From: an uncultured Gammaproteobacteria bacterium
GTDB taxonomy: Bacteria > Pseudomonadota > Gammaproteobacteria > JAADHQ01
DNA length: 64,000 bases
Assembly: GCA_947258655.1 (NCBI GenBank)
Contig: CAMYJD010000009.1
Span: forward strand, 1 to 64,000
Direction: 5' to 3'
Shown here: positions 1 through 64,000 of the stretch, one piece after another
Layout of the letters: each line of letters begins with the position of its first letter
How positions within the stretch are numbered: the first letter of the stretch is position 1
The notes under the pieces: generated by a model
Seen by the model: the letters and a program-made list of their open reading frames with translations, nothing else
What the model was told of the DNA's origin: nothing
Databases searched by the model: none
Translations under genes and position numbers: made by a program

Positions 1-1
1 G

Positions 2-481
2 TACTACAAATTGCCATTCCGTGTCAGTGCCGAATGGATGAAGGGCGAGGGCGTCATCTTCCAGGGTCCGGACAAGCCAAGCTTCGGTCTGCTAGGTCCC
101 GGTGTGGGCAATCCCAATCATCCATTCAATGGCCTGAATCCGGATGCAGAAGCCACCTCCTGGTATATCGAAGGTGGTTACTATATTCCCAATACCAAGT
201 GGGAGCTGGATCTGAGGTACGCCAAGTTCAATCGCATGGATAACCAGTCGCCTACCTCTTTCGGACCACCAGCTGGACCTCATCAGAATGTTACGCCTGA
301 GTTTGAGTTTACCGAGTTGACATTGGGTGTGCAGTATCATATCAACAGGAAAACACGTCTGACATTGAACTTGTCCAAGAATGAAGCCGAGGCTGTTACC
401 TATGCTTCAGGTGCAGGACCGAACAGTAATCTTGACGGCGTTGATAACCGCTATGCATTACAGTTAACACATATCTTCTAA
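2..481 (+). CDS. Outer-membrane beta-barrel porin, C-terminal part
   Basis: The reading frame is open from the window edge, so only the last ~159 residues are present and the start lies upstream. The visible part alternates short beta-strand-like stretches (WYIEGGYYIP, WELDLRYAKF, FTELTLGVQYHIN, TRLTLNLSKN) with loops rich in Pro, Gly and Asn. It ends in LQLTHIF, the terminal aromatic residue expected for insertion by the BAM complex. This pattern fits a general or phosphate-selective-type porin, but the family cannot be decided from the C-terminus. A strong intrinsic terminator follows 35 bp after the stop, so it is the last gene of its transcript. Confidence 0.7.
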   Translation, partial: YYKLPFRVSAEWMKGEGVIFQGPDKPSFGLLGPGVGNPNHPFNGLNPDAEATSWYIEGGYYIPNTKWELDLRYAKFNRMDNQSPTSFGPPAGPHQNVTPEFEFTELTLGVQYHINRKTRLTLNLSKNEAEAVTYASGAGPNSNLDGVDNRYALQLTHIF

Positions 482-515
482 GTAAATGATATAAAGTTAA
501 TTCAATGATCTTTAC

Positions 516-546
516 AAACCCCGGTTGATCCGGGGTTTGTTTTTTC
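516..546 (+). terminator. Intrinsic terminator after partial porin
   Basis: Perfect stem AAACCCCGG/CCGGGGTTT around a short loop, followed by a T-rich run. It lies between the porin stop and the lipoprotein start. Confidence 0.85.
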
Positions 547-578
547 AAGTCGAAAATATATTGATTTATGAGGTTAGC

Positions 579-1082
579 ATGTTCAAAAAAACAGGAATGA
601 TTCTTTGTATTGGATTCTTATTACAGGGTTGTTCTGGGGCATTGGTAAAACAACAGGCGGCCGCCGTCACATCCTCTCCATCCGCCGCAAGCGTCTATGC
701 CAATGGCCAGAAGCTGGGGCTAACGCCCTTGCACCACAATCTTTACAAGGCCTTCCCGGCAGGCTGGGAAGACTGGGAGTACTCGGCGCGCGGTACCCTG
801 GTCGTGAAAAAAGAAGGCTGTCAGGATTTTTCGCTGAAGATCAATGATCTTATATTGAGCAAGCCGATACATGCGGAGCTGAATTGCAGTCAGGTAGTCA
901 AAGACCAGGCAGTGATGCCGACGGCCGTCATGGAAAAGGCAAAACCGGCGGCAGCGCCAGCAGCGAAGCCGGTTTCCGCTATAGAAAAACGCTTGCGCGA
1001 ACTGGAGGCCCTCTATAAGAAAGGTGTCATTACGCAGCAGGAATACAGGGAGACGCGTAAGCGCATTCTGGGGGAATTATAA
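579..1082 (+). CDS. Lipoprotein with PEGA-like segment and SHOCT domain
   Basis: A 167-residue protein. The start at 579 is chosen because it places a lipoprotein signal directly at the N-terminus (MFKKTGMILCIGFLLQGC, lipobox LLQGC, acylated Cys18) and an AGG lies 8 bases upstream. Residues ~29-52 (SSPSAASVYANGQKLGLTPL) resemble a PEGA repeat. A Pro/Ala/Lys linker (~110-135) leads to a C-terminal SHOCT domain (EKRLRELEALYKKGVITQQE), a short helical motif common at the ends of bacterial envelope proteins. It is probably anchored in the inner leaflet of the outer membrane. The function is unknown. It stands alone between terminators. Confidence 0.75.
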   Translation: MFKKTGMILCIGFLLQGCSGALVKQQAAAVTSSPSAASVYANGQKLGLTPLHHNLYKAFPAGWEDWEYSARGTLVVKKEGCQDFSLKINDLILSKPIHAELNCSQVVKDQAVMPTAVMEKAKPAAAPAAKPVSAIEKRLRELEALYKKGVITQQEYRETRKRILGEL

Positions 1083-1084
1083 CA

Positions 1085-1307
1085 ATAGGAGTCAGGAGTC
1101 AGGAGTCAGGGTAGTCATGTGCTGGCGCCGGCTGTTTGATCAATTTCATGGATATATCTACCATAAAACCATTTATTAATAATGGTAAAATAGCTTATGT
1201 TGTAGATATTCGCATACAGGGATTGACAAGTATTATATAATATTATAAAATTCTTACATACTGATTATCCATTCATTTGGTTAATCTGACTCCTCCATCC
1301 TCCTTTG
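1085..1307. repeat. Gene-less stretch bounded by inverted 7-bp words
   Basis: The left edge holds three copies of GGAGTCA (from 1089). The right edge (about 1287-1305) holds the complementary words CTGACTCCTCC and ATCCTCC. The ~180 bp between is AT-rich and has no credible ORF. The architecture (short repeated words at both ends, inverted) resembles the ends of the four-helix-bundle element at 2370-2807, so this may be a decayed or non-coding relative. That link is inference. Confidence 0.4.
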
Positions 1308-1321
1308 GTGGATATTTTGAG

Positions 1322-1353
1322 GCACGGCTCCTACCTTTGCCGTGCTTTTTTTT
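1322..1353 (+). terminator. Intrinsic terminator upstream of rplM
   Basis: Stem GCACGGC/GCCGTGC (1322-1328, 1339-1345) followed by eight T. A second weak hairpin GCCTGA/TCAGGC with a T-rich tail follows at 1354-1379. With no gene directly upstream, this could end read-through or act as an attenuator in the rplM leader, where L13 autoregulation is known in gammaproteobacteria. Confidence 0.65.
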
Positions 1354-1489
1354 GCCTGAAATTCAGGCTTTTTGGTTTTTCAGGCCAAATCGAGCCGAAA
1401 CTGGCGATTAACGCTTGAGTATCATGCATTTCTTATGTAGAATTTCCGGCTCTCTAGACCATAGGTTTAATTTTTCGGAGCAGGATTCA

Positions 1490-1918
1490 ATGAAAACCTT
1501 TAGTGCAAAACCGGCCGAGGTGACACGCGACTGGTATATTATCGACGCCGAGGGCAAGACCCTGGGGCGTATGGCCACAGAAATAGCACGTCGCCTGCGT
1601 GGCAAGCATAAGCCTGAATACACACCGCACGTAGATACGGGTGATTATATCGTTGTAGTCAATGCAGAAAAGATCCGCGTTTCCGGCAACAAGATGAAAC
1701 AGAAGCTGTATCATCACCATACCGGTTATATCGGTAATCTGAAATCGATCAGTCTGGAAAAATTACTGCAGAAGTCGCCGACTGCGGCGGTTGAAAAGGC
1801 AGTCAAGGGCATGTTGCCTAAAAACCCTCTGGGCAGGGCCATGTTCAAGAAGCTGAAAGTCTTTGCCGGTAGCGAGCACACGCATGCCGCCCAGCAACCA
1901 CAGCAGCTGGACCTTTAG
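1490..1918 (+). CDS. rplM: 50S ribosomal protein L13
   Basis: Encodes L13, an early-assembling 23S rRNA-binding protein of the large subunit. The product is 142 residues, the standard length (E. coli 142). It opens [20 protein letters not shown] and carries the family motifs [16 protein letters not shown] and [18 protein letters not shown]. The start at 1490 is fixed by the conserved N-terminus and a GGAG 9 bases upstream; longer in-frame starts would add non-conserved residues. It is followed by rpsI after 43 bp, the usual two-gene ribosomal operon. A terminator-like leader precedes it. Confidence 0.98.
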
Positions 1919-1961
1919 TAACCCGGTTAACTTTATTAATAGCGCAATTTTGGAATAAATT

Positions 1962-2357
1962 ATGGCAGCTACAGAACAATATTCAGCCACCGGCCGACGC
2001 AAGACCTCAACAGCACGTGTCTATCTGCGCCCTGGAAAAGGTGATATCCAGATCAACAAGTGTAGTCTCGAGCAGTACTTCGGTCGTGAAACAGCACGCA
2101 TGCTGGTGCGCCAGCCGCTGGAACTGGTGGAAGCAACAGACAAGTTTGATGTCTATGTTAACGTTACAGGCGGTGGCATCAGTGGCCAGGCCGGTGCGAT
2201 CCGTCATGGCATCACCCGCGCCCTGATGGAATATGACGAAAGCCTACGACCAGCATTACGCAAGGCCGGTTACGTGACCCGCGACGCCCGTAAGGTGGAG
2301 CGCAAGAAGGTTGGTCTGCACAAGGCACGACGTGCGCCGCAGTACTCGAAACGTTAA
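1962..2357 (+). CDS. rpsI: 30S ribosomal protein S9
   Basis: Encodes S9, whose C-terminal tail reaches the P-site tRNA in the small subunit. The product is 131 residues. It begins with the family opening [19 protein letters not shown] and ends in APQYSKR, the conserved basic tail. It is the second gene of the rplM-rpsI operon. Its stop codon lies in the loop of a perfect 12-bp inverted repeat (2343-2370), and the four-helix-bundle element begins immediately afterwards. Confidence 0.98.
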
Positions 2358-2370
2358 CACGTTTCGAGTA
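2343..2370. repeat. 12-bp perfect palindrome around the rpsI stop
   Basis: Arms TACTCGAAACGT (2343-2354) and ACGTTTCGAGTA (2359-2370) are exact complements with TAAC, including the rpsI stop, as the loop. No T-run follows, so it is not a classical terminator. It may stabilise the 3' end of the mRNA, or be a trace of how the adjacent element was inserted. Confidence 0.75.
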
Positions 2371-2807
2371 GTAGCTGGTGGCGAGTTGCTAGTAGCTAGG
2401 TAAAAAGGAGATGACGCATGGAGGCGTTAGAGAATCTGGATGTTTGGAAGCGCGCCTGTAGGCTTTCGGTAGACATCTATCAATCACTGCATTCGTGTAG
2501 TGATCTGGGTTATAAAGATCAGGTTACACGTTCCGCATTATCGATTCCGTCAAATATAGCCGAAGGATATGAAAGGGACTCATTAAAGAGTTGTGTTCAG
2601 TATCTGAGCATCGCGAAAGGTTCATGTGGAGAACTCTGGACACAACTGTTGATAGGAAGGAAAGCAGGATTTGTTGCCGATGAACCAGGAAAGCAACTTA
2701 CGCAAGAAGCCAAAGAGATTTCTAAAATGTTGTTTGGTTTGATAAAGCATTACAAGGAAATTAAAGATTAATAAAACCTAGCTACTAGCCCCTAGCAACT
2801 CGCTACT
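2370..2807 (+). mobile_element. Putative small element: four-helix-bundle gene with inverted ends
   Basis: The gene at 2418-2771 is enclosed by ~32-bp imperfect inverted ends (2370-2401 and 2776-2807). Read outward to inward, both share AGTAG, then CGAGTTGCTAG, then GCTAGTAGCTAGGT, with short insertions at different places. Both ends are built from the repeated word CTAGTAG or GAGTTGCTAG. The unit is ~440 bp, inserted between rpsI and tRNA-Gln, 8 bp before the tRNA. No transposase is present. Four-helix-bundle genes of the 23S intervening-sequence family are known as insertions in rRNA genes; the mobility of this intergenic form is inference. Confidence 0.5.
2418..2771 (+). CDS. Four-helix bundle protein (23S rRNA IVS/S23 family)
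   Basis: A 117-residue protein of the four-helix-bundle family (TIGR02436), first seen inside intervening sequences of 23S rRNA genes. Typical signatures are visible: LDVWKRACRLSVDIY near the N-terminus, DQVTRSALSIPSNIAEGYER in the middle, and YLSIAKGSCGELWTQLLIGR later. A good Shine-Dalgarno AAGGAG lies 9 bases upstream. Family members are thought to bind nucleic acid, and relatives act as accessory Avd proteins in diversity-generating retroelements. There is no reverse transcriptase here and the gene is not within rRNA. It sits between inverted repeats and next to a tRNA, consistent with a small selfish unit. Confidence 0.85.
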   Translation: MEALENLDVWKRACRLSVDIYQSLHSCSDLGYKDQVTRSALSIPSNIAEGYERDSLKSCVQYLSIAKGSCGELWTQLLIGRKAGFVADEPGKQLTQEAKEISKMLFGLIKHYKEIKD

Positions 2808-2815
2808 GATTTCAT

Positions 2816-2889
2816 TGGGGAATCGTCTAACGGCAGGACAGAGGACTCTGACTCCTCTAATCAAGGTTCGAATCCTTGTTCCCCAGCCA
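2816..2889 (+). tRNA. tRNA-Gln (anticodon CTG)
   Basis: A complete cloverleaf: acceptor arms TGGGGAA (2816-2822) and TTCCCCA (2879-2885), discriminator G2886, and an encoded CCA (2887-2889). The anticodon stem GAGGA/TCCTC encloses the loop CTCTGAC, giving anticodon CTG, which reads CAG codons. The T arm contains GGTTCGAATCC. An intrinsic terminator follows at 2901. Confidence 0.95.
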
Positions 2890-2900
2890 AAAAAATAACA

Positions 2901-2925
2901 ACCCGCCACCGGCGGGTTTTATTTT
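2901..2925 (+). terminator. Intrinsic terminator after tRNA-Gln
   Basis: Stem ACCCGCC/GGCGGGT with a 3-nt loop ACC, followed by TTTATTTT, 11 bp after the tRNA 3' end. Confidence 0.85.
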
Positions 2926-2926
2926 G

Positions 2927-3332
2927 CTGCGTGCAAACATCGGGGTCTTGAGCGAGGTCGCTTCGTAGTCAAAAGAAATTAATCAAAATAGATGCCACGC
3001 ATATTCGCGCGCTTGTGTATTCTCGGTCAGGGTATGCATGTCTATCTGGCGATGTTGTGTGATTGCATCATTATGGTAGCGGCCAGACGGTCTTGATAGT
3101 CATTCGATGGGGTTGAGATGTTTTATTCGATGACTATAAAATCCACTTATGTTTATGTTTTAATGGGAATAATCATTAAGCCCCCATATTTGTGTAGCAA
3201 AAACACAACAATTTTGATGCTAATGTAGCTTTTGTGAATAATTTTGTTGCATTAACATAAAATGTTGCTATAGTTCACCACGTCTTTACAAAAATATAAC
3301 TAGATTTTCATATTTATAGAGGAATTCCATAA
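2927..3332. other. Intergenic region upstream of porin 1
   Basis: No gene is seen. It becomes AT-rich toward the porin and holds an imperfect inverted repeat (TAGTCAT near 3098, ATGACTA near 3131). The porin promoter is at 3247-3274. The long leader suggests upstream regulator sites, but no specific site could be identified. Confidence 0.5.
3247..3274 (+). promoter_or_regulatory. Promoter of porin 1
   Basis: TTGCAT (-35), 16-bp spacer, and extended -10 TGC-TATAGT. The same arrangement with the same boxes and spacer occurs before porin 2, which supports it as functional. Confidence 0.7.
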
Positions 3333-4316
3333 ATGAACAAGAAATTACTCGCACTTGCAGTCGGTACCGCATTCAGTGCTGCTCCAATGATCGCTTCTGC
3401 TGGCGTTACGGTCTACGGCCATGCACAGGTTGAAGTAGCAACTGTTGACACTGGTTCATCTGACCAGACAAGGGTCGATGATAATGCCCGCGGCCGAATC
3501 GGCATCAAGGCCTCTGAAAAACTCGGTAACGGCATGACCGCGATCGCCAAGTACGAGTTCCGTACTGATACTGCGGACGGTGTACGTACATCAGATGGTG
3601 GTCCTCTGACAGCACGTGAAACGTTTGTAGGTTTGAAGGGCGGTTTCGGTACCGTTCAACTGGGTAACGTCAAGTCAGCCTATAAATACACGGGTGGTGT
3701 CAAGTATGACCCGTTCACTGCCACAATGATCGAAGCCCGTCGTGCCAACGGTATGACCGGTGGTGCGTTTGGTCACAATGGCTTCCTATCAAACAGTATC
3801 AGCTATATGACACCGAAGATCGGTGGCGGTTTCACCGGTTGGGCAACCTATAGCCCGGATGAAAACGCAACGGTTGCACAGGCGGGAACTAACAATACGC
3901 AGAATGCAGCTGGTGATGGCGACTACAGCTTCGGCCTGAAGTTTGGCCAGAAGGCCTTTGAAGTGTTCGTTGCCGGTGTCAGTAACGACAGCGCAAGCTA
4001 CGAATCCATCAAGTTTGGTGGCATGTACAAATTCGGTAACTTCAAACTTGTCGGTCAGTATGAGCAGGCAGAAGCCGGTTCTACAGATATCGATGTCTAC
4101 TTCGTCGGTGGTCAGGCCAAATTCGGTAGCAATGTACTGGTTGCCCAGTTCGGTAATACCGACACTGCAGGTGGTACAGACCTGGATTACTTCACTATTG
4201 GTGTGATCCACAACCTGTCCAAGAAGACACGTCTGACAGCTGGTTTCCGTAACCACGATACAAGCGCTACTACTGACACTGATACATTCGCTGTCGGCAT
4301 GCGCATGAAGTTCTAA
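3333..4316 (+). CDS. Gram-negative porin (paralogue 1)
   Basis: A 327-residue outer-membrane porin of the general Gram-negative trimeric type (Porin_4-like). A signal peptide (MNKKLLALAVGTAFSAAP...ASA) leads to the first strand GVTVYGHAQVEV. Internal signatures are RGRIGIKASEKLGNGMTAIA and FVGLKGGFGTVQLGN; the C-terminus FAVGMRMKF ends in the Phe needed for assembly. It forms a passive channel for small hydrophilic solutes. An RBS (AGAGGAA) lies just upstream. A close paralogue follows at 4572 with its own copy of the promoter and terminator, so this is a tandem duplication rather than an operon. The paralogues differ mainly in surface-loop segments. Confidence 0.93.
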   Translation: MNKKLLALAVGTAFSAAPMIASAGVTVYGHAQVEVATVDTGSSDQTRVDDNARGRIGIKASEKLGNGMTAIAKYEFRTDTADGVRTSDGGPLTARETFVGLKGGFGTVQLGNVKSAYKYTGGVKYDPFTATMIEARRANGMTGGAFGHNGFLSNSISYMTPKIGGGFTGWATYSPDENATVAQAGTNNTQNAAGDGDYSFGLKFGQKAFEVFVAGVSNDSASYESIKFGGMYKFGNFKLVGQYEQAEAGSTDIDVYFVGGQAKFGSNVLVAQFGNTDTAGGTDLDYFTIGVIHNLSKKTRLTAGFRNHDTSATTDTDTFAVGMRMKF

Positions 4317-4344
4317 TAAAACTTTAATAAAGCTGTAAAGATTG

Positions 4345-4373
4345 AACGGGGCCTTTTGGCCCCGTTTGTTTTT
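4345..4373 (+). terminator. Intrinsic terminator of porin 1
   Basis: Stem AACGGGGCC/GGCCCCGTT, loop TTTT, then TGTTTTT. The same stem-loop follows porin 2. Confidence 0.95.
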
Positions 4374-4501
4374 GTGGGGCAGGGAGAAGGGGAAAGATAC
4401 AAGGGCAAAGCTTGTAAATACCGTGATAGATGTCCTGGTCAAACGCTAATCCCGGGTTAAAAATTCGGCTAGCAAAAATCTGTTGTTTTTCAACAAAATT
4501 G

Positions 4502-4529
4502 TTGCATTTGTGTTTTCTGTTGCTATAGT
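4502..4529 (+). promoter_or_regulatory. Promoter of porin 2
   Basis: TTGCAT, 16-bp spacer, TGC-TATAGT: the same boxes and spacing as the promoter at 3247-3274. Confidence 0.7.
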
Positions 4530-4571
4530 TCTACATGTCAATAAATAATTATTACTTGAGGAATCAATCAA

Positions 4572-5531
4572 ATGAATAAGAAATTACTTGCCCTTGCCGT
4601 AGGGACAGCTTTTGGGGCGGCACCAATGTTCGCATCTGCCGGAGTGACGGTTTATGGTCATGCACAGGTTGAAGTCGCTACTGTTGATACTGGTTCATCT
4701 GACCAGACAAGGGTCGATGATAATGCCCGCGGCCGAATCGGCATCAAGGCCTCTGAAAAACTCGGCAACGGCATGACTGCAATCGCCAAGTACGAGTTCC
4801 GTACTGATACTGCAGATGGTGTTCGTACATCTGATGGCGGTCCACTAACCGCACGTGAAACTTTTGTCGGTTTGAAAGGCAGTTTCGGTACAGTCCAGGC
4901 GGGTAACGTGAAGTCAGCCTATAAATACACCGGTGGTGTAAAATACGATCCATTCACTGCAACCCTGATCGAAGCTCGTCGTGCCAATGGTATGACAGGT
5001 GGCGCTTTTGGTCATAACGGCTTCCTGGCCAACCACCTCAGCTATATATCACCAAAAATGGGTGGTTTTCAAGGCTGGGCTACATTCAGTCCGGATGAAA
5101 ATGATGGAAACGGCGGTGCGTACAGCTTCAGTCTCAAGTTCAGCCAGAAGGCATGGGAAGTATTTGTTGCCGGTGTCAGTCCCGACACTCCAACGGGTTT
5201 CGATTCTATAAAGTTTGGTGGTATGTATAAATTTGGTAATTTCAAGGTTGTTGGTCAGTACGAGACGGTGAGCTTTGAAACAGCGGGTACGCCTGACACG
5301 GATGTCTACTTCGTTGGTGGCCAGGCCAAGTTTGGTAGCAATGTACTGGTTGCCCAGTTCGGTAACACGGATCCGGGTGGTTCATCTGCAGATCGGGACT
5401 ACTTCACTATCGGTCTGATCCACAACATGTCCAAGAAGACTCGTCTGACAGCAGGTTTCCGTAGCTTTGACAACACAAGTGGTACTTCAGAAACTGAAAC
5501 ATTCGCTGTTGGTATGCGTATGAAGTTCTAA
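4572..5531 (+). CDS. Gram-negative porin (paralogue 2)
   Basis: A 319-residue porin, a close paralogue of the gene at 3333. It has the same signal peptide type, first strand GVTVYGHAQVEV and C-terminal FAVGMRMKF. It shares an uninterrupted 77-bp identical DNA block with paralogue 1 (4689-4765 versus 3450-3526), while flanking codons differ synonymously, which points to gene conversion. The main differences are in mid-protein loops (after SPDENDGNGG and around VSPDTPTGF), where surface exposure and selection are expected. RBS TGAGGAA. It carries its own promoter and terminator. Confidence 0.93.
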   Translation: MNKKLLALAVGTAFGAAPMFASAGVTVYGHAQVEVATVDTGSSDQTRVDDNARGRIGIKASEKLGNGMTAIAKYEFRTDTADGVRTSDGGPLTARETFVGLKGSFGTVQAGNVKSAYKYTGGVKYDPFTATLIEARRANGMTGGAFGHNGFLANHLSYISPKMGGFQGWATFSPDENDGNGGAYSFSLKFSQKAWEVFVAGVSPDTPTGFDSIKFGGMYKFGNFKVVGQYETVSFETAGTPDTDVYFVGGQAKFGSNVLVAQFGNTDPGGSSADRDYFTIGLIHNMSKKTRLTAGFRSFDNTSGTSETETFAVGMRMKF

Positions 5532-5556
5532 AAACTATATAAAGCAGTATGGTTTG

Positions 5557-5587
5557 AACGGGGCCTTTTGGCCCCGTTTGTTTTTTT
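5557..5587 (+). terminator. Intrinsic terminator of porin 2
   Basis: Same stem AACGGGGCC/GGCCCCGTT with loop TTTT as at 4345, followed by a T-rich tail. Confidence 0.95.
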
Positions 5588-5691
5588 AAAGGCAGGTAAA
5601 AGATACACGAAGAAAGATAAAAGATCATGGTCTTGGTTGAAGAATAAATCCTTGGGCATTATGCAAGTATGTAAACCATTTTTGCTATTAT

Positions 5692-6117
5692 GTGCAGATG
5701 GATGATTATTCGCTCATTGGTTTATTTGTTAGTGCCTTTATCTCGTCTACACTGTTTCCGGGCGGATCTGAAGCGGTATTGCTGTATATGGCGACGCAGC
5801 AGGATTATGCATGGTCGCAGTTGTGGTGGATCGCGAGTGTCGGTAATGCCCTTGGAGGTATGACCTCGTGGCTGTTGGGATTCTGGGTTGCCAGTCGCTA
5901 TCCGGCACAGGCATTGATCAAGCCCGGTCATCAGCGCGCCCTGGCATGGATTCAGCACTGGGGCAGTCCGGTGTTATTACTGTCCTGGCTACCTGTGGTC
6001 GGTGATCCATTGTGTCTGGTTGCAGGATGGTTGCGCATGCACTGGCTTGTCTGTGCCCTGATGATCCTGGTCGGAAAGGCCGCCCGTTATGGGGTGTTGT
6101 TGTATATTGTGGCTTAG
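5692..6117 (+). CDS. YqaA-family (DedA-like) membrane protein
   Basis: A 141-residue integral membrane protein with about four hydrophobic segments. It has the YqaA/DedA-superfamily features FPGGSEAVLLYMA near the N-terminus, SVGNALGGMTSWLLGFW in the middle, and SWLPVVGDPLCLVAGWLRM, with a C-terminal GKAARYGVLLY. DedA-superfamily proteins are implicated in lipid flipping and proton-motive-force homeostasis; the role of the YqaA branch is not settled. ATG codons at 5692 and 5698 are both possible starts. It is monocistronic by appearance, 104 bp after the porin terminator. Confidence 0.8.
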   Translation: MQMDDYSLIGLFVSAFISSTLFPGGSEAVLLYMATQQDYAWSQLWWIASVGNALGGMTSWLLGFWVASRYPAQALIKPGHQRALAWIQHWGSPVLLLSWLPVVGDPLCLVAGWLRMHWLVCALMILVGKAARYGVLLYIVA

Positions 6118-6266
6118 AGTAAAGGGCAATGATGCCGGATTCTACGCTTATTCGGGCAGGGCTTACAATGACCGAGAAAATAAAATTCATGTGCTGATTG
6201 ATGCGACATTTCCTCAGATAAAAACACTAATCTCCTTTGATTAATATATGCTAATATTGCTTCACG

Positions 6267-9200
6267 ATGAGCCGTATACGCGAAATTCCCTATAATTACA
6301 CATCTTTCTCTGACCGCGAGATCGTGATCCGCTTTCTTGGCGAGGAGATGTGGGATGTCATCAACGCATTGAGGAGCGCGCGCCAGACCGGGCAGTCGGC
6401 GCGTATGTTGTTCGAGGTGCTCGGTGACATGTGGGTCGTCGTGCGCAATCCCTTTATCCAGGATGATCTGCTGGAAAATCCCAAGCGTCTGGCCTCACTG
6501 ACGCATGCGTTACAACACCGCCTTGACCAGATCGTTGACCGTGCTGCCGGCAATGAAAGGGTCCTGCGTCTGGCTGCGGCAGCGCGCGATGCGGTTGCTT
6601 CATTTGAGCAGTGTTTCCCGAAACAGAAAAGCCTGCGCCAGAAAACACAGAAGCGCCTACTCAAGGTAACGCGTAAGGACAATATCGACTTCGGTGGTCT
6701 GGCGCGCGTAGCGCATGTCACCGATGCCTCCGACTGGCGTGTCGCCTATCCGTTTGTCGTTGTCAGCCCGGATAGCGAAGCAGAAATGGCCCGCGTCGTC
6801 GCGGCCTGTTTCGACCTGGGTCTGTCGGTGATACCGCGTGGTGGCGGCACCGGCTATACCGGTGGTGCCGTACCACTGCAAGAAAACAGTGCCGTAATTA
6901 ATACCGAGAAACTCGAAGCGTTGGGCCCGGTGCAGATGCGCAAACTGGAGGGCGTGGATACCGAGGTGCCGACCGTACGCGCCGAGGCCGGGGTCGTGAC
7001 CCGCAGGGTATCGGAACTGGCCGAGAGCAATGGCCTGATGTTCGCGGTCGATCCCACCTCGCAGGACGCCTGTACCATCGGCGGCAATGTATCGATGAAT
7101 GCAGGTGGCAAGAAGGCCGTGTTGTGGGGTACGACGCTGGATAACCTGGTCTCGTGGCGCATGGTTACGCCGGAGGCAAAATGGCTCGAGGTCGAACGCC
7201 TTAATCATAATCTCGGCAAGATCCATTTGCAGGACATCGTCGAGTTCCGTATCAGCCGTTACAAGGCCGATGGCAGGACGCTGGAAGGCGAGCCCGAACT
7301 GTTGCAGGTACCCGGCCATCACCTGCGTAAGCAGGGGCTGGGCAAGGATGTTACCGACAAGTTTCTGGCTGGCCTGCCGGGAATACAGAAGGAGGGCTGT
7401 GACGGCCTGATCACCTCGGCGGTCTTTATTTTGCACCGTATGGCCAGGTTTACGCGTACCGTGTGCCTGGAGTTTTTCGGGGCCGATATGGGCAAGGCCG
7501 TGCCGGCGATTGTCGAGACCAAGGACTATCTGGACCAGCATGACGGTGTCGACCTGTCCGGGCTCGAGCATCTCGACGAGCGTTATGTTCGTGCCGTCAA
7601 TTACAGCACCAAGGCCGCGCGTCAGGAGTTGCCGAAGATGGTGCTGTTGATCGATATCGCTGGTGATGATGAGGATACCGTAGCCAGCGCCGCATCCGAG
7701 GTCGTGCGCATGGCCAATGCGCGTGACGGCGAGGGTTTTGTTGCCGTCAGTCCCGAGGCACGGCGGCGTTTCTGGCTGGACCGCTCACGCACCGCAGCGA
7801 TTGCCGCGCACACCAATGCGTTCAAGATCAATGAAGATGTCGTAATCCCGCTGGACAGGCTCGGCGACTACAGTGAGGGCATTGAACGCATCAATATTAT
7901 CCAGTCGATTCGCAACAAGCTGGTCATGACTGCGGCCGTGCTCGAGTACCTGTCGACCGATATGCGCGAGATCAGGGTGCATGAAGAGTATCAGGACAGC
8001 GAAGAAAACAATGCCATTATCGACAGCAAGAAGCAGGCTGCGCGCGCACACTTGCAAGTGGTCAGCGAACGCTGGCAGGCGATTCTGGACCATCTGGATG
8101 ATGAAGCCAGTGAATATCAGTCCCTGCTCGGGGATGTCGATACCGAATGCATCACTGCAGGCGACACGATACTGCAATTGTTATTGCGTCGCGACCTGAG
8201 GATCTCCTATCGCCAGGAGGTTGAAAGGCCGTTGAAGGCGATATTTTCCGGGCGTGAACTGGAAGCGGTGCGCGGACGTTTCGACCAGATCCATAGCGAC
8301 ATACGCTCCAGTCGCGTATTTGTCGCCACGCACATGCATGCCGGGGATGGCAATGTACATACCAATATACCGGTCAACTCCAATGACTATCAGATGTTGC
8401 AGCAGGCCGAGCGCGTCGTCGACGAGGTCATGGAGTTGGCCGTATCGCTGGACGGTGTTATTTCCGGTGAGCACGGCATCGGTCTGACCAAGATCCAGTA
8501 CCTGTCGGATGAATACCTCGACAGGTTTGCTGAATACAAGCAACGGGTCGATCCGCACAACCGTTTTAATCCGGGCAAGCTGAGCAAGGGCTCGGGACTG
8601 GAAGATGCCTATACGCCGTCATTGCGCCTGCTGCAACAGGAAGCCCTGATACTCGAGGCCAGCGAACTCGGCAGTCTCAATGACGATATTCGTCATTGCC
8701 TGCGTTGCGGTAAATGCAAGCCGGTCTGTAACACGCATATCCCGCGCGCCAATCTGTCCTACTCGCCGCGTAACAAGATTCTTGCCACCGGCCTGATCAT
8801 CGAGGCCTTTCTGTACGAGGAGCAGACCCGGCGTGGTATATCGGTTCGCCATTTTGATGAGATGAACGACATTGCCGACCATTGCACAGTCTGTCACAAG
8901 TGCCTGACCCCGTGCCCGGTGGACATCGATTTTGGTGACGTGTCCATACGTATGCGCAATATCCTGACCGCGCAGGGGCAAAAGCGTGTCAACCTGGGCA
9001 CGCGTGTGTCGATGTTGTTCCTGTTTATCAAGGACCCGCTGGCAATTAAGCTGGTGCGCAAGGGCCTGGTGCAATGGGGCTATCGCATGCAACGCCTCGG
9101 CAATAAATTCCTGCGCCCATTACTACGCAAGGGTGCAAGCCCGATACCGCAGATCACGACCGGTAAACCCCGGGTCAGCAGTCAGATCGTGCATCTGATC

Positions 9201-10106
9201 GACAAGCCGATGCCGAGCAACATACCGCAGCAGCCGATGCGGGCGATACTGGGTCTCGAGGATGGCAAGACCGTGCCGATCATAAGGAACCCGGAGCTGG
9301 CCACAGACAACGCCGATGCGGTATTCTATTTCCCCGGTTGTGGCTCCGAGCGCCTGTTCAGCCAGATTGGCCTGGCGACGATGGCGATGTTGTACAAGGC
9401 CGGCGCACAGACCGTGCTGCCGCCCGGCTATCTGTGTTGCGGATATCCGCAGACTGCCGGTGGTGATGAAACCCGTGGCCACAAGATCACGACCGAGAAC
9501 CGAGTGCTGTTCCACCGGGTTGCGAATACGCTGAATTACCTGGATATCAAGACCGTCATCGTGTCCTGCGGCACCTGTATGGACCAGCTGCTGCAATATG
9601 AGTTTGACAAGATCTTTCCCGGTTGCCGTCTGCTCGATATACATGAATACCTGATGGAGAAGGGGATAAGCATGGACGAGGCTAGCGGCATCAACTACCT
9701 CTATCATGATCCCTGTCATACACCAATGAAGACCTATGCCCCGATCAAGGTCGCTTCGAGCCTGATGGGACAGGAAGTCGTGCTGTCCGATCGTTGCTGT
9801 GGCGAGGCCGGCACACTGGCGGTCTCGCGTCCGGACATTTCCACGCAACTGCGCTTTCGTAAACAGGAGGAATTACATAAGGGCATACAGTCCTTCACCG
9901 GGCAAACTGTTGTCAGGAACGACGAAGTCAAGTTGCTGACCTCTTGCCCCGCCTGTCAGCAGGGCCTGGCCCGCTATGCCGACGACACGGGCCTGGAGAC
10001 CGAATACATCGTCGTCGAACTGGCGAGTCATGTGCTCGGTAAAGACTGGCAACAGGATTTCGTGTCCAGAGTGAGTCAGGGTGGCATCGAGCAGGTATTG
10101 CTGTAA
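6267..10106 (+). CDS. DUF3683-FAD oxidase-4Fe-4S-CCG fusion oxidoreductase
   Basis: A 1279-residue flavo-iron-sulfur oxidoreductase. Domain order: N-terminal DUF3683 (~1-140); FAD-binding type 4 (VAO/GlcD-like) domain (~160-330, motif [14 protein letters not shown]); FAD-oxidase C-terminal domain (~640-790, ending [11 protein letters not shown] and NPGKLSKG); two 4Fe-4S clusters ([11 protein letters not shown] ~810-820, [12 protein letters not shown] ~873-883); and two CCG domains ([11 protein letters not shown] and [15 protein letters not shown] and CCGEAG) in the last third. This is a fusion of GlcD-, GlcE/F-like parts and suggests a D-2-hydroxyacid (lactate or glycolate) dehydrogenase feeding electrons to quinone. 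The substrate cannot be read from sequence. Long fusions of this type are known in beta- and gammaproteobacteria. Confidence 0.88.
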
Positions 10107-10125
10107 CCCTAAAAAGGGGTCGGTG

Positions 10126-10144
10126 ACAAATGATAATCATTAGC
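10126..10144. promoter_or_regulatory. Fur-box-like palindrome upstream of the RAYT gene
   Basis: The core AATGATAATCATTA is a perfect palindrome and matches the 19-bp Fur consensus at 15 of 19 positions. It starts inside the last bases of the left inverted repeat and lies 87 bp upstream of the RAYT start. Confidence 0.5.
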
Positions 10145-10230
10145 GTTACCGCCATATTTGCTTAAGCTCAGAAATATTTTATTATCAGGCAACATAATGG
10201 AAAAGTGTTGTTCGGACAGAAGGATTTGTT

Positions 10231-10941
10231 ATGCCAAGAAAGCCACGTCATTATATCGCTGGCATGCCCTGCCATGTTATTCAGCGAGGAAATAACCGCC
10301 AACCCTGTTTCTTTGCCGAACAGGATTATCTATTTTACCTATTGTATTTGAAGGATGCCTGTCAACGTTACAAGGTAAACCTGCATGCGTATGTGTTGAT
10401 GACCAATCACGTCCATATGCTGATGACGCCAGATACAGCGGATGGTATCTCGCGGGTCATGCAGTCTTTGGGTCGTCGCTATGTGCAGTATGTGAATTTC
10501 GAATACAACCGTTGTGGAACTTTATGGGAAGGAAGGCATAAGGCCAGTCTGGTGAATGCCGAGGAATATTTGTTCAAATGCTATCGTTATATTGAAATGA
10601 ATCCGGTGCGCGCGAATATGGTCAAGCATCCGCTGGATTATCGCTGGTCCAGTTATCGGGAAAATGCACATGGTGAGGGATATCGGTATGTTGTGCCACA
10701 TAACCTGTACGTTGAATTGGGTAGTGATTGCACAGGAAGGCAGGACGCATACCGTGAATTGTTCGCCATCGATCTGTATGAGTCGGATATTCAGAGCATT
10801 CGACAGGCGGGGCGTTTTTCGGCACCGTTAGGAAATGACCGTTTCAGGGGTGAAATCGAGCAAGTGTTGGGGGTGAGACCTGGTCAGGCGAAGAGGGGAC
10901 GGCCAAGGATAGAGGATGAGGTGGCTGTTTACTCTATATGA
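10231..10941 (+). CDS. REP-associated tyrosine transposase (RAYT, Y1 family)
   Basis: A 236-residue single-strand DNA transposase of the IS200/IS605-related Y1 superfamily. The N-terminal motif PRHYIAGMPCHVIQRGNNRQ is typical. The metal-binding HUH motif is seen as MTNHVHML (~residues 58-65). The catalytic Tyr lies in CYRYIEMNPVRANMV, followed by YRWSSYRENAHG. The C-terminus (GRPRIEDE) is a common RAYT extension. These enzymes cut and join REP-type palindromes; many are domesticated single-copy genes. It is flanked by 20-bp inverted repeats, and its stop overlaps the convergent gene by 13 bp. It appears intact. Confidence 0.92.
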   Translation: MPRKPRHYIAGMPCHVIQRGNNRQPCFFAEQDYLFYLLYLKDACQRYKVNLHAYVLMTNHVHMLMTPDTADGISRVMQSLGRRYVQYVNFEYNRCGTLWEGRHKASLVNAEEYLFKCYRYIEMNPVRANMVKHPLDYRWSSYRENAHGEGYRYVVPHNLYVELGSDCTGRQDAYRELFAIDLYESDIQSIRQAGRFSAPLGNDRFRGEIEQVLGVRPGQAKRGRPRIEDEVAVYSI

Positions 10942-11516
10942 GAATGAGACGCATTTGTCACCGACCCCTTTAAAAGTCCTTTGGCTTGTGTGTAGCTTAG
11001 GCCCTGGATGCCGCTTTTCTGCATGGATGCCTTCAATGAGTTGGCCAGGGCCGATGCGAATACGCGTTGGTAATATGGCAGTGATTGCAGGTAGACAGGC
11101 AGTACCTCGTCAATGGAGTCCGCAGTCAGTAGTGATTGCTCAAATTCCTTGCGCTTTTCCTCGATGAGCTGTTGCAGTTCATTATCCTCGGCGCTCCGGC
11201 TGTCCAGTGTCAATGTCCAGGTGATATCGTCCTGGAGTATGCATTCTCCGATATACTGGCCCATGAAAGACTCGCCACCTTCGTGTGGCGAAATCAATGA
11301 CAATTGAAAGCGGTCGTTGCGTTTGTACAGCCAGTAATTTTTGCCGAGTACAGGCTTGAAATGAAATTTGCTGTGCAGCACGAACAGGGATGTAAACAGC
11401 TCATTGGTAACCTGGTCGATCAATTTCGGTGGAACGGCAATCATTGTCCGGCTTTGGGCCAGACTATCCAGTACAGGCGCCAGGCCCTTGCCTTGTGGAT
11501 TGGGTTGTTTGTGCAT
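10929..11516 (-). CDS. DUF2452-like protein with altered C-terminus
   Basis: A 195-residue soluble protein. The segment FHFKPVLGKNYWLYKR followed by FQLSLISPHEGG resembles DUF2452 proteins, whose function is unknown. The rest is helical and charged (NELQQLIEEKRKEFEQSL). The last ~13 codons (from GSVTN to HIE) are read straight through the right inverted repeat of the RAYT unit, so the original C-terminus has been replaced and the stop is supplied by element-flanking DNA. Its 3' end overlaps the RAYT gene convergently. Family assignment is moderate. Confidence 0.6.
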   Translation of the reverse strand: MHKQPNPQGKGLAPVLDSLAQSRTMIAVPPKLIDQVTNELFTSLFVLHSKFHFKPVLGKNYWLYKRNDRFQLSLISPHEGGESFMGQYIGECILQDDITWTLTLDSRSAEDNELQQLIEEKRKEFEQSLLTADSIDEVLPVYLQSLPYYQRVFASALANSLKASMQKSGIQGLSYTQAKGLLKGSVTNASHSHIE

Positions 11517-11939
11517 ATTAAATAAGCATCGAGGGATGCCGGGTCTCTATTAGTCGCATGTTTATAATAATACGAATGGGCCGGTATTGTCATTGCGTTG
11601 TTGTTGGGGTTATTACTCTCTGCCTTTGACGGTAATGGTTATCAAAGCGATAGGGTGTATATTGAAAAACCATAACGACTTTAGAGCTGCTGGCGCAAAT
11701 CCTCGCCAATATACACACCATCCTGTCGCACCAGCAAGGCACATCTGTATATTAATTTGTTCTATGCCTGTGCGTTTCTGCGCTAGCCAGGCCTGGCAGT
11801 ACCACTAATATAATTATGATAAGTTGTTGCAGGATATTGGAAATATAATACTTTTCAGCTTGTTGGTATGAATATTGCCAATATATTTAGGTATGGCTGT
11901 TTACGAAATTCTGAAGTTTCTTATTCGAGGGCTAATGCG
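11517..11939. other. Intergenic region with a long inverted repeat
   Basis: No supported gene. An inverted pair GGGTGTATATTG (11653-11664) and CAATATACACACC (11707-11719) could form a stem enclosing ~42 nt; no T-run follows it. No RNA family was recognised. Confidence 0.4.
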
Positions 11940-12146
11940 ATGGAATTTTACCAGTATGATATCAGTTCACCGGAGATACAGTCGGTATCCAACGACAGGA
12001 CAGATAATAATGTGACGATACCTGAAACAGACCAATTGCTACATGAAACGCCTGCGTTGATGCAATTGGAACATGAGCAAAGTGTCCGCCAACCCGATCA
12101 TGCGATAGTAATTGACGCCTATGACAGGTATTTCATTGACAAGTAA
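11940..12146 (+). CDS. Hypothetical small protein
   Basis: A 68-residue ORF starting MEFYQYDISSPEIQ and ending VIDAYDRYFIDK. It is acidic and rich in Gln, Asp and Glu, with no signal peptide or membrane segment. A purine-rich GAGGG lies 10 bases before the start. A longer in-frame start at 11868 is possible but has no clear ribosome site. It precedes the Lys-rich gene by 87 bp. I do not recognise the family, and coding status rests only on composition and context. Confidence 0.35.
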   Translation: MEFYQYDISSPEIQSVSNDRTDNNVTIPETDQLLHETPALMQLEHEQSVRQPDHAIVIDAYDRYFIDK

Positions 12147-12233
12147 CAGGATGTTGTCTGTCGTTACTGTAACAGACATTTCATTGATTAATAGTGCTAT
12201 GCTACCTGCTGTCAGTGTAAGGGGGATGTATTA

Positions 12234-12689
12234 ATGGCGACAAATGAAAAGAAAGTCGGCACTGCCAGGACATCGGTGAAAAAGAAAGCGACAAAGAAAA
12301 CGAGCAAAAAAACTGCAACAGCGAAGAAAGTTGCGAAGCCAGGCAAGAAAACTGTCAGCAAAAAAACCGCAACAGTGAAGAAAGTAACTAAGCCAGGCAA
12401 AAAAACGGCATCTATCGCAAAGGTCAGGAAATCCGATAAAAGCACTGCTGTGACGAAGGTAAAAAAAACCACGACAGCGAAGAAAAAGGCCCCGTTAAAA
12501 AAAGCATCTGCCAAAAGCATTAAAGCTGACGCACAAGGTTTCAGTATTAGTACAGAGCAACGCCAGGTGTTGATCGAAAAAGCGGCCTTCCTGATATCAA
12601 CCAAGCGTCATTGCGGGTATGACGATCAGCACCGCGACTGGCTGCAGGCGGAGGTCGTGATCGATATGCTATTCACCACCGAGCCCTGA
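12234..12689 (+). CDS. Lys/Ala-rich histone H1-like protein with DUF2934 domain
   Basis: A 151-residue protein with two parts. Residues 1-~98 are a low-complexity basic tail of KKTATAKK/KPGKKT-type repeats like histone H1 or AlgP tails. Residues ~100-151 form a compact DUF2934 domain (EKAAFLISTKRHCGYDDQHR then DWLQAEVVIDML). The tail should bind DNA or RNA without sequence preference; DUF2934 has no known function. RBS GGGGG lies 10 bases upstream. A second Lys-repeat protein, lacking DUF2934, is encoded at 20526-20939. Confidence 0.75.
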   Translation: MATNEKKVGTARTSVKKKATKKTSKKTATAKKVAKPGKKTVSKKTATVKKVTKPGKKTASIAKVRKSDKSTAVTKVKKTTTAKKKAPLKKASAKSIKADAQGFSISTEQRQVLIEKAAFLISTKRHCGYDDQHRDWLQAEVVIDMLFTTEP

Positions 12690-12748
12690 TCCTGTCTGCC
12701 ATTTTCCGGCTGTACTACAGTAACTGTTGTTTGTGGTGGTGACGCCTG

Positions 12749-13840
12749 TCAGGTATTAAGTATCACATCACAGACCTGATCGATTTGCGCCGTACTGAGT
12801 CCGGGATACATCGGTAATGAAAGCACTTGTTGGGCAGCTTGCTCCGCTATTGGAAGCGATAGGTCCATATAGTCATTCCGATACACTGACTGCTGATGAA
12901 GCGGGATAGGGTAGAAGATCGCGGATGCAATGTCAGCCGCTTTCAGTGCTTCATGAATCGCGTCTCTCCTATCGCTGCGAATCGTATACTGATGATATAC
13001 ATGTATACTGTTTTCCTGCTCGCTTGGAATCGCTATCCCGCTATTAGCAAGTCGTTCTCCGTATCGTCGCGCATTTTCGCGGCGTGCATTATTGAACTCA
13101 TCGATGTACTTGAACTTGATGCGCAGAATCGCAGCCTGAATTTCGTCGAGTCGGCTGTTATAGCCGATCACACTGTGCCTGTAAGGCGCATCGCTGCCAT
13201 GGTTATGTAATACACGGATCCTCTCTGCGATAGCGTCATCGTTGGTAATGACCATACCGGCATCGCCATAGGCGCCGAGGTTCTTGCTGGGATAGAACGA
13301 AAAACAGCCGGCATCACCAAAAGAACCGGTCATCCTGCCATGGTAACTGGCGCCAAACGACTGCGCGCAGTCCTCTATCAGTTTCAGGTCATGTCTGCGG
13401 CAGAGCTCGGTCAGTGCATCCAGGTTTGCCGGCCGGCCAAAAAGATGTACGGCTGCAATCGCGCGGGTTTGTGGTGTGATGGCCGCCTCGATCTGGTTGA
13501 TATCGATATTAAAGCTGCTCTTTTCGATATCGATAAAGACCGGTTTTGCACCCGTATAACTGATCGCTTCGGCAGTGGCAATAAATGTAAATGGTGTTGT
13601 GATGACCTCATCACCGGGACCGATTCCACAGGCGAGCAGGGCCAGGTGCAAGGCATCGGTGCCGGATGCGACCGGGATGGCGTGACTGACATTACAGTAT
13701 TCGGCGATCTCGGAGGCCAGCGCCTTGACATTCGGGCCGAGGATAAAGTGTGCAGAATCGAGCACTGACATGACAGCCGAGTCGATCTCGGATTTCAATT
13801 GATTATACTGTTGTTTAAGATCAACCATCGGTATATTCAT
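12749..13840 (-). CDS. DegT/DnrJ/EryC1/StrS-family sugar aminotransferase (GnnB/WbpE-like)
   Basis: A 363-residue PLP enzyme of the sugar-aminotransferase family. It transfers an amino group to a keto-sugar nucleotide. Visible motifs: VASGTDALHLAL (PLP phosphate region), IEDCAQSFGASY (Asp contacting the pyridine nitrogen), SFYPSKNLGAYGDAG with the Schiff-base Lys186, and GYNSRLDEIQAAIL. It is encoded 47 bp downstream of a Gfo/Idh/MocA oxidoreductase on the same strand. That pair matches GnnA/GnnB, which make UDP-GlcNAc3N for diamino lipid A, or WbpB/WbpE, which make 3-amino-glucuronate. The absence of wbpA/wbpD/wbpI neighbours favours the former. No lpx gene lies nearby either. Confidence 0.85.
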   Translation of the reverse strand: MNIPMVDLKQQYNQLKSEIDSAVMSVLDSAHFILGPNVKALASEIAEYCNVSHAIPVASGTDALHLALLACGIGPGDEVITTPFTFIATAEAISYTGAKPVFIDIEKSSFNIDINQIEAAITPQTRAIAAVHLFGRPANLDALTELCRRHDLKLIEDCAQSFGASYHGRMTGSFGDAGCFSFYPSKNLGAYGDAGMVITNDDAIAERIRVLHNHGSDAPYRHSVIGYNSRLDEIQAAILRIKFKYIDEFNNARRENARRYGERLANSGIAIPSEQENSIHVYHQYTIRSDRRDAIHEALKAADIASAIFYPIPLHQQSVYRNDYMDLSLPIAEQAAQQVLSLPMYPGLSTAQIDQVCDVILNT

Positions 13841-13887
13841 GATATGTAAGCTCCGTTATCTCGCCCGGTATTGATGTTGTGGCCGTA

Positions 13888-14835
13888 TTAACTTATGGCG
13901 ACATTGTTTTTGCGAATGATGTCCAGCGCGACTTCCAGCGCCCGCTTGCCGTCTTCGCCGCTGACCACAGCAGGTGTGCCTTCCTTGATGGAGTGTATAA
14001 ATGCCTGAACCTCGGCCATCAGAGAATCGGCATCCTCGAAGGACTGCTCTTCCACGCATATAGGCAATTCACCCTGCTGCTCAGACGGGTCATCGCAGGT
14101 ATTGTGATGAGTGATTTTATGCGCGAAAAAATCTATCGAGATATAGCTGTTATGCTGGAATATACGGATCTTGCGCATATGTTTGTTACTGACGCGACTG
14201 GCGGTTAGATTAGCGACGCAGCCATTGGCAAATTCCAGGCGGGCGTTGGCAATATCCATGCCGGAAGTCAATACCGGAATACCTACGGAGCGTATATCTT
14301 TCAGGGGGCTGTCTACCATGGATAATATGATATCAATATCATGGATCATTAGATCCAGGACCACGTCGACATCGGTGCCGCGGATATTGAATGGCGCCAG
14401 ACGATGGCTTTCGATAAATACAGGATTATTCTGATCACCCCAGATCGACTGCAGGGCCGGATTAAACCGCTCCAGGTGCCCGATCTGGAACACAAGCCGC
14501 CGTTCTTTCGCAAGGTCTATTAAAGCCTGGGCTTCCTCCGGTGTTTTCGTAATCGGTTTTTCGAGGAGCACATGTACGCCCGCTTCGAGAAAGTCGCGCG
14601 TTACCTGGAAATGGTGTTCGGTCGGTACGGCAATCGATACAAGGTCGACTTTATCCAGTATTTCGTGATAGTCGGTGTAGGAATCGGTACCATGCTGTTG
14701 TGCTATATGCGCGCCGCGCTGGGGATCTGTATCAATGACAGCAATCAGATCAGTCTCTGCCAGCGTGGCGTATTTCTGCGCATGGTATTGACCCAGATGG
14801 CCAACACCGATAACGCCTGCGCGCAATACATTCAT
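13888..14835 (-). CDS. Gfo/Idh/MocA-family sugar-nucleotide oxidoreductase (GnnA-like)
   Basis: A 315-residue NAD(P)-dependent dehydrogenase. The N-terminal Rossmann fold has GVIGVGHLG (7-15). The catalytic EKP motif is E92-K93-P94 in HVLLEKPITKT, and residues 118-127 read IGHLERFNPA, a motif I associate with members linked to lipid A genes. The start is placed at 14835 because AAGGAG lies 8 bases upstream; an upstream GTG would bury that site. It should oxidise C3 of a UDP-HexNAc, giving the keto substrate for the aminotransferase encoded just downstream. The product assignment (UDP-GlcNAc3N versus an O-antigen sugar) is inference. Confidence 0.82.
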   Translation of the reverse strand: MNVLRAGVIGVGHLGQYHAQKYATLAETDLIAVIDTDPQRGAHIAQQHGTDSYTDYHEILDKVDLVSIAVPTEHHFQVTRDFLEAGVHVLLEKPITKTPEEAQALIDLAKERRLVFQIGHLERFNPALQSIWGDQNNPVFIESHRLAPFNIRGTDVDVVLDLMIHDIDIILSMVDSPLKDIRSVGIPVLTSGMDIANARLEFANGCVANLTASRVSNKHMRKIRIFQHNSYISIDFFAHKITHHNTCDDPSEQQGELPICVEEQSFEDADSLMAEVQAFIHSIKEGTPAVVSGEDGKRALEVALDIIRKNNVAIS

Positions 14836-15471
14836 ACGATGCACTCCTTATCAATTAAATTACATTGAACCGGGTAGATGCCAGACTTTAAGCAGCATAA
14901 CCCATGGCTATCCTGTAAGGAAGGGTCTGTAGCGAAACAGGGTAGAGGATGCATGTACTAGCTATAAACGGTTATCAATTCAATAAGCAATCATAACCGA
15001 TTTGCATGTCTATATACTACTTTCCATATCGAAAATGCTGTGCTCGTTAGATCGTGAAATGCTTTCCAACTGTATGGATGGTCGGTCACTGATCGATGCG
15101 TATCTGCAGGCATGTGTAAAAAGGACAATTTCGTAAACAGGTCTACTGGACTGAGCTGACGCCAGTCATGGAGTCAATATGATCGTCTAATTAAGTCACG
15201 TTATTGGTAATCTGTCCTGAAAAATGGATAGCATCATGGCGGAACGGACCAGGTAAAAGAACCTTTTATGCAGGACTGGGACACGCCGGTATTAATATGA
15301 CAGGCCATTGCAATCCCATAATGTATAAATGGGGTTATACTGTAAGCCCCTATAAACTCTAATGTTTTATTGAAGTTATGTATGCCCTGGTCGCTATCCT
15401 TATTAACTGGGTAACCATCACTCACTGGAGTTGTATGTTCGTTTTCCCGGAAAACGTTAATAAATAGGCCT
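14836..15471. other. Intergenic region, divergent promoters expected
   Basis: About 630 bp between the divergent gnnA-like and diguanylate cyclase genes. No ORF, tRNA, repeat or known riboswitch motif could be recognised on either strand. It must contain both promoters. Confidence 0.5.
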
Positions 15472-16806
15472 ATGGATCAAGCAAAACAAATTTCACCGAT
15501 ATTCGGTTTTGGCATTCGCCAGAAACTGCTGTTGATCCTGTTGATAGTCCTGTTAAGCGCATTGACGGTGAGTGGCTGGATGGCGTTGGAACACGAAAAG
15601 GTCAATACCTTGCAGGAGATCAACCAGCGTGGATCGGATATCAGTCGCTTCGTGGCCAAATCACTCAGTTTCAGTGTTATCGGTTATGACTACCATACGA
15701 TCCAGTTACTATTGGATGAAATTACATCCTCGGGGGAGATTGGTTATGCCCGGGTGATGAATCAGAAAGGCAATGTAATGGGTGAGGCTGGGGTGAGGGA
15801 GTCGGGGTATTTTTCCAGTCTGGTGTTGTTTAGTCAGGATATAAAGCTGGATGATGATGTGGTCGGTAAACTGGAGCTTGGTCTCAGTACAGCAAATACT
15901 ATAAAGCGTCTGGAACAGAAAAAATATGCCATATTAAAGCGTGAGGCAATCATCGTATTGCTGATCGCTTTGGGTGAGTTTATCGCCCTGTCCATTTTTA
16001 TTATCCGTCCGGTGCGTATTATGGCGAAAACCCTGGCCGATGGAGTAGACGAAAACGGTCATATTACCGACATGATTCCTGTCGTGTCACGCGATGAATT
16101 TGGGCAACTGGCGGAAAGTTTCAACTATCTTGGTACCAGGCTGAATGAGGCGAATGAGAAATTACAGGCAAAGATTGACCTGGCAGACAGGAAGTTACTG
16201 GAAACCAACCAGCAACTACGCGCCCAGTCGGAAGAATTAAGGATCATGAGCGACAATTTCAAGAAGCTGGCCAGGACTGACGCATTAACCAGCCTCTGTA
16301 ATCGCAGGCATTTTGAAGACTTGATGCATACAGAGCTGAACACAGCGAGGCGGCATGATGAATGTAACAGTATGATAATATTTGATATTGATCACTTCAA
16401 AAAAATTAATGATGACTATGGTCACCCCGGGGGAGACAGTATTTTAAAAGATCTGTCTGCGTTGCTGAAGGAACGCATTCGCAAGACTGATTTTCTTTGT
16501 CGTCTTGGTGGAGAGGAGTTTGTAGTGTTGTGTAAAAGGGCGGACAAGTACTCAGCCATGCTTGTGGCGGAAGAATTGCGTGAAACAGTGGAAAAAAAAC
16601 GTTTTTCATTTGCCGGGCAGTCAATCAAGATTACCATCAGCCTGGGTATAGCGACGACCGGGCAGTCTGGTGATTACGAAGACCCTGATGTCGTTTATCA
16701 ACATGCAGATCAGGCGGTTTATCACAGCAAGCAGAAGGGGCGTAATCGTTGTACACATTTTGACGATATCGGTATGACGGTACCAGAGGGCCAGGTAAAT
16801 GATTAA
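15472..16806 (+). CDS. Membrane diguanylate cyclase (sensor-HAMP-GGDEF)
   Basis: A 444-residue enzyme that makes cyclic di-GMP from two GTP. Layout: TM1 (~19-40), periplasmic sensor (~41-160), TM2 (~163-180), HAMP (RPVRIMAKTLADGV..., ~183-235), coiled coil (~225-265), and GGDEF domain (~270-430). The active site is GGEEF (~346). An RxxD product-inhibition site (RKTD) lies five residues before it, so feedback inhibition by c-di-GMP is expected. The substrate Asp is in IIFDIDHFKKINDDYGH. The stop overlaps the start of the PhnD-like gene by 8 bp, implying translational coupling and a shared signal. Confidence 0.93.
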   Translation: MDQAKQISPIFGFGIRQKLLLILLIVLLSALTVSGWMALEHEKVNTLQEINQRGSDISRFVAKSLSFSVIGYDYHTIQLLLDEITSSGEIGYARVMNQKGNVMGEAGVRESGYFSSLVLFSQDIKLDDDVVGKLELGLSTANTIKRLEQKKYAILKREAIIVLLIALGEFIALSIFIIRPVRIMAKTLADGVDENGHITDMIPVVSRDEFGQLAESFNYLGTRLNEANEKLQAKIDLADRKLLETNQQLRAQSEELRIMSDNFKKLARTDALTSLCNRRHFEDLMHTELNTARRHDECNSMIIFDIDHFKKINDDYGHPGGDSILKDLSALLKERIRKTDFLCRLGGEEFVVLCKRADKYSAMLVAEELRETVEKKRFSFAGQSIKITISLGIATTGQSGDYEDPDVVYQHADQAVYHSKQKGRNRCTHFDDIGMTVPEGQVND

Positions 16807-17665
16807 CTCGTGTCTATATGTTCATAAGCGGATGATCCTGATCAGTGTTTTAATCTTTATTCTGCTTATTGCTTATAACACAGAGGCAGACAATGAGCTG
16901 GAGTTCGGCTCGGTTGCCATGGATATCCCTGCGGTGATGCATAAGCGTCTGAATCCGTTGACACGTTATCTGGAAACGTCCCTGAGTCGCAAGGTGAGTC
17001 TGAAGCTGTCACCCAATATGGGTGTTGCTATCAGGGAAATTGCGCTCGGGTCGGTGGATATCGCCTATCTGACACCTGTCGCATATCTCAAGGCACATGA
17101 GCAGGGTAGAGTGAAACTGGTTGCTAAGACAGTGACTAATGGCAAGGCATCCTTTCAGTTAATGATTGTCGTCAGAGCGGATAGTGCGATCAAAAGTGTT
17201 GCCGAGCTGGCTGGAAAAAGTTTTGCGTTTGGCGACAAGCGTGCATTACTGCAACGCGCAACAGTCACGGCGGCAGGATTGCAAACAGAGCAATTCTCCG
17301 AATACAGGTTTCTCGGGCATTATGACAACATCGCCCGTGCTGTTGTGAATGGAGACTTTACGGCGGGCATTCTCAAGGACACAATGGCTTTGAAGTGGCA
17401 GGAAAAGGGTCTGCGTATTATTTATCGGTCACCGCAACTACCGCCATATAATATTGCTGCCAGTAGCAAGTTAGATGACAAGACCCTGAATGCGTTACGT
17501 CAAGCATTCCTTGCGCTGGATGTTAGAAATCCCGATCACCTGGCCATTATCAAGGCATTGGACAAGAAATATGACGGTTTTGCACCTACCAGCGATGCTG
17601 AATATGATGTGATTCGTAATATGATCAAACCTTTTTACAGCGGAGTCAGCGTCAAGCATGAATAA
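16799..17665 (+). CDS. PhnD-like periplasmic substrate-binding protein
   Basis: A 288-residue protein of the phosphate/phosphite/phosphonate-binding (PhnD) family, type 2 periplasmic fold. An N-terminal hydrophobic segment (~12-26, ILISVLIFILLIAYN) is a signal peptide or anchor with no lipobox. Family signatures: LGSVDIAYLTPVAYL, VAELAGKSFAFGDK, and DFTAGILKDTMALKW. There is no ABC permease or ATPase around it. It is translated from within the end of the upstream diguanylate cyclase gene, so it most likely presents a ligand to that cyclase's periplasmic sensor rather than feeding a transporter. The ligand is unknown. Confidence 0.85.
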   Translation: MINSCLYVHKRMILISVLIFILLIAYNTEADNELEFGSVAMDIPAVMHKRLNPLTRYLETSLSRKVSLKLSPNMGVAIREIALGSVDIAYLTPVAYLKAHEQGRVKLVAKTVTNGKASFQLMIVVRADSAIKSVAELAGKSFAFGDKRALLQRATVTAAGLQTEQFSEYRFLGHYDNIARAVVNGDFTAGILKDTMALKWQEKGLRIIYRSPQLPPYNIAASSKLDDKTLNALRQAFLALDVRNPDHLAIIKALDKKYDGFAPTSDAEYDVIRNMIKPFYSGVSVKHE

Positions 17666-17741
17666 AAATGCATTAACTATGTGATTAAGCCATGCCATGC
17701 TGATTAATGACCACCATCATATGCTTTGTCCTGAACATAGT

Positions 17742-17769
17742 AAAAAGGTCAGGTATGACCTGCCTTTTT
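17742..17769. terminator. Bidirectional terminator between PhnD-like gene and rpiA
   Basis: Stem AAAAAGG(T)CAGG / CCTGCCTTTTT with one bulge and loop TATGA. T-runs on both strands fit two convergent genes. Confidence 0.8.
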
Positions 17770-17791
17770 ACAAATATTATGTTGCTCAGTT

Positions 17792-18451
17792 CTAGCGTTC
17801 CAGCTTTTTAACGCCGTCCTGGGTACCCAGTAACAGTACATCGGCCGGTTTGAGTGCAAACAGTCCATTGGTGACCACGCCGGTAATGTCGTTTAGCTGT
17901 TTTTCCAGTCCACGCGGATCGACGATTGACAGGTCATGGACATCGAGAATGACGTTGCCGTTATCGGTAACGAATCCTTCGCGATAGACCGGTCTGCCGC
18001 CCAGTTTGACCAGTTCACGGCCAACAAAACTCCTCGCCATCGGGATGACTTCGACCGGTAGCGGAAATTCGCCGAGAACATCGACCAGTTTGGAATCATC
18101 TGCGATACAGACGAATTTGCGACTACAGGCAGCAACAATCTTTTCACGTGTCAATGCGCCGCCACCACCCTTGACCAGGTGCAAATGTTGATCGCTCTCG
18201 TCTGCGCCATCGATATAGACAGAGATCTCATCAACGGAATTCAGGTCGAATACCTGGATGCCATGTCCACGCAAGCGCTCTGCACTGGCTTCAGAACTGG
18301 CGACCGTACCATCGATGGTATGCTTGATCTCAGCCAGTGCATCAATGAAATAATTGGCAGTTGAACCGGTACCAATACCGATGATGCTGTCCGCTACGAC
18401 ATATTCGATCGCCGCCTGTGCGACCATTTTCTTAAGCTCATCCTGTGTCAT
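17792..18451 (-). CDS. rpiA: Ribose-5-phosphate isomerase A
   Basis: Interconverts ribose 5-phosphate and ribulose 5-phosphate in the non-oxidative pentose phosphate pathway. The product is 219 residues, the same length as the E. coli enzyme. Motifs: [16 protein letters not shown] (phosphate binding), [29 protein letters not shown] (catalytic Glu and Lys). The start at [11 protein letters not shown] is chosen by homology; an upstream in-frame start would add 17 non-conserved residues. It stands alone, divergent from ilvA. Confidence 0.97.
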
Positions 18452-18742
18452 TTCAGGCTCCAAATAGTAAATAATCTGGCGAAATGATACGCCGGAGCGC
18501 ATGAATTGTCATGTTTTTTGCGACTATCGCATCCTATTTTACAGATCCTACGGGTATCAATAACTGATTCAGGGTCATTGTCGTCGGCCTGGCACAAGCG
18601 CTGCCAGTGTGCGGGCAGATAGATAGTCATAGACTGAAGCTATATCGAGTAGCTGCAACGATGGCGACAGCCTGTTTCCAAGCTGTTCGACCCGTGATAA
18701 TGCGGGCTAGGCAATTTGCTCTCAAACTGTTACTTTTATGCC

Positions 18743-20257
18743 ATGACTGACGAGTATATCAACAAGATTCTGCAGGCACGTGTCTACGATGTCGCCAAGG
18801 AAACTGCGCTGGATAAGGCGCCGATGCTGAGCCGCAAAATGGGCTGTAACATCTATCTGAAACGCGAGGATACACAACCGGTTTTTTCCTTTAAATTGCG
18901 AGGTGCCTATAACAGGATGGTGCAATTAGGCGAGGCTGAAAAGGCGCGTGGCGTGATCGCGGCATCAGCCGGGAACCATGCCCAGGGAGTTGCGCTGGCA
19001 GCGTCGAGACTGGGGATGCCCGCTACTATCGTGATGCCGCGAACGACACCGAGTATCAAGGTTGAATCGGTGCGAAACTATGGCGCTCATATAGTATTGC
19101 ATGGAGATACCTTCGATGAGGCCTATGAGCATTGTCAGGCCCTCATCGAAGAACAAGGGCTTGTTTTTATACATCCATTCGATGATCCGGATGTGATCGC
19201 CGGGCAAGGTACTGTGGCGATGGAGATCCTGCATCAGTGCAGTGATGATATCCATGCGATATTTATACCAGTAGGTGGTGGTGGCCTGATTGCCGGTATG
19301 TCTGCATATATAAAACATCTACGCCCTGATATTAAGGTGATAGGCGTAGAACCTGACGATGCCCCGTGTATGCAGCAGGCCCTGTTGAAAGATGAGCGGG
19401 TGATGCTCGACCAGGTCGGCATTTTTGCCGATGGTGTAGCCGTGCGTCAGGTTGGCGAGGAAACATTTCGCATTGCTCGCCACTGTGTTGACGAAATGGT
19501 ACTGGTATCCACCGATGAAATCTGTGCGGCTATCAAGGATATCTATGATGATACCCGCTCAATATCCGAACCTGCCGGAGCCCTTGCTGTCGCTGGACTG
19601 AAGAAATACCTGCAGAGGGAAGCGCTCAGTGACAAGACCCTGATAGCGATCAATAGCGGTGCAAATATCAACTTTGATCGCTTACGCCATGTTGCTGAAC
19701 GGGCCGAACTGGGTGAGCAACGTGAGGCCCTGCTGGCTGTTACAATCCCTGAAAAGCCGGGCAGCTTTCTAAAATTCTGTAATGCGATAGGCAGACGGGG
19801 CATTACCGAGTTTAATTATCGCTATGCTGACGATAGTGAGGCACATATTTTCGCCGGTATTCAGTTGCGTGGAGGGATTCAGGAGAAATATGAGGTCCTT
19901 GAGCACCTTCAGGAACTGGGGTATCCGGTACTGGACATGACAGACAACGAAATGGCGAAAATTCATATACGCTATATGGTAGGTGGGCACGCAAGTAGTA
20001 TAAAAGATGAGCTGGTGTACCGTTTTCAGTTTCCTGAACGTCCCGGTGCCTTATTGAGGTTTCTGACAAATATGGGACAGGATTGGAATATCAGCATGTT
20101 TCACTATCGCAATCATGGCGCTGATTATGGTCGAGTGTTAGCAGGGATACAGGTGCCTGAGCACGATCGCCAACGTTTTGATCAATTTCTGTTGCAACTC
20201 GGGTACCAGTTCTGGCTCGAAGAGGATAATGCGGCATATACATTGTTTCTAGGTTAG
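18743..20257 (+). CDS. ilvA: Threonine ammonia-lyase, biosynthetic
   Basis: PLP enzyme converting threonine to 2-oxobutanoate and ammonia, the first step of isoleucine synthesis. The product is 504 residues, matching the biosynthetic form. The PLP Lys51 is in FSFKLRGAYN; SAGNHAQGVA and PVGGGGLIAGM bind cofactor. Two C-terminal ACT-like regulatory domains follow (~330-410 with EKPGSFLKFCNAIG, and ~420-504 with ERPGALLRFLTNMG), the site of isoleucine inhibition and valine activation. The start ATG at 18743 is chosen by family N-terminus. No leader peptide rich in branched-chain codons was seen upstream. Confidence 0.97.
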   Translation: MTDEYINKILQARVYDVAKETALDKAPMLSRKMGCNIYLKREDTQPVFSFKLRGAYNRMVQLGEAEKARGVIAASAGNHAQGVALAASRLGMPATIVMPRTTPSIKVESVRNYGAHIVLHGDTFDEAYEHCQALIEEQGLVFIHPFDDPDVIAGQGTVAMEILHQCSDDIHAIFIPVGGGGLIAGMSAYIKHLRPDIKVIGVEPDDAPCMQQALLKDERVMLDQVGIFADGVAVRQVGEETFRIARHCVDEMVLVSTDEICAAIKDIYDDTRSISEPAGALAVAGLKKYLQREALSDKTLIAINSGANINFDRLRHVAERAELGEQREALLAVTIPEKPGSFLKFCNAIGRRGITEFNYRYADDSEAHIFAGIQLRGGIQEKYEVLEHLQELGYPVLDMTDNEMAKIHIRYMVGGHASSIKDELVYRFQFPERPGALLRFLTNMGQDWNISMFHYRNHGADYGRVLAGIQVPEHDRQRFDQFLLQLGYQFWLEEDNAAYTLFLG

Positions 20258-20471
20258 TCCACATGTAATGACGATCACCTGTACTGTTCTTTGCTGGTAT
20301 ATATCTTTTGATCAGACCGATATTGATAATGTACATCTGCAGTTTGTCATCGTCCCGTTGCGCAGCGCATTTAACCATCCATCTCTACTGTATATGCAGT
20401 TAATACTCGACGTTCCTGGGCCACACAGGAGTATTGGTCTGTAGCCAATTAATTTTATTAATTTATTGATA

Positions 20472-20503
20472 ATAAAAAGAAAAGGCCCGCAATGCGGGCC
20501 TTT
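20472..20503 (-). terminator. Terminator of the Lys-repeat gene
   Basis: Perfect 10-bp stem AAAGGCCCGC/GCGGGCCTTT with loop AAT. Read on the minus strand it ends in a T-rich tail. Confidence 0.9.
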
Positions 20504-20525
20504 AATTGTGGCAGAAAAATCGCAG

Positions 20526-20939
20526 TTAACGCTTTTTCTTCCTTGTAGCTGCCTTCTTTCTCTTTGGAGCAGCTTTCTTCTTTTTCTTAGCTGGAGCCTT
20601 TTTCTTTTTCTTGGCAGCAGCTTTCTTCTTCTTAGCTGGAGCCTTTTTCTTTTTCTTAGCAGCAGCTTTCTTCTTCTTAGCTGGTGCTTTTTTCTTTTTC
20701 TTAGCAGCAGCTTTCTTTTTCTTAGCTGGTGCTTTTTTCTTTTTCTTAGCAGCAGCTTTCTTCTTCTTAGCTGGTGCCTTTTTCTTCTTCTTAGCAGCAG
20801 CTTTCTTCTTCTTAGCTGGTGCTTTTTTCTTCTTGGCTGGAGCCTTCTTCTTCTTAGCTACAGCCTTTTTCTTTTTGGCTACAGCCTTTTTCTTCTTGGC
20901 TGGAGCCTTCTTCTTTACTACTCTTTTCTTAGTTGCCAT
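20526..20939 (-). CDS. Lys/Ala repeat histone H1-like (AlgP-type) protein
   Basis: A 137-residue, extremely basic low-complexity protein starting MATKKRVVKKKAPAKKKK. Residues 47-121 are five perfect copies of a 15-residue unit (AAAKKKKKAPAKKKK), followed by a tail APKRKKAATRKKKR. It is composed almost only of Lys, Ala and Pro, like the C-terminal tails of AlgP and eukaryotic H1, so non-specific DNA or RNA binding and nucleoid compaction are expected. A strong GGAGG lies upstream of the start, and a good terminator follows. The reverse frame is also open over this region but is only a mirror of the repeat. Copy number is likely to vary between strains. Confidence 0.85.
   Translation of the reverse strand: MATKKRVVKKKAPAKKKKAVAKKKKAVAKKKKAPAKKKKAPAKKKKAAAKKKKKAPAKKKKAAAKKKKKAPAKKKKAAAKKKKKAPAKKKKAAAKKKKKAPAKKKKAAAKKKKKAPAKKKKKAAPKRKKAATRKKKR
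20577..20801 (-). repeat. Five 45-bp tandem repeats inside the Lys-repeat gene
   Basis: Each unit encodes AAAKKKKKAPAKKKK. Copies differ only at synonymous positions (for example GCT/GCA/GCC and AAA/AAG), so the protein repeat is conserved while the DNA drifts slightly. The multiple of three keeps the frame after any gain or loss. Confidence 0.9.
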
Positions 20940-22048
20940 GTTAATGACCTCCAATAATAAATATAAAGTATCGTTTGCTCGCGATTGAGTATATACCAGT
21001 AGCAAGAAAATTCCAGTAAATTCAAAAAAATAATTTCAAATTTTACATTTTGTATTTTCTTTTTAAATCGAATAAAAAAATTAGTATGCGTAATCAATGT
21101 ATGAATTTATCAAAGCAAAGTTTATTGTCGGCGCTCTCATTAAAAAACTTAAATCTAATTCATGTGTGTTGTGATGATGATACATTTTTACTGTGTTAGT
21201 GAGCTAAATCGTATCTTTTTTTAATCTTTTGTTTCTTGCAAACCATAAATTCAACGCACATGGCATTTAAAAACTATTTTTTTATGTTATCAGTACAGTT
21301 TTTAGATAGAAATCTAATAACTTTTAATGTGGGGCAGGAATTTTTCTGGAAATTAACAAATTTTTATACTCTGAATGCCTATGCGACCTACACACAGTGA
21401 TTTTAAAGTCGCAAACAGAGTAATAATGAACATAAGGTGTCGTAATTTTTTACATAATTTAGAATGTGTGACATGAAAAACGTGTATAAAAACGAAAAAA
21501 TGTCGATCACAATAAAGTTTTTTTATGTTTTTAACGTTTTTTTGATATCAGATGCACTTTTATCAACATTTTTTCCGCAAGCGAATACAAATTCTCGTCT
21601 GTTATCTGCATAAGCCCGATTATGTTGACGCATAACATGGCAGATTTCGATTGATTAGTTATTTGCATGCGAAATAAATGCACATTCAGACTGGTAGACA
21701 CACAAAAGATTGACTGGATGTACGGCATTGCTATTTGTGTCTTAGCAAAACAGGTTTGATTAGTGAATTATTTATACTGACATATTATTTTTTTCATCGG
21801 TCAATGAATTTAGGCAGAATTTATGCCCCGAATTGGTGAAATAACTCGAAATCCATCCTTGGTTTCGTCTGATAACGTAACTGATAGCCATAAATGTGCA
21901 GAGAAGCGCATGTAAAAATTGCAAGATGCAATCTATTTGTGCGCTCAGATGCATTTGCCAAGCTTTTCATTCGTTATCTGTCAACGTATGTAACGGGTGC
22001 ATGTTTGTGTAGTGAGCGAGATAGGTAGCCTTGTTATCGTTCTGATGA
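20940..22048. other. Long AT-rich intergenic region
   Basis: About 1.1 kb between the start of the Lys-repeat gene and the end of fau, visibly much richer in A and T than its surroundings, with many A and T runs. Only short, unsupported ORFs are present. The first ~20 bp hold the ribosome site of the Lys-repeat gene. It may contain its promoter and binding sites for nucleoid proteins, or be decayed foreign DNA. No known RNA was recognised. Confidence 0.5.
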
Positions 22049-22636
22049 TTACCTATAGATTGTGTTCTCGGTCACAACAGCATGAAGCGGAACATCCCAT
22101 GCCTGGGTGCGAATATTATTGATCTTCTGGAATTCATAGGCAATTCCGATCAGCTTGGGCGATTGCCAGTGTTGACGGAAGCGCAAGAATGCAAATGTGC
22201 GATCATAATATCCACCACCCATACCGATACGGTGACAGTGCTTATCAAAGGCGACCAATGGCGTAATAACCAGGTCGAGGTGTGAAGCAGGAATGAGATG
22301 GCGTCCATGGTATACCGGTTCAGGTATACCAAAACGATTACGTTGCATCCTGCCGTTTGTTTTCCATGGTGCAAACCACAGGCGGTTTTTCAGAAACGGC
22401 ATCAATATCGGCAAGTAAACCGATTTACCCATTTGTCTGGCGAAATCGGCCAGTGCCAGTGGACTGATCTCACCATGCATCGGGATATACAAGGCAATAT
22501 GTTTGCTATTGATGAAGAAGCGTTGCTTTTTCAGGTGCTCAGTCATTGCCCATGAACAATGCTGTTGGGTCGCGCTATCCAGCTCGCGGCGTCGTTTCCT
22601 GATGGATGTGCGACTATGGTCTATGTCCTTGCTCAA
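22049..22636 (-). CDS. fau: 5-formyltetrahydrofolate cyclo-ligase
   Basis: ATP-dependent conversion of 5-formyl-THF to 5,10-methenyl-THF. The product is 195 residues, the usual length. The N-terminus has RTSIRKRRREL; the substrate and ATP site is RFGIPEP and the hallmark is RIGMGGGYYDRTFAFL near residue 140. It lies directly downstream of 6S RNA on the same strand, the order zapA-ssrS-fau (ygfA) conserved through gammaproteobacteria, so it may be expressed from the 6S transcript by read-through. Confidence 0.95.
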   Translation of the reverse strand: MSKDIDHSRTSIRKRRRELDSATQQHCSWAMTEHLKKQRFFINSKHIALYIPMHGEISPLALADFARQMGKSVYLPILMPFLKNRLWFAPWKTNGRMQRNRFGIPEPVYHGRHLIPASHLDLVITPLVAFDKHCHRIGMGGGYYDRTFAFLRFRQHWQSPKLIGIAYEFQKINNIRTQAWDVPLHAVVTENTIYR

Positions 22637-22745
22637 GCGCTTATCTCAAAACTGGAGGGGGTGCCGGGCATGCGAAGAAGGAACATATTAGCGATAATTT
22701 TTTCTGGAATAATGAATTAAGCGCTGGTTACGGTAGATGTTATTA

Positions 22746-22923
22746 AGGCCCCGCAGATGCCGTCGCAGCTTTCGCCCTTGAACCTGAGGTTCAGGTGGGA
22801 ATAGTGGTGATTCATCAGGCTTTCCGCTTCAGGGCGGACTTGCACAACAGTATCATGACACTAGACCCGGGTATGTTAATATGGCTCAAGAATTTACCCG
22901 GCTGCTAACAAACATCGCAGGGA
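22746..22923 (-). ncRNA. ssrS: 6S RNA
   Basis: A ~178-nt RNA that binds sigma-70 RNA polymerase as a mimic of an open promoter. The 5' part CCCTGCGATGTTTGTTAGC pairs with the 3' part GGCATCTGCGGGG to form the closing stem. The conserved 3' segment TGAACCTCAGGTTCAAGGG followed by GCTGCGACGGCATC closely matches E. coli 6S. It sits between zapA and fau on the same strand, its conserved place. A perfect TATAAT lies 5 bp before the expected first base. Confidence 0.93.
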
Positions 22924-22928
22924 TTACT

Positions 22929-22959
22929 ATTATAATTCCATTTGCTTGCCTTTTTGCAA
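22929..22959 (-). promoter_or_regulatory. Promoter of 6S RNA
   Basis: A consensus -10 TATAAT (22934-22929) overlaps the zapA stop codon; a TTGCAA -35-like box is at 22959-22954 with a long 19-bp spacer. The -10 is certain by position; the -35 is less sure. Confidence 0.7.
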
Positions 22960-23244
22960 GGCCAATTCGATTTTTTCCTGGATATTTTTGACCCGATTGC
23001 TGACAGATTGATTTACATCATCATTTTGACCCTTGTTTGATAACAGATCATGGGTGATATTCAATGCGGCCATGACAGCTATGCGGTCAAGCCCGACAAC
23101 CTTGCCACTATCTCGTATTTCGCGCATTTTCTTGTCAAGGTACTGGGCGCTGGTTCTGAGACTGATTTCTTCATCGGCGGGACAGGCAATTAAAAATTCC
23201 TTATCCAGTATATGGACATTGAGGCGCTTGTTTTCTTTGCTCAT
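22930..23244 (-). CDS. zapA: Cell division protein ZapA
   Basis: A 104-residue protein that cross-links FtsZ filaments at the division ring. The N-terminal globular part reads VHILDKEFLIACPADEEISL, then SAQYLDKKMREIRDSGKV, then RIAVMAALNITHDLL, typical of ZapA; the C-terminus is a coiled coil (VKNIQEKIELALQKGKQ). Its start overlaps the stop of the upstream ZapB-like gene (ATGA), and its stop codon forms part of the 6S RNA promoter. Confidence 0.95.
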   Translation of the reverse strand: MSKENKRLNVHILDKEFLIACPADEEISLRTSAQYLDKKMREIRDSGKVVGLDRIAVMAALNITHDLLSNKGQNDDVNQSVSNRVKNIQEKIELALQKGKQMEL

Positions 23245-23474
23245 GGATGTTTCTCCATTGATTTCAGGCGCGCTACCATGGCTTCGACGCGGGTCTTGAC
23301 CATTTCATTTTTTTTCATTAACTGGTTTCTGTCCTGTTGCAACATGTCGTGTCTATCTCTTAAAGCGCGATTCTCATCTGTCAGACGATCACAGATGTGA
23401 ATCAGTTCATCGACACGGTTTTCCAGTTTTTTTAGTTCAATATCTACTGTTTGTGTGGGTTTTTCTGCTGTCAT
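23241..23474 (-). CDS. ZapB-like coiled-coil protein (TIGR02449)
   Basis: A 77-residue, almost entirely coiled-coil protein (LKKLENRVDELIHICDRL, then TDENRALRDRHDMLQQDRNQ). It matches the short TIGR02449 family found directly upstream of zapA in many gammaproteobacteria, often called ZapB-like. The start at MTAEKPTQTVD is preferred; an upstream start would add eight hydrophobic residues. It overlaps zapA by 4 bp, implying translational coupling. The likely role is FtsZ-ring organisation with ZapA. Confidence 0.85.
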   Translation of the reverse strand: MTAEKPTQTVDIELKKLENRVDELIHICDRLTDENRALRDRHDMLQQDRNQLMKKNEMVKTRVEAMVARLKSMEKHP

Positions 23475-23658
23475 GACATGAATATAGAGCGCTAGCAACG
23501 CGTGGTCAATGCCCCGGTCCGCCCGAATGATGATTATATGAGGGGATTTTTATAAAAAAATGGCATTTTGTTCCGTTATGACTATTTATTTCATTCGCGA
23601 TATGGCTTTTTTGCAGGACATGCTAGCATATTCACTTTTCAGACAAGGAACAGAGCAA

Positions 23659-24222
23659 ATGGCCTATTCGATCGATTTTGATGACCTTGAGCATGCATTG
23701 ATGAAAATTAATGCGGCGGCCGAGGCAGCCGAAGCGCAGGGCCTGATGTGCGGCATTTTGTGTGCACTTGGACGGGTCGATAAGCAGTCCTGGATTCAAC
23801 AGGTCATTGGTGAAGCGGCTGATCCTGCCGATTTGCTGATGAAAGAGACCAAGGAACAGCTGGATGTAGTTTATCAGGAAACATTGGAATCACTCTATGA
23901 TGAAGACTATGGCTTTCAGTTGTTCCAGCCAGATGATCAGTCACCAATGGAGGAAAGGATTATGGCCCTTAGCGAGTGGTGTCAGGGATTTCTGCTGGGT
24001 TTCAGTATGCGCTCGTTGGATACGATCGAGGGTGAATCCAGAGAAGAGATAGAGGCACTACTGGAAGATTTTGTCGAGGTCACCCGTATCGATGCAGAGG
24101 TCAGTGAAGATGATAATGAGGATGAAGAATCTTTAATCGAAATCGAGGAATATATCCGCATGGGGGTTATCTTTATCTTTACCAGTCTTAATCCTGTCGC
24201 CGGTAGTGATCGCCTGCAATAG
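23659..24222 (+). CDS. ygfB: UPF0149 family protein (YgfB-like)
   Basis: A 187-residue acidic, helical protein. Family features: AEAQGLMCGILCALG near residue 30, FQLFQPDDQSPMEER, and ALSEWCQGFLLGFS. The start at 23659 (MAYSIDFDDL) is preferred because AAGGA lies ~10 bases upstream; longer starts add unrelated residues. It heads the conserved ygfB-pepP-ubiH-(x)-ubiI run and is divergent from the zapB-like/zapA pair. In Pseudomonas, YgfB affects gene regulation linked to beta-lactam tolerance; the general function is unclear. Confidence 0.9.
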   Translation: MAYSIDFDDLEHALMKINAAAEAAEAQGLMCGILCALGRVDKQSWIQQVIGEAADPADLLMKETKEQLDVVYQETLESLYDEDYGFQLFQPDDQSPMEERIMALSEWCQGFLLGFSMRSLDTIEGESREEIEALLEDFVEVTRIDAEVSEDDNEDEESLIEIEEYIRMGVIFIFTSLNPVAGSDRLQ

Positions 24223-24256
24223 GTGCTGACTGAAATAAAATGACAGGGTACTAGAG

Positions 24257-25561
24257 ATGAATATGAAGGAATTTGCCAAACGCAGAAAACAGCTTATGCG
24301 TATGATGGGGGAAGGTGCGGTGGCTATATTACCAGCGGCACCGGTTGCGCTGAGGAATCGCGATGTTGACTATCCCTATCGTCAGGATAGCGATTTTCAT
24401 TATTTATCCGGATTTCCCGAGCCGGAAGCAGTGATCGTTCTGATTCCGGGTAGAAAGCATGGAGAATTCGTCCTGTTTTGCCGTGAACGCGACCTGGAAA
24501 TGGAAACCTGGAATGGTAAGCGCGCCGGGCAGCTTGGTGCATGTGAGCAATATGGTGCCGATGATTCATTCCCGATTAATGATATCGATGACATCCTCCC
24601 GGGTATGCTGGAGGGTTGTGAGCGTGTCTATTATACCATGGGCGCTCATCCAGAGTTTGATCAGCAGGTATTGCACTGGGTCAACAAGATACGCTCAATG
24701 AACCGTAGCGGCTCGCGCACACCGGGCGAATTCGTGTCGCTGGAACACCTGCTACATGATATGCGTCTGTACAAGAGCCGTGCCGAAGTGGCCCTGCACA
24801 GGAAGGCAATGAAGGTCTCGGTCGAAGCCCACAAACAGGCCATGCGTGTTGCCAGGCCGGGTATGATGGAGTACGAGATCGAAGCAGAATTATTGTATCA
24901 ATTCCAACGTAACGGCATGCAGAGCGCGTATTCATCCATTGTTGGTACCGGTGCGAATGCCTGTATCCTGCATTATACTGAAAACAATGCCGCGCTGGAG
25001 GATGGCGATCTGCTGTTAATAGATGCGGGCGCCGAGATGGAATGCTACGCGGCCGATATAACCCGCACCTTTCCGGTCAATGGGACATTCAGCAAGACCC
25101 AGAAAGCCTTGTATCAGGTCGTGCTGGATGCACAGCAGGCTGCCATCGACAAGGTACGTCCCGGAAACCACTGGAATGATGCACATGAGGCCGCTGTCGA
25201 AGTCCTGACCGAGGGTATGGTCGAGCTGGGTATATTGAAAGGCAAGGTGAAAAAACTGATCAACGATCAGGCATACCGACGCTTTTACATGCATAGAACC
25301 GGACACTGGCTGGGTATGGATGTGCATGATGTCGGCGACTACAAGGTCGACAGCGAATGGCGCGAACTCGAACCGGGGATGATGCTGACCGTTGAACCGG
25401 GCTTGTACATTCCTGCAGGCACTAAAGGCGTGGCAAAAAAATGGTGGAATCTTGGTATCCGTATTGAGGATGATGTGCTGGTGACGCGTGATGGGCCCAA
25501 GGTCATGACCGAAGCCGCACCGAAGTCGGTGGATGCGATACAGGAATGGATGGCACGCTGA
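24257..25561 (+). CDS. pepP: Xaa-Pro aminopeptidase P
   Basis: A 434-residue cytosolic metallopeptidase that removes the residue before proline at peptide N-termini. The N-terminal creatinase-like domain (1-~175) includes RNRDVDYPYRQDSDFHYLSG. In the C-terminal pita-bread domain, the metal ligands are visible: LLIDAGAEMECYAADITRTF (two Asp), HRTGHWLGMDVHD (His), TVEPGLY (Glu) and GIRIEDDVLVT (Glu). The length matches the E. coli enzyme (441). It follows ygfB and precedes ubiH. Confidence 0.96.
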   Translation: MNMKEFAKRRKQLMRMMGEGAVAILPAAPVALRNRDVDYPYRQDSDFHYLSGFPEPEAVIVLIPGRKHGEFVLFCRERDLEMETWNGKRAGQLGACEQYGADDSFPINDIDDILPGMLEGCERVYYTMGAHPEFDQQVLHWVNKIRSMNRSGSRTPGEFVSLEHLLHDMRLYKSRAEVALHRKAMKVSVEAHKQAMRVARPGMMEYEIEAELLYQFQRNGMQSAYSSIVGTGANACILHYTENNAALEDGDLLLIDAGAEMECYAADITRTFPVNGTFSKTQKALYQVVLDAQQAAIDKVRPGNHWNDAHEAAVEVLTEGMVELGILKGKVKKLINDQAYRRFYMHRTGHWLGMDVHDVGDYKVDSEWRELEPGMMLTVEPGLYIPAGTKGVAKKWWNLGIRIEDDVLVTRDGPKVMTEAAPKSVDAIQEWMAR

Positions 25562-25630
25562 AGATAGTGATGTGTTGCCTGATACCGTATAAGCGAAACG
25601 GGTACAAAAAAGAGTGCCGCAGGTACAGAT

Positions 25631-26878
25631 ATGAAAACTGATTATGACATTCTGATCATTGGCGGTGGCATGGTTGGCGCCAGTCTGGCCTGTGCCCTGG
25701 CGCCGTTAGCGCTGAAGGTCGGTATTATCGAGCGTCATCCATTCAGGTCGTCTGCGCAACCGAGTTTTGATGATCGCAGTATCGCCCTGGCCTACGGTAC
25801 ACGCAAGATCTTCCAGACCATGGGCCTGTGGGATGGATTGGCAAACAATGTCATGCCAATCAGAAAGATCCATATCTCCGATCGCGGTCATTTTGGTGTT
25901 ACCCGTCTGGATTCGGTACAGGTCGGTGTGGATGCGCTGGGTTATGTCGTCGAAGCGCGCGAACTGGGCAAGGTATTGCAAGCTGCGTTGGAAACACATC
26001 AGCATGCCGAATTGATATGCCCGGCCGAGGTTCAGCAAATAAGTATCAATGAGCAATGTGCCGAGGTCCATATACGACAGGAACAACAGTCACGTTGCCT
26101 GACAGCTGCACTGGTGGTCGCTGCCGACGGCAGTCAGTCTGTTGTGCGCGAGCAGCTCGCCATGCAAGTCAGGGAATGGGACTATGGACAAACGGCATTG
26201 ATCAGTAACATCAGCACCAGCAGGCCGCAGCAGCATGTGGCCTATGAGCGTTTTACTGATAGTGGTCCGTTGGCAATATTACCGATGCGGGCGGTGCTGG
26301 AGCGCGGGCAGAAGATCCAGCGCAGTTCACTGGTATGGACCGTGCGTGACGAGCAGGCCGATGAACATCTTGCCCTCGATGATCAGGCATTTCTGCACAG
26401 GTTGCAGCGTCGCTTTGGTCATCGGCTCGGAAAAATAGTGCGTGTCGGTCAGCGGAATGCCTATCCATTGCGCCTGCTCAGGGTACCCGAGCAGATACAG
26501 TCGCGTGTCGCACTGATCGGTAATGCGGCCCATACACTGCATCCTGTAGCAGGACAGGGATATAATCTGGGTATTCGCGATGTTGCCGTGTTGACGCAGG
26601 TGCTTGCCGATGCCTTGAAAGACGGTTCCGATATTGGTGACCTGGATGTTCTGCGTCAGTATGCTGAATGGCGACGACGCGATCACAACAGTGTCATTGC
26701 ATTTACCGATGGCCTGGTCAGGGTATTTTCCAATCCGCTGTTCCCGGTACAATTCGGTCGTGACATGGCGCTGACAGCGCTCGACTTTCTGCCGCCACTG
26801 AAAAACATGCTCGCGCGCCAGAGCATGGGGCTGGGTGGGCGGGTGTCCGATCTGGCCAGAGGGATTCCGATTAAATAA
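25631..26878 (+). CDS. ubiH: 2-octaprenyl-6-methoxyphenol hydroxylase
   Basis: A 415-residue FAD monooxygenase acting in aerobic ubiquinone synthesis. Motifs in order: LIIGGGMVGASLACAL (nucleotide binding, ~8-23), AALVVAADGSQSVVRE (DG motif, ~157-172), and LIGNAAHTLHPVAGQGYNLG (~297-316). The last has GNAAH where GDAAH is common, which UbiH members often show. Assigned UbiH rather than UbiI by position after pepP and by this motif. No obvious truncation. Confidence 0.9.
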   Translation: MKTDYDILIIGGGMVGASLACALAPLALKVGIIERHPFRSSAQPSFDDRSIALAYGTRKIFQTMGLWDGLANNVMPIRKIHISDRGHFGVTRLDSVQVGVDALGYVVEARELGKVLQAALETHQHAELICPAEVQQISINEQCAEVHIRQEQQSRCLTAALVVAADGSQSVVREQLAMQVREWDYGQTALISNISTSRPQQHVAYERFTDSGPLAILPMRAVLERGQKIQRSSLVWTVRDEQADEHLALDDQAFLHRLQRRFGHRLGKIVRVGQRNAYPLRLLRVPEQIQSRVALIGNAAHTLHPVAGQGYNLGIRDVAVLTQVLADALKDGSDIGDLDVLRQYAEWRRRDHNSVIAFTDGLVRVFSNPLFPVQFGRDMALTALDFLPPLKNMLARQSMGLGGRVSDLARGIPIK

Positions 26879-27037
26879 GCACTGTCAGCAGGGTTTATGT
26901 CCTGGGATGCTTAATATTTCAACTGTGTAGCCGATAAAATGGACTGATTAGCCATCGGCATACAATTTAGACCGCAGGTGTAACCCCGCAGGTAACACCG
27001 CTGTCGAGTTGAGCGGCATTTAAACAAGGAAGCGCGT

Positions 27038-27541
27038 ATGAATCAGCGTAAAAATGCAGTCATATTAAAAGGTTTTGAACAGCACTTTATCCTGCTTTCG
27101 TTTTTGACCGTTATCACGGCCCTGATGCTGATGGTCGCACTGGTCATGGGTGCGATATGGATCGTTGATCCATTATTACTGGGTGGAGCCAGTCTGACCG
27201 AGTTGCTATATATTGGTGCACTTGGGTTTGCCATGCTCGCGACGACCTATTATTACACCTTACGTATCAATCATCGTGTTTCAGGCCCGGTGTTCGTGTT
27301 GATGCGCAACCTGGAGCGCGTCGGTGAAGGTGACCTGACCACGGAAATGCGCTTACGCCATCAGGATCATTTACAGGAAATCTCTGCCTCCTTCAACGCG
27401 AATATCGCTTCACTGCGTGAGCGCGTGGACGCCGTCAGATTAACCGCCGAGGCTATCAATACAGCTGGTGTTGATGGGGAAATCAAGCCATTGGTGGAAA
27501 AGCTCATCACTGACCTGGACAGGATCAAGATCATACCCTGA
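27038..27541 (+). CDS. Two-TM HAMP-domain protein without output domain
   Basis: A 167-residue inner-membrane protein. TM1 is ~16-42 and TM2 ~53-77, with only a ~10-residue loop between them, so there is almost no periplasmic sensor. A HAMP domain follows (SGPVFVLMRNLERVGEGDLT, then FNANIASLRERV, ~83-135), then a short amphipathic tail. No kinase, cyclase or methyl-accepting domain is present. It lies between ubiH and ubiI, where E. coli has nothing. It may pair with another protein through HAMP or coiled-coil contacts. Function unknown. Confidence 0.75.
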   Translation: MNQRKNAVILKGFEQHFILLSFLTVITALMLMVALVMGAIWIVDPLLLGGASLTELLYIGALGFAMLATTYYYTLRINHRVSGPVFVLMRNLERVGEGDLTTEMRLRHQDHLQEISASFNANIASLRERVDAVRLTAEAINTAGVDGEIKPLVEKLITDLDRIKIIP

Positions 27542-27662
27542 TCGGGAGTGCATCATTACACGGGTCAATGTTGCTGCCGAGTACAGGATGCATTCATCAT
27601 AAACATCCGCATAGCTGTGTTTTTGATTGCTATCTGCCCCCGACTGGTGCAGAATTTTTTGC

Positions 27663-28886
27663 ATGCAGAAAAAATATGATATAGCCATCATTGGTGGCGG
27701 CATGGTTGGCGCGGCGATGGCCGCCAGTCTGGCTGACACTGCTGTCGATGTATTGCTGGTTGATGCCGGCGAATATTCCCCCGTAGCGCTGACCCAGGAT
27801 TATGATATTCGTGTTTCCGCGATCACGATTGCGTCGCAGCGGTTTTTGCAGTCTGTTGGCGTCTGGGACCAGATCCAGCAAAGCCGCAGTGCTGTGTTTC
27901 GCCAGATGCATGTATGGGAGCAACACAGTGGCGCCGCTATTCATTTCGATGCCGCAGAAATCGGTGCGGAGATGCTCGGCCATATCATCGAGAATCGGGT
28001 TATACAAGATGCACTCCTCAACAAGGTGCAGCAGGCTGCCAATATCGAATTTGTCGATAATACACGCATTGAATCATTCCAGTCTTCCACTGCCAACCGG
28101 CTCGATATCAGATTTGCCAACGGCAAGGCCTGTAACAGCGGGTTATTGATCGGTGCGGACGGCAGTCGTTCCATGGTCAGGTCGCTCGCAGGTATTGCGA
28201 CGCACGGCTGGAAATATGACCAAAATGCACTTGTGGCAACGGTCAGCACAGAACAGTCGCACCAGCAAACGGCCTGGCAGTGTTTTCTCGAAGACGGTCC
28301 ACTGGCGTTTTTGCCATTGCGGGACAATGTCTGTTCGATTGTCTGGTCTACCCGGCCTGAGCACGCACATGAATTGATGCAATTGCCACAGGAGCAGTTC
28401 GAGGCACGCCTGACAGAGGCCTTTGAGCATCGCCTCGGGCAGGTTAAATTATGCAGCGAACGCGGTGTTTTCCCGTTGCAGTTACAATATGTCGATCAAT
28501 ACGTAAAGCCGGGTGTTGCGCTGATAGGAGATGCTGCACATAGTATTCACCCGTTGGCAGGGCAGGGCGTGAACCTCGGCCTGCTGGACGCGGCCTGTCT
28601 TGCCGATGTCATTCTTGATGCTATCGCCCGGCACAAGGCACCGGGTTCGTATGCGCAATTACGGCGTTACGAGCGTTGGCGCAAGGGCGATAACCTCGGC
28701 ATGATGTTTATGATGGATGCCTTCAAACGACTGTTTACAACGCGCTCGAAACCGCTGCAATTTGTCCGCAACAGTGGCATCAGAATGACAGATGCGTTAG
28801 ACCCGTTGAAGGCCGTCATCATGCAGTCGGCAGCGGGCATGCGTGGCGAATTACCTTCCATGATACGCGATGCGAAACGCTTCTAG
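27663..28886 (+). CDS. ubiI: 2-octaprenylphenol hydroxylase (UbiI/VisC)
   Basis: A 407-residue FAD monooxygenase of the UbiH/UbiI/UbiF family, expected to hydroxylate C5 of the ubiquinone ring. Motifs: IAIIGGGMVGAAMAASLAD (~6-24), GLLIGADGSRSMVRSLAG, and LIGDAAHSIHPLAGQGVNLG. The start at MQKKYDIA is preferred because the Rossmann motif must begin near residue 6. It lies downstream of ubiH, as in E. coli, but separated by the HAMP protein gene. Confidence 0.9.
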   Translation: MQKKYDIAIIGGGMVGAAMAASLADTAVDVLLVDAGEYSPVALTQDYDIRVSAITIASQRFLQSVGVWDQIQQSRSAVFRQMHVWEQHSGAAIHFDAAEIGAEMLGHIIENRVIQDALLNKVQQAANIEFVDNTRIESFQSSTANRLDIRFANGKACNSGLLIGADGSRSMVRSLAGIATHGWKYDQNALVATVSTEQSHQQTAWQCFLEDGPLAFLPLRDNVCSIVWSTRPEHAHELMQLPQEQFEARLTEAFEHRLGQVKLCSERGVFPLQLQYVDQYVKPGVALIGDAAHSIHPLAGQGVNLGLLDAACLADVILDAIARHKAPGSYAQLRRYERWRKGDNLGMMFMMDAFKRLFTTRSKPLQFVRNSGIRMTDALDPLKAVIMQSAAGMRGELPSMIRDAKRF

Positions 28887-28936
28887 AGCCACTTGCATGC
28901 AATGATTTTCTTTTTAATTAATCCGATGGTTGCTAT

Positions 28937-30160
28937 ATGAGTTTCATGCAAATCATTGCGGCATTGATCTCTATTGCCGCGGTCTTCAGTTATATCAATT
29001 ATCGCCTGCTGAAACTGCCCAGTACAATCGGCCTTATGTTAATGGCTCTGTGCCTGTCGCTGCTGATCCTGTTACTGGATCAGTTTGGGCTGGGTCTGGC
29101 GCCGGTCGCCGAACAGGTCATAGAGAGACTCGCATTTGATGAAGTGTTGCTGCATGGCATGCTGGGTTTTTTGTTATTCGCCGGCGCCCTGCACGTCAAC
29201 CTCGCAGACCTGGCCAGGCAGAAATGGGTCATCCTTGCGTTGGCCACGATCGGCATCATGATCTCGACGCTGCTCGTTGGTCTGGGGGCATGGTGGTTAT
29301 TCTCCATGCTCGGATTCAGCATCCCTTTTATTTATTGTCTGTTGCTGGGCTCATTGATCTCGCCAACAGACCCGATCGCAGTGCTCGGTATTCTGAAGAA
29401 GGTCGGTGCTCCGAAAACCCTGGAAACAAAGATTACCGGTGAATCGCTGTTTAATGACGGTGTCGGAGTCGTTATTTTCCTGGTCATACTCGGTCTGATC
29501 AGCGGTGAAGGCGAGCTCGTATTATCCGACGTATTGATGCTGTTTGCAGTCGAGGCCATCGGTGGCATCGTGTTTGGTCTGCTTCTCGGTGCGATCGGCT
29601 TTTACATGTTACGTTCGGTGGACCAGTACCAGGTCGAGATCCTGACGACACTGGGCCTGGCGATGGGGGGTTATGCACTGGCGGAAGTCATTCACGTTTC
29701 GGCACCGATCGCCATTGTCGTCGCTGGTCTGATGATAGGTAATCACGGGCGCAAACTGGCAATGTCAGTGAAAACACGTGAGCATGTCGATACCTTCTGG
29801 GAGCTGATCGATGAAATACTCAATGCCGTGCTATTTGTCATGATAGGGCTTGAGATACTGGTCATCAGTCTGGGTGCAGACCATCTGAAGGCTGGTGTAC
29901 TGATGATTCCGCTGGTGCTGCTGGCGCGATTGATATCGGTGAGCCTGCCGCTATCTGTTTTTCGTCGCTTCAGGGAATTCAGCCCGGGTGTTGTCAAGAT
30001 TCTGACCTGGGGTGGTCTACGTGGCGGCATCTCGGTCGCGCTTGCCCTGTCGCTGCCAAAGGGCGATGAACGCGATCTGATACTTACTGTAACTTATTGT
30101 ATTGTAATATTTTCTATTATGGTCCAGGGACTCACCATCGGACGCCTGATACGGCGCTAA
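28937..30160 (+). CDS. CPA1-family Na+(K+)/H+ antiporter
   Basis: A 407-residue polytopic membrane protein with about 12 hydrophobic segments. The cation-site motif is visible as SLISPTDPIAVLGILKK and GESLFNDGVGVVIF (the conserved ND pair of CPA1 transporters). The C-terminal membrane part contains TWGGLRGGISVALALSLP, the conserved G-L-R-G-G segment. There is no long cytoplasmic tail, so it belongs to the short NhaP/YjcE-like group. Ion specificity cannot be read. It follows ubiI by 50 bp but is probably transcribed on its own. Confidence 0.9.
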   Translation: MSFMQIIAALISIAAVFSYINYRLLKLPSTIGLMLMALCLSLLILLLDQFGLGLAPVAEQVIERLAFDEVLLHGMLGFLLFAGALHVNLADLARQKWVILALATIGIMISTLLVGLGAWWLFSMLGFSIPFIYCLLLGSLISPTDPIAVLGILKKVGAPKTLETKITGESLFNDGVGVVIFLVILGLISGEGELVLSDVLMLFAVEAIGGIVFGLLLGAIGFYMLRSVDQYQVEILTTLGLAMGGYALAEVIHVSAPIAIVVAGLMIGNHGRKLAMSVKTREHVDTFWELIDEILNAVLFVMIGLEILVISLGADHLKAGVLMIPLVLLARLISVSLPLSVFRRFREFSPGVVKILTWGGLRGGISVALALSLPKGDERDLILTVTYCIVIFSIMVQGLTIGRLIRR

Positions 30161-30192
30161 TCGCACCCCCAATATAACTTGCAATTATAAAT

Positions 30193-30211
30193 GCGAATCA
30201 TTATCATTATC
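30193..30211. promoter_or_regulatory. Fur box upstream of the iron-binding protein gene
   Basis: A 19-bp site beginning GCGAATCATTATC that matches the Fur consensus at 15 of 19 positions, 43 bp before the start of the Fe3+ binding protein gene. It implies repression by Fe2+-Fur. Confidence 0.75.
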
Positions 30212-30254
30212 GATAAATTTAACATGATTTCTGTATGATTTGAGGAAGTTTTAT

Positions 30255-31268
30255 ATGAGCAAGAATCTGTGGCTAATGCTGGGCATGCTCGCCAGCATCA
30301 TGTTCATGCCATTTGCCGCCCAGGCCGCCGATGAACTGGTGATCTACTCCGGGCGTAGCGACAAGTTTGTGCGCCCGGTTATCAAGGTCTTTGAAGACAA
30401 GACCGGCATCAAGGTCACCATTCATAATGCCAAGGCCGCTGAGCTGGTTAATAAAATGCGGGTGGAAGGGGATAGAACCAAGGCCGATCTGTTTATCAGT
30501 AATGATGCCGGCAGCCTGCAAATCGGTTCGACGTATGGTCTTTTCGAGCCATTGCCGCAGGAAGTCGTGGCGGCCATTCCATCCAACTACCGTGCAAAAG
30601 ACAATACCTGGATTGGCCTGTCCGCACGTGCACGTGTGCTCGTGGTCAACAGCAACAAGGCCAAGAAACTCGGTTTCGTCAAATCGGTACTCGACCTGGC
30701 TGATCCCCGGCTCAAGGGGCGTCTGGCCATAACCCACAGCGCCAACGGCAGTTTCATCGCCGGCGTGACCGTATACCAGAAGGCCGTCGGTGACGACAGG
30801 ACATTGGCATGGCTACGCGGCCTGGCGAAGAATTCCGAAGGCAAGGTTTTTAACAAGCATAGCAAGATTGTTAACGCCGTGGCCGAGGGTAAAAAAGACA
30901 TCGGTCTGGTCAATCACTATTATATATACCGTCATCTGGACAAGGAGCCGCAAGCGCCGATACAGATCCTGATTCCTGACCAGGGTGACAATGGCATGGG
31001 TGTCGCCTGGAACGTGGCCGGCGTTGCGCTGGTTAAACATTCCAGTAAAAAAGACTTGGCTAAAAAACTGCTCGATTTCCTGGTATCGAAGGAAGGGCAA
31101 AAGATATTTGCCGAAGTGAATCGTGAATATCCGGTACGTGCCGATGTTGCAGCGGCCAGCCAGATTCCGCCAAACGGAAGTTACAAGGTAGCCGATGTCC
31201 CGATGGAAGCCCTCGGCGAGGAAAGGGAGGCCACGCTGAATTTGATCGACAAGGCAGGTTTGCATTAA
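30255..31268 (+). CDS. Fe(3+) ABC transporter substrate-binding protein (FbpA/FutA-like)
   Basis: A 337-residue periplasmic ferric-iron binding protein. The signal peptide ends ...FAAQAAD (cleavage ~24). The mature start DELVIYSGRSDKFVRPVI is typical of FutA/FbpA. The iron-binding tyrosines are in GLVNHYYIYRHLD. The start is at 30255, with GAGGAAG 7 bases upstream; an earlier TTG has no support. A Fur box precedes it. A strong GC hairpin separates it from the permease gene and could make this protein more abundant than the permease. Confidence 0.92.
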   Translation: MSKNLWLMLGMLASIMFMPFAAQAADELVIYSGRSDKFVRPVIKVFEDKTGIKVTIHNAKAAELVNKMRVEGDRTKADLFISNDAGSLQIGSTYGLFEPLPQEVVAAIPSNYRAKDNTWIGLSARARVLVVNSNKAKKLGFVKSVLDLADPRLKGRLAITHSANGSFIAGVTVYQKAVGDDRTLAWLRGLAKNSEGKVFNKHSKIVNAVAEGKKDIGLVNHYYIYRHLDKEPQAPIQILIPDQGDNGMGVAWNVAGVALVKHSSKKDLAKKLLDFLVSKEGQKIFAEVNREYPVRADVAAASQIPPNGSYKVADVPMEALGEEREATLNLIDKAGLH

Positions 31269-31306
31269 TCCGCCTGTTGTTGACAGGCTTGCGGGAAGTC
31301 ATGACA

Positions 31307-31336
31307 GGGCCGCGCGCACACCGGTGCACGCGGCCC
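31307..31336. repeat. Strong GC hairpin between binding protein and permease genes
   Basis: Outer stem GGGCCGCG/CGCGGCCC with an inner GCAC/GTGC stem and loop ACCG. No T-run follows. It fits an mRNA-stabilising or partial-attenuation element between two ABC transporter genes that need different expression. Confidence 0.7.
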
Positions 31337-31364
31337 TCGGCTGTTTAGGTGCGCGGGCGCAGGT

Positions 31365-33005
31365 ATGAATGAAGCAGTCTTTAACTCCAGAACGGGAACC
31401 GTGGTTCGTATTATCAATATAGCCAGATCATTGATACGCAGGTCAATCACCTTGCCCTCGTCACTGGCGACGCTGGTTGTCTTGATCGCAGCGATACCGC
31501 TGTTGTCTGTTATCTATGATAGCGTCAACATCGGCCAGCAACGCTGGCAAGGCCTGTGGAGTACACGTCTGCCGGAACTGCTGTTTAATACCTTGTCACT
31601 GGCCGTGCTGGTTGCTGTCGGTTGTTTCGTCATGGGTGTCAGCGCCGCATGGCTGGTGACGCGACGAGAATTCAGGGGGCGCAAACTGGCGACATGGCTG
31701 ATGGTATTGCCATTGACCATACCGACCTATGTATTCGCCCATATCTATACGACCTTGCTGGAGTCCGATGGCTGGCTCGGTCAGGCCTGGTTGTTCATTT
31801 TTGCTGATACGCTGCCGATCCCTGATCTGTATAACGTCATGGGTGTTGCGTTGGTATTGTCATTGGCGGGATTTTCCTATGTGTTCCTGCTGGTGCGCAC
31901 AGCGTTGATGTATTCCAGTCGCAGTCTGGAAGAAGCTGCGCGAATGCAGGGCGCCACCCCCGCGCAGGTTTTTCGTAAAGTGAATCTGCCCCTGCTACGT
32001 CCTGCCATTGCAGCCGGGCTGGCGGTAGTCGTACTGCATGTCCTGTCCGACTTCGGTGCGGTCAGCATGCTGAATTTCCAGACCTTCACGCTCAGTATAT
32101 ATCTGCAGATGAGCGGTCGTTTTGACTATCAGACGGCAGCCGCCCTGAGCCTGGTGCTGGTTTTGCTGAGCCTGACCTTTTTAATGATCGAACGCATATT
32201 TCGTAGCAGGCAGCGTTATTATTCCGGTTCCCAGCAACGCCGATACGAACTCAAGCCGGCCACCCGCGCTCAACAGTTACTGATATGGTCCTGGCTGGGC
32301 CTGATTGTGCTGTTTTCGTTTGCGTTGCCGCTTGCATGGATGCTGGTATGGACCGGTAAGGCGATCCAGGCTGACCTGATAGATGCGCGTTTCTGGGAAT
32401 ACGTCAGTAACTCGATGACCGTGTCCGCTATCGTCGCGACGCTGGCCCTGCTGGTGGCCCTGCCGGTCGCCCTGTTCCATGCGCGCAAGCACAGTCGCTA
32501 CAGTATGGCCTGTATTCAGTTGTCCAGTGTCGGTTTTGTCCTGCCCGGCCCGGTCATAGCGCTGGGGATACTCAGTTTTGTTCTCGCCTGGATGGCGCCT
32601 TTGTATGGCACGCTGGCCGCACTGGTACTGGCGCTGATCATTCGTTTTCTGCCATTGGCCGTGCAGTCACAGGAAGCATCACTGCAACAACTGACACCGA
32701 GTATAGAGCAGGCCGGGCGTGTACTCGGCGCCAGTCCGTTGGAAAACCTGTTCAGGGTCGTCCTGCCTGTCATACGTCGCGGCATGTTGAGTGCCTGGGT
32801 GCTGGTGTTTATCGATACCCTGAAAGAGTTGCCGGCTACATTGTTATTACGCCCGATCGGTTTTGATACATTGCCGGTACGCATCTGGATCGAGGCCAGT
32901 GAGGAGATGCTCGAACTGGCAGCCCCTGCCGCATTGATGATCGTTGTCGGGACATTGCCGGTACTGTGGTTCATGATGAAAGCCACGGCAGAGCGCAAGA
33001 AATAA
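31365..33005 (+). CDS. Iron ABC transporter permease (FbpB-like, fused double permease)
   Basis: A 546-residue inner-membrane protein with about 12 TM segments in two homologous halves. Each half has the EAA motif that contacts the ATPase: EAARMQGATPAQVFRKVNLP and, in the second half, EQAGRVLGASPLENLFRV. This double-permease form is typical of Fe3+ (FbpB/FutB) and thiamine importers. It partners with the upstream binding protein. No ATPase gene follows; the next locus is the glycine riboswitch, so the ATPase must be encoded elsewhere. The ribosome site is weak, consistent with lower expression. Confidence 0.92.
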   Translation: MNEAVFNSRTGTVVRIINIARSLIRRSITLPSSLATLVVLIAAIPLLSVIYDSVNIGQQRWQGLWSTRLPELLFNTLSLAVLVAVGCFVMGVSAAWLVTRREFRGRKLATWLMVLPLTIPTYVFAHIYTTLLESDGWLGQAWLFIFADTLPIPDLYNVMGVALVLSLAGFSYVFLLVRTALMYSSRSLEEAARMQGATPAQVFRKVNLPLLRPAIAAGLAVVVLHVLSDFGAVSMLNFQTFTLSIYLQMSGRFDYQTAAALSLVLVLLSLTFLMIERIFRSRQRYYSGSQQRRYELKPATRAQQLLIWSWLGLIVLFSFALPLAWMLVWTGKAIQADLIDARFWEYVSNSMTVSAIVATLALLVALPVALFHARKHSRYSMACIQLSSVGFVLPGPVIALGILSFVLAWMAPLYGTLAALVLALIIRFLPLAVQSQEASLQQLTPSIEQAGRVLGASPLENLFRVVLPVIRRGMLSAWVLVFIDTLKELPATLLLRPIGFDTLPVRIWIEASEEMLELAAPAALMIVVGTLPVLWFMMKATAERKK

Positions 33006-33096
33006 CCGTTCATTTATCAGGATAGGAATCAATAAGTTAAAATTCCACTTGGATTCCGGGCATGCTCCGGGTATATTAATTCCTCAATTTAAGACT

Positions 33097-33278
33097 CGAC
33101 GGGAGATGCCCGGACCATGTCCGGGAGCCGAAGGCGCAACACATCGCTCGGAAACGCTCAGGCAAAAGGACCGTCGGGTTATGTTGACTCTGGAGAGTGA
33201 TTACCACAGTAATCCACCGACGGGGCAGAGGTGCAGCCGGCAAGCGGCGATCTCAATCTCTCAGGTTGCGGGACAGAG
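33097..33278 (+). promoter_or_regulatory. Tandem glycine riboswitch
   Basis: Two glycine aptamers in a row. Aptamer 1 (~33097-33176) has P1 CGACGG/CCGTCG, and conserved GCCGAAGG-CGCAA and GGAAACGCTCAGGCAAAAGG segments. Aptamer 2 (~33188-33278) has P1 CTCTG/CAGAG with CACCGACGGGGCA and CTCTCAGGTTGCGGGACAGAG. It lies in the leader of the glycine cleavage operon and is followed directly by a terminator. By family knowledge, glycine binding favours expression of gcv genes. Confidence 0.95.
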
Positions 33279-33318
33279 GGGCGGTAACAGGTCGGAGCCT
33301 GTTGCCGCCCCTTTTTTT
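33278..33318 (+). terminator. Terminator controlled by the glycine riboswitch
   Basis: A 14-bp stem GGGGCGGTAACAGG/CCTGTTGCCGCCCC with one G-T pair, then seven T. The 5' arm begins at the last base of aptamer 2's P1, so the two structures abut. Confidence 0.92.
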
Positions 33319-33342
33319 ATGACTCAATGTCCGGGAAACTTG

Positions 33343-34440
33343 ATGGGAAAAAGAACACCTTTATATGATCAGCATGTCGCCATGGGTGCGAAGATGGTGG
33401 ATTTTGCCGGCTGGGATATGCCAATCCACTATGGTTCACAAATAGAAGAACACCACCAGGTCAGAAAGGCCGTCGGTATGTTTGATGTATCGCATATGAC
33501 TGTCGTCGACCTGAATGGCCCCGGTGCCAGCGACTTGTTGCGCTATTTACTCGCCAATGACGTGGCTCGCCTGAAGCAGCCGGGTAAGGCGCTGTATAGT
33601 TGTATGTTAAACCCCGCCGGTGGCGTGATTGATGACCTGATAGTCTATTACATGCGACCGGACTGGTACCGCATGGTAGTCAATTCATCGACACGTGACA
33701 AGGACCTTGCCTGGATCATGCAGCAGGCCGAGTCCTATGATGTCCAGGTGTTCGAACGCCCCGAGCTGGCGATGATCGCTGTGCAGGGACCGCAGGCAAC
33801 AGATAAGCTGAAACAGACACTCGGACAACAGGCCGACGCCGTCATCGATGACCTCAAGGTTTTTTTTGCCGCCGAGGTAGGTGACTATTTTATCGGGCGC
33901 ACCGGTTACACGGGTGAAAACGGTTTCGAAGTGATACTACCCGAACAACAGGCAGCACAATTCTGGCAGGACCTGCACAAGCACGGTGTTGCCCCGATCG
34001 GCCTGGGTGCGCGTGATACCTTGCGCCTGGAAGCAGGTATGAACCTGTATGGTGCAGATATGGATGAAGACACATCGCCACTGGAGGCGGGCCTGGGCTG
34101 GACCATTGCCTGGGAACCCGAAGACAGGGATTTTATCGGTCGCCAGAATCTGGAGACTGTACGCAAGAATAAACCAGTGAAAAAACTGGTAGGGCTGGTA
34201 TTGCAGGACAAGGGTGTTTTGCGTAATCATCAGAAGGTCGTCGTCGCCGGCGTGGGAGAAGGGGAAGTAACCAGCGGCAGCTTTTCACCGACCCTGGGCA
34301 AGGCAATAGCCTTTGCCAGTGTGCCGGTGGCAACCGGTAGTGAATGCAGTATCGATATGCGTGGCCGTATGTTAGCGGCGAAAGTGGTCAAGATACCTTT
34401 TGTGCGCAATGGCAAATCCTGTTTACCTGATGACATTTAG
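33343..34440 (+). CDS. gcvT: Aminomethyltransferase (glycine cleavage T protein)
   Basis: Transfers the aminomethyl carbon from lipoyl-GcvH to tetrahydrofolate, releasing ammonia. The product is 365 residues (E. coli 364). N-terminal KRTPLYDQHVAMGAKMVDFAG is typical; the folate site includes GMFDVSHM, and GYTGENGFEV and LRLEAGMNLYG are conserved. The start is set at 33343 (MGKRTPLY) by homology; an in-frame ATG at 33319 abuts the terminator T-run and would add eight residues. It is the first gene after the riboswitch. Confidence 0.96.
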   Translation: MGKRTPLYDQHVAMGAKMVDFAGWDMPIHYGSQIEEHHQVRKAVGMFDVSHMTVVDLNGPGASDLLRYLLANDVARLKQPGKALYSCMLNPAGGVIDDLIVYYMRPDWYRMVVNSSTRDKDLAWIMQQAESYDVQVFERPELAMIAVQGPQATDKLKQTLGQQADAVIDDLKVFFAAEVGDYFIGRTGYTGENGFEVILPEQQAAQFWQDLHKHGVAPIGLGARDTLRLEAGMNLYGADMDEDTSPLEAGLGWTIAWEPEDRDFIGRQNLETVRKNKPVKKLVGLVLQDKGVLRNHQKVVVAGVGEGEVTSGSFSPTLGKAIAFASVPVATGSECSIDMRGRMLAAKVVKIPFVRNGKSCLPDDI

Positions 34441-34513
34441 CCTAATCTTCCGTTGCTGAGCGAGGCAGCGCGGAAAAAGAATAGCGAAAAATTTGATATC
34501 TAGAGAGGTTGTT

Positions 34514-34909
34514 ATGAGTGAAATACCTGCAGATCTGAAATATACAAAGAGTCATGAGTGGGTCAAGTTGGAAGACGATGGAACCGTGCTGGTGGGTATC
34601 ACGGACCATGCCCAGGAGCTGTTGGGTGACATGGTATACGTGGAACAACCTGAAGTTGGCAGTGAAGTGGAAGCCGAGGATGCCGTGGCCGTGGTTGAAT
34701 CGGTCAAGGCTGCATCGGATGTATATTGTCCGGTCAGTGGCGAGATTGTCGAGGCCAATGAAAGCCTGGCCGATACTCCAGAGCTGGTCAATAATGACCC
34801 CTATGGTGAAGGCTGGCTCATGCGTCTGCGTCCGGCGGATAGCCTCGATGTTGAGCAATTAATGGATGCCGAGACCTACACAGCCCATGTGGCTGCCGAA
34901 GAGCACTAG
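34514..34909 (+). CDS. gcvH: Glycine cleavage system H protein
   Basis: A 131-residue lipoyl carrier shuttling the aminomethyl group between P and T proteins. The lipoylated residue is Lys65 in [12 protein letters not shown]. Other signatures: [14 protein letters not shown] at the N-terminus and [15 protein letters not shown] near the C-terminus. The start at 34514 is preferred over an upstream one because GAGAGG lies 7-8 bases before it. It is in the riboswitch operon between gcvT and gcvPA. Confidence 0.97.
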
Positions 34910-34933
34910 GCATTCATGCAGGAGAAGTAGTAC

Positions 34934-36307
34934 ATGCCGTTTATTCCGCATACTGAAAAAGAAGTACAGCAAATGCTGGCTACCATCGGGGTATCCAGTA
35001 TCGAAGAGCTGTTTGATGAAATCCCGGCGTCGTTACGTAATGAAAGTTTACAGGGTGTGCCGACACAGGCGACTGAAATGGAGGTCAGACGGATTATGCA
35101 CGCACGTGCGGCCGAGGATGGACAGCCGCTGTGTTTTCTCGGTGCCGGTGCCTATGATCATCATATTCCCGCTAGCGTGTGGGAGCTGACCACGCGTGGT
35201 GAATTCTATACCGCCTATACGCCATATCAAGCCGAGGCCAGTCAAGGCACCTTGCAGCTGCTGTATGAATACCAGACCATGATGGCGAACCTGAATGCGC
35301 TGGATGTATCCAATGCGTCACTGTATGACGGCGCGTCGGCTCTGGCCGAAGCAGTGTTGATGGCCGTGCGCGCCAATCGTAAATCAAAATCAAAGCGTAT
35401 CCTGATGCCGCGAACCGTGCATCCGAATTATCGCAAAACGGTCGATGCGATTATCGGAAAACAGGGCATCACGATAGAACTGATCGACTATGATCGTAAC
35501 AGTGGTTGTATAGACCCTGAAACGCTGCCGGCAGATCCAGGCGATCTCGCAGCTGTAGTCATCCCGCAGCCCAACTTCTTTGGTGTGCTGGAAGATGTCG
35601 ATACCTTGAGCGACTGGGCACATCAACACAAGGCCCTGGTCATCGCTGTTGTTAATCCTATTGCGCTGGCCGTGTTAAAACCGCCGGGTGAATGGGGTAC
35701 TGATGGTGCCGATATCGCCTGTGGCGAGGGGCAGCCACTGGGTATCCCGTTGTCATCGGGTGGTCCCTATTATGGCTTTATGTGTTGCAAGCAGGCCCTG
35801 GTCCGGCAGATGCCGGGGCGTATCATCGGCCGCACCGTCGATCTGGAGGGCAAGCCCGGATTTACACTGACATTGCAGGCGCGTGAACAGCATATCCGCC
35901 GTTCCAAGGCGACGTCCAATATTTGCACCAACCAGGGCCTGATGATTACGGCGACAACGATCCATATGGCGCTACTAGGTGCCGAAGGCCTGGAGAATGT
36001 GGCCCTGAACTGTCATGCCAATACCCAGCAATTGGTGCAAAAGCTGGCTGACCTGCAAGGTGTGGATACGGTTTTTGACAATCCCGTGTTCCATGAATCG
36101 GTGCTCAGGATATCGGCACCGCTGGATGAGATCATGCAAGCCCTGCATGCGCAGAACCTGCTGCCCGGTTATGCATTACAGGATGAATATCCCGAACTGG
36201 AAAACTGCCTGTTGGTATGTGCGACGGAAATGCGTACCGATGAAGACATCGATACCTATGTCGGTCATATGCAGCGAATTCTCGGCAAGCATGATACGGT
36301 CAAGTGA
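34934..36307 (+). CDS. gcvPA: Glycine dehydrogenase (decarboxylating) subunit 1
   Basis: A 457-residue N-terminal half of split P protein, which with GcvPB decarboxylates glycine and loads GcvH. It begins [15 protein letters not shown], a typical start, and contains [20 protein letters not shown] and SNICTNQGL (near residue 330). E. coli has a single fused GcvP; the split form is common in many other bacteria. RBS AGGAG lies 9 bases upstream. The next gene is tpx, not gcvPB. Confidence 0.96.
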
Positions 36308-36400
36308 CTGTTCAGCCGAATTGGTAGAGATTATCACATGGCTACGCGCCATTAATTGAGTAGTAGACTTTTAAATAACAATATTCACGAGGAGAGGACA

Positions 36401-36901
36401 ATGGCCAAGATTACTTTGCAGGGTAACGAAATCAATACGAATGGTGATTTGCCTACAGTTGGCAGTGCAGCCCCGGACTTCAAGCTGGTGGATGGCGAAT
36501 TGAATGATCGAAGCCTGGGTGATTATACGGGTAAGAAAAAATTGCTTAATATAGTCCCAAGTCTGGATACACCGGTATGCGCAACATCGACAAAACATTT
36601 CAATGAGGCAGCAAGTGGTCGTGACGATGTGGTTATGCTGATCATATCTGCCGACCTGCCATTTGCTTCGGGTCGTTTTTGTACAGGTGAAGGCCTTGAG
36701 AATGTCGTGCCGCTCAGCATGATGCGCTCGAAAAATTTTGCCAAGGACTATGGCATCCTGATTACCGATGGACCATTGGCCGGTGTAACCGGGCGTGCCG
36801 TTGTCGTGCTGGATGCTGATAATAAAGTCGTTTACACAGAGCTGGTTCCGGAAATTGCGCAGGAGCCGGACTATGACAAGGCGATTGCCGGACTGGCGTG
36901 A
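36401..36901 (+). CDS. tpx: Thiol peroxidase
   Basis: A 166-residue thioredoxin-dependent peroxidase of the atypical 2-Cys peroxiredoxin class. The peroxidatic Cys60 is in DTPVCATST and the resolving Cys94 in SGRFCTGEG, spaced as in E. coli (61/95). The start at 36401 has a strong GAGGAGAGG just upstream. It lies between gcvPA and gcvPB, 93 bp and 113 bp from each, an unusual place. It has no signal peptide by sequence. Confidence 0.96.
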
Positions 36902-37014
36902 TTTATCAGGAGAGAGGCATCCTGTTGCAGACAGGCAGGGTGAGTCAGAGTCTTGTGCAGCTTGTTCGTGCATGAACGTAGTTGCACTGAATATTTAATG
37001 ATAGTGGTTGTATT

Positions 37015-38463
37015 ATGTTGATTTTCGAGAAGTCCAAACAGGGAAGAACCAATCCATCGCAGGCACCGCGGTCACGACCCGAGATGACGGATATACCGGC
37101 ATCCCTGCAGCGAAAAAAGCGCGCCCTGCTGCCTGAAACATCAGAGATGCAGACCGTGCGCCATTACACGCGCCTGTCCCAGCAAAACTTCTCCATCGAT
37201 ACCAACTTCTATCCGCTCGGCAGTTGTACGATGAAATACAATCCGCGCGCATCGAACAGCCTGTCGATGCTACCGGGATTTCTGGCGCGCCATCCGTTGG
37301 GGCCGGATAGTATGGGCCAGGGGTATATGGCCTGCATGTATGAATTGCAGGAGATGCTGAAGGATGTTACCGGCATGAAGGCCGTATCGCTGACACCGGC
37401 AGCCGGGGCCCAGGGTGAACTGGCTGGCATGGCCATGATACGTGCCTACCATGACGCCCAAGGTGATGATCAACGCACCGAAGTACTGGTGCCGGATGCG
37501 GCACATGGCACCAACCCGGCCACGGCAGTGATGTGCGGATACAAGGTACGTGAAATCCCGACCGATGCCGAGGGCGATGTCGATCTCGAAGCATTGAAAG
37601 AGGTTGTTGGTCCGCAGACTGCCGGTTTGATGCTGACCAATCCGTCGACGCTGGGAGTATTTGAACGCCGCATCGATGATATAGCCCGTGTTGTCCATGA
37701 GGCCGGAGGCCTGTTGTATTATGATGGCGCCAATCTGAACGCGATTCTTGGCAAGGTGCGCCCGGGCGATATGGGTTTTGATGTCATTCATATGAACCTG
37801 CACAAGACCTTTTCCACACCGCATGGCGGTGGTGGGCCCGGTGCCGGCCCGGTCGGAGTCAGTGAGCGTCTGGAACCTTTTCTTCCGGTGCCGATGGTCG
37901 CCTTCGATGGTGATAATTATTCGTGGCTAACGGAAAAGGACAAGCCGCAGACGATCGGCAGGCTGTCGGCATTTAGCGGTAATGCCGGTGTGCTGTTACG
38001 TGCCTATATCTACGCACGTCTGCTCGGGCGTGAAGGTATGGTGCGGGTGTCGGAATACTCGACCCTGAATGCCAACTACATGATGACCCTGTGTCAGCAA
38101 AAAGGTTTTGATCTGGCCTATCCCGGGCGCCGGGCGACGCATGAATTTATTGTCACGCTCAAGCGTCAGACCAAGGATCTGGGTGTCAATACCATGGACT
38201 TTGCCAAGCGTTTGCTGGATTATGGCTTTCATGCGCCGACCACATACTTTCCCTTGCTGGTACCAGAATGTCTGTTGATCGAGCCGACCGAAACCGAAGA
38301 TATGGAAACACTCGATGCTTTTGTCGATGTGCTCAAGAAGATCGAAGAGGAAGCCGTTGAGAATGCAGAGTATGTGAAAGGTGCGCCGTATACCCAACCG
38401 GTACGCAGACTGGATGATGTACGCGCGGCACGTGAACTGGATCTTGTGTGGGAAAAAGAATAA
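37015..38463 (+). CDS. gcvPB: Glycine dehydrogenase (decarboxylating) subunit 2
   Basis: A 482-residue C-terminal half of split P protein, carrying the PLP site. It starts [11 protein letters not shown], a family signature. [16 protein letters not shown] and [18 protein letters not shown] are conserved. The PLP-binding Lys264 is in [20 protein letters not shown]. The C-terminal [17 protein letters not shown] is typical. It is separated from gcvPA by tpx and reached from the same operon or from a promoter in the 113-bp gap. Confidence 0.96.
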
Positions 38464-38483
38464 CAACATGGTTATAGGTTAAT

Positions 38484-38858
38484 ATGAAACCAGGGCGTAC
38501 CGGATTCTCGAGAATTGCGTTTGCCTTTATCTATTCCATGAAGGGTTTTCGCGCCGCGATAAAGCATGAGGCGGCCTTCCGTCAGGAATTATTGCTGGCG
38601 CTTATCCTGGTGCCAGCAGCGTTCTGGTTGACGACAAATCCTGTCCACCTGATGGTCATGGTTGGAAGTATTATACTGGTCCTGATTGTCGAGATCCTGA
38701 ATTCGGCCATTGAGGCCGTAGTCGATCGTACCGGTGACGAGCCACACAAATTGTCCGGGCGGGCCAAGGACATGGGTTCGGCCGCTGTATTTCTGGCCTT
38801 GCTGAATGTTGTTGTTATGTGGGCACTGGTTTTATATCAACTTTATTTTTATGCTTAG
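38484..38858 (+). CDS. dgkA: Diacylglycerol kinase
   Basis: A 124-residue small trimeric membrane kinase that phosphorylates diacylglycerol to phosphatidate, recycling lipid released during envelope synthesis. It has an N-terminal amphipathic helix and three TM segments. The active-site segment EILNSAIEAVVDRTGDE, followed by KLSGRAKDMGSAAVF, is the DgkA signature, with the catalytic Glu in EAVVDR. It lies 20 bp after gcvPB and 15 bp before the PfkB kinase gene, so probably co-transcribed. Confidence 0.96.
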   Translation: MKPGRTGFSRIAFAFIYSMKGFRAAIKHEAAFRQELLLALILVPAAFWLTTNPVHLMVMVGSIILVLIVEILNSAIEAVVDRTGDEPHKLSGRAKDMGSAAVFLALLNVVVMWALVLYQLYFYA

Positions 38859-38873
38859 ATTGGGGAAAAGGTT

Positions 38874-39806
38874 ATGTCAGCACTGATATGCGGTTCGTTT
38901 GCGTATGACACGATTATGGTTTTTCATGATCACTTTAAAAACCATATCCTGCCGGACAAGGTTCATATGCTGAATGTCTCGTTCATGGTGCCGGATATGC
39001 GCCGTGAATATGGTGGCTGTGCCGGCAACATCGCCTATGGCCTGCACATGCTCGGCGGCAAGGCCAAACCGATGGGTACTGTCGGCCAGGACTTTGTCCC
39101 CTATGCGGACTGGATGGATACCTGCGGTATCGGTCGACAGCATGTCACGGTGATCGACGATACCTATACTGCGCAGGCCTATATCACGACCGATATGGAC
39201 GACAATCAGATTACCGCCTTCCACCCCGGTGCGATGGGTTTTTCACACGAGAACAAGGTTGAGCATGCCACCGATATCAGCATCGGTATCGTCTCTCCGG
39301 ACGGGCGTGAAGGCATGATCGAACATGCTACCCAGTTCGCCGAAGCCGGGATACCGTTTATCTTTGATCCGGGCCAGGGCATGCCGATGTTCGATGGCGA
39401 TGACCTGCGCACCTTCATCGAGCAGGCAACGTGGATAACGGTCAATGATTACGAGTCACAACTGTTGCAGGAAAGGACCGGCCTGTCACCGCATGAAATC
39501 GCCGAACGTGTCGAAGCACTGATCATTACCCGCGGCGGCGAGGGTTCGCACATTTACACGCACGATAAACGCATCGAAATACCACCAGCAAAGGCCGAAC
39601 ACCTGGTCGATCCGACCGGTTGCGGGGATGCCTATCGTGGTGGTCTGCTGTATGGATTGATGAACGACATGGACTGGGAAGTCAGCGGCAGGATCGCGGG
39701 CCTGATGGGTGCGATCAAGATCCAGAACCACGGTACGCAAAACTACCAGTTTAGCAAGGACGAGTTTGACGATCGCTTCAAGGATGCGTTTGGATTTTGT
39801 ATGTAA
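38874..39806 (+). CDS. PfkB-family carbohydrate/nucleoside kinase (adenosine kinase-like)
   Basis: A 310-residue ribokinase-fold kinase. N-terminal SALICGSFAYDTIM and REYGGCAGNIAYGLHMLGGK (GG motif) are PfkB signature 1. Signature 2 is DPTGCGDAYRGGLLYGLM, with the catalytic Asp in GCGD. Sequence features resemble bacterial adenosine/ribokinase-like enzymes of proteobacteria; the substrate is not certain. It follows dgkA by 15 bp and is likely the last gene of this unit. Confidence 0.9.
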   Translation: MSALICGSFAYDTIMVFHDHFKNHILPDKVHMLNVSFMVPDMRREYGGCAGNIAYGLHMLGGKAKPMGTVGQDFVPYADWMDTCGIGRQHVTVIDDTYTAQAYITTDMDDNQITAFHPGAMGFSHENKVEHATDISIGIVSPDGREGMIEHATQFAEAGIPFIFDPGQGMPMFDGDDLRTFIEQATWITVNDYESQLLQERTGLSPHEIAERVEALIITRGGEGSHIYTHDKRIEIPPAKAEHLVDPTGCGDAYRGGLLYGLMNDMDWEVSGRIAGLMGAIKIQNHGTQNYQFSKDEFDDRFKDAFGFCM

Positions 39807-40390
39807 TGATTCGGCTTTTGGCTTTTTTTCTCACGCAAAGACATTTATTTGTCATCGCGAAGGAACGGTAGTGACTGTGGCGATCTGTACGTGCAGGCAA
39901 CCAAAAATAAAGCAAGCTGGATATGGGGTCCGGGAGATTGCTTCACATTCGTGCGCAATGACATTATTTTTGTCATCGTTAGGAGCGCATTATACGACGT
40001 GGCGATCTCCCGGAGTTCATGTCCGGCTCGAATCGTGGTCTTGATGCGCAATTCAACTGATTGCTTCACTGCAACCAGTTTGTATTCCCAAACGCATGGC
40101 CTGTTAGTTCGCAATGACAATGCTTAAATATTTGGGATCAGAGTAAAAACTATGAAACTGCAATATTTGAATGGATCCCCGACAAAGTCATTCGGGGATG
40201 ACGGTCGGAAGGAACGGCCGCTCCCGGCTACCAGTGGAATGTCAGTTAAAGCTGGCTGAATGTCTGCTTTATGGCATTTGAGTTGGTAGGGTGACAGGGC
40301 TATTGGCATTCTATCCGTCCAAATCTGAATTTGTACTCTTATTTTCTGCTTCGTGTCTTTGCGCCTTCGTCGTGATGCCCCGCTTCTTGG
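39807..40390. repeat. Repeat-rich intergenic region
   Basis: No gene. It is a mosaic of dispersed-repeat pieces. GTCATCG...GTGGCGATCT occurs twice in direct orientation (from ~39851 and ~39972). An inverted repeat ATCCCCGA/TCGGGGAT (40175-40182, 40192-40199) forms a hairpin without T-run. It lies between convergent genes, where such repeats accumulate. Confidence 0.65.
39993..40070 (-). repeat. Dispersed repeat, copy A
   Basis: Read on the minus strand (TGAAGCAATCAGTTGAATTG ... AGATCGCCACG) it aligns without gaps to the copy at 63883-63960 with roughly three quarters of positions equal. Both copies keep a short open frame (KQSVELRIK / KQSVQLRIK). Confidence 0.75.
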
Positions 40391-42475
40391 TTACTCAAAC
40401 TGCATGCTGGCGCTGGCATTGCTGTCGGACAGTGCCGAATCAAAAACGTCGAGATCGGTGATCGGCGTCTGGCATTGGGTGCCGCTGCAGATATAGGCAA
40501 TAACACCGCTGTCACCGGACTGTCTGGAGCCGAGCAGGCCGGGCAAGTCGCTGGCATGATCCGGGATGGCGAGACTTATGCGGCGCGGCGCATACGGTCG
40601 GATCGCAAGTTGATGCCATTCCTTCGTCGAAGCCTGATCGCCGCGGATGACAATTATTTGTGGCGGGTACAGATGTTCTTCCAGCGCCAGGAGCATGGAA
40701 TTATGCGCATACGGGATTTGCCTGACGGCCGGCCATGCATCTTTCAAGGCATTTTCAGCCGCATTGATGAAATCCATATTGCCGGTGATATGGCCCAGGC
40801 GTAACAACACCTGTGCGGCAATGCCATTGCCGGACGGGATGGCCTCGTCGCCATAGGGTTTGGGGCGTTCGATCAATTGTTCGTGATCATTCGATGTGAA
40901 AAAGAAGCCGCCACGTTGTTTGTCCTCGAACTGTTCGAGCACGGTCTCTGCCAGTGTCAACGCAAACGCCATGTCGCCGTCGCGCCAGCGTGCCTGCATC
41001 AGTTCGATGATCGCATCGATCAGGAACACATAATCATCCAGGTAGGCATTCAGGTGGGCGCGGCCGTCCTTATAGGTCGCAAGCAGGCGTTGCTCCTGCC
41101 ACAACGTGTGCTTGATAAAGTCGAGGGCCCTGAATGCGGAATCGAGCAGGTCATCCCTGCCCAGGTGGCGGGCGGCGGATGCCATGCCCTTTATCATCAG
41201 TGCATTCCAGGAACACAGTATCTTTTCGTCACGCCCGGGGCGTATGCGTGATTCACGTAGCTGAAACAGTTTTTCCCGGGCGCTGTTAACCAGTGCCTGT
41301 ATTTGCTCCGCACTGTGTTCTGCCCCGGCGGCGAGTTCTTCCCATTGCATAAAGACATGCGGATAGTATTTACCCTCGAAATTGGGTGTCTGGTCTATGC
41401 CATAGCGTTTGCTGAAATACAGGTATTCATCGGCATCGAGCGCAGCCTCGATCTCTTTTCCCTGCCAGGCATAGAATTTACCTTCTTCACCTTCGGAGTC
41501 GGCATCGAGGCTGGAATAGTAGCCACCCTCGGGCGCCTGCATTTCGCGCATGACCCAGGCCGTCGTCGATTCAATCACGTCGCGGAACAGCGGCTCCTTT
41601 GTTGCACTCCAGGCTTCACTGTAAAGCGTTAGCAGTGGACCATTGTCATACAGCATTTTCTCGAAATGCGGAATCATCCAGTAGTCGTCCACCGAGTAGC
41701 GACAGAAGCCACCGCCCAACTGATCATTGATACCGCCATTGGCCATGTGGACGAGATTGTGACAGGCTATTTGTAATGCGCGCGTGTCTTCGCGAGCGCC
41801 GGCCCAGTGGCGTAACAGACGCTCGATGTTGGTCGGATGCGGGAATTTCGGTGCACTGCCGAAGCCGCCATGTTGCCAGTCGATGCTGTCTTCGAGCTGG
41901 CGTCTGGCCATATCCAGCGGTGCCGGCGATAAGTCTGATTCTTCCTGCGTGCTCTCAACTTGTAAAGATTGCATGGCCTGCATTAGTGCCTGGTTCTGCT
42001 CCTGCAGCTGATCGGGATGTTGTTGATAGAATTCGGCAATACGTTGCAACAGATTCTTGAAGGCAGGTAACTGATAGCGCTGTTCCTTGGGGAAATAGGT
42101 GCCGGCAAAAAAGGGCACATGATCGTTCGGCATCAGGAACACGGTCAATGGCCAGCCGCCGGGACGCTGGGTCAACAGTTGATGGGCGCGCTGGTATATC
42201 TTGTCCAGATCGGGGCGTTCTTCCCGGTCCACCTTGATGTTGATGAACAGGCGATTCATGATTTCCGCGGTTTCTTCATCTTCGAAGGATTCGTGTGCCA
42301 TGACATGACACCAGTGACAGGCCGAGTATCCGATCGATAATAATATCGGTTTGTTCTCCGTGCGTGCCCTGTGCAGGGCCTCGTCACCCCACGGGTACCA
42401 GGCAACCGGATTGTCGGCATGTTGCAACAGGTAGGGGCTGGTTTCATTGTTCAAGCGGTTATTCATGCCTAACAT
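40391..42475 (-). CDS. DUF255 thioredoxin-fold protein (YyaL/SSP411 family)
   Basis: A 694-residue protein with an N-terminal thioredoxin-like DUF255 domain (1-~165: [40 protein letters not shown] with its CHWC motif, and [14 protein letters not shown]) and a long C-terminal (alpha/alpha)6-barrel of the glycoside-hydrolase/epimerase type (~180-690). The N-terminus is cytosolic in appearance, with no signal peptide. The family is conserved from bacteria to humans; its biochemical role is not firmly known. The start ATG at 42475 has AGGA 5 bases upstream; an internal ATG three codons later is possible. It is monocistronic. Confidence 0.9.
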
Positions 42476-42696
42476 GCATCCTGTATCGAAATAAAAAGAC
42501 TATACAGTAATTCATGATCTCCATGTAGTGCCGCGGCATGTTTTATAACTTATTGAAATAAAATAAAATAATGATAGTATTATGACGCTTGAAATTGGCC
42601 TTAATATTCTGTGATTGCGGTCGATACCCGGTATGAATCGACTATTTGTCAGTCCATGACATGATGAGGTCTAGTGTAATAATGAAAGAGTTAAAC

Positions 42697-43017
42697 ATGA
42701 ATGAGATTCCGAAGTGGGATGTGGCCCTGGAGGCCGTCGCCAAGGACATGTACGCGAAGCTGGGACGGCCGATGAACCTTGCAGATTTTAAACAATTGGG
42801 CAAGGACTACCAGGTTCGTTTCGATGATCTGATGCATAGCCTCAGTCAGCTGGTGGCAAACAACATGTGGAGCCAGCAGGGCTTTGATGAACACGGCAAT
42901 GCTGTTGCAGATGATGTACTGGAAGCCTTGTTTGTCTACAATCGCCTGGATGAAAAAATTGCCGAGCAATATGCGGTCGAATGGCAACCCATCGCCGAGG
43001 CCTATCAGCAGGAATAA
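42697..43017 (+). CDS. Hypothetical protein upstream of lgt
   Basis: A 106-residue predicted soluble helical protein (MNEIPKWDVALEAVAKDMYA then KLGRPMNLADFKQLGKDYQV). It has no signal peptide, TM segment or cysteine. The start at 42697 is chosen because AAAGAG lies ~9 bases upstream; two earlier ATGs are in frame. It precedes lgt by 68 bp on the same strand. The LxDFxxLGKxYxVRFDDLMxS pattern suggests a small winged-helix-like or helical domain, but I do not recognise the family. Confidence 0.65.
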   Translation: MNEIPKWDVALEAVAKDMYAKLGRPMNLADFKQLGKDYQVRFDDLMHSLSQLVANNMWSQQGFDEHGNAVADDVLEALFVYNRLDEKIAEQYAVEWQPIAEAYQQE

Positions 43018-43085
43018 GATAGCACCGATGCCACCGCAGGGAGGCACATAACAGGATATATCCGTCCATCGTTACTCGTGTTAAC

Positions 43086-43886
43086 ATGCGGGCGATGATT
43101 GCTTATCCTGAATTTGAACCCGTTCTGTTCACACTGGGTCCGCTCAAACTACGCTGGTACGGGCTGATGTATATCATCGGCTTTGCACTGGCATGGTGGC
43201 TGGCAACCGTGCGGGCGCAACGTGAAGATATCAACTGGACACGAGAACAGGTCAGTGATGTCATTTTTTATGGCGCACTGGGTGTCATACTGGGTGGGCG
43301 CCTCGGTTATGTCCTGTTCTACAAGTTTGGCGATTTCATCCGCGAGCCAGCGATAATATACCGGGTCTGGGAAGGGGGCATGTCATTCCATGGCGGCCTG
43401 ATCGGCGTGATCCTGGTTTTCTGGTATTTCTCCTATCGGCACAAGAAGTCCCTGTTCGAAGTGACCGATTTTATTACCCCGATGATTCCGGTCGGTCTGG
43501 GCCTCGGTCGTATCGGTAATTTCATCAATAATGAGCTATGGGGCAAACCAAGCGATTTGCCCTGGTCCGTAATTCCTCCGGGTGCAACGCAGGGTCTGCA
43601 TCCGTCGCAACTGTACCAGGCCTTTCTTGAAGGCCTGGTGCTGTTCCTGATCCTGTGGACATATTCATCCCGTCCACGGCCATTGATGTCTATTTCCGGG
43701 CTGTTTCTGTTATGCTATGGCCTGTTCCGATTTGGCGTGGAATTCGTGCGTTCACCCGATGCCGATATTGGCTATCTCGCTTTTGGCTGGGTGACGATGG
43801 GGCAGGTACTGTCCCTGCCGATGGTCATTATCGGGGGCGCAATGGTTATGCTTGCCTACAGAAAACAACGAGTCATAAGTTCATGA
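43086..43886 (+). CDS. lgt: Prolipoprotein diacylglyceryl transferase
   Basis: A 266-residue inner-membrane enzyme that attaches diacylglycerol to the lipobox Cys of prolipoproteins. About seven TM segments. N-terminal [17 protein letters not shown] is conserved; the catalytic region includes [14 protein letters not shown] and the Lgt signature [15 protein letters not shown]. Its stop overlaps the thyA start (ATGA), so the two are translationally coupled, an arrangement shared with other gammaproteobacteria. Confidence 0.97.
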
Positions 43887-44677
43887 AACAATACCTGGAT
43901 CTGATGCGCCATGTGCGCGATCACGGCATACGTAAGGAGGACCGCACCGGCACTGGCACACTGAGCGTGTTCGGTTATCAGATGCGCTTTAACCTGGCGG
44001 CCGGTTTTCCACTGGTGACGACGAAGAAGTGCCATCTGCGCTCGATCATCCATGAATTGTTGTGGTTCCTGCAAGGCGATACCAATATCAAATACCTGAA
44101 GGACAATGGTGTGTCGATCTGGGACGAATGGGCCGATGAACAGGGCAATCTGGGCCCGGTTTATGGCTATCAATGGCGCTCATGGCCTACCGCCGACGGC
44201 CGTCATATCGATCAGATCAGTCAGGTCATCGAGCAGTTGCAAAACAATCCCGACTCACGCCGCATCATCGTCAGTGCGTGGAATGTCGGCGAGATCGACA
44301 ACATGGCCTTGCCACCCTGTCACGCCTTCTTCCAGTTTTACGTTGCCGACGGCAAACTGTCGTGCCAGTTGTACCAGCGCAGCGCCGATATATTTCTCGG
44401 TGTGCCGTTTAATATTGCCTCGTATGCATTACTGACGATGATGATCGCACAGGTCGTCGGCCTGGAGCCCGGTGATTTTGTCCATACCCTCGGTGATGCG
44501 CACCTGTACAGCAATCATCTGGAACAGGTTGATCTGCAGTTATCGCGTGAACCGTTTGCGCCACCGCAAATGAAAATCAACCCGGATGTCAAAGACCTGT
44601 TTGCATTTCGTTTTGAAGACTTTGAATTATTGAACTACCAAAGTCATACGCATATCAAGGCGCCAGTGGCGGTTTAA
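43883..44677 (+). CDS. thyA: Thymidylate synthase
   Basis: Methylates dUMP to dTMP with methylene-THF. The product is 264 residues, same as E. coli. The catalytic Cys146 is in [28 protein letters not shown] and [20 protein letters not shown] are conserved; the C-terminal APVAV is the mobile lid. The start overlaps lgt by 4 bp. It faces folA, which regenerates its folate product, across a ~117-bp gap. Confidence 0.98.
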
Positions 44678-44690
44678 TGGCATAGCATAA

Positions 44691-44764
44691 CGCCGGCTGT
44701 TGTTTTTAACCTATCCCTGACACCTATGCCATTCATATTCCCGCCGAGGTTAGCGCAGCCGGCG
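44691..44764. repeat. Inverted repeat between convergent thyA and folA
   Basis: CGCCGGCTG (44691-44699) and CAGCCGGCG (44756-44764) are exact complements, with inner TAACC/GGTTA extending the stem. A T-rich run (TTGTTTTT) follows the left arm. It could act as a loose transcription barrier. Confidence 0.6.
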
Positions 44765-44794
44765 ACGCAAATACAAAATCGTGCCGCGCCGCTG

Positions 44795-45286
44795 TTACCG
44801 TTTACGTTCGTAAATCACGAAGGTGCATGCATGGCTGTTCCTGTCATCGGCCGCATGCGCGTGGCTTTCGACTTCGCGCCAGTCGTCGAGGTTGAACTCG
44901 GGAAACCATGCATCACCGTCGAACTGGCCATGCACATGGGTAATGTAAAGACCTTCGGCGCGTGGCAGCATCTGTTCGTAAAAGGATGCGCCGCCGATGA
45001 TCATTAGTTCGTCGACATCGCCGGCCTTCTTTATGGCTTCGTCGATGGAATGCACGATAACGGCGCCTTCGGAGCGGTAACCGTTATCGCGTGTGATGAC
45101 AATATTCGTACGTTCCGGTAAAGGTCTGGCACCAAAAGACTCATAGGTCTTGCGTCCCATGACGATCGGTTTGCCGAGCGTGTGCTGGCGGAACCATTTC
45201 ATGTCGGCGGGCAGTTTCCACGGCAGGCGATTATTGCTGCCGATCAGGCGGTTTTCGTCCATGGCCCATATCAGAGAGATTTTCAT
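44795..45286 (-). CDS. folA: Dihydrofolate reductase
   Basis: Reduces dihydrofolate to THF with NADPH. The product is 163 residues. The N-terminus MKISLIWAMDENRLIG leads to NNRLPWKLPADMKWF with the catalytic Asp28. GKPIVMGRKTYESFG and IGGASFYEQML bind NADPH. The start at 45286 is the family start; a longer in-frame start is unsupported. It is the last gene of the apaG-apaH-folA run on the minus strand, as in E. coli. Confidence 0.97.
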   Translation of the reverse strand: MKISLIWAMDENRLIGSNNRLPWKLPADMKWFRQHTLGKPIVMGRKTYESFGARPLPERTNIVITRDNGYRSEGAVIVHSIDEAIKKAGDVDELMIIGGASFYEQMLPRAEGLYITHVHGQFDGDAWFPEFNLDDWREVESHAHAADDRNSHACTFVIYERKR

Positions 45287-45303
45287 AATACCAGGTTTCT
45301 TGT

Positions 45304-46128
45304 TTAGCTGATTTTTCTGTACTTTTCGCAATTGACACTGAAATACTTCTTGTCTTCAAGGCGCAGTGCTGTCAGTGCATTACCCCACAGGCAGCCGCTA
45401 TCAAGGGCATAGATGCCCTTACTACGGTGCAGGCCCAGTGCCGACCAGTGGCCGAATATGATTTTCATCTTGGCACTGGCCCTTTTTTTGACATCGAACC
45501 ACGGCACGCATCCCTGCGGTTGTGAACCTGGCGGGCCCTTGGCCTTCAGGCACAGGCTGCCATCGTCATAACAATAGCGCAAACGCGTAAAGCAATTGGT
45601 GATAAAGCGCAGACGATCCATGCCTTGCAGTTTCTTCGACCAGCGTTCGGGTTTGTTGCCATACATATGTTGTAAAAATTCATGATAATCGGAGCCACGC
45701 AGGACGGCTTCCAACTCGTTGGCACAGCGTTGCGCCTGCTCGAAGTCCCACTGTGGGGGCAGGCCGGCATGGATCATTGTGAAGCCTAATGAGTTGTCGT
45801 GATGCATCAGTGGCTGCCGGCGCAGCCAGGACAGCAGTTCCTCGCTATCGTCGGCTTTGAGAATGGCGCCGAGATTATCATCCGCCTTTTCACGGGCCAG
45901 ACCTTCGCTGATAGCCAGCAGGTGAAGGTCGTGGTTACCAAGGACGGTTATGGCGCGATCGCCGAGTTTGTAGACATAACGCAAGGTCTTCAGTGAATCC
46001 GGACCGCGATTGACGAGATCGCCGGTAAACCACAGGCGGTCACGCTTCGGATTGAAGTCTATGTTTTTCAGCAGTTTTTTCAGGGGGTCGTAGCAGCCCT
46101 GCAGATCACCGATGGCATACGTACTCAT
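45304..46128 (-). CDS. apaH: Symmetrical bis(5'-nucleosyl)-tetraphosphatase
   Basis: A 274-residue metallophosphatase that splits Ap4A to two ADP and can remove Np4 caps from RNA. The calcineurin-type motifs are GDLQGCYDPL (7-16), GDLVNRGPDSL (~37) and GNHDLHLLAI (~64). The start at MSTYAIGDL is preferred over a start eight residues upstream. It sits 17 bp from folA and 20 bp from apaG. Confidence 0.96.
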   Translation of the reverse strand: MSTYAIGDLQGCYDPLKKLLKNIDFNPKRDRLWFTGDLVNRGPDSLKTLRYVYKLGDRAITVLGNHDLHLLAISEGLAREKADDNLGAILKADDSEELLSWLRRQPLMHHDNSLGFTMIHAGLPPQWDFEQAQRCANELEAVLRGSDYHEFLQHMYGNKPERWSKKLQGMDRLRFITNCFTRLRYCYDDGSLCLKAKGPPGSQPQGCVPWFDVKKRASAKMKIIFGHWSALGLHRSKGIYALDSGCLWGNALTALRLEDKKYFSVNCEKYRKIS

Positions 46129-46148
46129 GGCAGTGTCAGGTGATTGTG

Positions 46149-46532
46149 TCAATGCAAGGCATGGGGCCTGGATAATGTAAACATCGGTATTTCGGCATCG
46201 AATTCGACACCATCGTCACTTACCATCTGATAGGTCCCGCGCATACTGCCGATAGGCGTATCCAGTACCGTTCCGCTGGTATACTGAAATCCCTCACCCG
46301 GATTCAGATGTGGTTGTTCGCCGACCACACCTTCACCCTTGACTTCCTGGGTATAGTTATTGGCATCGGTGATAATCCAGTGACGGCTGATTAATTTGGC
46401 AGCCACGGTGCCGGTATTTCGGATAACAATGGTATAGGCAAACACAAAGCGGTCGTTTTCTGGATCTGATTGCTCATCAATATATGTCGTTTCAACATCA
46501 ATGGATAATTGATAAGTCTGCTCTTCGTTCAT
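46149..46532 (-). CDS. apaG: ApaG protein (Co2+/Mg2+ efflux-type)
   Basis: A 127-residue protein with an Fn3-like ApaG fold, same length as typical members (~125). Motifs: RFVFAYTIVIRNTG, SRHWIITDANN, EVKGEGVVGEQPHL, GEGFQYTSGTVLDTP. Implicated in cation resistance in Salmonella; the molecular role is not known. In most gammaproteobacteria it directly follows rsmA; here a 3-kb block of oppositely oriented genes separates them. Confidence 0.96.
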   Translation of the reverse strand: MNEEQTYQLSIDVETTYIDEQSDPENDRFVFAYTIVIRNTGTVAAKLISRHWIITDANNYTQEVKGEGVVGEQPHLNPGEGFQYTSGTVLDTPIGSMRGTYQMVSDDGVEFDAEIPMFTLSRPHALH

Positions 46533-46788
46533 TGTGCTCCAACTCCGGCGTCAGGGTAAGCATGTGGATGGACATATTTTGCCATCATTATAGCCTGTTC
46601 GGCATTGAAATGACGAGTTATTGCGGGAATATATCAAAAAGCACGACTGGTACCGTTATTTGCTTATTGTGCTGTTGCCTGATCTGCATATATTATGCAG
46701 GTATTGCCCGTCACAGGGTAGGCATCAAATGGATGTTAAAAACATAATGCTAATTAAACTGACCCCGTAACGGGGAAAAGGGCTCAAC

Positions 46789-48213
46789 ATGAAAAAGGGC
46801 GTAAATGTAGTGGTGGTTCTGCTGGTCGTACTGGCTGCAGCTCCTTTTGGATTCAGTTTCTGGGCCGAATCGCGCCTGAACAGCATGCTGGAGGATCTCA
46901 ACGAGTCCGGTGTTGTCGAGTTTACTATGATCAGGATGGATCGGGGCTGGTTCTCATCCGAGGCCATTATCGAGGCCGAGATGGCCGCATCACTGTTAGC
47001 CAAGGCCAATAAGGTACAACAGAATCAGGGTAATGAAATACCGGGTATGATTCTGCAAAATACGATTTATCATGGCCCATTTCCGTTTTTGAGTGGAAAC
47101 TTCTCGGTGCTGCCGCAGGTTGCAACGATCGACACCAAGCTTATGAAGTCGATGGAAGCTGACGAGCCGTTGCTTGAATTTGACTACGCGATGACGACCA
47201 CTCTGTCCATGACCGGGAAGAATCATGTCAACGTGGACATCCCGGAGTGGGAAGGGCCTATGGATGACGGCGCGGCGAACATACAATGGAAGGGGCTTGA
47301 AGGCAATATCAACTTTTCCAGTGGTCTCAAGGATGCGAGCATTAAAATCAGTGCGCCGTATCTGAAGGTACAGGGTAAGGACGGCAGTATGCTGCTTGAA
47401 TCCGTTAATGTTGACTCCGAGTCGGAAGCGGGTATTGAAGGATTATCCCTGGGTTCTGCGACATTTAATATAGGCAAGATTGCAGTACAGGATTCCAAAG
47501 CCGGTGTCGATTTCACTATCGATGACCTCGATATCAGCGCCGATACCACGGCCGCCGGTGACAACATCAACAGTACGGCGCAATTCAATATTGGCGCGTT
47601 TACGCTTAGCGGCGATCGTTTTGGCCCGGGAGTGTTCTCTATGGCCTTCCGTAACCTGGACGCCGGTGCCCTGGCGCGTATCAGCAACAAATACAAGGAT
47701 GTCAGCAAGCAGGGCGATATACCGCCCGAGCAGGTCAGCATGATGCTGGGCACCACGCTGTTGTCTGAAATGTCGACGCTGCTGAAGAAAGGGCCGGAAA
47801 TCGAGATCGGGGAATTAAGCCTGGCATCTTCCAGCGGTAAACTGGTCGGTACTGCCAAAGTAACCGTCGATACCAGTCGCCCGGAGATGTTGAACAATCC
47901 GTTATTGATCAAGGACGCGATTATCGGTGAAGTGGATGTTGAGCTGCCTGAGGACTTGCTGGTCGCGCTGAACATGGCGGCCATGCGCCAGGAATTCAAG
48001 AGTGTGAATATACAGTATACCGAGGAACAGCTGAAAACGATGGCCACAAACAGGGTCAGCAAGCGCTTTACACCGCTGGTCGGGGCGAATATCTTTACCC
48101 GGGTCGGGGACATGTACAAGTTCACTGCCAGCTTCAAGGATGGCGTCCCGGTGGTCAATGGACAACCCTTCCAGATCCCGCTGGGTGGTGGCGCGATGCC
48201 ACCCGGGCGCTGA
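46789..48213 (+). CDS. DUF945 family protein (YdgA-like)
   Basis: A 474-residue protein with an N-terminal TM or uncleaved signal anchor (KGVNVVVVLLVVLAAAPFGFS, ~3-23) and a long beta-rich periplasmic part. Family features: SGVVEFTMIRMDRGWFSSEA at residues ~40-60, IYHGPFPFL and DDLDISADTT. The C-terminus is rich in Gly and Pro. YdgA/DUF945 proteins are periplasmic, AsmA-like in composition, with no clear function. It starts a three-gene plus-strand block set into the apaG/rsmA boundary. Confidence 0.88.
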   Translation: MKKGVNVVVVLLVVLAAAPFGFSFWAESRLNSMLEDLNESGVVEFTMIRMDRGWFSSEAIIEAEMAASLLAKANKVQQNQGNEIPGMILQNTIYHGPFPFLSGNFSVLPQVATIDTKLMKSMEADEPLLEFDYAMTTTLSMTGKNHVNVDIPEWEGPMDDGAANIQWKGLEGNINFSSGLKDASIKISAPYLKVQGKDGSMLLESVNVDSESEAGIEGLSLGSATFNIGKIAVQDSKAGVDFTIDDLDISADTTAAGDNINSTAQFNIGAFTLSGDRFGPGVFSMAFRNLDAGALARISNKYKDVSKQGDIPPEQVSMMLGTTLLSEMSTLLKKGPEIEIGELSLASSSGKLVGTAKVTVDTSRPEMLNNPLLIKDAIIGEVDVELPEDLLVALNMAAMRQEFKSVNIQYTEEQLKTMATNRVSKRFTPLVGANIFTRVGDMYKFTASFKDGVPVVNGQPFQIPLGGGAMPPGR

Positions 48214-48246
48214 TTATTATTTGTTGTACACGTACAGAGGTGCAGA

Positions 48247-48756
48247 ATGAGAAATTCGAAGTTAATAATTACCGTTGCCAGTTTGATATTCACCGCAATG
48301 CCTGTCAGTCAGGCTGCCGGGGAACAGCCGCTCATGGTTAACATCAAGCGCATGTCAATGGAAACGGCGCTGCGGGTTGCGCGTGCAGCGATCAAGGAGT
48401 GCAGGAAGCAGGGCGTTCAGATTGCTGTAACGGTGGTCGATCGTGGCGGCCATGCCCAGGCCGTGTTACGCGATGTGCTGGCACCCGATATCACCCTGAA
48501 AATCAGTCAACAGAAGGCATATACCGCGATGGCGTTTAACTCGGCGACATCTGCTCTGGAAGGGCGTTTTAAATCACCGTTTTCGGTCGGCAAGGTACAG
48601 GGTCTGGTGATGTCGGCCGGCGGGGTTCCGATACATGCCGGCGGCGCGATTATTGGCGGAGTTGGTGTGAGTGGTGCGCCCTCGGGTGAAACCGATGAAA
48701 AATGTGCGCGTAGTGGTGTTGAAGAGGTCAGCGGAGATCTGGAACTGGCCGAATAA
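48247..48756 (+). CDS. Secreted GlcG/HbpS-like (DUF336) protein
   Basis: A 169-residue protein. Residues 1-~24 are a signal peptide (MRNSKLIITVASLIFTAMPVS then QAAG). The rest is a GlcG/HbpS domain: MSMETALRVARAAIKECRKQ, VAVTVVDRGGHAQAVLRDVL-type core, FSVGKVQGLVMSAGGVPI, and IIGGVGVSGAPSGETDEKC at the C-terminus. Members bind heme or small organic ligands or assist glycolate use; a specific role cannot be given. The signal peptide makes this a periplasmic form. RBS AGAGGTG. Confidence 0.88.
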   Translation: MRNSKLIITVASLIFTAMPVSQAAGEQPLMVNIKRMSMETALRVARAAIKECRKQGVQIAVTVVDRGGHAQAVLRDVLAPDITLKISQQKAYTAMAFNSATSALEGRFKSPFSVGKVQGLVMSAGGVPIHAGGAIIGGVGVSGAPSGETDEKCARSGVEEVSGDLELAE

Positions 48757-49085
48757 GTGCCGTTGCGTATTCGTCGCGGGTTAATCCCGGGCGAGGACAT
48801 TGGCTGTTAGCAATCAATGATGTCCGTCTTGATGATACGCAGTTCACAAAATGGATGCATGATGCAGTAGTAGCCGCTACTGCTCCGGTTCCTCGGTCTG
48901 CGTCCTCATCAGTTCAATAAGTTATTAAATATCAACTACTTGTCAGGTGCTTTCTACGCCAAGCGTAATGCTTGGAGTATCGATCGCTTGTGCGCATCTC
49001 CTGGGGCCTTTTCATTTGTGAACCGGTTCACGGCGATATGCATGACGGCGGACGATACTATTATCAAGTCCAGCAAACAATCGAG
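48757..49085. other. Intergenic region with small hairpins
   Basis: No gene is supported. Two small palindromes are visible: GCAGTAG/CTACTGC (~48864-48883) and CCAAGC/GCTTGG (48959-48975). Neither has a T-run. Confidence 0.4.
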
Positions 49086-49541
49086 ATGATGATGCGCCCA
49101 GACCGACGACATAAACCCGATGCATTAGTATTCCTGTTCCTGTTTGTGGGACTGGGTATGATTGCGACATCGATCGCACATGCAGAAAATTACCTGTATG
49201 GCGAGCCAGATGTTCTGTCTACTGTACATGGCATATCGGCGTCTGAGCGCACCGAGTTCCAGTCAGGGCTGCGATCGAATCCACACAATAGCTGGTTACT
49301 GCCCGGTTCCGGCATTACCCGCACATCGTTCAGGGGTGGCATGGCCCATCTGCAGTTCGATAGCAGTGATGATGACAATGTAGCGGCGGCATTACCGGCG
49401 AATACTCGTTTTACTCTTAGCATGGGGTTGGAGGAAAACACGCTGTTGGGCACATCAGGTACCGCCAGCTATATAGACACACAGCAGTGGTATGATCGCT
49501 ATCGACCCATGCTCTATTTCAGTATCGGACACCGTTGGTAA
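49086..49541 (+). CDS. Hypothetical secreted protein
   Basis: A 151-residue protein starting MMMRPDRRHKPDALVF with a hydrophobic stretch and AHAEN cleavage-like site (~33-37), then a mature part that ends in YFSIGHRW. The body is rich in Ser, Asp and beta-type residues (RTSFRGGMAHLQFDSSDDD; RFTLSMGLEENTLLG). The aromatic terminus and alternating C-terminal strands hint at a small outer-membrane or periplasmic beta protein, but I do not recognise the family. Three ATGs at 49086-49094 are all possible starts. It ends 3 bp from the convergent rsmA stop. Confidence 0.6.
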   Translation: MMMRPDRRHKPDALVFLFLFVGLGMIATSIAHAENYLYGEPDVLSTVHGISASERTEFQSGLRSNPHNSWLLPGSGITRTSFRGGMAHLQFDSSDDDNVAAALPANTRFTLSMGLEENTLLGTSGTASYIDTQQWYDRYRPMLYFSIGHRW

Positions 49542-49544
49542 CGC

Positions 49545-50342
49545 TTAAACCCGACTGCCCTTCGCATAGCAGTTCGCCAGGCGCGCATAAGCGTTAATAT
49601 CGATTACATCGGGACGGTCGCCCGGATCTACATCACAGGATGCTATCTGCTCGGCACTAAGCAGGTTCTTGAGTGCATTCCTCAAAGTCTTGCGTCGCAT
49701 TGTAAAAGCCTGCGCAACAAGTTTACTGAAACTGAAAAAGTCATCGACCTTGACCGGTTTTATCTTATGTGGAGTCAGGCGGACAACGCTTGAGTCGACC
49801 TTCGGCGGTGGAGTGAAGCTTTCCGGTCCAACTTCGAGGATCGGCTCGACCTGACAATAATACTGAATCATGATCGACAGGCGCCCATAATCCTTGTTCC
49901 CGGGCATTGCTGCCATGCGCTCGACGACTTCCCGCTGCAACATGAAATGCATGTCCTCGATGCATTCGATATTTTCCATGACATGAAACAGTAGCGGCGT
50001 GGAAATATTGTAGGGAAGATTACCGACCAGCCGTAACGACTGCGTGGATGACAGTGTGCAAAAATCAATGCGTAAGGCGTCGACATTATGAATATGCAGA
50101 TTGTCATATTGGGCAAATATTGAATGCAATCGCGCCACCAGGTCGCGGTCGATCTCGACCAGGTGTAGTTCCCGGCAAGCGTCGATAAGCAAGCGCGTAA
50201 TCGCGCCCTGACCCGGGCCTATTTCAACCAGCGTCTGTTGTGGCTGTGGGGCAATCGCTGCGACGATTTGGTGGATGACATGCTCATCGTGGAGGAAATT
50301 CTGACCAAAACGCTTTCTGGGCTTGTGATATGTTCCCGACAT
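49545..50342 (-). CDS. rsmA: 16S rRNA (adenine1518/1519-N6)-dimethyltransferase
   Basis: A 265-residue enzyme (KsgA) that dimethylates two adjacent adenines near the 3' end of 16S rRNA, a late assembly checkpoint. HKPRKRFGQNFLHDEHVI is the family N-terminus; SAM motif VEIGPGQGAITRLLI; catalytic motif NLPYNIS. The start overlaps the pdxA stop by one base (TAATG), so coupled. Order lptD-surA-pdxA-rsmA as in E. coli. Confidence 0.97.
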   Translation of the reverse strand: MSGTYHKPRKRFGQNFLHDEHVIHQIVAAIAPQPQQTLVEIGPGQGAITRLLIDACRELHLVEIDRDLVARLHSIFAQYDNLHIHNVDALRIDFCTLSSTQSLRLVGNLPYNISTPLLFHVMENIECIEDMHFMLQREVVERMAAMPGNKDYGRLSIMIQYYCQVEPILEVGPESFTPPPKVDSSVVRLTPHKIKPVKVDDFFSFSKLVAQAFTMRRKTLRNALKNLLSAEQIASCDVDPGDRPDVIDINAYARLANCYAKGSRV

Positions 50343-51274
50343 TATTGCATGGCCAGTGCCGTTTCGACAGCGAGTTGCAGACTGCCGACATCGGCCTTGC
50401 CGCTACCGGCAAGATCCAGTGCGGTGCCGTGGTCCACCGATGTGCGGATAATCGGCAGACCCAGGGTGATATTGATCGCGCGACCAAAGCCCATGTGTTT
50501 CAGTACCGGTAGCCCCTGATCATGGTACATCGCCAGTACGGCATCGGCATGTTGCAGGTATTTCGGGGTAAACAATGTATCAGCGGGTAGTGGCCCGTGC
50601 AGGTGCATGCCACGTTGTCGCAGTTGTTGCAGGGTCGGCTCGATGATTTCTATTTCCTCTGTCCCCAGATGACCGCTTTCGCCGGCATGTGGGTTGAGTC
50701 CGCACACATAAATTTCGGGTTGTGCTATGCCCATGCGTTGTTGCAACTCACGATGCAGGATCGTGGTGATTGTTTGCAGTCTGTCAGCGGTGATGGCCTG
50801 GCTGACGCTGGCCAGCGGGAGATGTGTTGTCACCAGTGCGACGCGCAGTCCCTCGGTGGCCAGCATCATGACTACGTCGTCCCGGTGGCATTTTTCCGCC
50901 AGATATTCGGTGTGTCCGCTAAACGGGAAGCCGGCATCGTTGATGATACCCTTGTGGACAGGTGCGGTCACCATGGCATGGAATTCCTGTTGCAGACAAC
51001 CCTGTACGGCGATATCCAGGGTTTGTAGCACATAGGCTGCATTCGCTTTATTCAACGTTCCACTGACGACCGGAGCGCGTAATGGTACCGGGATAATTTG
51101 TAAGCGTTCGCCAGCTTGCAATGGCAGCCCCAGTTGTGTTGCACGTTGAGCGAGCAAATCCGGGTCGGCTATCAGGCTGATATGGCAGGGCAACTCCTGT
51201 TGCGCCAGCATAATACACAGGTCGGGGCCAATGCCGGCGGGCTCGCCTGCGGTCAACGCAATACGTGGTAGCAT
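50342..51274 (-). CDS. pdxA: 4-hydroxythreonine-4-phosphate dehydrogenase
   Basis: NAD-dependent oxidation of 4-phosphohydroxy-L-threonine in pyridoxal-phosphate synthesis. The product is ~310 residues. N-terminal [17 protein letters not shown] is conserved; [25 protein letters not shown] and [15 protein letters not shown] hold the metal and substrate sites; [16 protein letters not shown] near the end. The start at 51274 (MLPRIAL) is preferred to an upstream TTG. One-base overlap with rsmA; 30 bp after surA. Confidence 0.95.
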
Positions 51275-51303
51275 GTCCTGCAAATCAGACCCGGGCGATA
51301 TAA

Positions 51304-52611
51304 CTACAGTTGTTTGTCGAGGCGGTATTCGACATAGGCCTCATCCCTTAACTTGCGTAGCCAGGTTTGCAGTTCTTCTGTGGTCTTTTGTTTCTTGATA
51401 TTATTGACGGCTTTGGCGCGACGGAATTTGGCGGTGTCGTCATGTTGTCGTCGTTCCAGTACCTGGACGATATGCCAGCCAAACCGGGTCTTGAATGGCG
51501 TGCTGATTTCACCCTCGCTCAAACCCAGATAAACCTGTTCAAAAGCCGGCACCATATCACCCTGTCCAACCCATCCGAGTTCGCCACCTTCCTTGGCTGA
51601 CAGTGTATCGTCGGAATGCGACCTGGCCAGCGTAGCAAAGTCATCCCCTCCGTGAATACGCGTATACAGTTGGTCGAGACGCGTTTTAGCGTCCTCACTA
51701 CTGATCAATGCCGAGGTTTTGATCAGGATATGGCGCAATTTCGTTTGTGCGACGATGTGTTTTTCCTGTCCCTTGATTTGCTCGAGTTTAAGCAGGTGAA
51801 AGCCGTAGGGGCTTCGGAACACGTCACTGGTCTCGCCCGGCTTCAACGAGTTGATGACCTTGCTGAACAACGGCGGTACCTGAGTCAACGGGCGAAAGTT
51901 ATACAGGCCACCCTCGAGGGCCTTCTGGCCGTCAGAATGGGTGATTGCGGTTTGGGCGAAGTCTGCGCCATCGCCAAGCATCTGTACGACCTCGTCGGCC
52001 TTGGCGCGCGCCGCATCAATCTGTTTCGGGGTCGCGGCATCGGGTAAACTGATCAGGATGTGTGAGAATTTGACCAGCTTCTTCTGCGTGCCGCTGTCTT
52101 TTTCGCGCACAAGGTAATCCTCGATCTCCTGTTCACTGACATTGATGCGATTGACGACGTCACGGTTTTGCAGGCGGCTGATAATGATTTCCGCACGGAT
52201 CTCCTCACGAAAGGACTCATAATTGATATTGTCTGCAACCAGGGCATTGCGAAACTGTTGCAGGCTCATGCCGTTTTTACGTGCAATACCCTGGATAGAG
52301 CGATTGAGTGCGCCATCGTCGACCTGGATGCCGGTTTTTTTTGCGCGTTGCAATTGCAGGGAACGCAATATCAGGCGGTCAAGGCCCTGTTTGACCAGCG
52401 CCCCCATCTCCGGCATGGCTGCGTTTTGCGCGCGCAACTGGTTAACGACCGTATTCAGGTATTCATTCAGTTCATTCTTCAGAATGACGTCTTCATTGAC
52501 CACGGCAACGATGCTGTCCAGAGGGATGACGCGGGATTGTGTGATGGCGTGGACGGTTTGCATAAACAGGCCCGTGACCATGGCCAATAGCCAGAAATGT
52601 AGTGTTCTCAT
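51304..52611 (-). CDS. surA: Periplasmic chaperone and peptidyl-prolyl isomerase SurA
   Basis: A 435-residue chaperone for outer-membrane proteins including LptD. Signal peptide (1-~22, ending TVHA). The N-terminal chaperone part starts [20 protein letters not shown]. Two parvulin PPIase domains follow (~165-270, with [14 protein letters not shown]; ~280-385, with [12 protein letters not shown] and [19 protein letters not shown]). The C-terminal helix completes the chaperone module. Lies between lptD and pdxA in the conserved operon. Confidence 0.96.
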
Positions 52612-52665
52612 CGAATCGGATACTTTGGATCAGGTTGTAATAAACCCGAACAATATAGCACATTA

Positions 52666-54858
52666 TCACTCTGCTGTACGCAATGTCCGGTAGTTGAGCT
52701 TGTTGCTGCTGAATTCACCAATACTGCTGCCCAGACTGCTCATTCCCTTTAAATTCAACTGGATATAGACTGAATTATCTTTATCGATGCCGCTGCTATT
52801 AAGATACTGGCTGGCACCGATCTGGATCGACCAGCAGCAGGTATCGTATTCCAGCCCCAGCACCGATTCATTGGTTTGCTTGTCACGCAATGAGTAGGTC
52901 CAGCCGGCGAGGGCGTTCCAGTGCCGCCCGATACGCCAGCGCGTCGACAGCGTGGTCTGTTCAAACAGGCCGCGTTGATAGCGATAATTCAGGTTGATAT
53001 TGTGCCTACTATCCTTACGGTATCCGTATGCAAGTACCGCCTTGTTGATCTCGTTGGCATCGGAGTCCCAGATGCCACTGATACGAAAATGGCTGAAATC
53101 AGTAAATTGACCTTCCACTTCTCCGGTGAAGTCGGAATAGTTTGCATCTTCACTTCCGGATCCGGGCAAGCCGACACGACGTTCATCGAAGTATATAGTT
53201 TGGCCGATATTCAGGCGCAGTCTTTCACGATTACTGCTGTTGTCGATCAGGCGACTGCTCAGGGCTAGGGTCAGCTGATTGGCATCGGCCTGACGGTCAG
53301 GGCCGGTAAAACGATTATGTCTGAACAATTCGGCAAACCTGAAGTCCGGTGCGGTGGTATCGAATACCGGGAAGGAATTCTGATTCTCATAGCTGGTGTA
53401 CAGATAAAACAGTCGGGGTTCCAGTGTCAGTGTTTGCGAACGCTGCCATAACTGCAGCGGGCGCTCCAGGAAAATACCACTGTCGAGGCTGAAAATCGGC
53501 GTAGTGCGGCTTAATTGTTTTTGCTGCCCGATCGGCGTGTTGTGTAACTGGTAGCGGGTATGGCGATACCTGAAAGCGGGACGTAAATAATAGGCACTGT
53601 CTGCCCATGTATAGGCTATTCCTGGTGACAGGTCCAGGCGTGTCCCCTTAGTGACATTATCGCGATGGTCGAAACGTGTCAGCTCGCCATCGAGGCTGTA
53701 GCGTATCGCACCCTTATGGCTATCGGATTCCAGGTCGAGCCTGATTTGCGGTAGACGCTGGTAGGTATTGGCGACATTAAGCGCCTGGAATTCGTGCAGG
53801 CGTATACTGGCATAGCCGAGCGCATGATCTCTTTGTAGTTCAATATCACGCGCCAGATGGGTAATGTTGGAATTTCCCAGGCCTTCACCCAGGTCATCAA
53901 AAAACTGTTGGTCAGAAACGTAGTTCAGATCGGTCCTGACTTTCCAGTCCGGTGACAAGCGGCTTGCGTGCAATATTGAGGTGCGGTAGCGATTTTCGTT
54001 GCGAATAGAGTCATCGAGGATATCGTATTCGACGATACTGCTACCCTGGCGATGCAGCTGGCGGTATTCGCTGTTCAGTTTCGTGCCGCGATCCGACATA
54101 TATTGCAGGCTGAAGGTGGCATCGCGATCGGGAGCAATATTCCAGTACCATGGCACCTTGAGCTCAGTACCGGTTTTGGTCGATTGACCAAAATTGGGAT
54201 TCAGGAAGCCGCTTTTACGCATGTTTCCGGTTGGAAATGAAAAATGCGGCAGGTACATCAGTGGTATGTCCTTGAACCAGATGCTGACATTTTTGGCGCG
54301 AGCCGTCTCAATGCTTTGATCGATCTTGACGCGATCGGCTTTCAGCACCCAATCCTGGCGATGTTGTGGACAGGTGCTGTAGGTTACCTTTTCCAGCGTT
54401 GCGGTCTGTTTGCCAAGGATATTGGCGCGAGCTGCCCGGCCGCGTCCCGGAAACTGATACAACTGGTACTCGATTTCATTGAATTGTGCGGTGTTGTTGC
54501 GGGTATTTGCCGATCCCTCTGCGGCTTTGACCCGGAATGCCTCGCTCAGCAGGGCAATATTACCCGACAGCGTGGTCTGGCCGCTTTCATTATCGTAGCT
54601 GATGTGGTCTGCACGGATTTGTTTGTCCCTGTCTGTGATAATGACATGGCCGTAGAGGTTGAAAATATTTCCCTGGATACTGGAATCATCGGCGCTGATG
54701 ACGGTCTCATTAGCGGTAATCGATTTGACAGGTATGATCTCGCTATCGCCGGCTAGTGGTTCCTGCGGACAAAAGACCTGATCGGGCATGGTTTCTGCCA
54801 GCAAACTGCTGATCAGACTGAAAAGTGCAAGAAAAAGGACTGTCCTGTGTAATAACAA
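52666..54858 (-). CDS. lptD: LPS-assembly protein LptD
   Basis: A 730-residue outer-membrane protein that with LptE inserts LPS in the outer leaflet. Signal peptide (1-~21). The periplasmic jellyroll domain (~45-190) is OstA-like (ISADDSSIQGNIFNLYGHV). Conserved cysteines for its disulfides are visible: QVFCPQ near residue 29, YSTCPQHRQDW (~158), and the adjacent pair in EYDTCCWSIQIG close to the C-terminus. The barrel of ~26 strands ends in a short Ser/Asn-rich tail. First gene of the lptD-surA-pdxA-rsmA run, divergent from the RND operon. Confidence 0.96.
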   Translation of the reverse strand: MLLHRTVLFLALFSLISSLLAETMPDQVFCPQEPLAGDSEIIPVKSITANETVISADDSSIQGNIFNLYGHVIITDRDKQIRADHISYDNESGQTTLSGNIALLSEAFRVKAAEGSANTRNNTAQFNEIEYQLYQFPGRGRAARANILGKQTATLEKVTYSTCPQHRQDWVLKADRVKIDQSIETARAKNVSIWFKDIPLMYLPHFSFPTGNMRKSGFLNPNFGQSTKTGTELKVPWYWNIAPDRDATFSLQYMSDRGTKLNSEYRQLHRQGSSIVEYDILDDSIRNENRYRTSILHASRLSPDWKVRTDLNYVSDQQFFDDLGEGLGNSNITHLARDIELQRDHALGYASIRLHEFQALNVANTYQRLPQIRLDLESDSHKGAIRYSLDGELTRFDHRDNVTKGTRLDLSPGIAYTWADSAYYLRPAFRYRHTRYQLHNTPIGQQKQLSRTTPIFSLDSGIFLERPLQLWQRSQTLTLEPRLFYLYTSYENQNSFPVFDTTAPDFRFAELFRHNRFTGPDRQADANQLTLALSSRLIDNSSNRERLRLNIGQTIYFDERRVGLPGSGSEDANYSDFTGEVEGQFTDFSHFRISGIWDSDANEINKAVLAYGYRKDSRHNINLNYRYQRGLFEQTTLSTRWRIGRHWNALAGWTYSLRDKQTNESVLGLEYDTCCWSIQIGASQYLNSSGIDKDNSVYIQLNLKGMSSLGSSIGEFSSNKLNYRTLRTAE

Positions 54859-55068
54859 TGTAATAACCGCCAGTTTTTGTATGCGATATCAAGGTGTTTG
54901 TATTGGCCCTGATAATCTGCAGGGTTCTTGTAATTAATGTTAAACTAATGAAAGAATTAAATAAATCGGCATATACAAATTTTCCTGTCTATACCTCGAG
55001 GAGGACAGGCATATGTCTGCAACAGGTTGATCGGGTCATGGTCCCGCAACCCGGACAGGGATTCGGAT

Positions 55069-56244
55069 TTGGACTTCAGTAACAAGCATAGATTATTAAC
55101 ATATGTTGCCATCATTGCCAGTATTCTGATTGTACTGCTGCTGAAATGGACAGCCCCGCAAAAGACGCCGGAAATGAAACCCCTGCCGAAGGCACGGGTT
55201 GAGATGTATCGCGTGCAGACAAAGGATATCTCGGTCACCGAGGTGCTGATGGGCAGATTGATCCCGCTGCGCCGTACGCAGCTGAAATTCGAGGTCAGCG
55301 GTCAGGTCGCCAGGCGCGAGGTCGAGCCCGGGCAACGCCTCGAACAGGGCCAGGTGTTGCTGGCACTTGACGAGCGCGACTACAAGGACATCGCCATGGA
55401 TGCAAAGGCACAGTTGCAGGAAGAGCAGGCCGCCATCAAACGCGATCGGCAATTGCTGAAGCTGGCCACAGAGAACCAGTCACTACAGGAAAAAGAGGTC
55501 AAGCGCCAGCAACGCCTGCTGAAAAAATCGCTGACGTCCCAGTCCAGTCTCGATTCGGCACGCCAGCAATTATCAGCGCTGCAACGCGAAGTATCCAGCC
55601 TGCAATACAATGTCGATTCCGCCGCGGCACGCCTGCAGTTACGCCAGTCTGCCGCGCAGCGCACAGAGCGTAACCTTGAACGCTGTCAGTTGAAGAGTCC
55701 GTGGACGGGTGTCGTCAACCAGGTGCATGTGCAGCAGGGTGACTATGTGTCGCCGTCACAGATCGCCGCCGAGTTGATCGATGACAGTCGCCTCGAGTTT
55801 ATGTTGCATGTGCGTGGCGATATCGCCCAGCATCTGCAACGTGACAGCAGCGTTGTCGTTGAGGTCAATGGTAGTCATGTTGATGGTAGCATTGTTGCAT
55901 TGCAACGCGATCCCGATCCGGCCACATTCACCCACGAACTGCGTGTGCGTTTACCTGCCGGGACGGGTTATGCAGGGCAAATGGTACGCGCGACAATAAG
56001 CCTGCCGGCCCTGAAGCAGGTTGTTGTCGTGCCGGTCACAGCCCTGCATTACGAGAGCGGCAAGCAGTTCGTTATGCGTTACCGGGATGGCAGTATCCAT
56101 CGCCAGGTCATCGAGCCGGGCGCACGGGTCGGTAACGAACAGGTCGTGTTGAAGGGGCTGGTGCCAGGGGATACGATTGTCAGTCGTGATGTCGCCTCAT
56201 TGTCCGAAGGGCAGATGGTCGAAGTGATCAAGCCTGCTGAATAA
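55069..56244 (+). CDS. RND efflux periplasmic adaptor (membrane fusion protein)
   Basis: A 391-residue adaptor joining an RND pump to an outer-membrane channel. An N-terminal TM (HRLLTYVAIIASILIVLLLKW) anchors it. Then barrel-sandwich (VSGQVARREVEPGQRLEQGQ), coiled-coil hairpin (~110-200), the second sandwich half (SPWTGVVNQVHVQQGDYVSP), and beta-barrel. No ATG exists before the TM. A TTG at 55069 with AGGGA 7 bases upstream is the best start; TTG at 55027 is an alternative. An ATG at 55013 with a strong GAGGAGG leads only to a 5-codon peptide. The gene is followed by the permease after 9 bp. Confidence 0.88.
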   Translation: MDFSNKHRLLTYVAIIASILIVLLLKWTAPQKTPEMKPLPKARVEMYRVQTKDISVTEVLMGRLIPLRRTQLKFEVSGQVARREVEPGQRLEQGQVLLALDERDYKDIAMDAKAQLQEEQAAIKRDRQLLKLATENQSLQEKEVKRQQRLLKKSLTSQSSLDSARQQLSALQREVSSLQYNVDSAAARLQLRQSAAQRTERNLERCQLKSPWTGVVNQVHVQQGDYVSPSQIAAELIDDSRLEFMLHVRGDIAQHLQRDSSVVVEVNGSHVDGSIVALQRDPDPATFTHELRVRLPAGTGYAGQMVRATISLPALKQVVVVPVTALHYESGKQFVMRYRDGSIHRQVIEPGARVGNEQVVLKGLVPGDTIVSRDVASLSEGQMVEVIKPAE

Positions 56245-56253
56245 ATAGTCAAC

Positions 56254-59200
56254 ATGCCGCTGATACGTTTTTCAATTAATAATTCCCTGATCGTCAATCT
56301 GCTGCTGGCGTTCATCCTGCTGGCCGGTGTCCTGTCCTGGTATGCGATGCCGCAGGAAATGTTTCCGGTCATCGATAAGGATGTCGTGCGTATTACCGCC
56401 GTGTATGAAGGCGCACCACCCGAGGAAGTGGAACGCCAGGTCACCCTGCCCATCGAGGAAGCCTTTGACGGCATGTCTGATATCGATGTGATCCAGTCGA
56501 CCAGCAATGAAGGCCTGGCATCGGTATTGATCAAGCTCAAGCCGGGCAGTGATGTCGATGATTTCATGCAGGACGGGCGCAACCAGATCGACCAGATCAC
56601 CGATTTGCCCGACGATGTGGATACGCCCGAACTGGTACGTCTGGAAACACGCTTTCCGGTCATCAGTCTGGCCCTGTATGGTGATGTCACGCGCTCGTAC
56701 CTGTATGACCTGGCCGAAGAGGTCAAGCGTGATTTGCAGTTACTGCCGGGTGCCGCCAGTGTCGGTGTTGCCGGTAAACGCGAGTGGGAGTTGTGGGTCA
56801 GTGTCGATCCACACAAACTGGTTGCCAGTCGGGTATCGCTCGAACAGGTCATCGCCGCGATCCGGGACAATCTCCGCGACATTCCCGGCGGCGCGATCAA
56901 GGCGCTCGAGGGTGATATCCTGCTGCGAGGTATCGGTGTTCAGCCCGAAGCACAACAGATTGAAAAGATTGCGCTGCATTCCAACGAAAACGGCGGGCAG
57001 CTGCAGCTTGGTGCCGTGGCAAAGATCGAGCGGCGCCTCGAAGAAGCCAATACCCTCGGGCGTTTCAATGGCCGTTCATCGGTTAACCTGACCGTCAACA
57101 AGAGCAGCAGCGCATCCACGATCGAGTTGTCCCAGCATGTCCGTGATTATGTCGCCAAGCTGGAGCAGCGCCTGCCGCCGAGCATACAGGTCGGCTTGTT
57201 TAACGACACCTCCGTGTTCGTCAAGACCCGCCTCGAAACCGTCAAGTCATCCGGCATGGTCGGACTGATTCTGGTACTGGTGTCACTGTATCTGTTCCTG
57301 AATTTCAGGGTGGCCCTGATCACCGCACTGGGTATCCCGGTGTCGTTTCTGGTCGCCGTGATCATGCTCTATTATCTCGGCTATACCATTAACATGGTGT
57401 CGCTGTTCGCGTTCCTGATAGCGCTGGGCATGATCGTCGATGATGCGATTATCGTCAACGAGAATATCTACCGGCATATGGAAATGGGTATGCGCACCCG
57501 CCAGGCAGCGCAAGTCGGTGCGCGCGAGGTGTTCTGGCCGGTCATGGCATCGACGACAACGACCATCGCCGCGTTTTTACCGATGTTCGCGATCACCGGC
57601 ACGATGGGCGCCTTTATCGCCGTTATTCCGGTCGTCGTTACCGCCTCACTACTGGGTTCACTGTTCGAGGCCTTTGCGGTGCTGCCTTCCCATGCTGCCG
57701 ATATCCTCAAGGTATCGGAGAAAAAACGTGACACGCGCATCCCGTGGGCAAAGTGGCTGGTGCATTACACCGGCTTTCTGAGGAAGGCGCTGCATTACCG
57801 TTACCTGATCAGTGCGGTCACGATCTGCGTATTGCTGATCACAGTGACCTATGCACAGACCCGCCTGCCGTTTCATCTATTCGGGCACGTCGATACCGGA
57901 CAGTTTTTTATCAACCTGGAAGCGCCGAATACCTATAGCCTCGACGACTCGACGCGCCTGGCCGCGAAGGTCGAGGACGTGGTGCTGGAGGAAATGGACG
58001 ACAGCGAACTACGCACCATACTGACCAATGTCGGTATTACGTTCATTGACTTTAACCGCTTTCGTTTCGGCACCCATTACATCCAGTTGATGATAGATCT
58101 GGAAAAACGCAAGCCTGAAGGTTTTATCGAACGCTTTGTTTCGCCTATCGTGAGCATGAAATTCAATTGGGAAGGCACGCGCGAGACACCGACAGCGGAT
58201 ATCATCAAGCGTTTGCGCGAGCGTATCGAGGCCATTCCCGGTTTGCAGCGTATCTCGATCCTGCGCCCGCAGGGCGGGCCCGGCGGTTCCGATATCGAGA
58301 TCGGCGTCGAAGGTCATGATGTTACTGCATTGCGTCGCCATGCAGACAGTGTGCGCGATTACCTGCGCCGCCTGCCCGGTGTCTATGATGTGCGCCATGA
58401 CATGGACCCGGGCAAACTGGAAATCCAGTATTCGCTGAACGACAGGGGACGCGAACTGGGGCTGACCCAGGCCCAGATCAGTAATGTCATCCGTACCGGT
58501 TACCTCGGCCAGGAGGTCGTGTATGTGACTGCGCGTGAACAGCGCATGCCGGTCAGGCTGATATACACGGACCCGGTGCGCCATAGCAGCGCCCTCGGCG
58601 AGTTACCGATTACATTACCCGGCGGTAACACGGTCTATCTCGGCGATGTCGCCGATATCAGCATCGGCCGTGGTCTGAACACGATCAACCGCAGGGACCT
58701 GCAGCGCCTGGCGACCGTGACCGCCGAAGTGGATGCGGCGGTGACGACGCCGCTGGAAGTCAATGCGCTGGTGGAAAAGGAATTTGCCGACTTCGCCGAA
58801 CAGAATCCCGGTTATCAGTTACTCGCGCTGGGTGAGAAGAAGGAGGCCGGGGACTCGTTCAAGGACATGAAACGCGCAGGCATCATCTCGCTGGCGATTA
58901 TATTTTTTATATTGAGCAGCCTGTTCCGTTCGCTGCTGGATCCGCTCGTGGTCATGTTTGCAATCCCGTTCGGCCTGATCGGTGTCGTCATCGGCCATGC
59001 GCTGTTCGACTATAACCTGCAGTTCCTGTCGTTGATCGGACTGCTGGCTCTGTCCGGCATCGTCGTCAATGATTCACTGATCCTGGTCGACTTTGCCAAG
59101 CGCATGCGCGCTGAAGGCATGAACCGCATCGATGCGATGGTCGAGGCCGGACGGGTACGTGTACGCCCGATCATGTTGACCAGTATTACTACGTTCCTGG

Positions 59201-59442
59201 GCATATCACCGCTGATCTTCTTTGCGACCGGGCAAACCGCGTTCCTGTCGCCGATGGCGGTCAGTCTCGGCTTTGGTCTGTTGTTCGCGACGGTCCTGAT
59301 CCTGGTTGCACTGCCTTGTTTTTATCTGATTGCTGACGACTTCCGAGCCTGGATGTGTGCTCATGTTCGGCGTATATTCCATAAACCGGAGCGGACCGAT
59401 GAAGATAATGCCTATTGTTTATTGAAGGAAGAAGATGAGTGA
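56254..59442 (+). CDS. RND efflux transporter permease
   Basis: A 1062-residue inner-membrane, proton-driven pump of the HAE/AcrB-like group, with about 12 TM segments and two large periplasmic loops. Visible features: SINNSLIVNLLLAFILLAG (TM1), MFPVIDKDVVRITAVYEGAP, the TM4 region FAFLIALGMIVDDAIIVNEN with the Asp pair of the proton relay, and GLLALSGIVVNDSLILVDFAKR. The C-terminal membrane block ends ALPCFYLIADDFRAWMC. The substrate cannot be inferred. It overlaps amgK by 8 bp. Confidence 0.93.
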   Translation: MPLIRFSINNSLIVNLLLAFILLAGVLSWYAMPQEMFPVIDKDVVRITAVYEGAPPEEVERQVTLPIEEAFDGMSDIDVIQSTSNEGLASVLIKLKPGSDVDDFMQDGRNQIDQITDLPDDVDTPELVRLETRFPVISLALYGDVTRSYLYDLAEEVKRDLQLLPGAASVGVAGKREWELWVSVDPHKLVASRVSLEQVIAAIRDNLRDIPGGAIKALEGDILLRGIGVQPEAQQIEKIALHSNENGGQLQLGAVAKIERRLEEANTLGRFNGRSSVNLTVNKSSSASTIELSQHVRDYVAKLEQRLPPSIQVGLFNDTSVFVKTRLETVKSSGMVGLILVLVSLYLFLNFRVALITALGIPVSFLVAVIMLYYLGYTINMVSLFAFLIALGMIVDDAIIVNENIYRHMEMGMRTRQAAQVGAREVFWPVMASTTTTIAAFLPMFAITGTMGAFIAVIPVVVTASLLGSLFEAFAVLPSHAADILKVSEKKRDTRIPWAKWLVHYTGFLRKALHYRYLISAVTICVLLITVTYAQTRLPFHLFGHVDTGQFFINLEAPNTYSLDDSTRLAAKVEDVVLEEMDDSELRTILTNVGITFIDFNRFRFGTHYIQLMIDLEKRKPEGFIERFVSPIVSMKFNWEGTRETPTADIIKRLRERIEAIPGLQRISILRPQGGPGGSDIEIGVEGHDVTALRRHADSVRDYLRRLPGVYDVRHDMDPGKLEIQYSLNDRGRELGLTQAQISNVIRTGYLGQEVVYVTAREQRMPVRLIYTDPVRHSSALGELPITLPGGNTVYLGDVADISIGRGLNTINRRDLQRLATVTAEVDAAVTTPLEVNALVEKEFADFAEQNPGYQLLALGEKKEAGDSFKDMKRAGIISLAIIFFILSSLFRSLLDPLVVMFAIPFGLIGVVIGHALFDYNLQFLSLIGLLALSGIVVNDSLILVDFAKRMRAEGMNRIDAMVEAGRVRVRPIMLTSITTFLGISPLIFFATGQTAFLSPMAVSLGFGLLFATVLILVALPCFYLIADDFRAWMCAHVRRIFHKPERTDEDNAYCLLKEEDE

Positions 59443-60439
59443 AAGCAGTGTGAGTGACAAACGTATTGAGGCCATGCATGCGTGGCTGACGTCGATCCTG
59501 GGGCACAGTGACTATCAATTGAACATCGCCTCGGGTGATGCCAGTTTTCGTCGCTATTTCCGTGTGCAGGTCGGAGATGAATCATGGATCGTCATGGATG
59601 CCCCGCCGGCCAGGGAAGACTGCGGGCCATTCATCGGCATATCGGCGGCGCTGTCAAAGCTCGGCCTGCATATGCCCGAAGTCCTGCAACAGGACCTGGA
59701 GCAGGGTTTTCTGTTGTTGACGGACCTGGGTCAGCAACAATATTTACAGGTTCTTGATCAAGGCAATGTCGATCGCCTCTATGGCGATGCACTCGCCGTG
59801 CTCGCCACGCTACAGGCCGGCGCCGCGACGCATTATGATTTTCCACCCTATGATGATGCGTTGTTGATGACAGAAATGAATCTGTTTCGCGACTGGCTGC
59901 TGGACCGACATCTGGGCATCGATCTGCAGCAACAGCACAGCGATATGCTCGAACAGACATTCAGGTTTCTGTCTGCATCGGCGCGTGAACAACCGCAGGT
60001 ACCGGTGCATCGTGATTATCACTCCCGCAACCTGATGTATTATCCGGCGCACAATCCGGGCATCCTCGATTTTCAGGATGCCGTGTTGGGCCCGGTCACC
60101 TATGACCTGGTATCGCTGTTGCGCGACTGTTATATCGCCTGGCCGCGCGAGCGGGTCGAGGCATGGGTCAGCGGCTACCATGAGCTGGCGCTGCAATCCG
60201 GCATCCTGCGCGAACAAAACGAGGCACAATTCCTGCGCTGGTTTGACCTGATGGGTGTGCAGCGCCATCTGAAGGCCGCCGGTATCTTTGCGCGCCTGTG
60301 TCATCGCGATCACAAACCGGGTTACCTGCAGGATATCCCGCGTACCGTAGCCTACATCATCGACGTCAGCAGCCGCTATCCCGAATTACAGGACCTGCAC
60401 CGCTTCCTCAATGCTGTCCATGATTGGAGTCGTGTATAA
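59435..60439 (+). CDS. amgK: N-acetylmuramate/N-acetylglucosamine kinase
   Basis: A 334-residue aminoglycoside-phosphotransferase-fold kinase of the AmgK family. In Pseudomonas putida AmgK phosphorylates MurNAc at the anomeric position in a peptidoglycan recycling route that bypasses de novo UDP-MurNAc synthesis. Motifs: GDASFRRYFRV near the N-terminus, VPVHRDYHSRNLMYY (catalytic HxD...N), and GILDFQDAVLGPVTYDL (metal Asp). It is paired with murU next to lptD, the same partners as in Pseudomonas. It begins within the last codons of the RND gene. Confidence 0.92.
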   Translation: MSESSVSDKRIEAMHAWLTSILGHSDYQLNIASGDASFRRYFRVQVGDESWIVMDAPPAREDCGPFIGISAALSKLGLHMPEVLQQDLEQGFLLLTDLGQQQYLQVLDQGNVDRLYGDALAVLATLQAGAATHYDFPPYDDALLMTEMNLFRDWLLDRHLGIDLQQQHSDMLEQTFRFLSASAREQPQVPVHRDYHSRNLMYYPAHNPGILDFQDAVLGPVTYDLVSLLRDCYIAWPRERVEAWVSGYHELALQSGILREQNEAQFLRWFDLMGVQRHLKAAGIFARLCHRDHKPGYLQDIPRTVAYIIDVSSRYPELQDLHRFLNAVHDWSRV

Positions 60440-60507
60440 ACCATGCAGCGCTTGCAGGTATCACAAAGCGCTATCGCTTTTCGTGTCGATCTTGTATCGT
60501 TAGGCTC

Positions 60508-61185
60508 ATGAAAGCCATGATACTGGCCGCTGGCCGCGGTGAGCGCCTGCGTCCCCTGACAGATACAATGCCCAAGCCGTTGATCCATGTCGGCAAGTAC
60601 CGTCTGATCGAATGGCATATCCACAGGCTGGCCGAGGCCGGCATCAACGACATCGTCATCAACCTGTCGCACCTCGGTGACATGATCCGCGCCGAACTCG
60701 GCACAGGTGAATGTTATGGAGTCGCTATCCGTTATTCGCAGGAGCCGCAACCGCCACTGGAGACCGGCGGCGGTATTGTACAGGCACTGGAGCTGCTGGG
60801 CACGGAGCCGTTTATTGTCGTCAATGGCGATATCTGGACCGATTACCCGTTCACGCAATTACAGGCGCCGCAAGGGCTTGCCCATCTGGTCATGGTCGAC
60901 AATCCTGCGCATAATCCCGACGGTGATTTTGTATTGCAGGATTCACGGCTCAAGGACGATGGGCAAGGACAACGCTATACATTCAGCGGTATCGGTGTAT
61001 ACCGGCCTGAGTTGTTTACCGATTCCGGGCCTGGCCGATTCCCGCTCGCACCGTTGCTAAGACAGGCCATGCACAATGAGCAGGTTACGGGTGAGTATTA
61101 CCGCGGACACTGGTACGATATAGGTACGCAGGAACGTCTGCGTGACATGCGCCAATTCGTCATGCAGCAACAGACCGAACAATAA
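60508..61185 (+). CDS. murU: N-acetylmuramate-alpha-1-phosphate uridylyltransferase
   Basis: A 225-residue nucleotidyltransferase that couples MurNAc-1-phosphate with UTP to UDP-MurNAc, the step after AmgK in the recycling bypass. The nucleotide-binding loop is ILAAGRGERLRPLTDTMPKP. Other features: LIEWHIHRLAEAGINDIVIN, LETGGGIVQALELLG, and VVNGDIWTDYP (metal Asp). The start at 60508 is the family start; longer in-frame starts are unsupported. It lies 68 bp downstream of amgK. Confidence 0.95.
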   Translation: MKAMILAAGRGERLRPLTDTMPKPLIHVGKYRLIEWHIHRLAEAGINDIVINLSHLGDMIRAELGTGECYGVAIRYSQEPQPPLETGGGIVQALELLGTEPFIVVNGDIWTDYPFTQLQAPQGLAHLVMVDNPAHNPDGDFVLQDSRLKDDGQGQRYTFSGIGVYRPELFTDSGPGRFPLAPLLRQAMHNEQVTGEYYRGHWYDIGTQERLRDMRQFVMQQQTEQ

Positions 61186-61201
61186 AGACAAGCAGGCCGG
61201 T

Positions 61202-62647
61202 ATGGGACAGGAAATAGACACCATTCATTTTACCGAACAGGATTTCTGCGACTACCGCGAGCATCTGGCGGATGAAACCGCACTGTTGTCCGACTGGTTC
61301 GAGCAGAACAAGCTGGCTGCACATGCGAATGTCGGCGGCTTCGAACTGGAGGTATGGATCGTCGACCAGAACTATAACCCGATCCCGATCAACGATGCCT
61401 ATCTGCGCAGCCTGAACAGTGACTGGGTATCACCGGAACTGTCGCGCTTTAACATTGAACTGAATGGCGATCCGGAGCCCTTGCAGGGCAGGGCATTATC
61501 GCGCCTGCAGAACTCGTTGCAGCAGAGCTGGCAGCATTGCTACCAGGTGGCAGAGGATTTCGATGCCGCGTTGGTCATGATCGGCACATTGCCGAGTGTG
61601 CGTGAAGAGCAAATGGTGCTGGAAAACATGTCGCGCATGAAACGCTACTACGCGCTGAATGAGCAGGTCCTGCTGCAACGCCAGGGCAAGCCGTTGAGCC
61701 TGGATATTGTCGGCCACGAACACCTGCAGACGACCCATTACGATGTCATGCTCGAATCGGCAACGACATCGTTCCAGGTACACTGGCAGGTGCCGATAGC
61801 CGAGGCGCTCAGGGCCTATAATGCCAGTGTCATTGCCTCGGCGGCGACCGTTGCCGTGTCCGCCAATTCCCCCTATCTGTTCGGCAAGGAACTGTGGGAT
61901 GAGACCCGGGTGCCGTTGTTCGAGCAATCGGTCCAGGTTGGCGGCATAGACGGCGCCGCGTTCGGTCCTGTACGTCGTGTCGGTTTCGGTTCGGACTATG
62001 CGCGCCAGTCCATGCACGAACTGTTTCAGGAAAACTGCGAACATTATCCGGTACTATTACCGATTACATTTGACTCCGGGGCGGAGGAGATGAATTATCT
62101 GCGCCTGCATAATGGCACAATCTGGCGTTGGAACCGTCCGTTGATCGGCTTCGATCAGGCAGGGGACCCGCATCTGCGTATCGAGCACCGGGTCATATCG
62201 GCAGGACCGACTGTGGTCGATTGTATCGCCAATGCCGCGTTTTATTATGGACTGGCGCGTTACCTGTCGCAGTTGGCCGATGCCCCCGAGACGCTATTAC
62301 CATTTGTAACTGCACGCGATAATTTCTATGCCTGTGCCAAGCATAGTCTCAATGCGCGCGTGACCTGGCTGGACGGGCGCAAGGGCACGATGAAACAATT
62401 ACTGCAACAGCAACTGATTCCGGCTGCACAACAGGGTCTGCTTGAGCTCGGGCTCGATCAGGGTGACATCGATCTGTACATGGGTATTATTCGCGCTCGT
62501 GTCGACAGTGGCCAACACGGTGCACACTGGCAACGCCAATACGTACACAAATATCAGTGTGATATGCAGGCGCTGACCGCTGCCTATGCCGCGCGTCAGC
62601 AAAGTGGTGAACCGGTGCATACCTGGTCCATCCATAACGGAAAATAG
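61202..62647 (+). CDS. GCS2-type glutamate-cysteine ligase-like enzyme
   Basis: A 481-residue protein of the GCS2 (YbdK-like carboxylate-amine ligase/glutamate-cysteine ligase) superfamily. Visible motifs: NVGGFELEVWIVDQNYNPIP (metal-binding Glu), SRFNIELNGDP, MLESATTSFQVHWQVP (substrate pocket), IEHRVISAGPTVVD. It forms an amide between glutamate (or another acid) and an amine. The reaction could be the gamma-glutamylcysteine step of glutathione synthesis or another gamma-glutamylation. It is tightly followed (8 bp) by an M14-type deacylase. The closest biochemical role is unknown. Confidence 0.8.
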   Translation: MGQEIDTIHFTEQDFCDYREHLADETALLSDWFEQNKLAAHANVGGFELEVWIVDQNYNPIPINDAYLRSLNSDWVSPELSRFNIELNGDPEPLQGRALSRLQNSLQQSWQHCYQVAEDFDAALVMIGTLPSVREEQMVLENMSRMKRYYALNEQVLLQRQGKPLSLDIVGHEHLQTTHYDVMLESATTSFQVHWQVPIAEALRAYNASVIASAATVAVSANSPYLFGKELWDETRVPLFEQSVQVGGIDGAAFGPVRRVGFGSDYARQSMHELFQENCEHYPVLLPITFDSGAEEMNYLRLHNGTIWRWNRPLIGFDQAGDPHLRIEHRVISAGPTVVDCIANAAFYYGLARYLSQLADAPETLLPFVTARDNFYACAKHSLNARVTWLDGRKGTMKQLLQQQLIPAAQQGLLELGLDQGDIDLYMGIIRARVDSGQHGAHWQRQYVHKYQCDMQALTAAYAARQQSGEPVHTWSIHNGK

Positions 62648-62654
62648 AATAGTA

Positions 62655-63671
62655 ATGTTAAAGATAATAGAACATATACCCGAGGGTTTCATCGATACGG
62701 ACGCAACCCGCCTGTGCGAAGTCATGCCGCAGCCGACATTGATCCATCTACAGGGCCGCCGTCCGGAACCCTTGTTTGTGTCGGTATTACTACATGGCAA
62801 CGAGGTCACCGGACTGCATGCGATCCAGGACCTGTTGCGCAAGTACCGGGAGCAGGAACTGCCACGTTCAGTGTCGATTTTTGTCGGGAATGTCACGGCC
62901 GCCGAACACGGACAACGGCGCCTGCAGGGTCAGCCCGATTATAACCGCGTGTGGCCGGGTGGCGATCAGACCGATGTGCCCGAAGCGCAGATGATGGAGG
63001 AAGTGGTCGCCGATATGCGCAGGCGCAATATTTTTGCCAGTATCGACATCCATAACAATACCGGTATCAATCCGCATTACGCCTGCGTTAATGTCATCGA
63101 TGACCGCTTCTTTCACCTGGCCACGCTGTTCAGTCGCACCGTGGTCTATTTTACCAACCCTACTGGTGTGCAATCGGCGGCCTTCGCACCTATATGTCCG
63201 GCCGTAACGGTCGAATGCGGCAAGGTCGGACAAAAATATTCCGACCAGCATGCGATGGAGTTCATCGATGCGGCCCTGCACCTGTCCGAGATCCCAACCC
63301 ACGGTTTTCCATCACATGACATCGACCTGTTTCATACCATCGCCATCGTCAAGGTACCCGCCGAAGCCAATTTCAGTTTCAATGGTGATGACTGCGAGAT
63401 CTGTTTCGACAGCGACATCGATCACATGAACTTTCGTGAACTGGATATGGGCACGCGCCTGGGGCGGGTATGCAGCAATAACCCGGCGCACCTCGAGGCC
63501 TGGGACAATGACGGCAACAATATCGGTGACGAGGTCTTTAGCTATGATGACAACGAGATCCAGACCCGCAAAGCGGTCATGCCGTCGATGCTGACATTGA
63601 ACGAGCGCGTGATTCGCCAGGATTGCCTGTGTTACCTGATGGAACGTTACCGGATTGGTGATGCAGGCTGA
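62655..63671 (+). CDS. M14-family succinylglutamate desuccinylase/aspartoacylase-like protein
   Basis: A 338-residue zinc amidohydrolase of the AstE/ASPA subfamily. Zinc ligands are visible: LLHGNEVTG (H47, E50) and SIDIHNNTG (H133). The Arg-binding DYNRVWPGG segment is present, and the catalytic Glu is in AVTVECGKVGQ. Members cleave N-acyl amino acids such as N-acetylaspartate or N-succinylglutamate. There are no other ast arginine-succinyltransferase genes nearby. It is coupled to the GCS2-like gene, suggesting a common metabolite is formed and hydrolysed. The start at 62655 gives the conserved N-terminus. Confidence 0.8.
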   Translation: MLKIIEHIPEGFIDTDATRLCEVMPQPTLIHLQGRRPEPLFVSVLLHGNEVTGLHAIQDLLRKYREQELPRSVSIFVGNVTAAEHGQRRLQGQPDYNRVWPGGDQTDVPEAQMMEEVVADMRRRNIFASIDIHNNTGINPHYACVNVIDDRFFHLATLFSRTVVYFTNPTGVQSAAFAPICPAVTVECGKVGQKYSDQHAMEFIDAALHLSEIPTHGFPSHDIDLFHTIAIVKVPAEANFSFNGDDCEICFDSDIDHMNFRELDMGTRLGRVCSNNPAHLEAWDNDGNNIGDEVFSYDDNEIQTRKAVMPSMLTLNERVIRQDCLCYLMERYRIGDAG

Positions 63672-63707
63672 TTAAAGTAGTTCTAAACCAATATCCCTGT
63701 CATTGCG

Positions 63708-63879
63708 GATTTTGGCCAGGAAGGCCTTATTGCCGTTTAATAATTTTCAAACGATTGGCACGATGTTCGCGAAGGCCACGGAAGGCCGAGAGCGATTTTG
63801 GCCAGGAAGGCCTTATTGCCGTTTAACAATTTTCAAACGATTGGCACGATGTTCGCGAAGGCCACGGAAGGCCGAGAGC
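63708..63879. repeat. 86-bp tandem duplication
   Basis: Two adjacent copies (63708-63793 and 63794-63879) begin GATTTTGGCCAGGAAGG and end GGAAGGCCGAGAGC, with a single base difference seen (TAATAA versus TAACAA). Each unit holds several GGCC-centred words (GGCCAGGAAGGCC; GAAGGCCACGGAAGGCC), so it could form hairpins. It lies directly after the M14 gene, in non-coding DNA. Confidence 0.9.
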
Positions 63880-63882
63880 GTC

Positions 63883-63960
63883 GGAATGAAGCAATCTGTT
63901 CAATTGCGTATCAAGAGCTATGATCGAGCTGGACATAAACTCCGTTAGATCTCTGCGGTA
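63883..63960 (+). repeat. Dispersed repeat, copy B
   Basis: Matches the reverse complement of 39993-40070 without gaps. It abuts the 86-bp tandem duplication. The remaining ~40 bp to the window end hold nothing recognisable. Confidence 0.75.
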
Positions 63961-64000
63961 CAAGCCCTGTGACCGCCTATGTAATCTTCAATAGAATGGC

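Follow-up and report, generated by a model that had tools for sequence, protein, structure and literature searches.

A conserved gene pair for a GCS2-fold ligase and an M14 amidohydrolase: a candidate module for a gamma-glutamyl-type conjugate

The closest described relatives of the two enzymes considered here are, for the ligase, Escherichia coli YbdK, the GCL enzymes of plants and yeast and EgtA, and for the hydrolase, AstE and aspartoacylase/aminoacylase 3. Enzymes of the AstE/AspA type normally deacylate N-acyl amino acids, and in its chemistry the gamma-glutamyl group resembles the succinyl group taken off by AstE. Iyer, Burroughs and Aravind (2008; PMC2588565) associated GCS2-type ligases with hydrolases and peptidases, and describe one uncharacterized ligase family fused to a transglutaminase-like domain and another whose partner is either a glutamine-amidotransferase-like peptidase or else a gamma-glutamyl cyclotransferase; the partners named in those passages of the paper are not M14 enzymes. 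Both superfamilies, and the idea of ligase-peptidase neighborhoods, are therefore already known, and the pairing studied here is undescribed in the literature searched. A 2009 follow-up to that survey reportedly covers amidoligase-peptidase neighborhoods. In the library that we searched, no paper on a GCS2-M14 pair was found.

We have studied such a pair in a window of 64,000 nucleotides from an uncultured gammaproteobacterium; the window is the whole stretch of DNA that was analyzed. The features of the locus are as follows.

59435-60439, + strand: AmgK-like sugar kinase (NF045759, 282 bits, E 4.5e-84, under the model's cut-off of 550)
60508-61185, + strand: MurU, N-acetylmuramate-1-phosphate uridylyltransferase (NF045761, 311.5 bits, cut-off 250)
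61202-62647, + strand: GCS2-fold carboxylate-amine ligase, 481 amino acids (P0002; PF04107), ATG at 61202 and stop codon ending at 62647
61337-61351, + strand: GxExE motif, residues 46-50 of the ligase, with G46, E48 and E50 in 147 of 147 sequences
62655-63671, + strand: M14 zinc amidohydrolase of the AstE/AspA type, 338 amino acids (P0001; PF24827), ATG at 62655 and stop codon ending at 63671
62793-62804, + strand: zinc motif HxxE in the M14 enzyme (residues 47-50), with H47 and E50 in 112 of 112 sequences

The order on the + strand is thus AmgK-like kinase, MurU, ligase and M14 gene. The start of MurU was taken from its family match (60508-61155) and the end is that of the open reading frame at 61185, leaving 16 bp before the ligase. 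A periplasmic adaptor of the RND type and its pump, the latter recognized by eye, lie further upstream on the strand of the pair. An earlier sequence-only reading had placed a GCS2 ligase and an M14 hydrolase at these positions, with which both the open reading frames and the Pfam families agree; it had given their spacing as 8 bp, which we correct to the 7 bases (62648-62654) between the ligase stop codon and the M14 ATG. The genome of the window (G000) contains a single match to the ligase. Beginning 37 bases past the M14 stop codon, an 86-base unit is present in two head-to-tail copies that are 99% identical (63708-63879).

The ligase scores 37.2 bits against the Pfam GCS2 family PF04107, over the curated cut-off of 21. 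Searched against NCBIfam it matched no family at E 0.001, and at E 0.01 it matched only NF010041, with 16.1 of the 332 bits required. The YbdK (TIGR02050) and EgtA (TIGR03444) families were absent from its NCBIfam matches, so that it stays under both cut-offs; EgtA was matched weakly by 5 of 26 members of the ligase-family alignment, with a best E of 0.0011. No PDB match was obtained with the single ligase sequence, and a profile search of the PDB gave weak, unrelated matches only. The structure is predicted with confidence (pLDDT 91.7, pTM 0.93), and the model is closest to the YbdK-type structures 1tt4 (Z 36.9 over 345 residues) and 1r8g (Z 36.4 over 344 residues), followed by plant GCL (2gwc, Z 31.7) and yeast GCL (3ig5, Z 28.1, with 464 residues aligned across model residues 1-476). 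Twelve positions are invariant in 147 ligase sequences, namely G46, E48, E50, E86, Q192, N222, P224, R312, R326, E328, R330 and D340, and H194 is present in 145 of them. In the passage concerned, GxExE is given as the Mg/ATP-site signature of GCS2 and related ligases (PMC2588565). As none of the curated ligase models of NCBIfam scores over its cut-off, the assignment of glutamate as donor rests on fold and motifs.

The resemblance to YbdK thus lies in the fold and in the motifs GxExE, QxH, SP and ExR, which by eye recur in that protein. Sequence identity to YbdK is however 15%, the window ligase is longer (481 against 372 amino acids) with extra conserved segments, and the ligase profile matches YbdK marginally, over 115 columns only. 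Similarly, the fold is common to the plant and yeast GCL enzymes and EgtA, but identity to the two GCL enzymes is 15-18%, and most carriers of the ligase own another gshA. At the N-terminus, residue 2 is glycine in 143 of 144 aligned sequences (Met-Gly at 61202-61207 of the window), a count from trimmed alignments that favor matches at the ends; the following 40 or so residues are variable. The yeast enzyme also aligns from the N-terminus of the ligase.

The M14 enzyme is assigned to AstE_AspA_cat (PF24827) with 45.5 bits, over the curated cut-off of 25. A profile search of the PDB identified AstE (1yw6, E 2.3e-11) and also aspartoacylases, and Foldseek with the predicted structure (pLDDT 94.2, pTM 0.91) gave AstE (1yw4, E 1.1e-13); the MpaA-type structure 4axv was a distant match in both sequence-profile and structure searches. 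Residues H47, E50, R88, D95, N97, R98 and H133 are kept in 112 of 112 sequences, and E187 in 109 of 109. The enzyme therefore shares with AstE and aspartoacylase/aminoacylase 3 the PF24827 domain, the zinc ligands and the R..D.NR motif. It falls under both curated cut-offs, however, scoring 22.2 of 170 bits with the AstE model NF003706 and 18.7 of 180 bits with the aspartoacylase model NF002601; the position equivalent to aspartoacylase Arg168 is hydrophobic in the profile alignment. No NCBIfam model is over its cut-off for either protein of the window. Since the models are confident and the catalytic motifs are kept, we expect the ligase and the M14 enzyme both to be catalytically active, and by analogy the M14 enzyme is predicted to act on an amide next to an alpha-carboxylate.

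Among 274 genomes of the class, 98 contain both genes, 5 the ligase only, 2 the M14 gene only and 169 neither, taking a match above about 180 bits as an M14 orthologue. The Fisher probability for this co-occurrence is P 2e-65, uncorrected for the shared ancestry of the genomes. The co-occurrence and gshA lists, and the MurU, RimK and RimK-M14 counts given below, were compiled by hand from tables. That the pair is a conserved unit, as the sequence-only reading had supposed, is borne out by the 98 of 103 ligase carriers that have an M14 orthologue, and the possibility it had raised against itself, that the M14 gene is not conserved beside the ligase, falls with the same count. Two of the ligase-only genomes are scored as lacking M14 because of the threshold: one has a divergent M14 gene adjoining the ligase (G010, 63.8 bits) and the other a broken M14 fragment (G164). 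Two more (G108 and G182) have distant ligase relatives only, at 36 and 32% identity, and in the fifth (G068, locus L082) the ligase is present and the genome gives no M14 match. The two genomes with M14 only (G093 and G214) belong to one genus. In G093 the M14 gene lies 56 bases from MurU with the ligase missing between them (G093:C324:7601-9267), apparently a clean loss of the ligase; G214 is also without it.

Scanning genome contigs turned up 25 relatives of the ligase, under record titles that name Gammaproteobacteria, Proteobacteria, Alphaproteobacteria (one MAG), Nitrospinaceae (one MAG), Oligoflexia/Halobacteriovoraceae, Chlorobi, Streptomyces, another actinobacterium and Flavobacteria. 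Together with the class genomes these gave a set of 107 ligase loci, the locus of the window and at least two near-duplicates being counted among them. At 91 of the 107, an M14 homologue is present no more than 400 bp downstream (tblastn with the window M14 enzyme as query, E 1e-5). Of the other 16, seven are closer relatives: in three of these the M14 gene is a further 1.7-2.5 kb downstream (L096, L117 and L038), in three it is elsewhere in the genome (L113, L040 and L072), and L082 is the locus of G068, which has none. The remaining nine are distant (31-36% identity), and two of them, both flavobacterial, have a divergent M14 gene directly downstream. No downstream M14 was found at the four Streptomyces loci, where it was absent beside the ligase in 4 of 4 and one genome searched gave no M14 match, nor at one other actinobacterial locus and the class loci L105 and L107.

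The spacing of the two genes is generally tight. Of 123 separate ligase loci for which an M14 match was obtained, 2 are fused, 109 gave a measurable gap and 12 did not. The genes overlap at 15 of the 109 loci; the gap is 0-30 bp at 76, 31-100 bp at 15 and larger at 3. Over 40 loci the distances of ligase and M14 enzyme correlate with r 0.65, whereas the correlations with MurU are 0.42 and 0.47, and the partial correlation given the MurU background is 0.56; it was reached in 0 of 2000 permutations, which also break the relation between M14 and MurU. The coupling of ligase and M14 gene is well supported.

Two genomes, both from the same genus, encode ligase and M14 enzyme in a single open reading frame, of 814 amino acids in G009 and 844 in G273, and in a third genome of that family they are two overlapping genes. 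Both genes can also be retained apart. In G019 they are on one contig at positions 2352220 and 698039, more than 1 Mb from each other. In G064 and G240 they are on different contigs, and the sequence downstream of the ligase is seen to be without M14; in G005 they are again on different contigs, in an assembly too broken to show true separation. Three genomes (G387, G398 and G450; loci L157, L158 and L159, L158 being that of G387) have two copies of the long GCS2 ligase gene in tandem followed by one M14 gene, the first ligase copy being broken or truncated in one of the three (L159).

Outside the class, the pair is also found in Chlorobi, Flavobacteria, Bdellovibrionota and one Nitrospinaceae MAG. 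The ligase is present in 67 of 198 genomes of the phylum of Chlorobaculum, which we take to be Bacteroidota in GTDB, and in 6 of 69 genomes of the phylum of locus L012. Of the 67 carriers we examined 39, comprising the 30 best-scoring and 9 picked. An M14 gene adjoins the ligase in 27 of these (M14 profile, E 1e-5), 22 being seen in short flanks and the three tandem genomes in longer ones, with G333 and G348 making up the number. In the remaining 12 of 39 no M14 was found in the flanks searched (L138, L142, L143, L151, L153, L154, L155, G458, G337, G329, G391 and G301). Either the coupling is looser in this phylum, or the M14 enzyme is too divergent for the profile. The ligases of Chlorobi and Flavobacteria carry C-terminal CBS stretches, two in each of L026 and L173, which suggest that the ligase may be regulated.

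The outer neighbors of the pair are housekeeping genes that differ between groups; in other phyla they include mdh-speD; PriA, ScpB and a Mg-chelatase-like ATPase; and RNase P. The pair stands outside arginine-succinyltransferase and glutathione loci, as had been claimed from sequence. We saw no third gene recurring beside it across phyla among open reading frames of at least 90 amino acids; the layouts omit shorter frames and mask overlapping ones, so that some genes are hidden. The neighbors, which change from phylum to phylum, do not identify the substrate. A conserved open reading frame of about 150-230 amino acids (cluster n13) directly precedes the ligase at five loci (L054, L064, L067, L101 and L113), sometimes lying between MurU and the ligase. 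SpeD with malate dehydrogenase is found upstream at 5 loci and was rejected as a general partner, since these loci come without exception from records of Halobacteriovoraceae, Bacteriovoracaceae or Oligoflexia. Elsewhere in the genome of the window (L028, 20-2553), a protein we take to be DUF1704-like has a second ATP-grasp protein of the gshB-like kind immediately after it; this ATP-grasp protein was also set aside, being found in only 10 of 274 genomes (E 1e-40) and in neither congener.

We also considered ligases of the RimK type, whose co-occurrence with the pair the sequence-only reading had raised. Among 80 genomes chosen for high completeness, RimK passed the TIGR00768 cut-off in 25 of the 40 that carry the pair and in 18 of the 40 that lack the ligase; in neither G000 nor G043 did it do so. 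RimK is thus not a necessary partner. The same genomes contain distant AstE/AspA-like paralogues of the M14 enzyme, and 17 of the 18 weak M14 matches listed adjoin a RimK-type ligase (for example in G061, G126, G242 and G132). Here too an amide ligase adjoins an AstE/AspA-type hydrolase, but the ligase has the ATP-grasp rather than the GCS2 fold and the M14 enzyme is a distant paralogue, with 27-35% local identity in the 17 matches listed. As a related M14 enzyme is found beside a ligase of another fold, the partnership of amide ligase and M14 hydrolase appears as a repeated theme.

The reading we favor, with a probability of about 0.43, is that the pair makes and cuts one gamma-glutamyl-type conjugate. 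Ligase and M14 enzyme would form a self-contained module. In an ATP-dependent reaction, the GCS2-fold ligase would activate a carboxylate (most likely that at the gamma position of glutamate) and join it to an amine; the M14 zinc amidohydrolase would hydrolyze this amide or one much like it. Since the D-x-N-R motif of aspartoacylase and AstE is kept in the M14 enzyme, the amine acceptor probably bears an alpha-carboxylate. By making and removing it, the two activities may set the level of a conjugate other than glutathione. The suggestion made from sequence, that one enzyme makes and the other trims the same conjugate, therefore stands as the best reading, in which we infer the glutamate donor, the acceptor, the shared bond and the physiological role. 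It is supported by the co-occurrence and adjacency of the genes, their fusions, the keeping of both when they are apart and the correlated distances; the catalytic motifs, the folds, the pairing in Chlorobi and Flavobacteria, the tandems and the RimK theme point the same way. Against it count the looser coupling in the phylum of Chlorobaculum, the Streptomyces loci and G068 without M14, and G093 and G214 without the ligase.

The main rival is a forward pathway of two steps, in which the M14 enzyme would either unmask a protected precursor by deacylation or trim what the ligase makes, and the ligase would act on the same intermediate, both enzymes working toward one product. It owes this place to genes that are close, sometimes overlapping and in two genomes fused: an overlap or a gap of at most 30 bp at 91 of the 109 measured loci, together with the one-frame fusions, suggests co-expression, and this is in accord with a forward pathway no less than with making and cutting. 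Tandem ligases with a single M14 gene, and the usual deacylation carried out by AstE/AspA enzymes, are also in keeping with it. Yet two enzymes with no transporter or further enzymes would be an unusually short route, and the layouts supplied no recurrent third gene; we regard a forward pathway as unlikely, though to be taken seriously. The distant structural relationship of the ligase to Dop (Z 18.9) and PafA (Z 18.0) brings in the tagging of a peptide or protein, whereby a ligase of the superfamily of the Pup ligase PafA would glutamylate a target and the M14 enzyme would remove the tag. The M14 paralogues beside RimK could be read likewise, as the RimK family includes protein glutamylation. 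The fold is however much closer to the small-molecule ligases of the YbdK type (1tt4) and the M14 catalytic domain is of the AstE/AspA type, making tagging improbable.

The genes upstream raise a role in peptidoglycan recycling with AmgK and MurU, such as remaking or cleaving the gamma-D-glutamyl bond of muropeptides. MurU is upstream at 47 and AmgK at 40 of 107 ligase loci, and the M14 enzyme MpaA, to which ours is distantly matched, cleaves gamma-D-Glu-mDap. But MurU (E 1e-50) is frequent in carriers and non-carriers of the ligase alike, being present in 94 of 103 and 139 of 171; outside the class the neighbors seen are unrelated ones, and the M14 enzyme resembles AstE/AspA. Given this frequency in both kinds of genome, and the absence of MurU from the neighbors seen in other phyla, AmgK and MurU were set aside as functional partners in the main explanation, and we assign recycling a very low probability. 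It is similarly doubtful, to about the same degree, that the ligase is the organism's own gshA and the M14 gene incidental. The sequence-only reading had named a sole gshA as the finding that would speak against it. This does not hold across the class, where 95 of 103 ligase carriers have a separate canonical gshA (PF08886 or PF04262); among them are both congeners (G043 and G184), each with a PF04262 gshA besides the pair. At the level of the class, the ligase is not simply gshA, and the co-occurrence of M14 with it is a further argument. The genome of the window itself fits less well, in that it has a clear gshB (448 bits) while a search for the PF04262 and PF08886 types found no gshA, and 7 of the other 102 carriers are also without both types (G005, G038, G121, G155, G236, G238 and G266). 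With an assembly of 92 contigs and 98.7% completeness, the missing gene may lie in an assembly gap; such a gap, or another type of gshA, would explain the result, though in this one organism the ligase may conceivably serve as gshA.

The synthesis and hydrolysis of one conjugate thus remains our preferred reading. At somewhat less than even odds, there may be a widespread and undescribed small metabolite, a gamma-glutamyl conjugate distinct from glutathione or another carboxylate-amine conjugate, for which Gammaproteobacteria, Chlorobi, Flavobacteria and Bdellovibrionota possess a dedicated synthase and hydrolase; the system would be CBS-regulated in Flavobacteria-type genomes and independent of gshA, RimK and MurU. 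The ligase is carried by about a third of the genomes sampled, 103 of 274 in the class and 67 of 198 in the phylum of Chlorobaculum. A conserved pair of enzymes of known chemistry offers a direct handle on an unrecognized metabolite, and the natural fusion protein a simple reagent for finding it.
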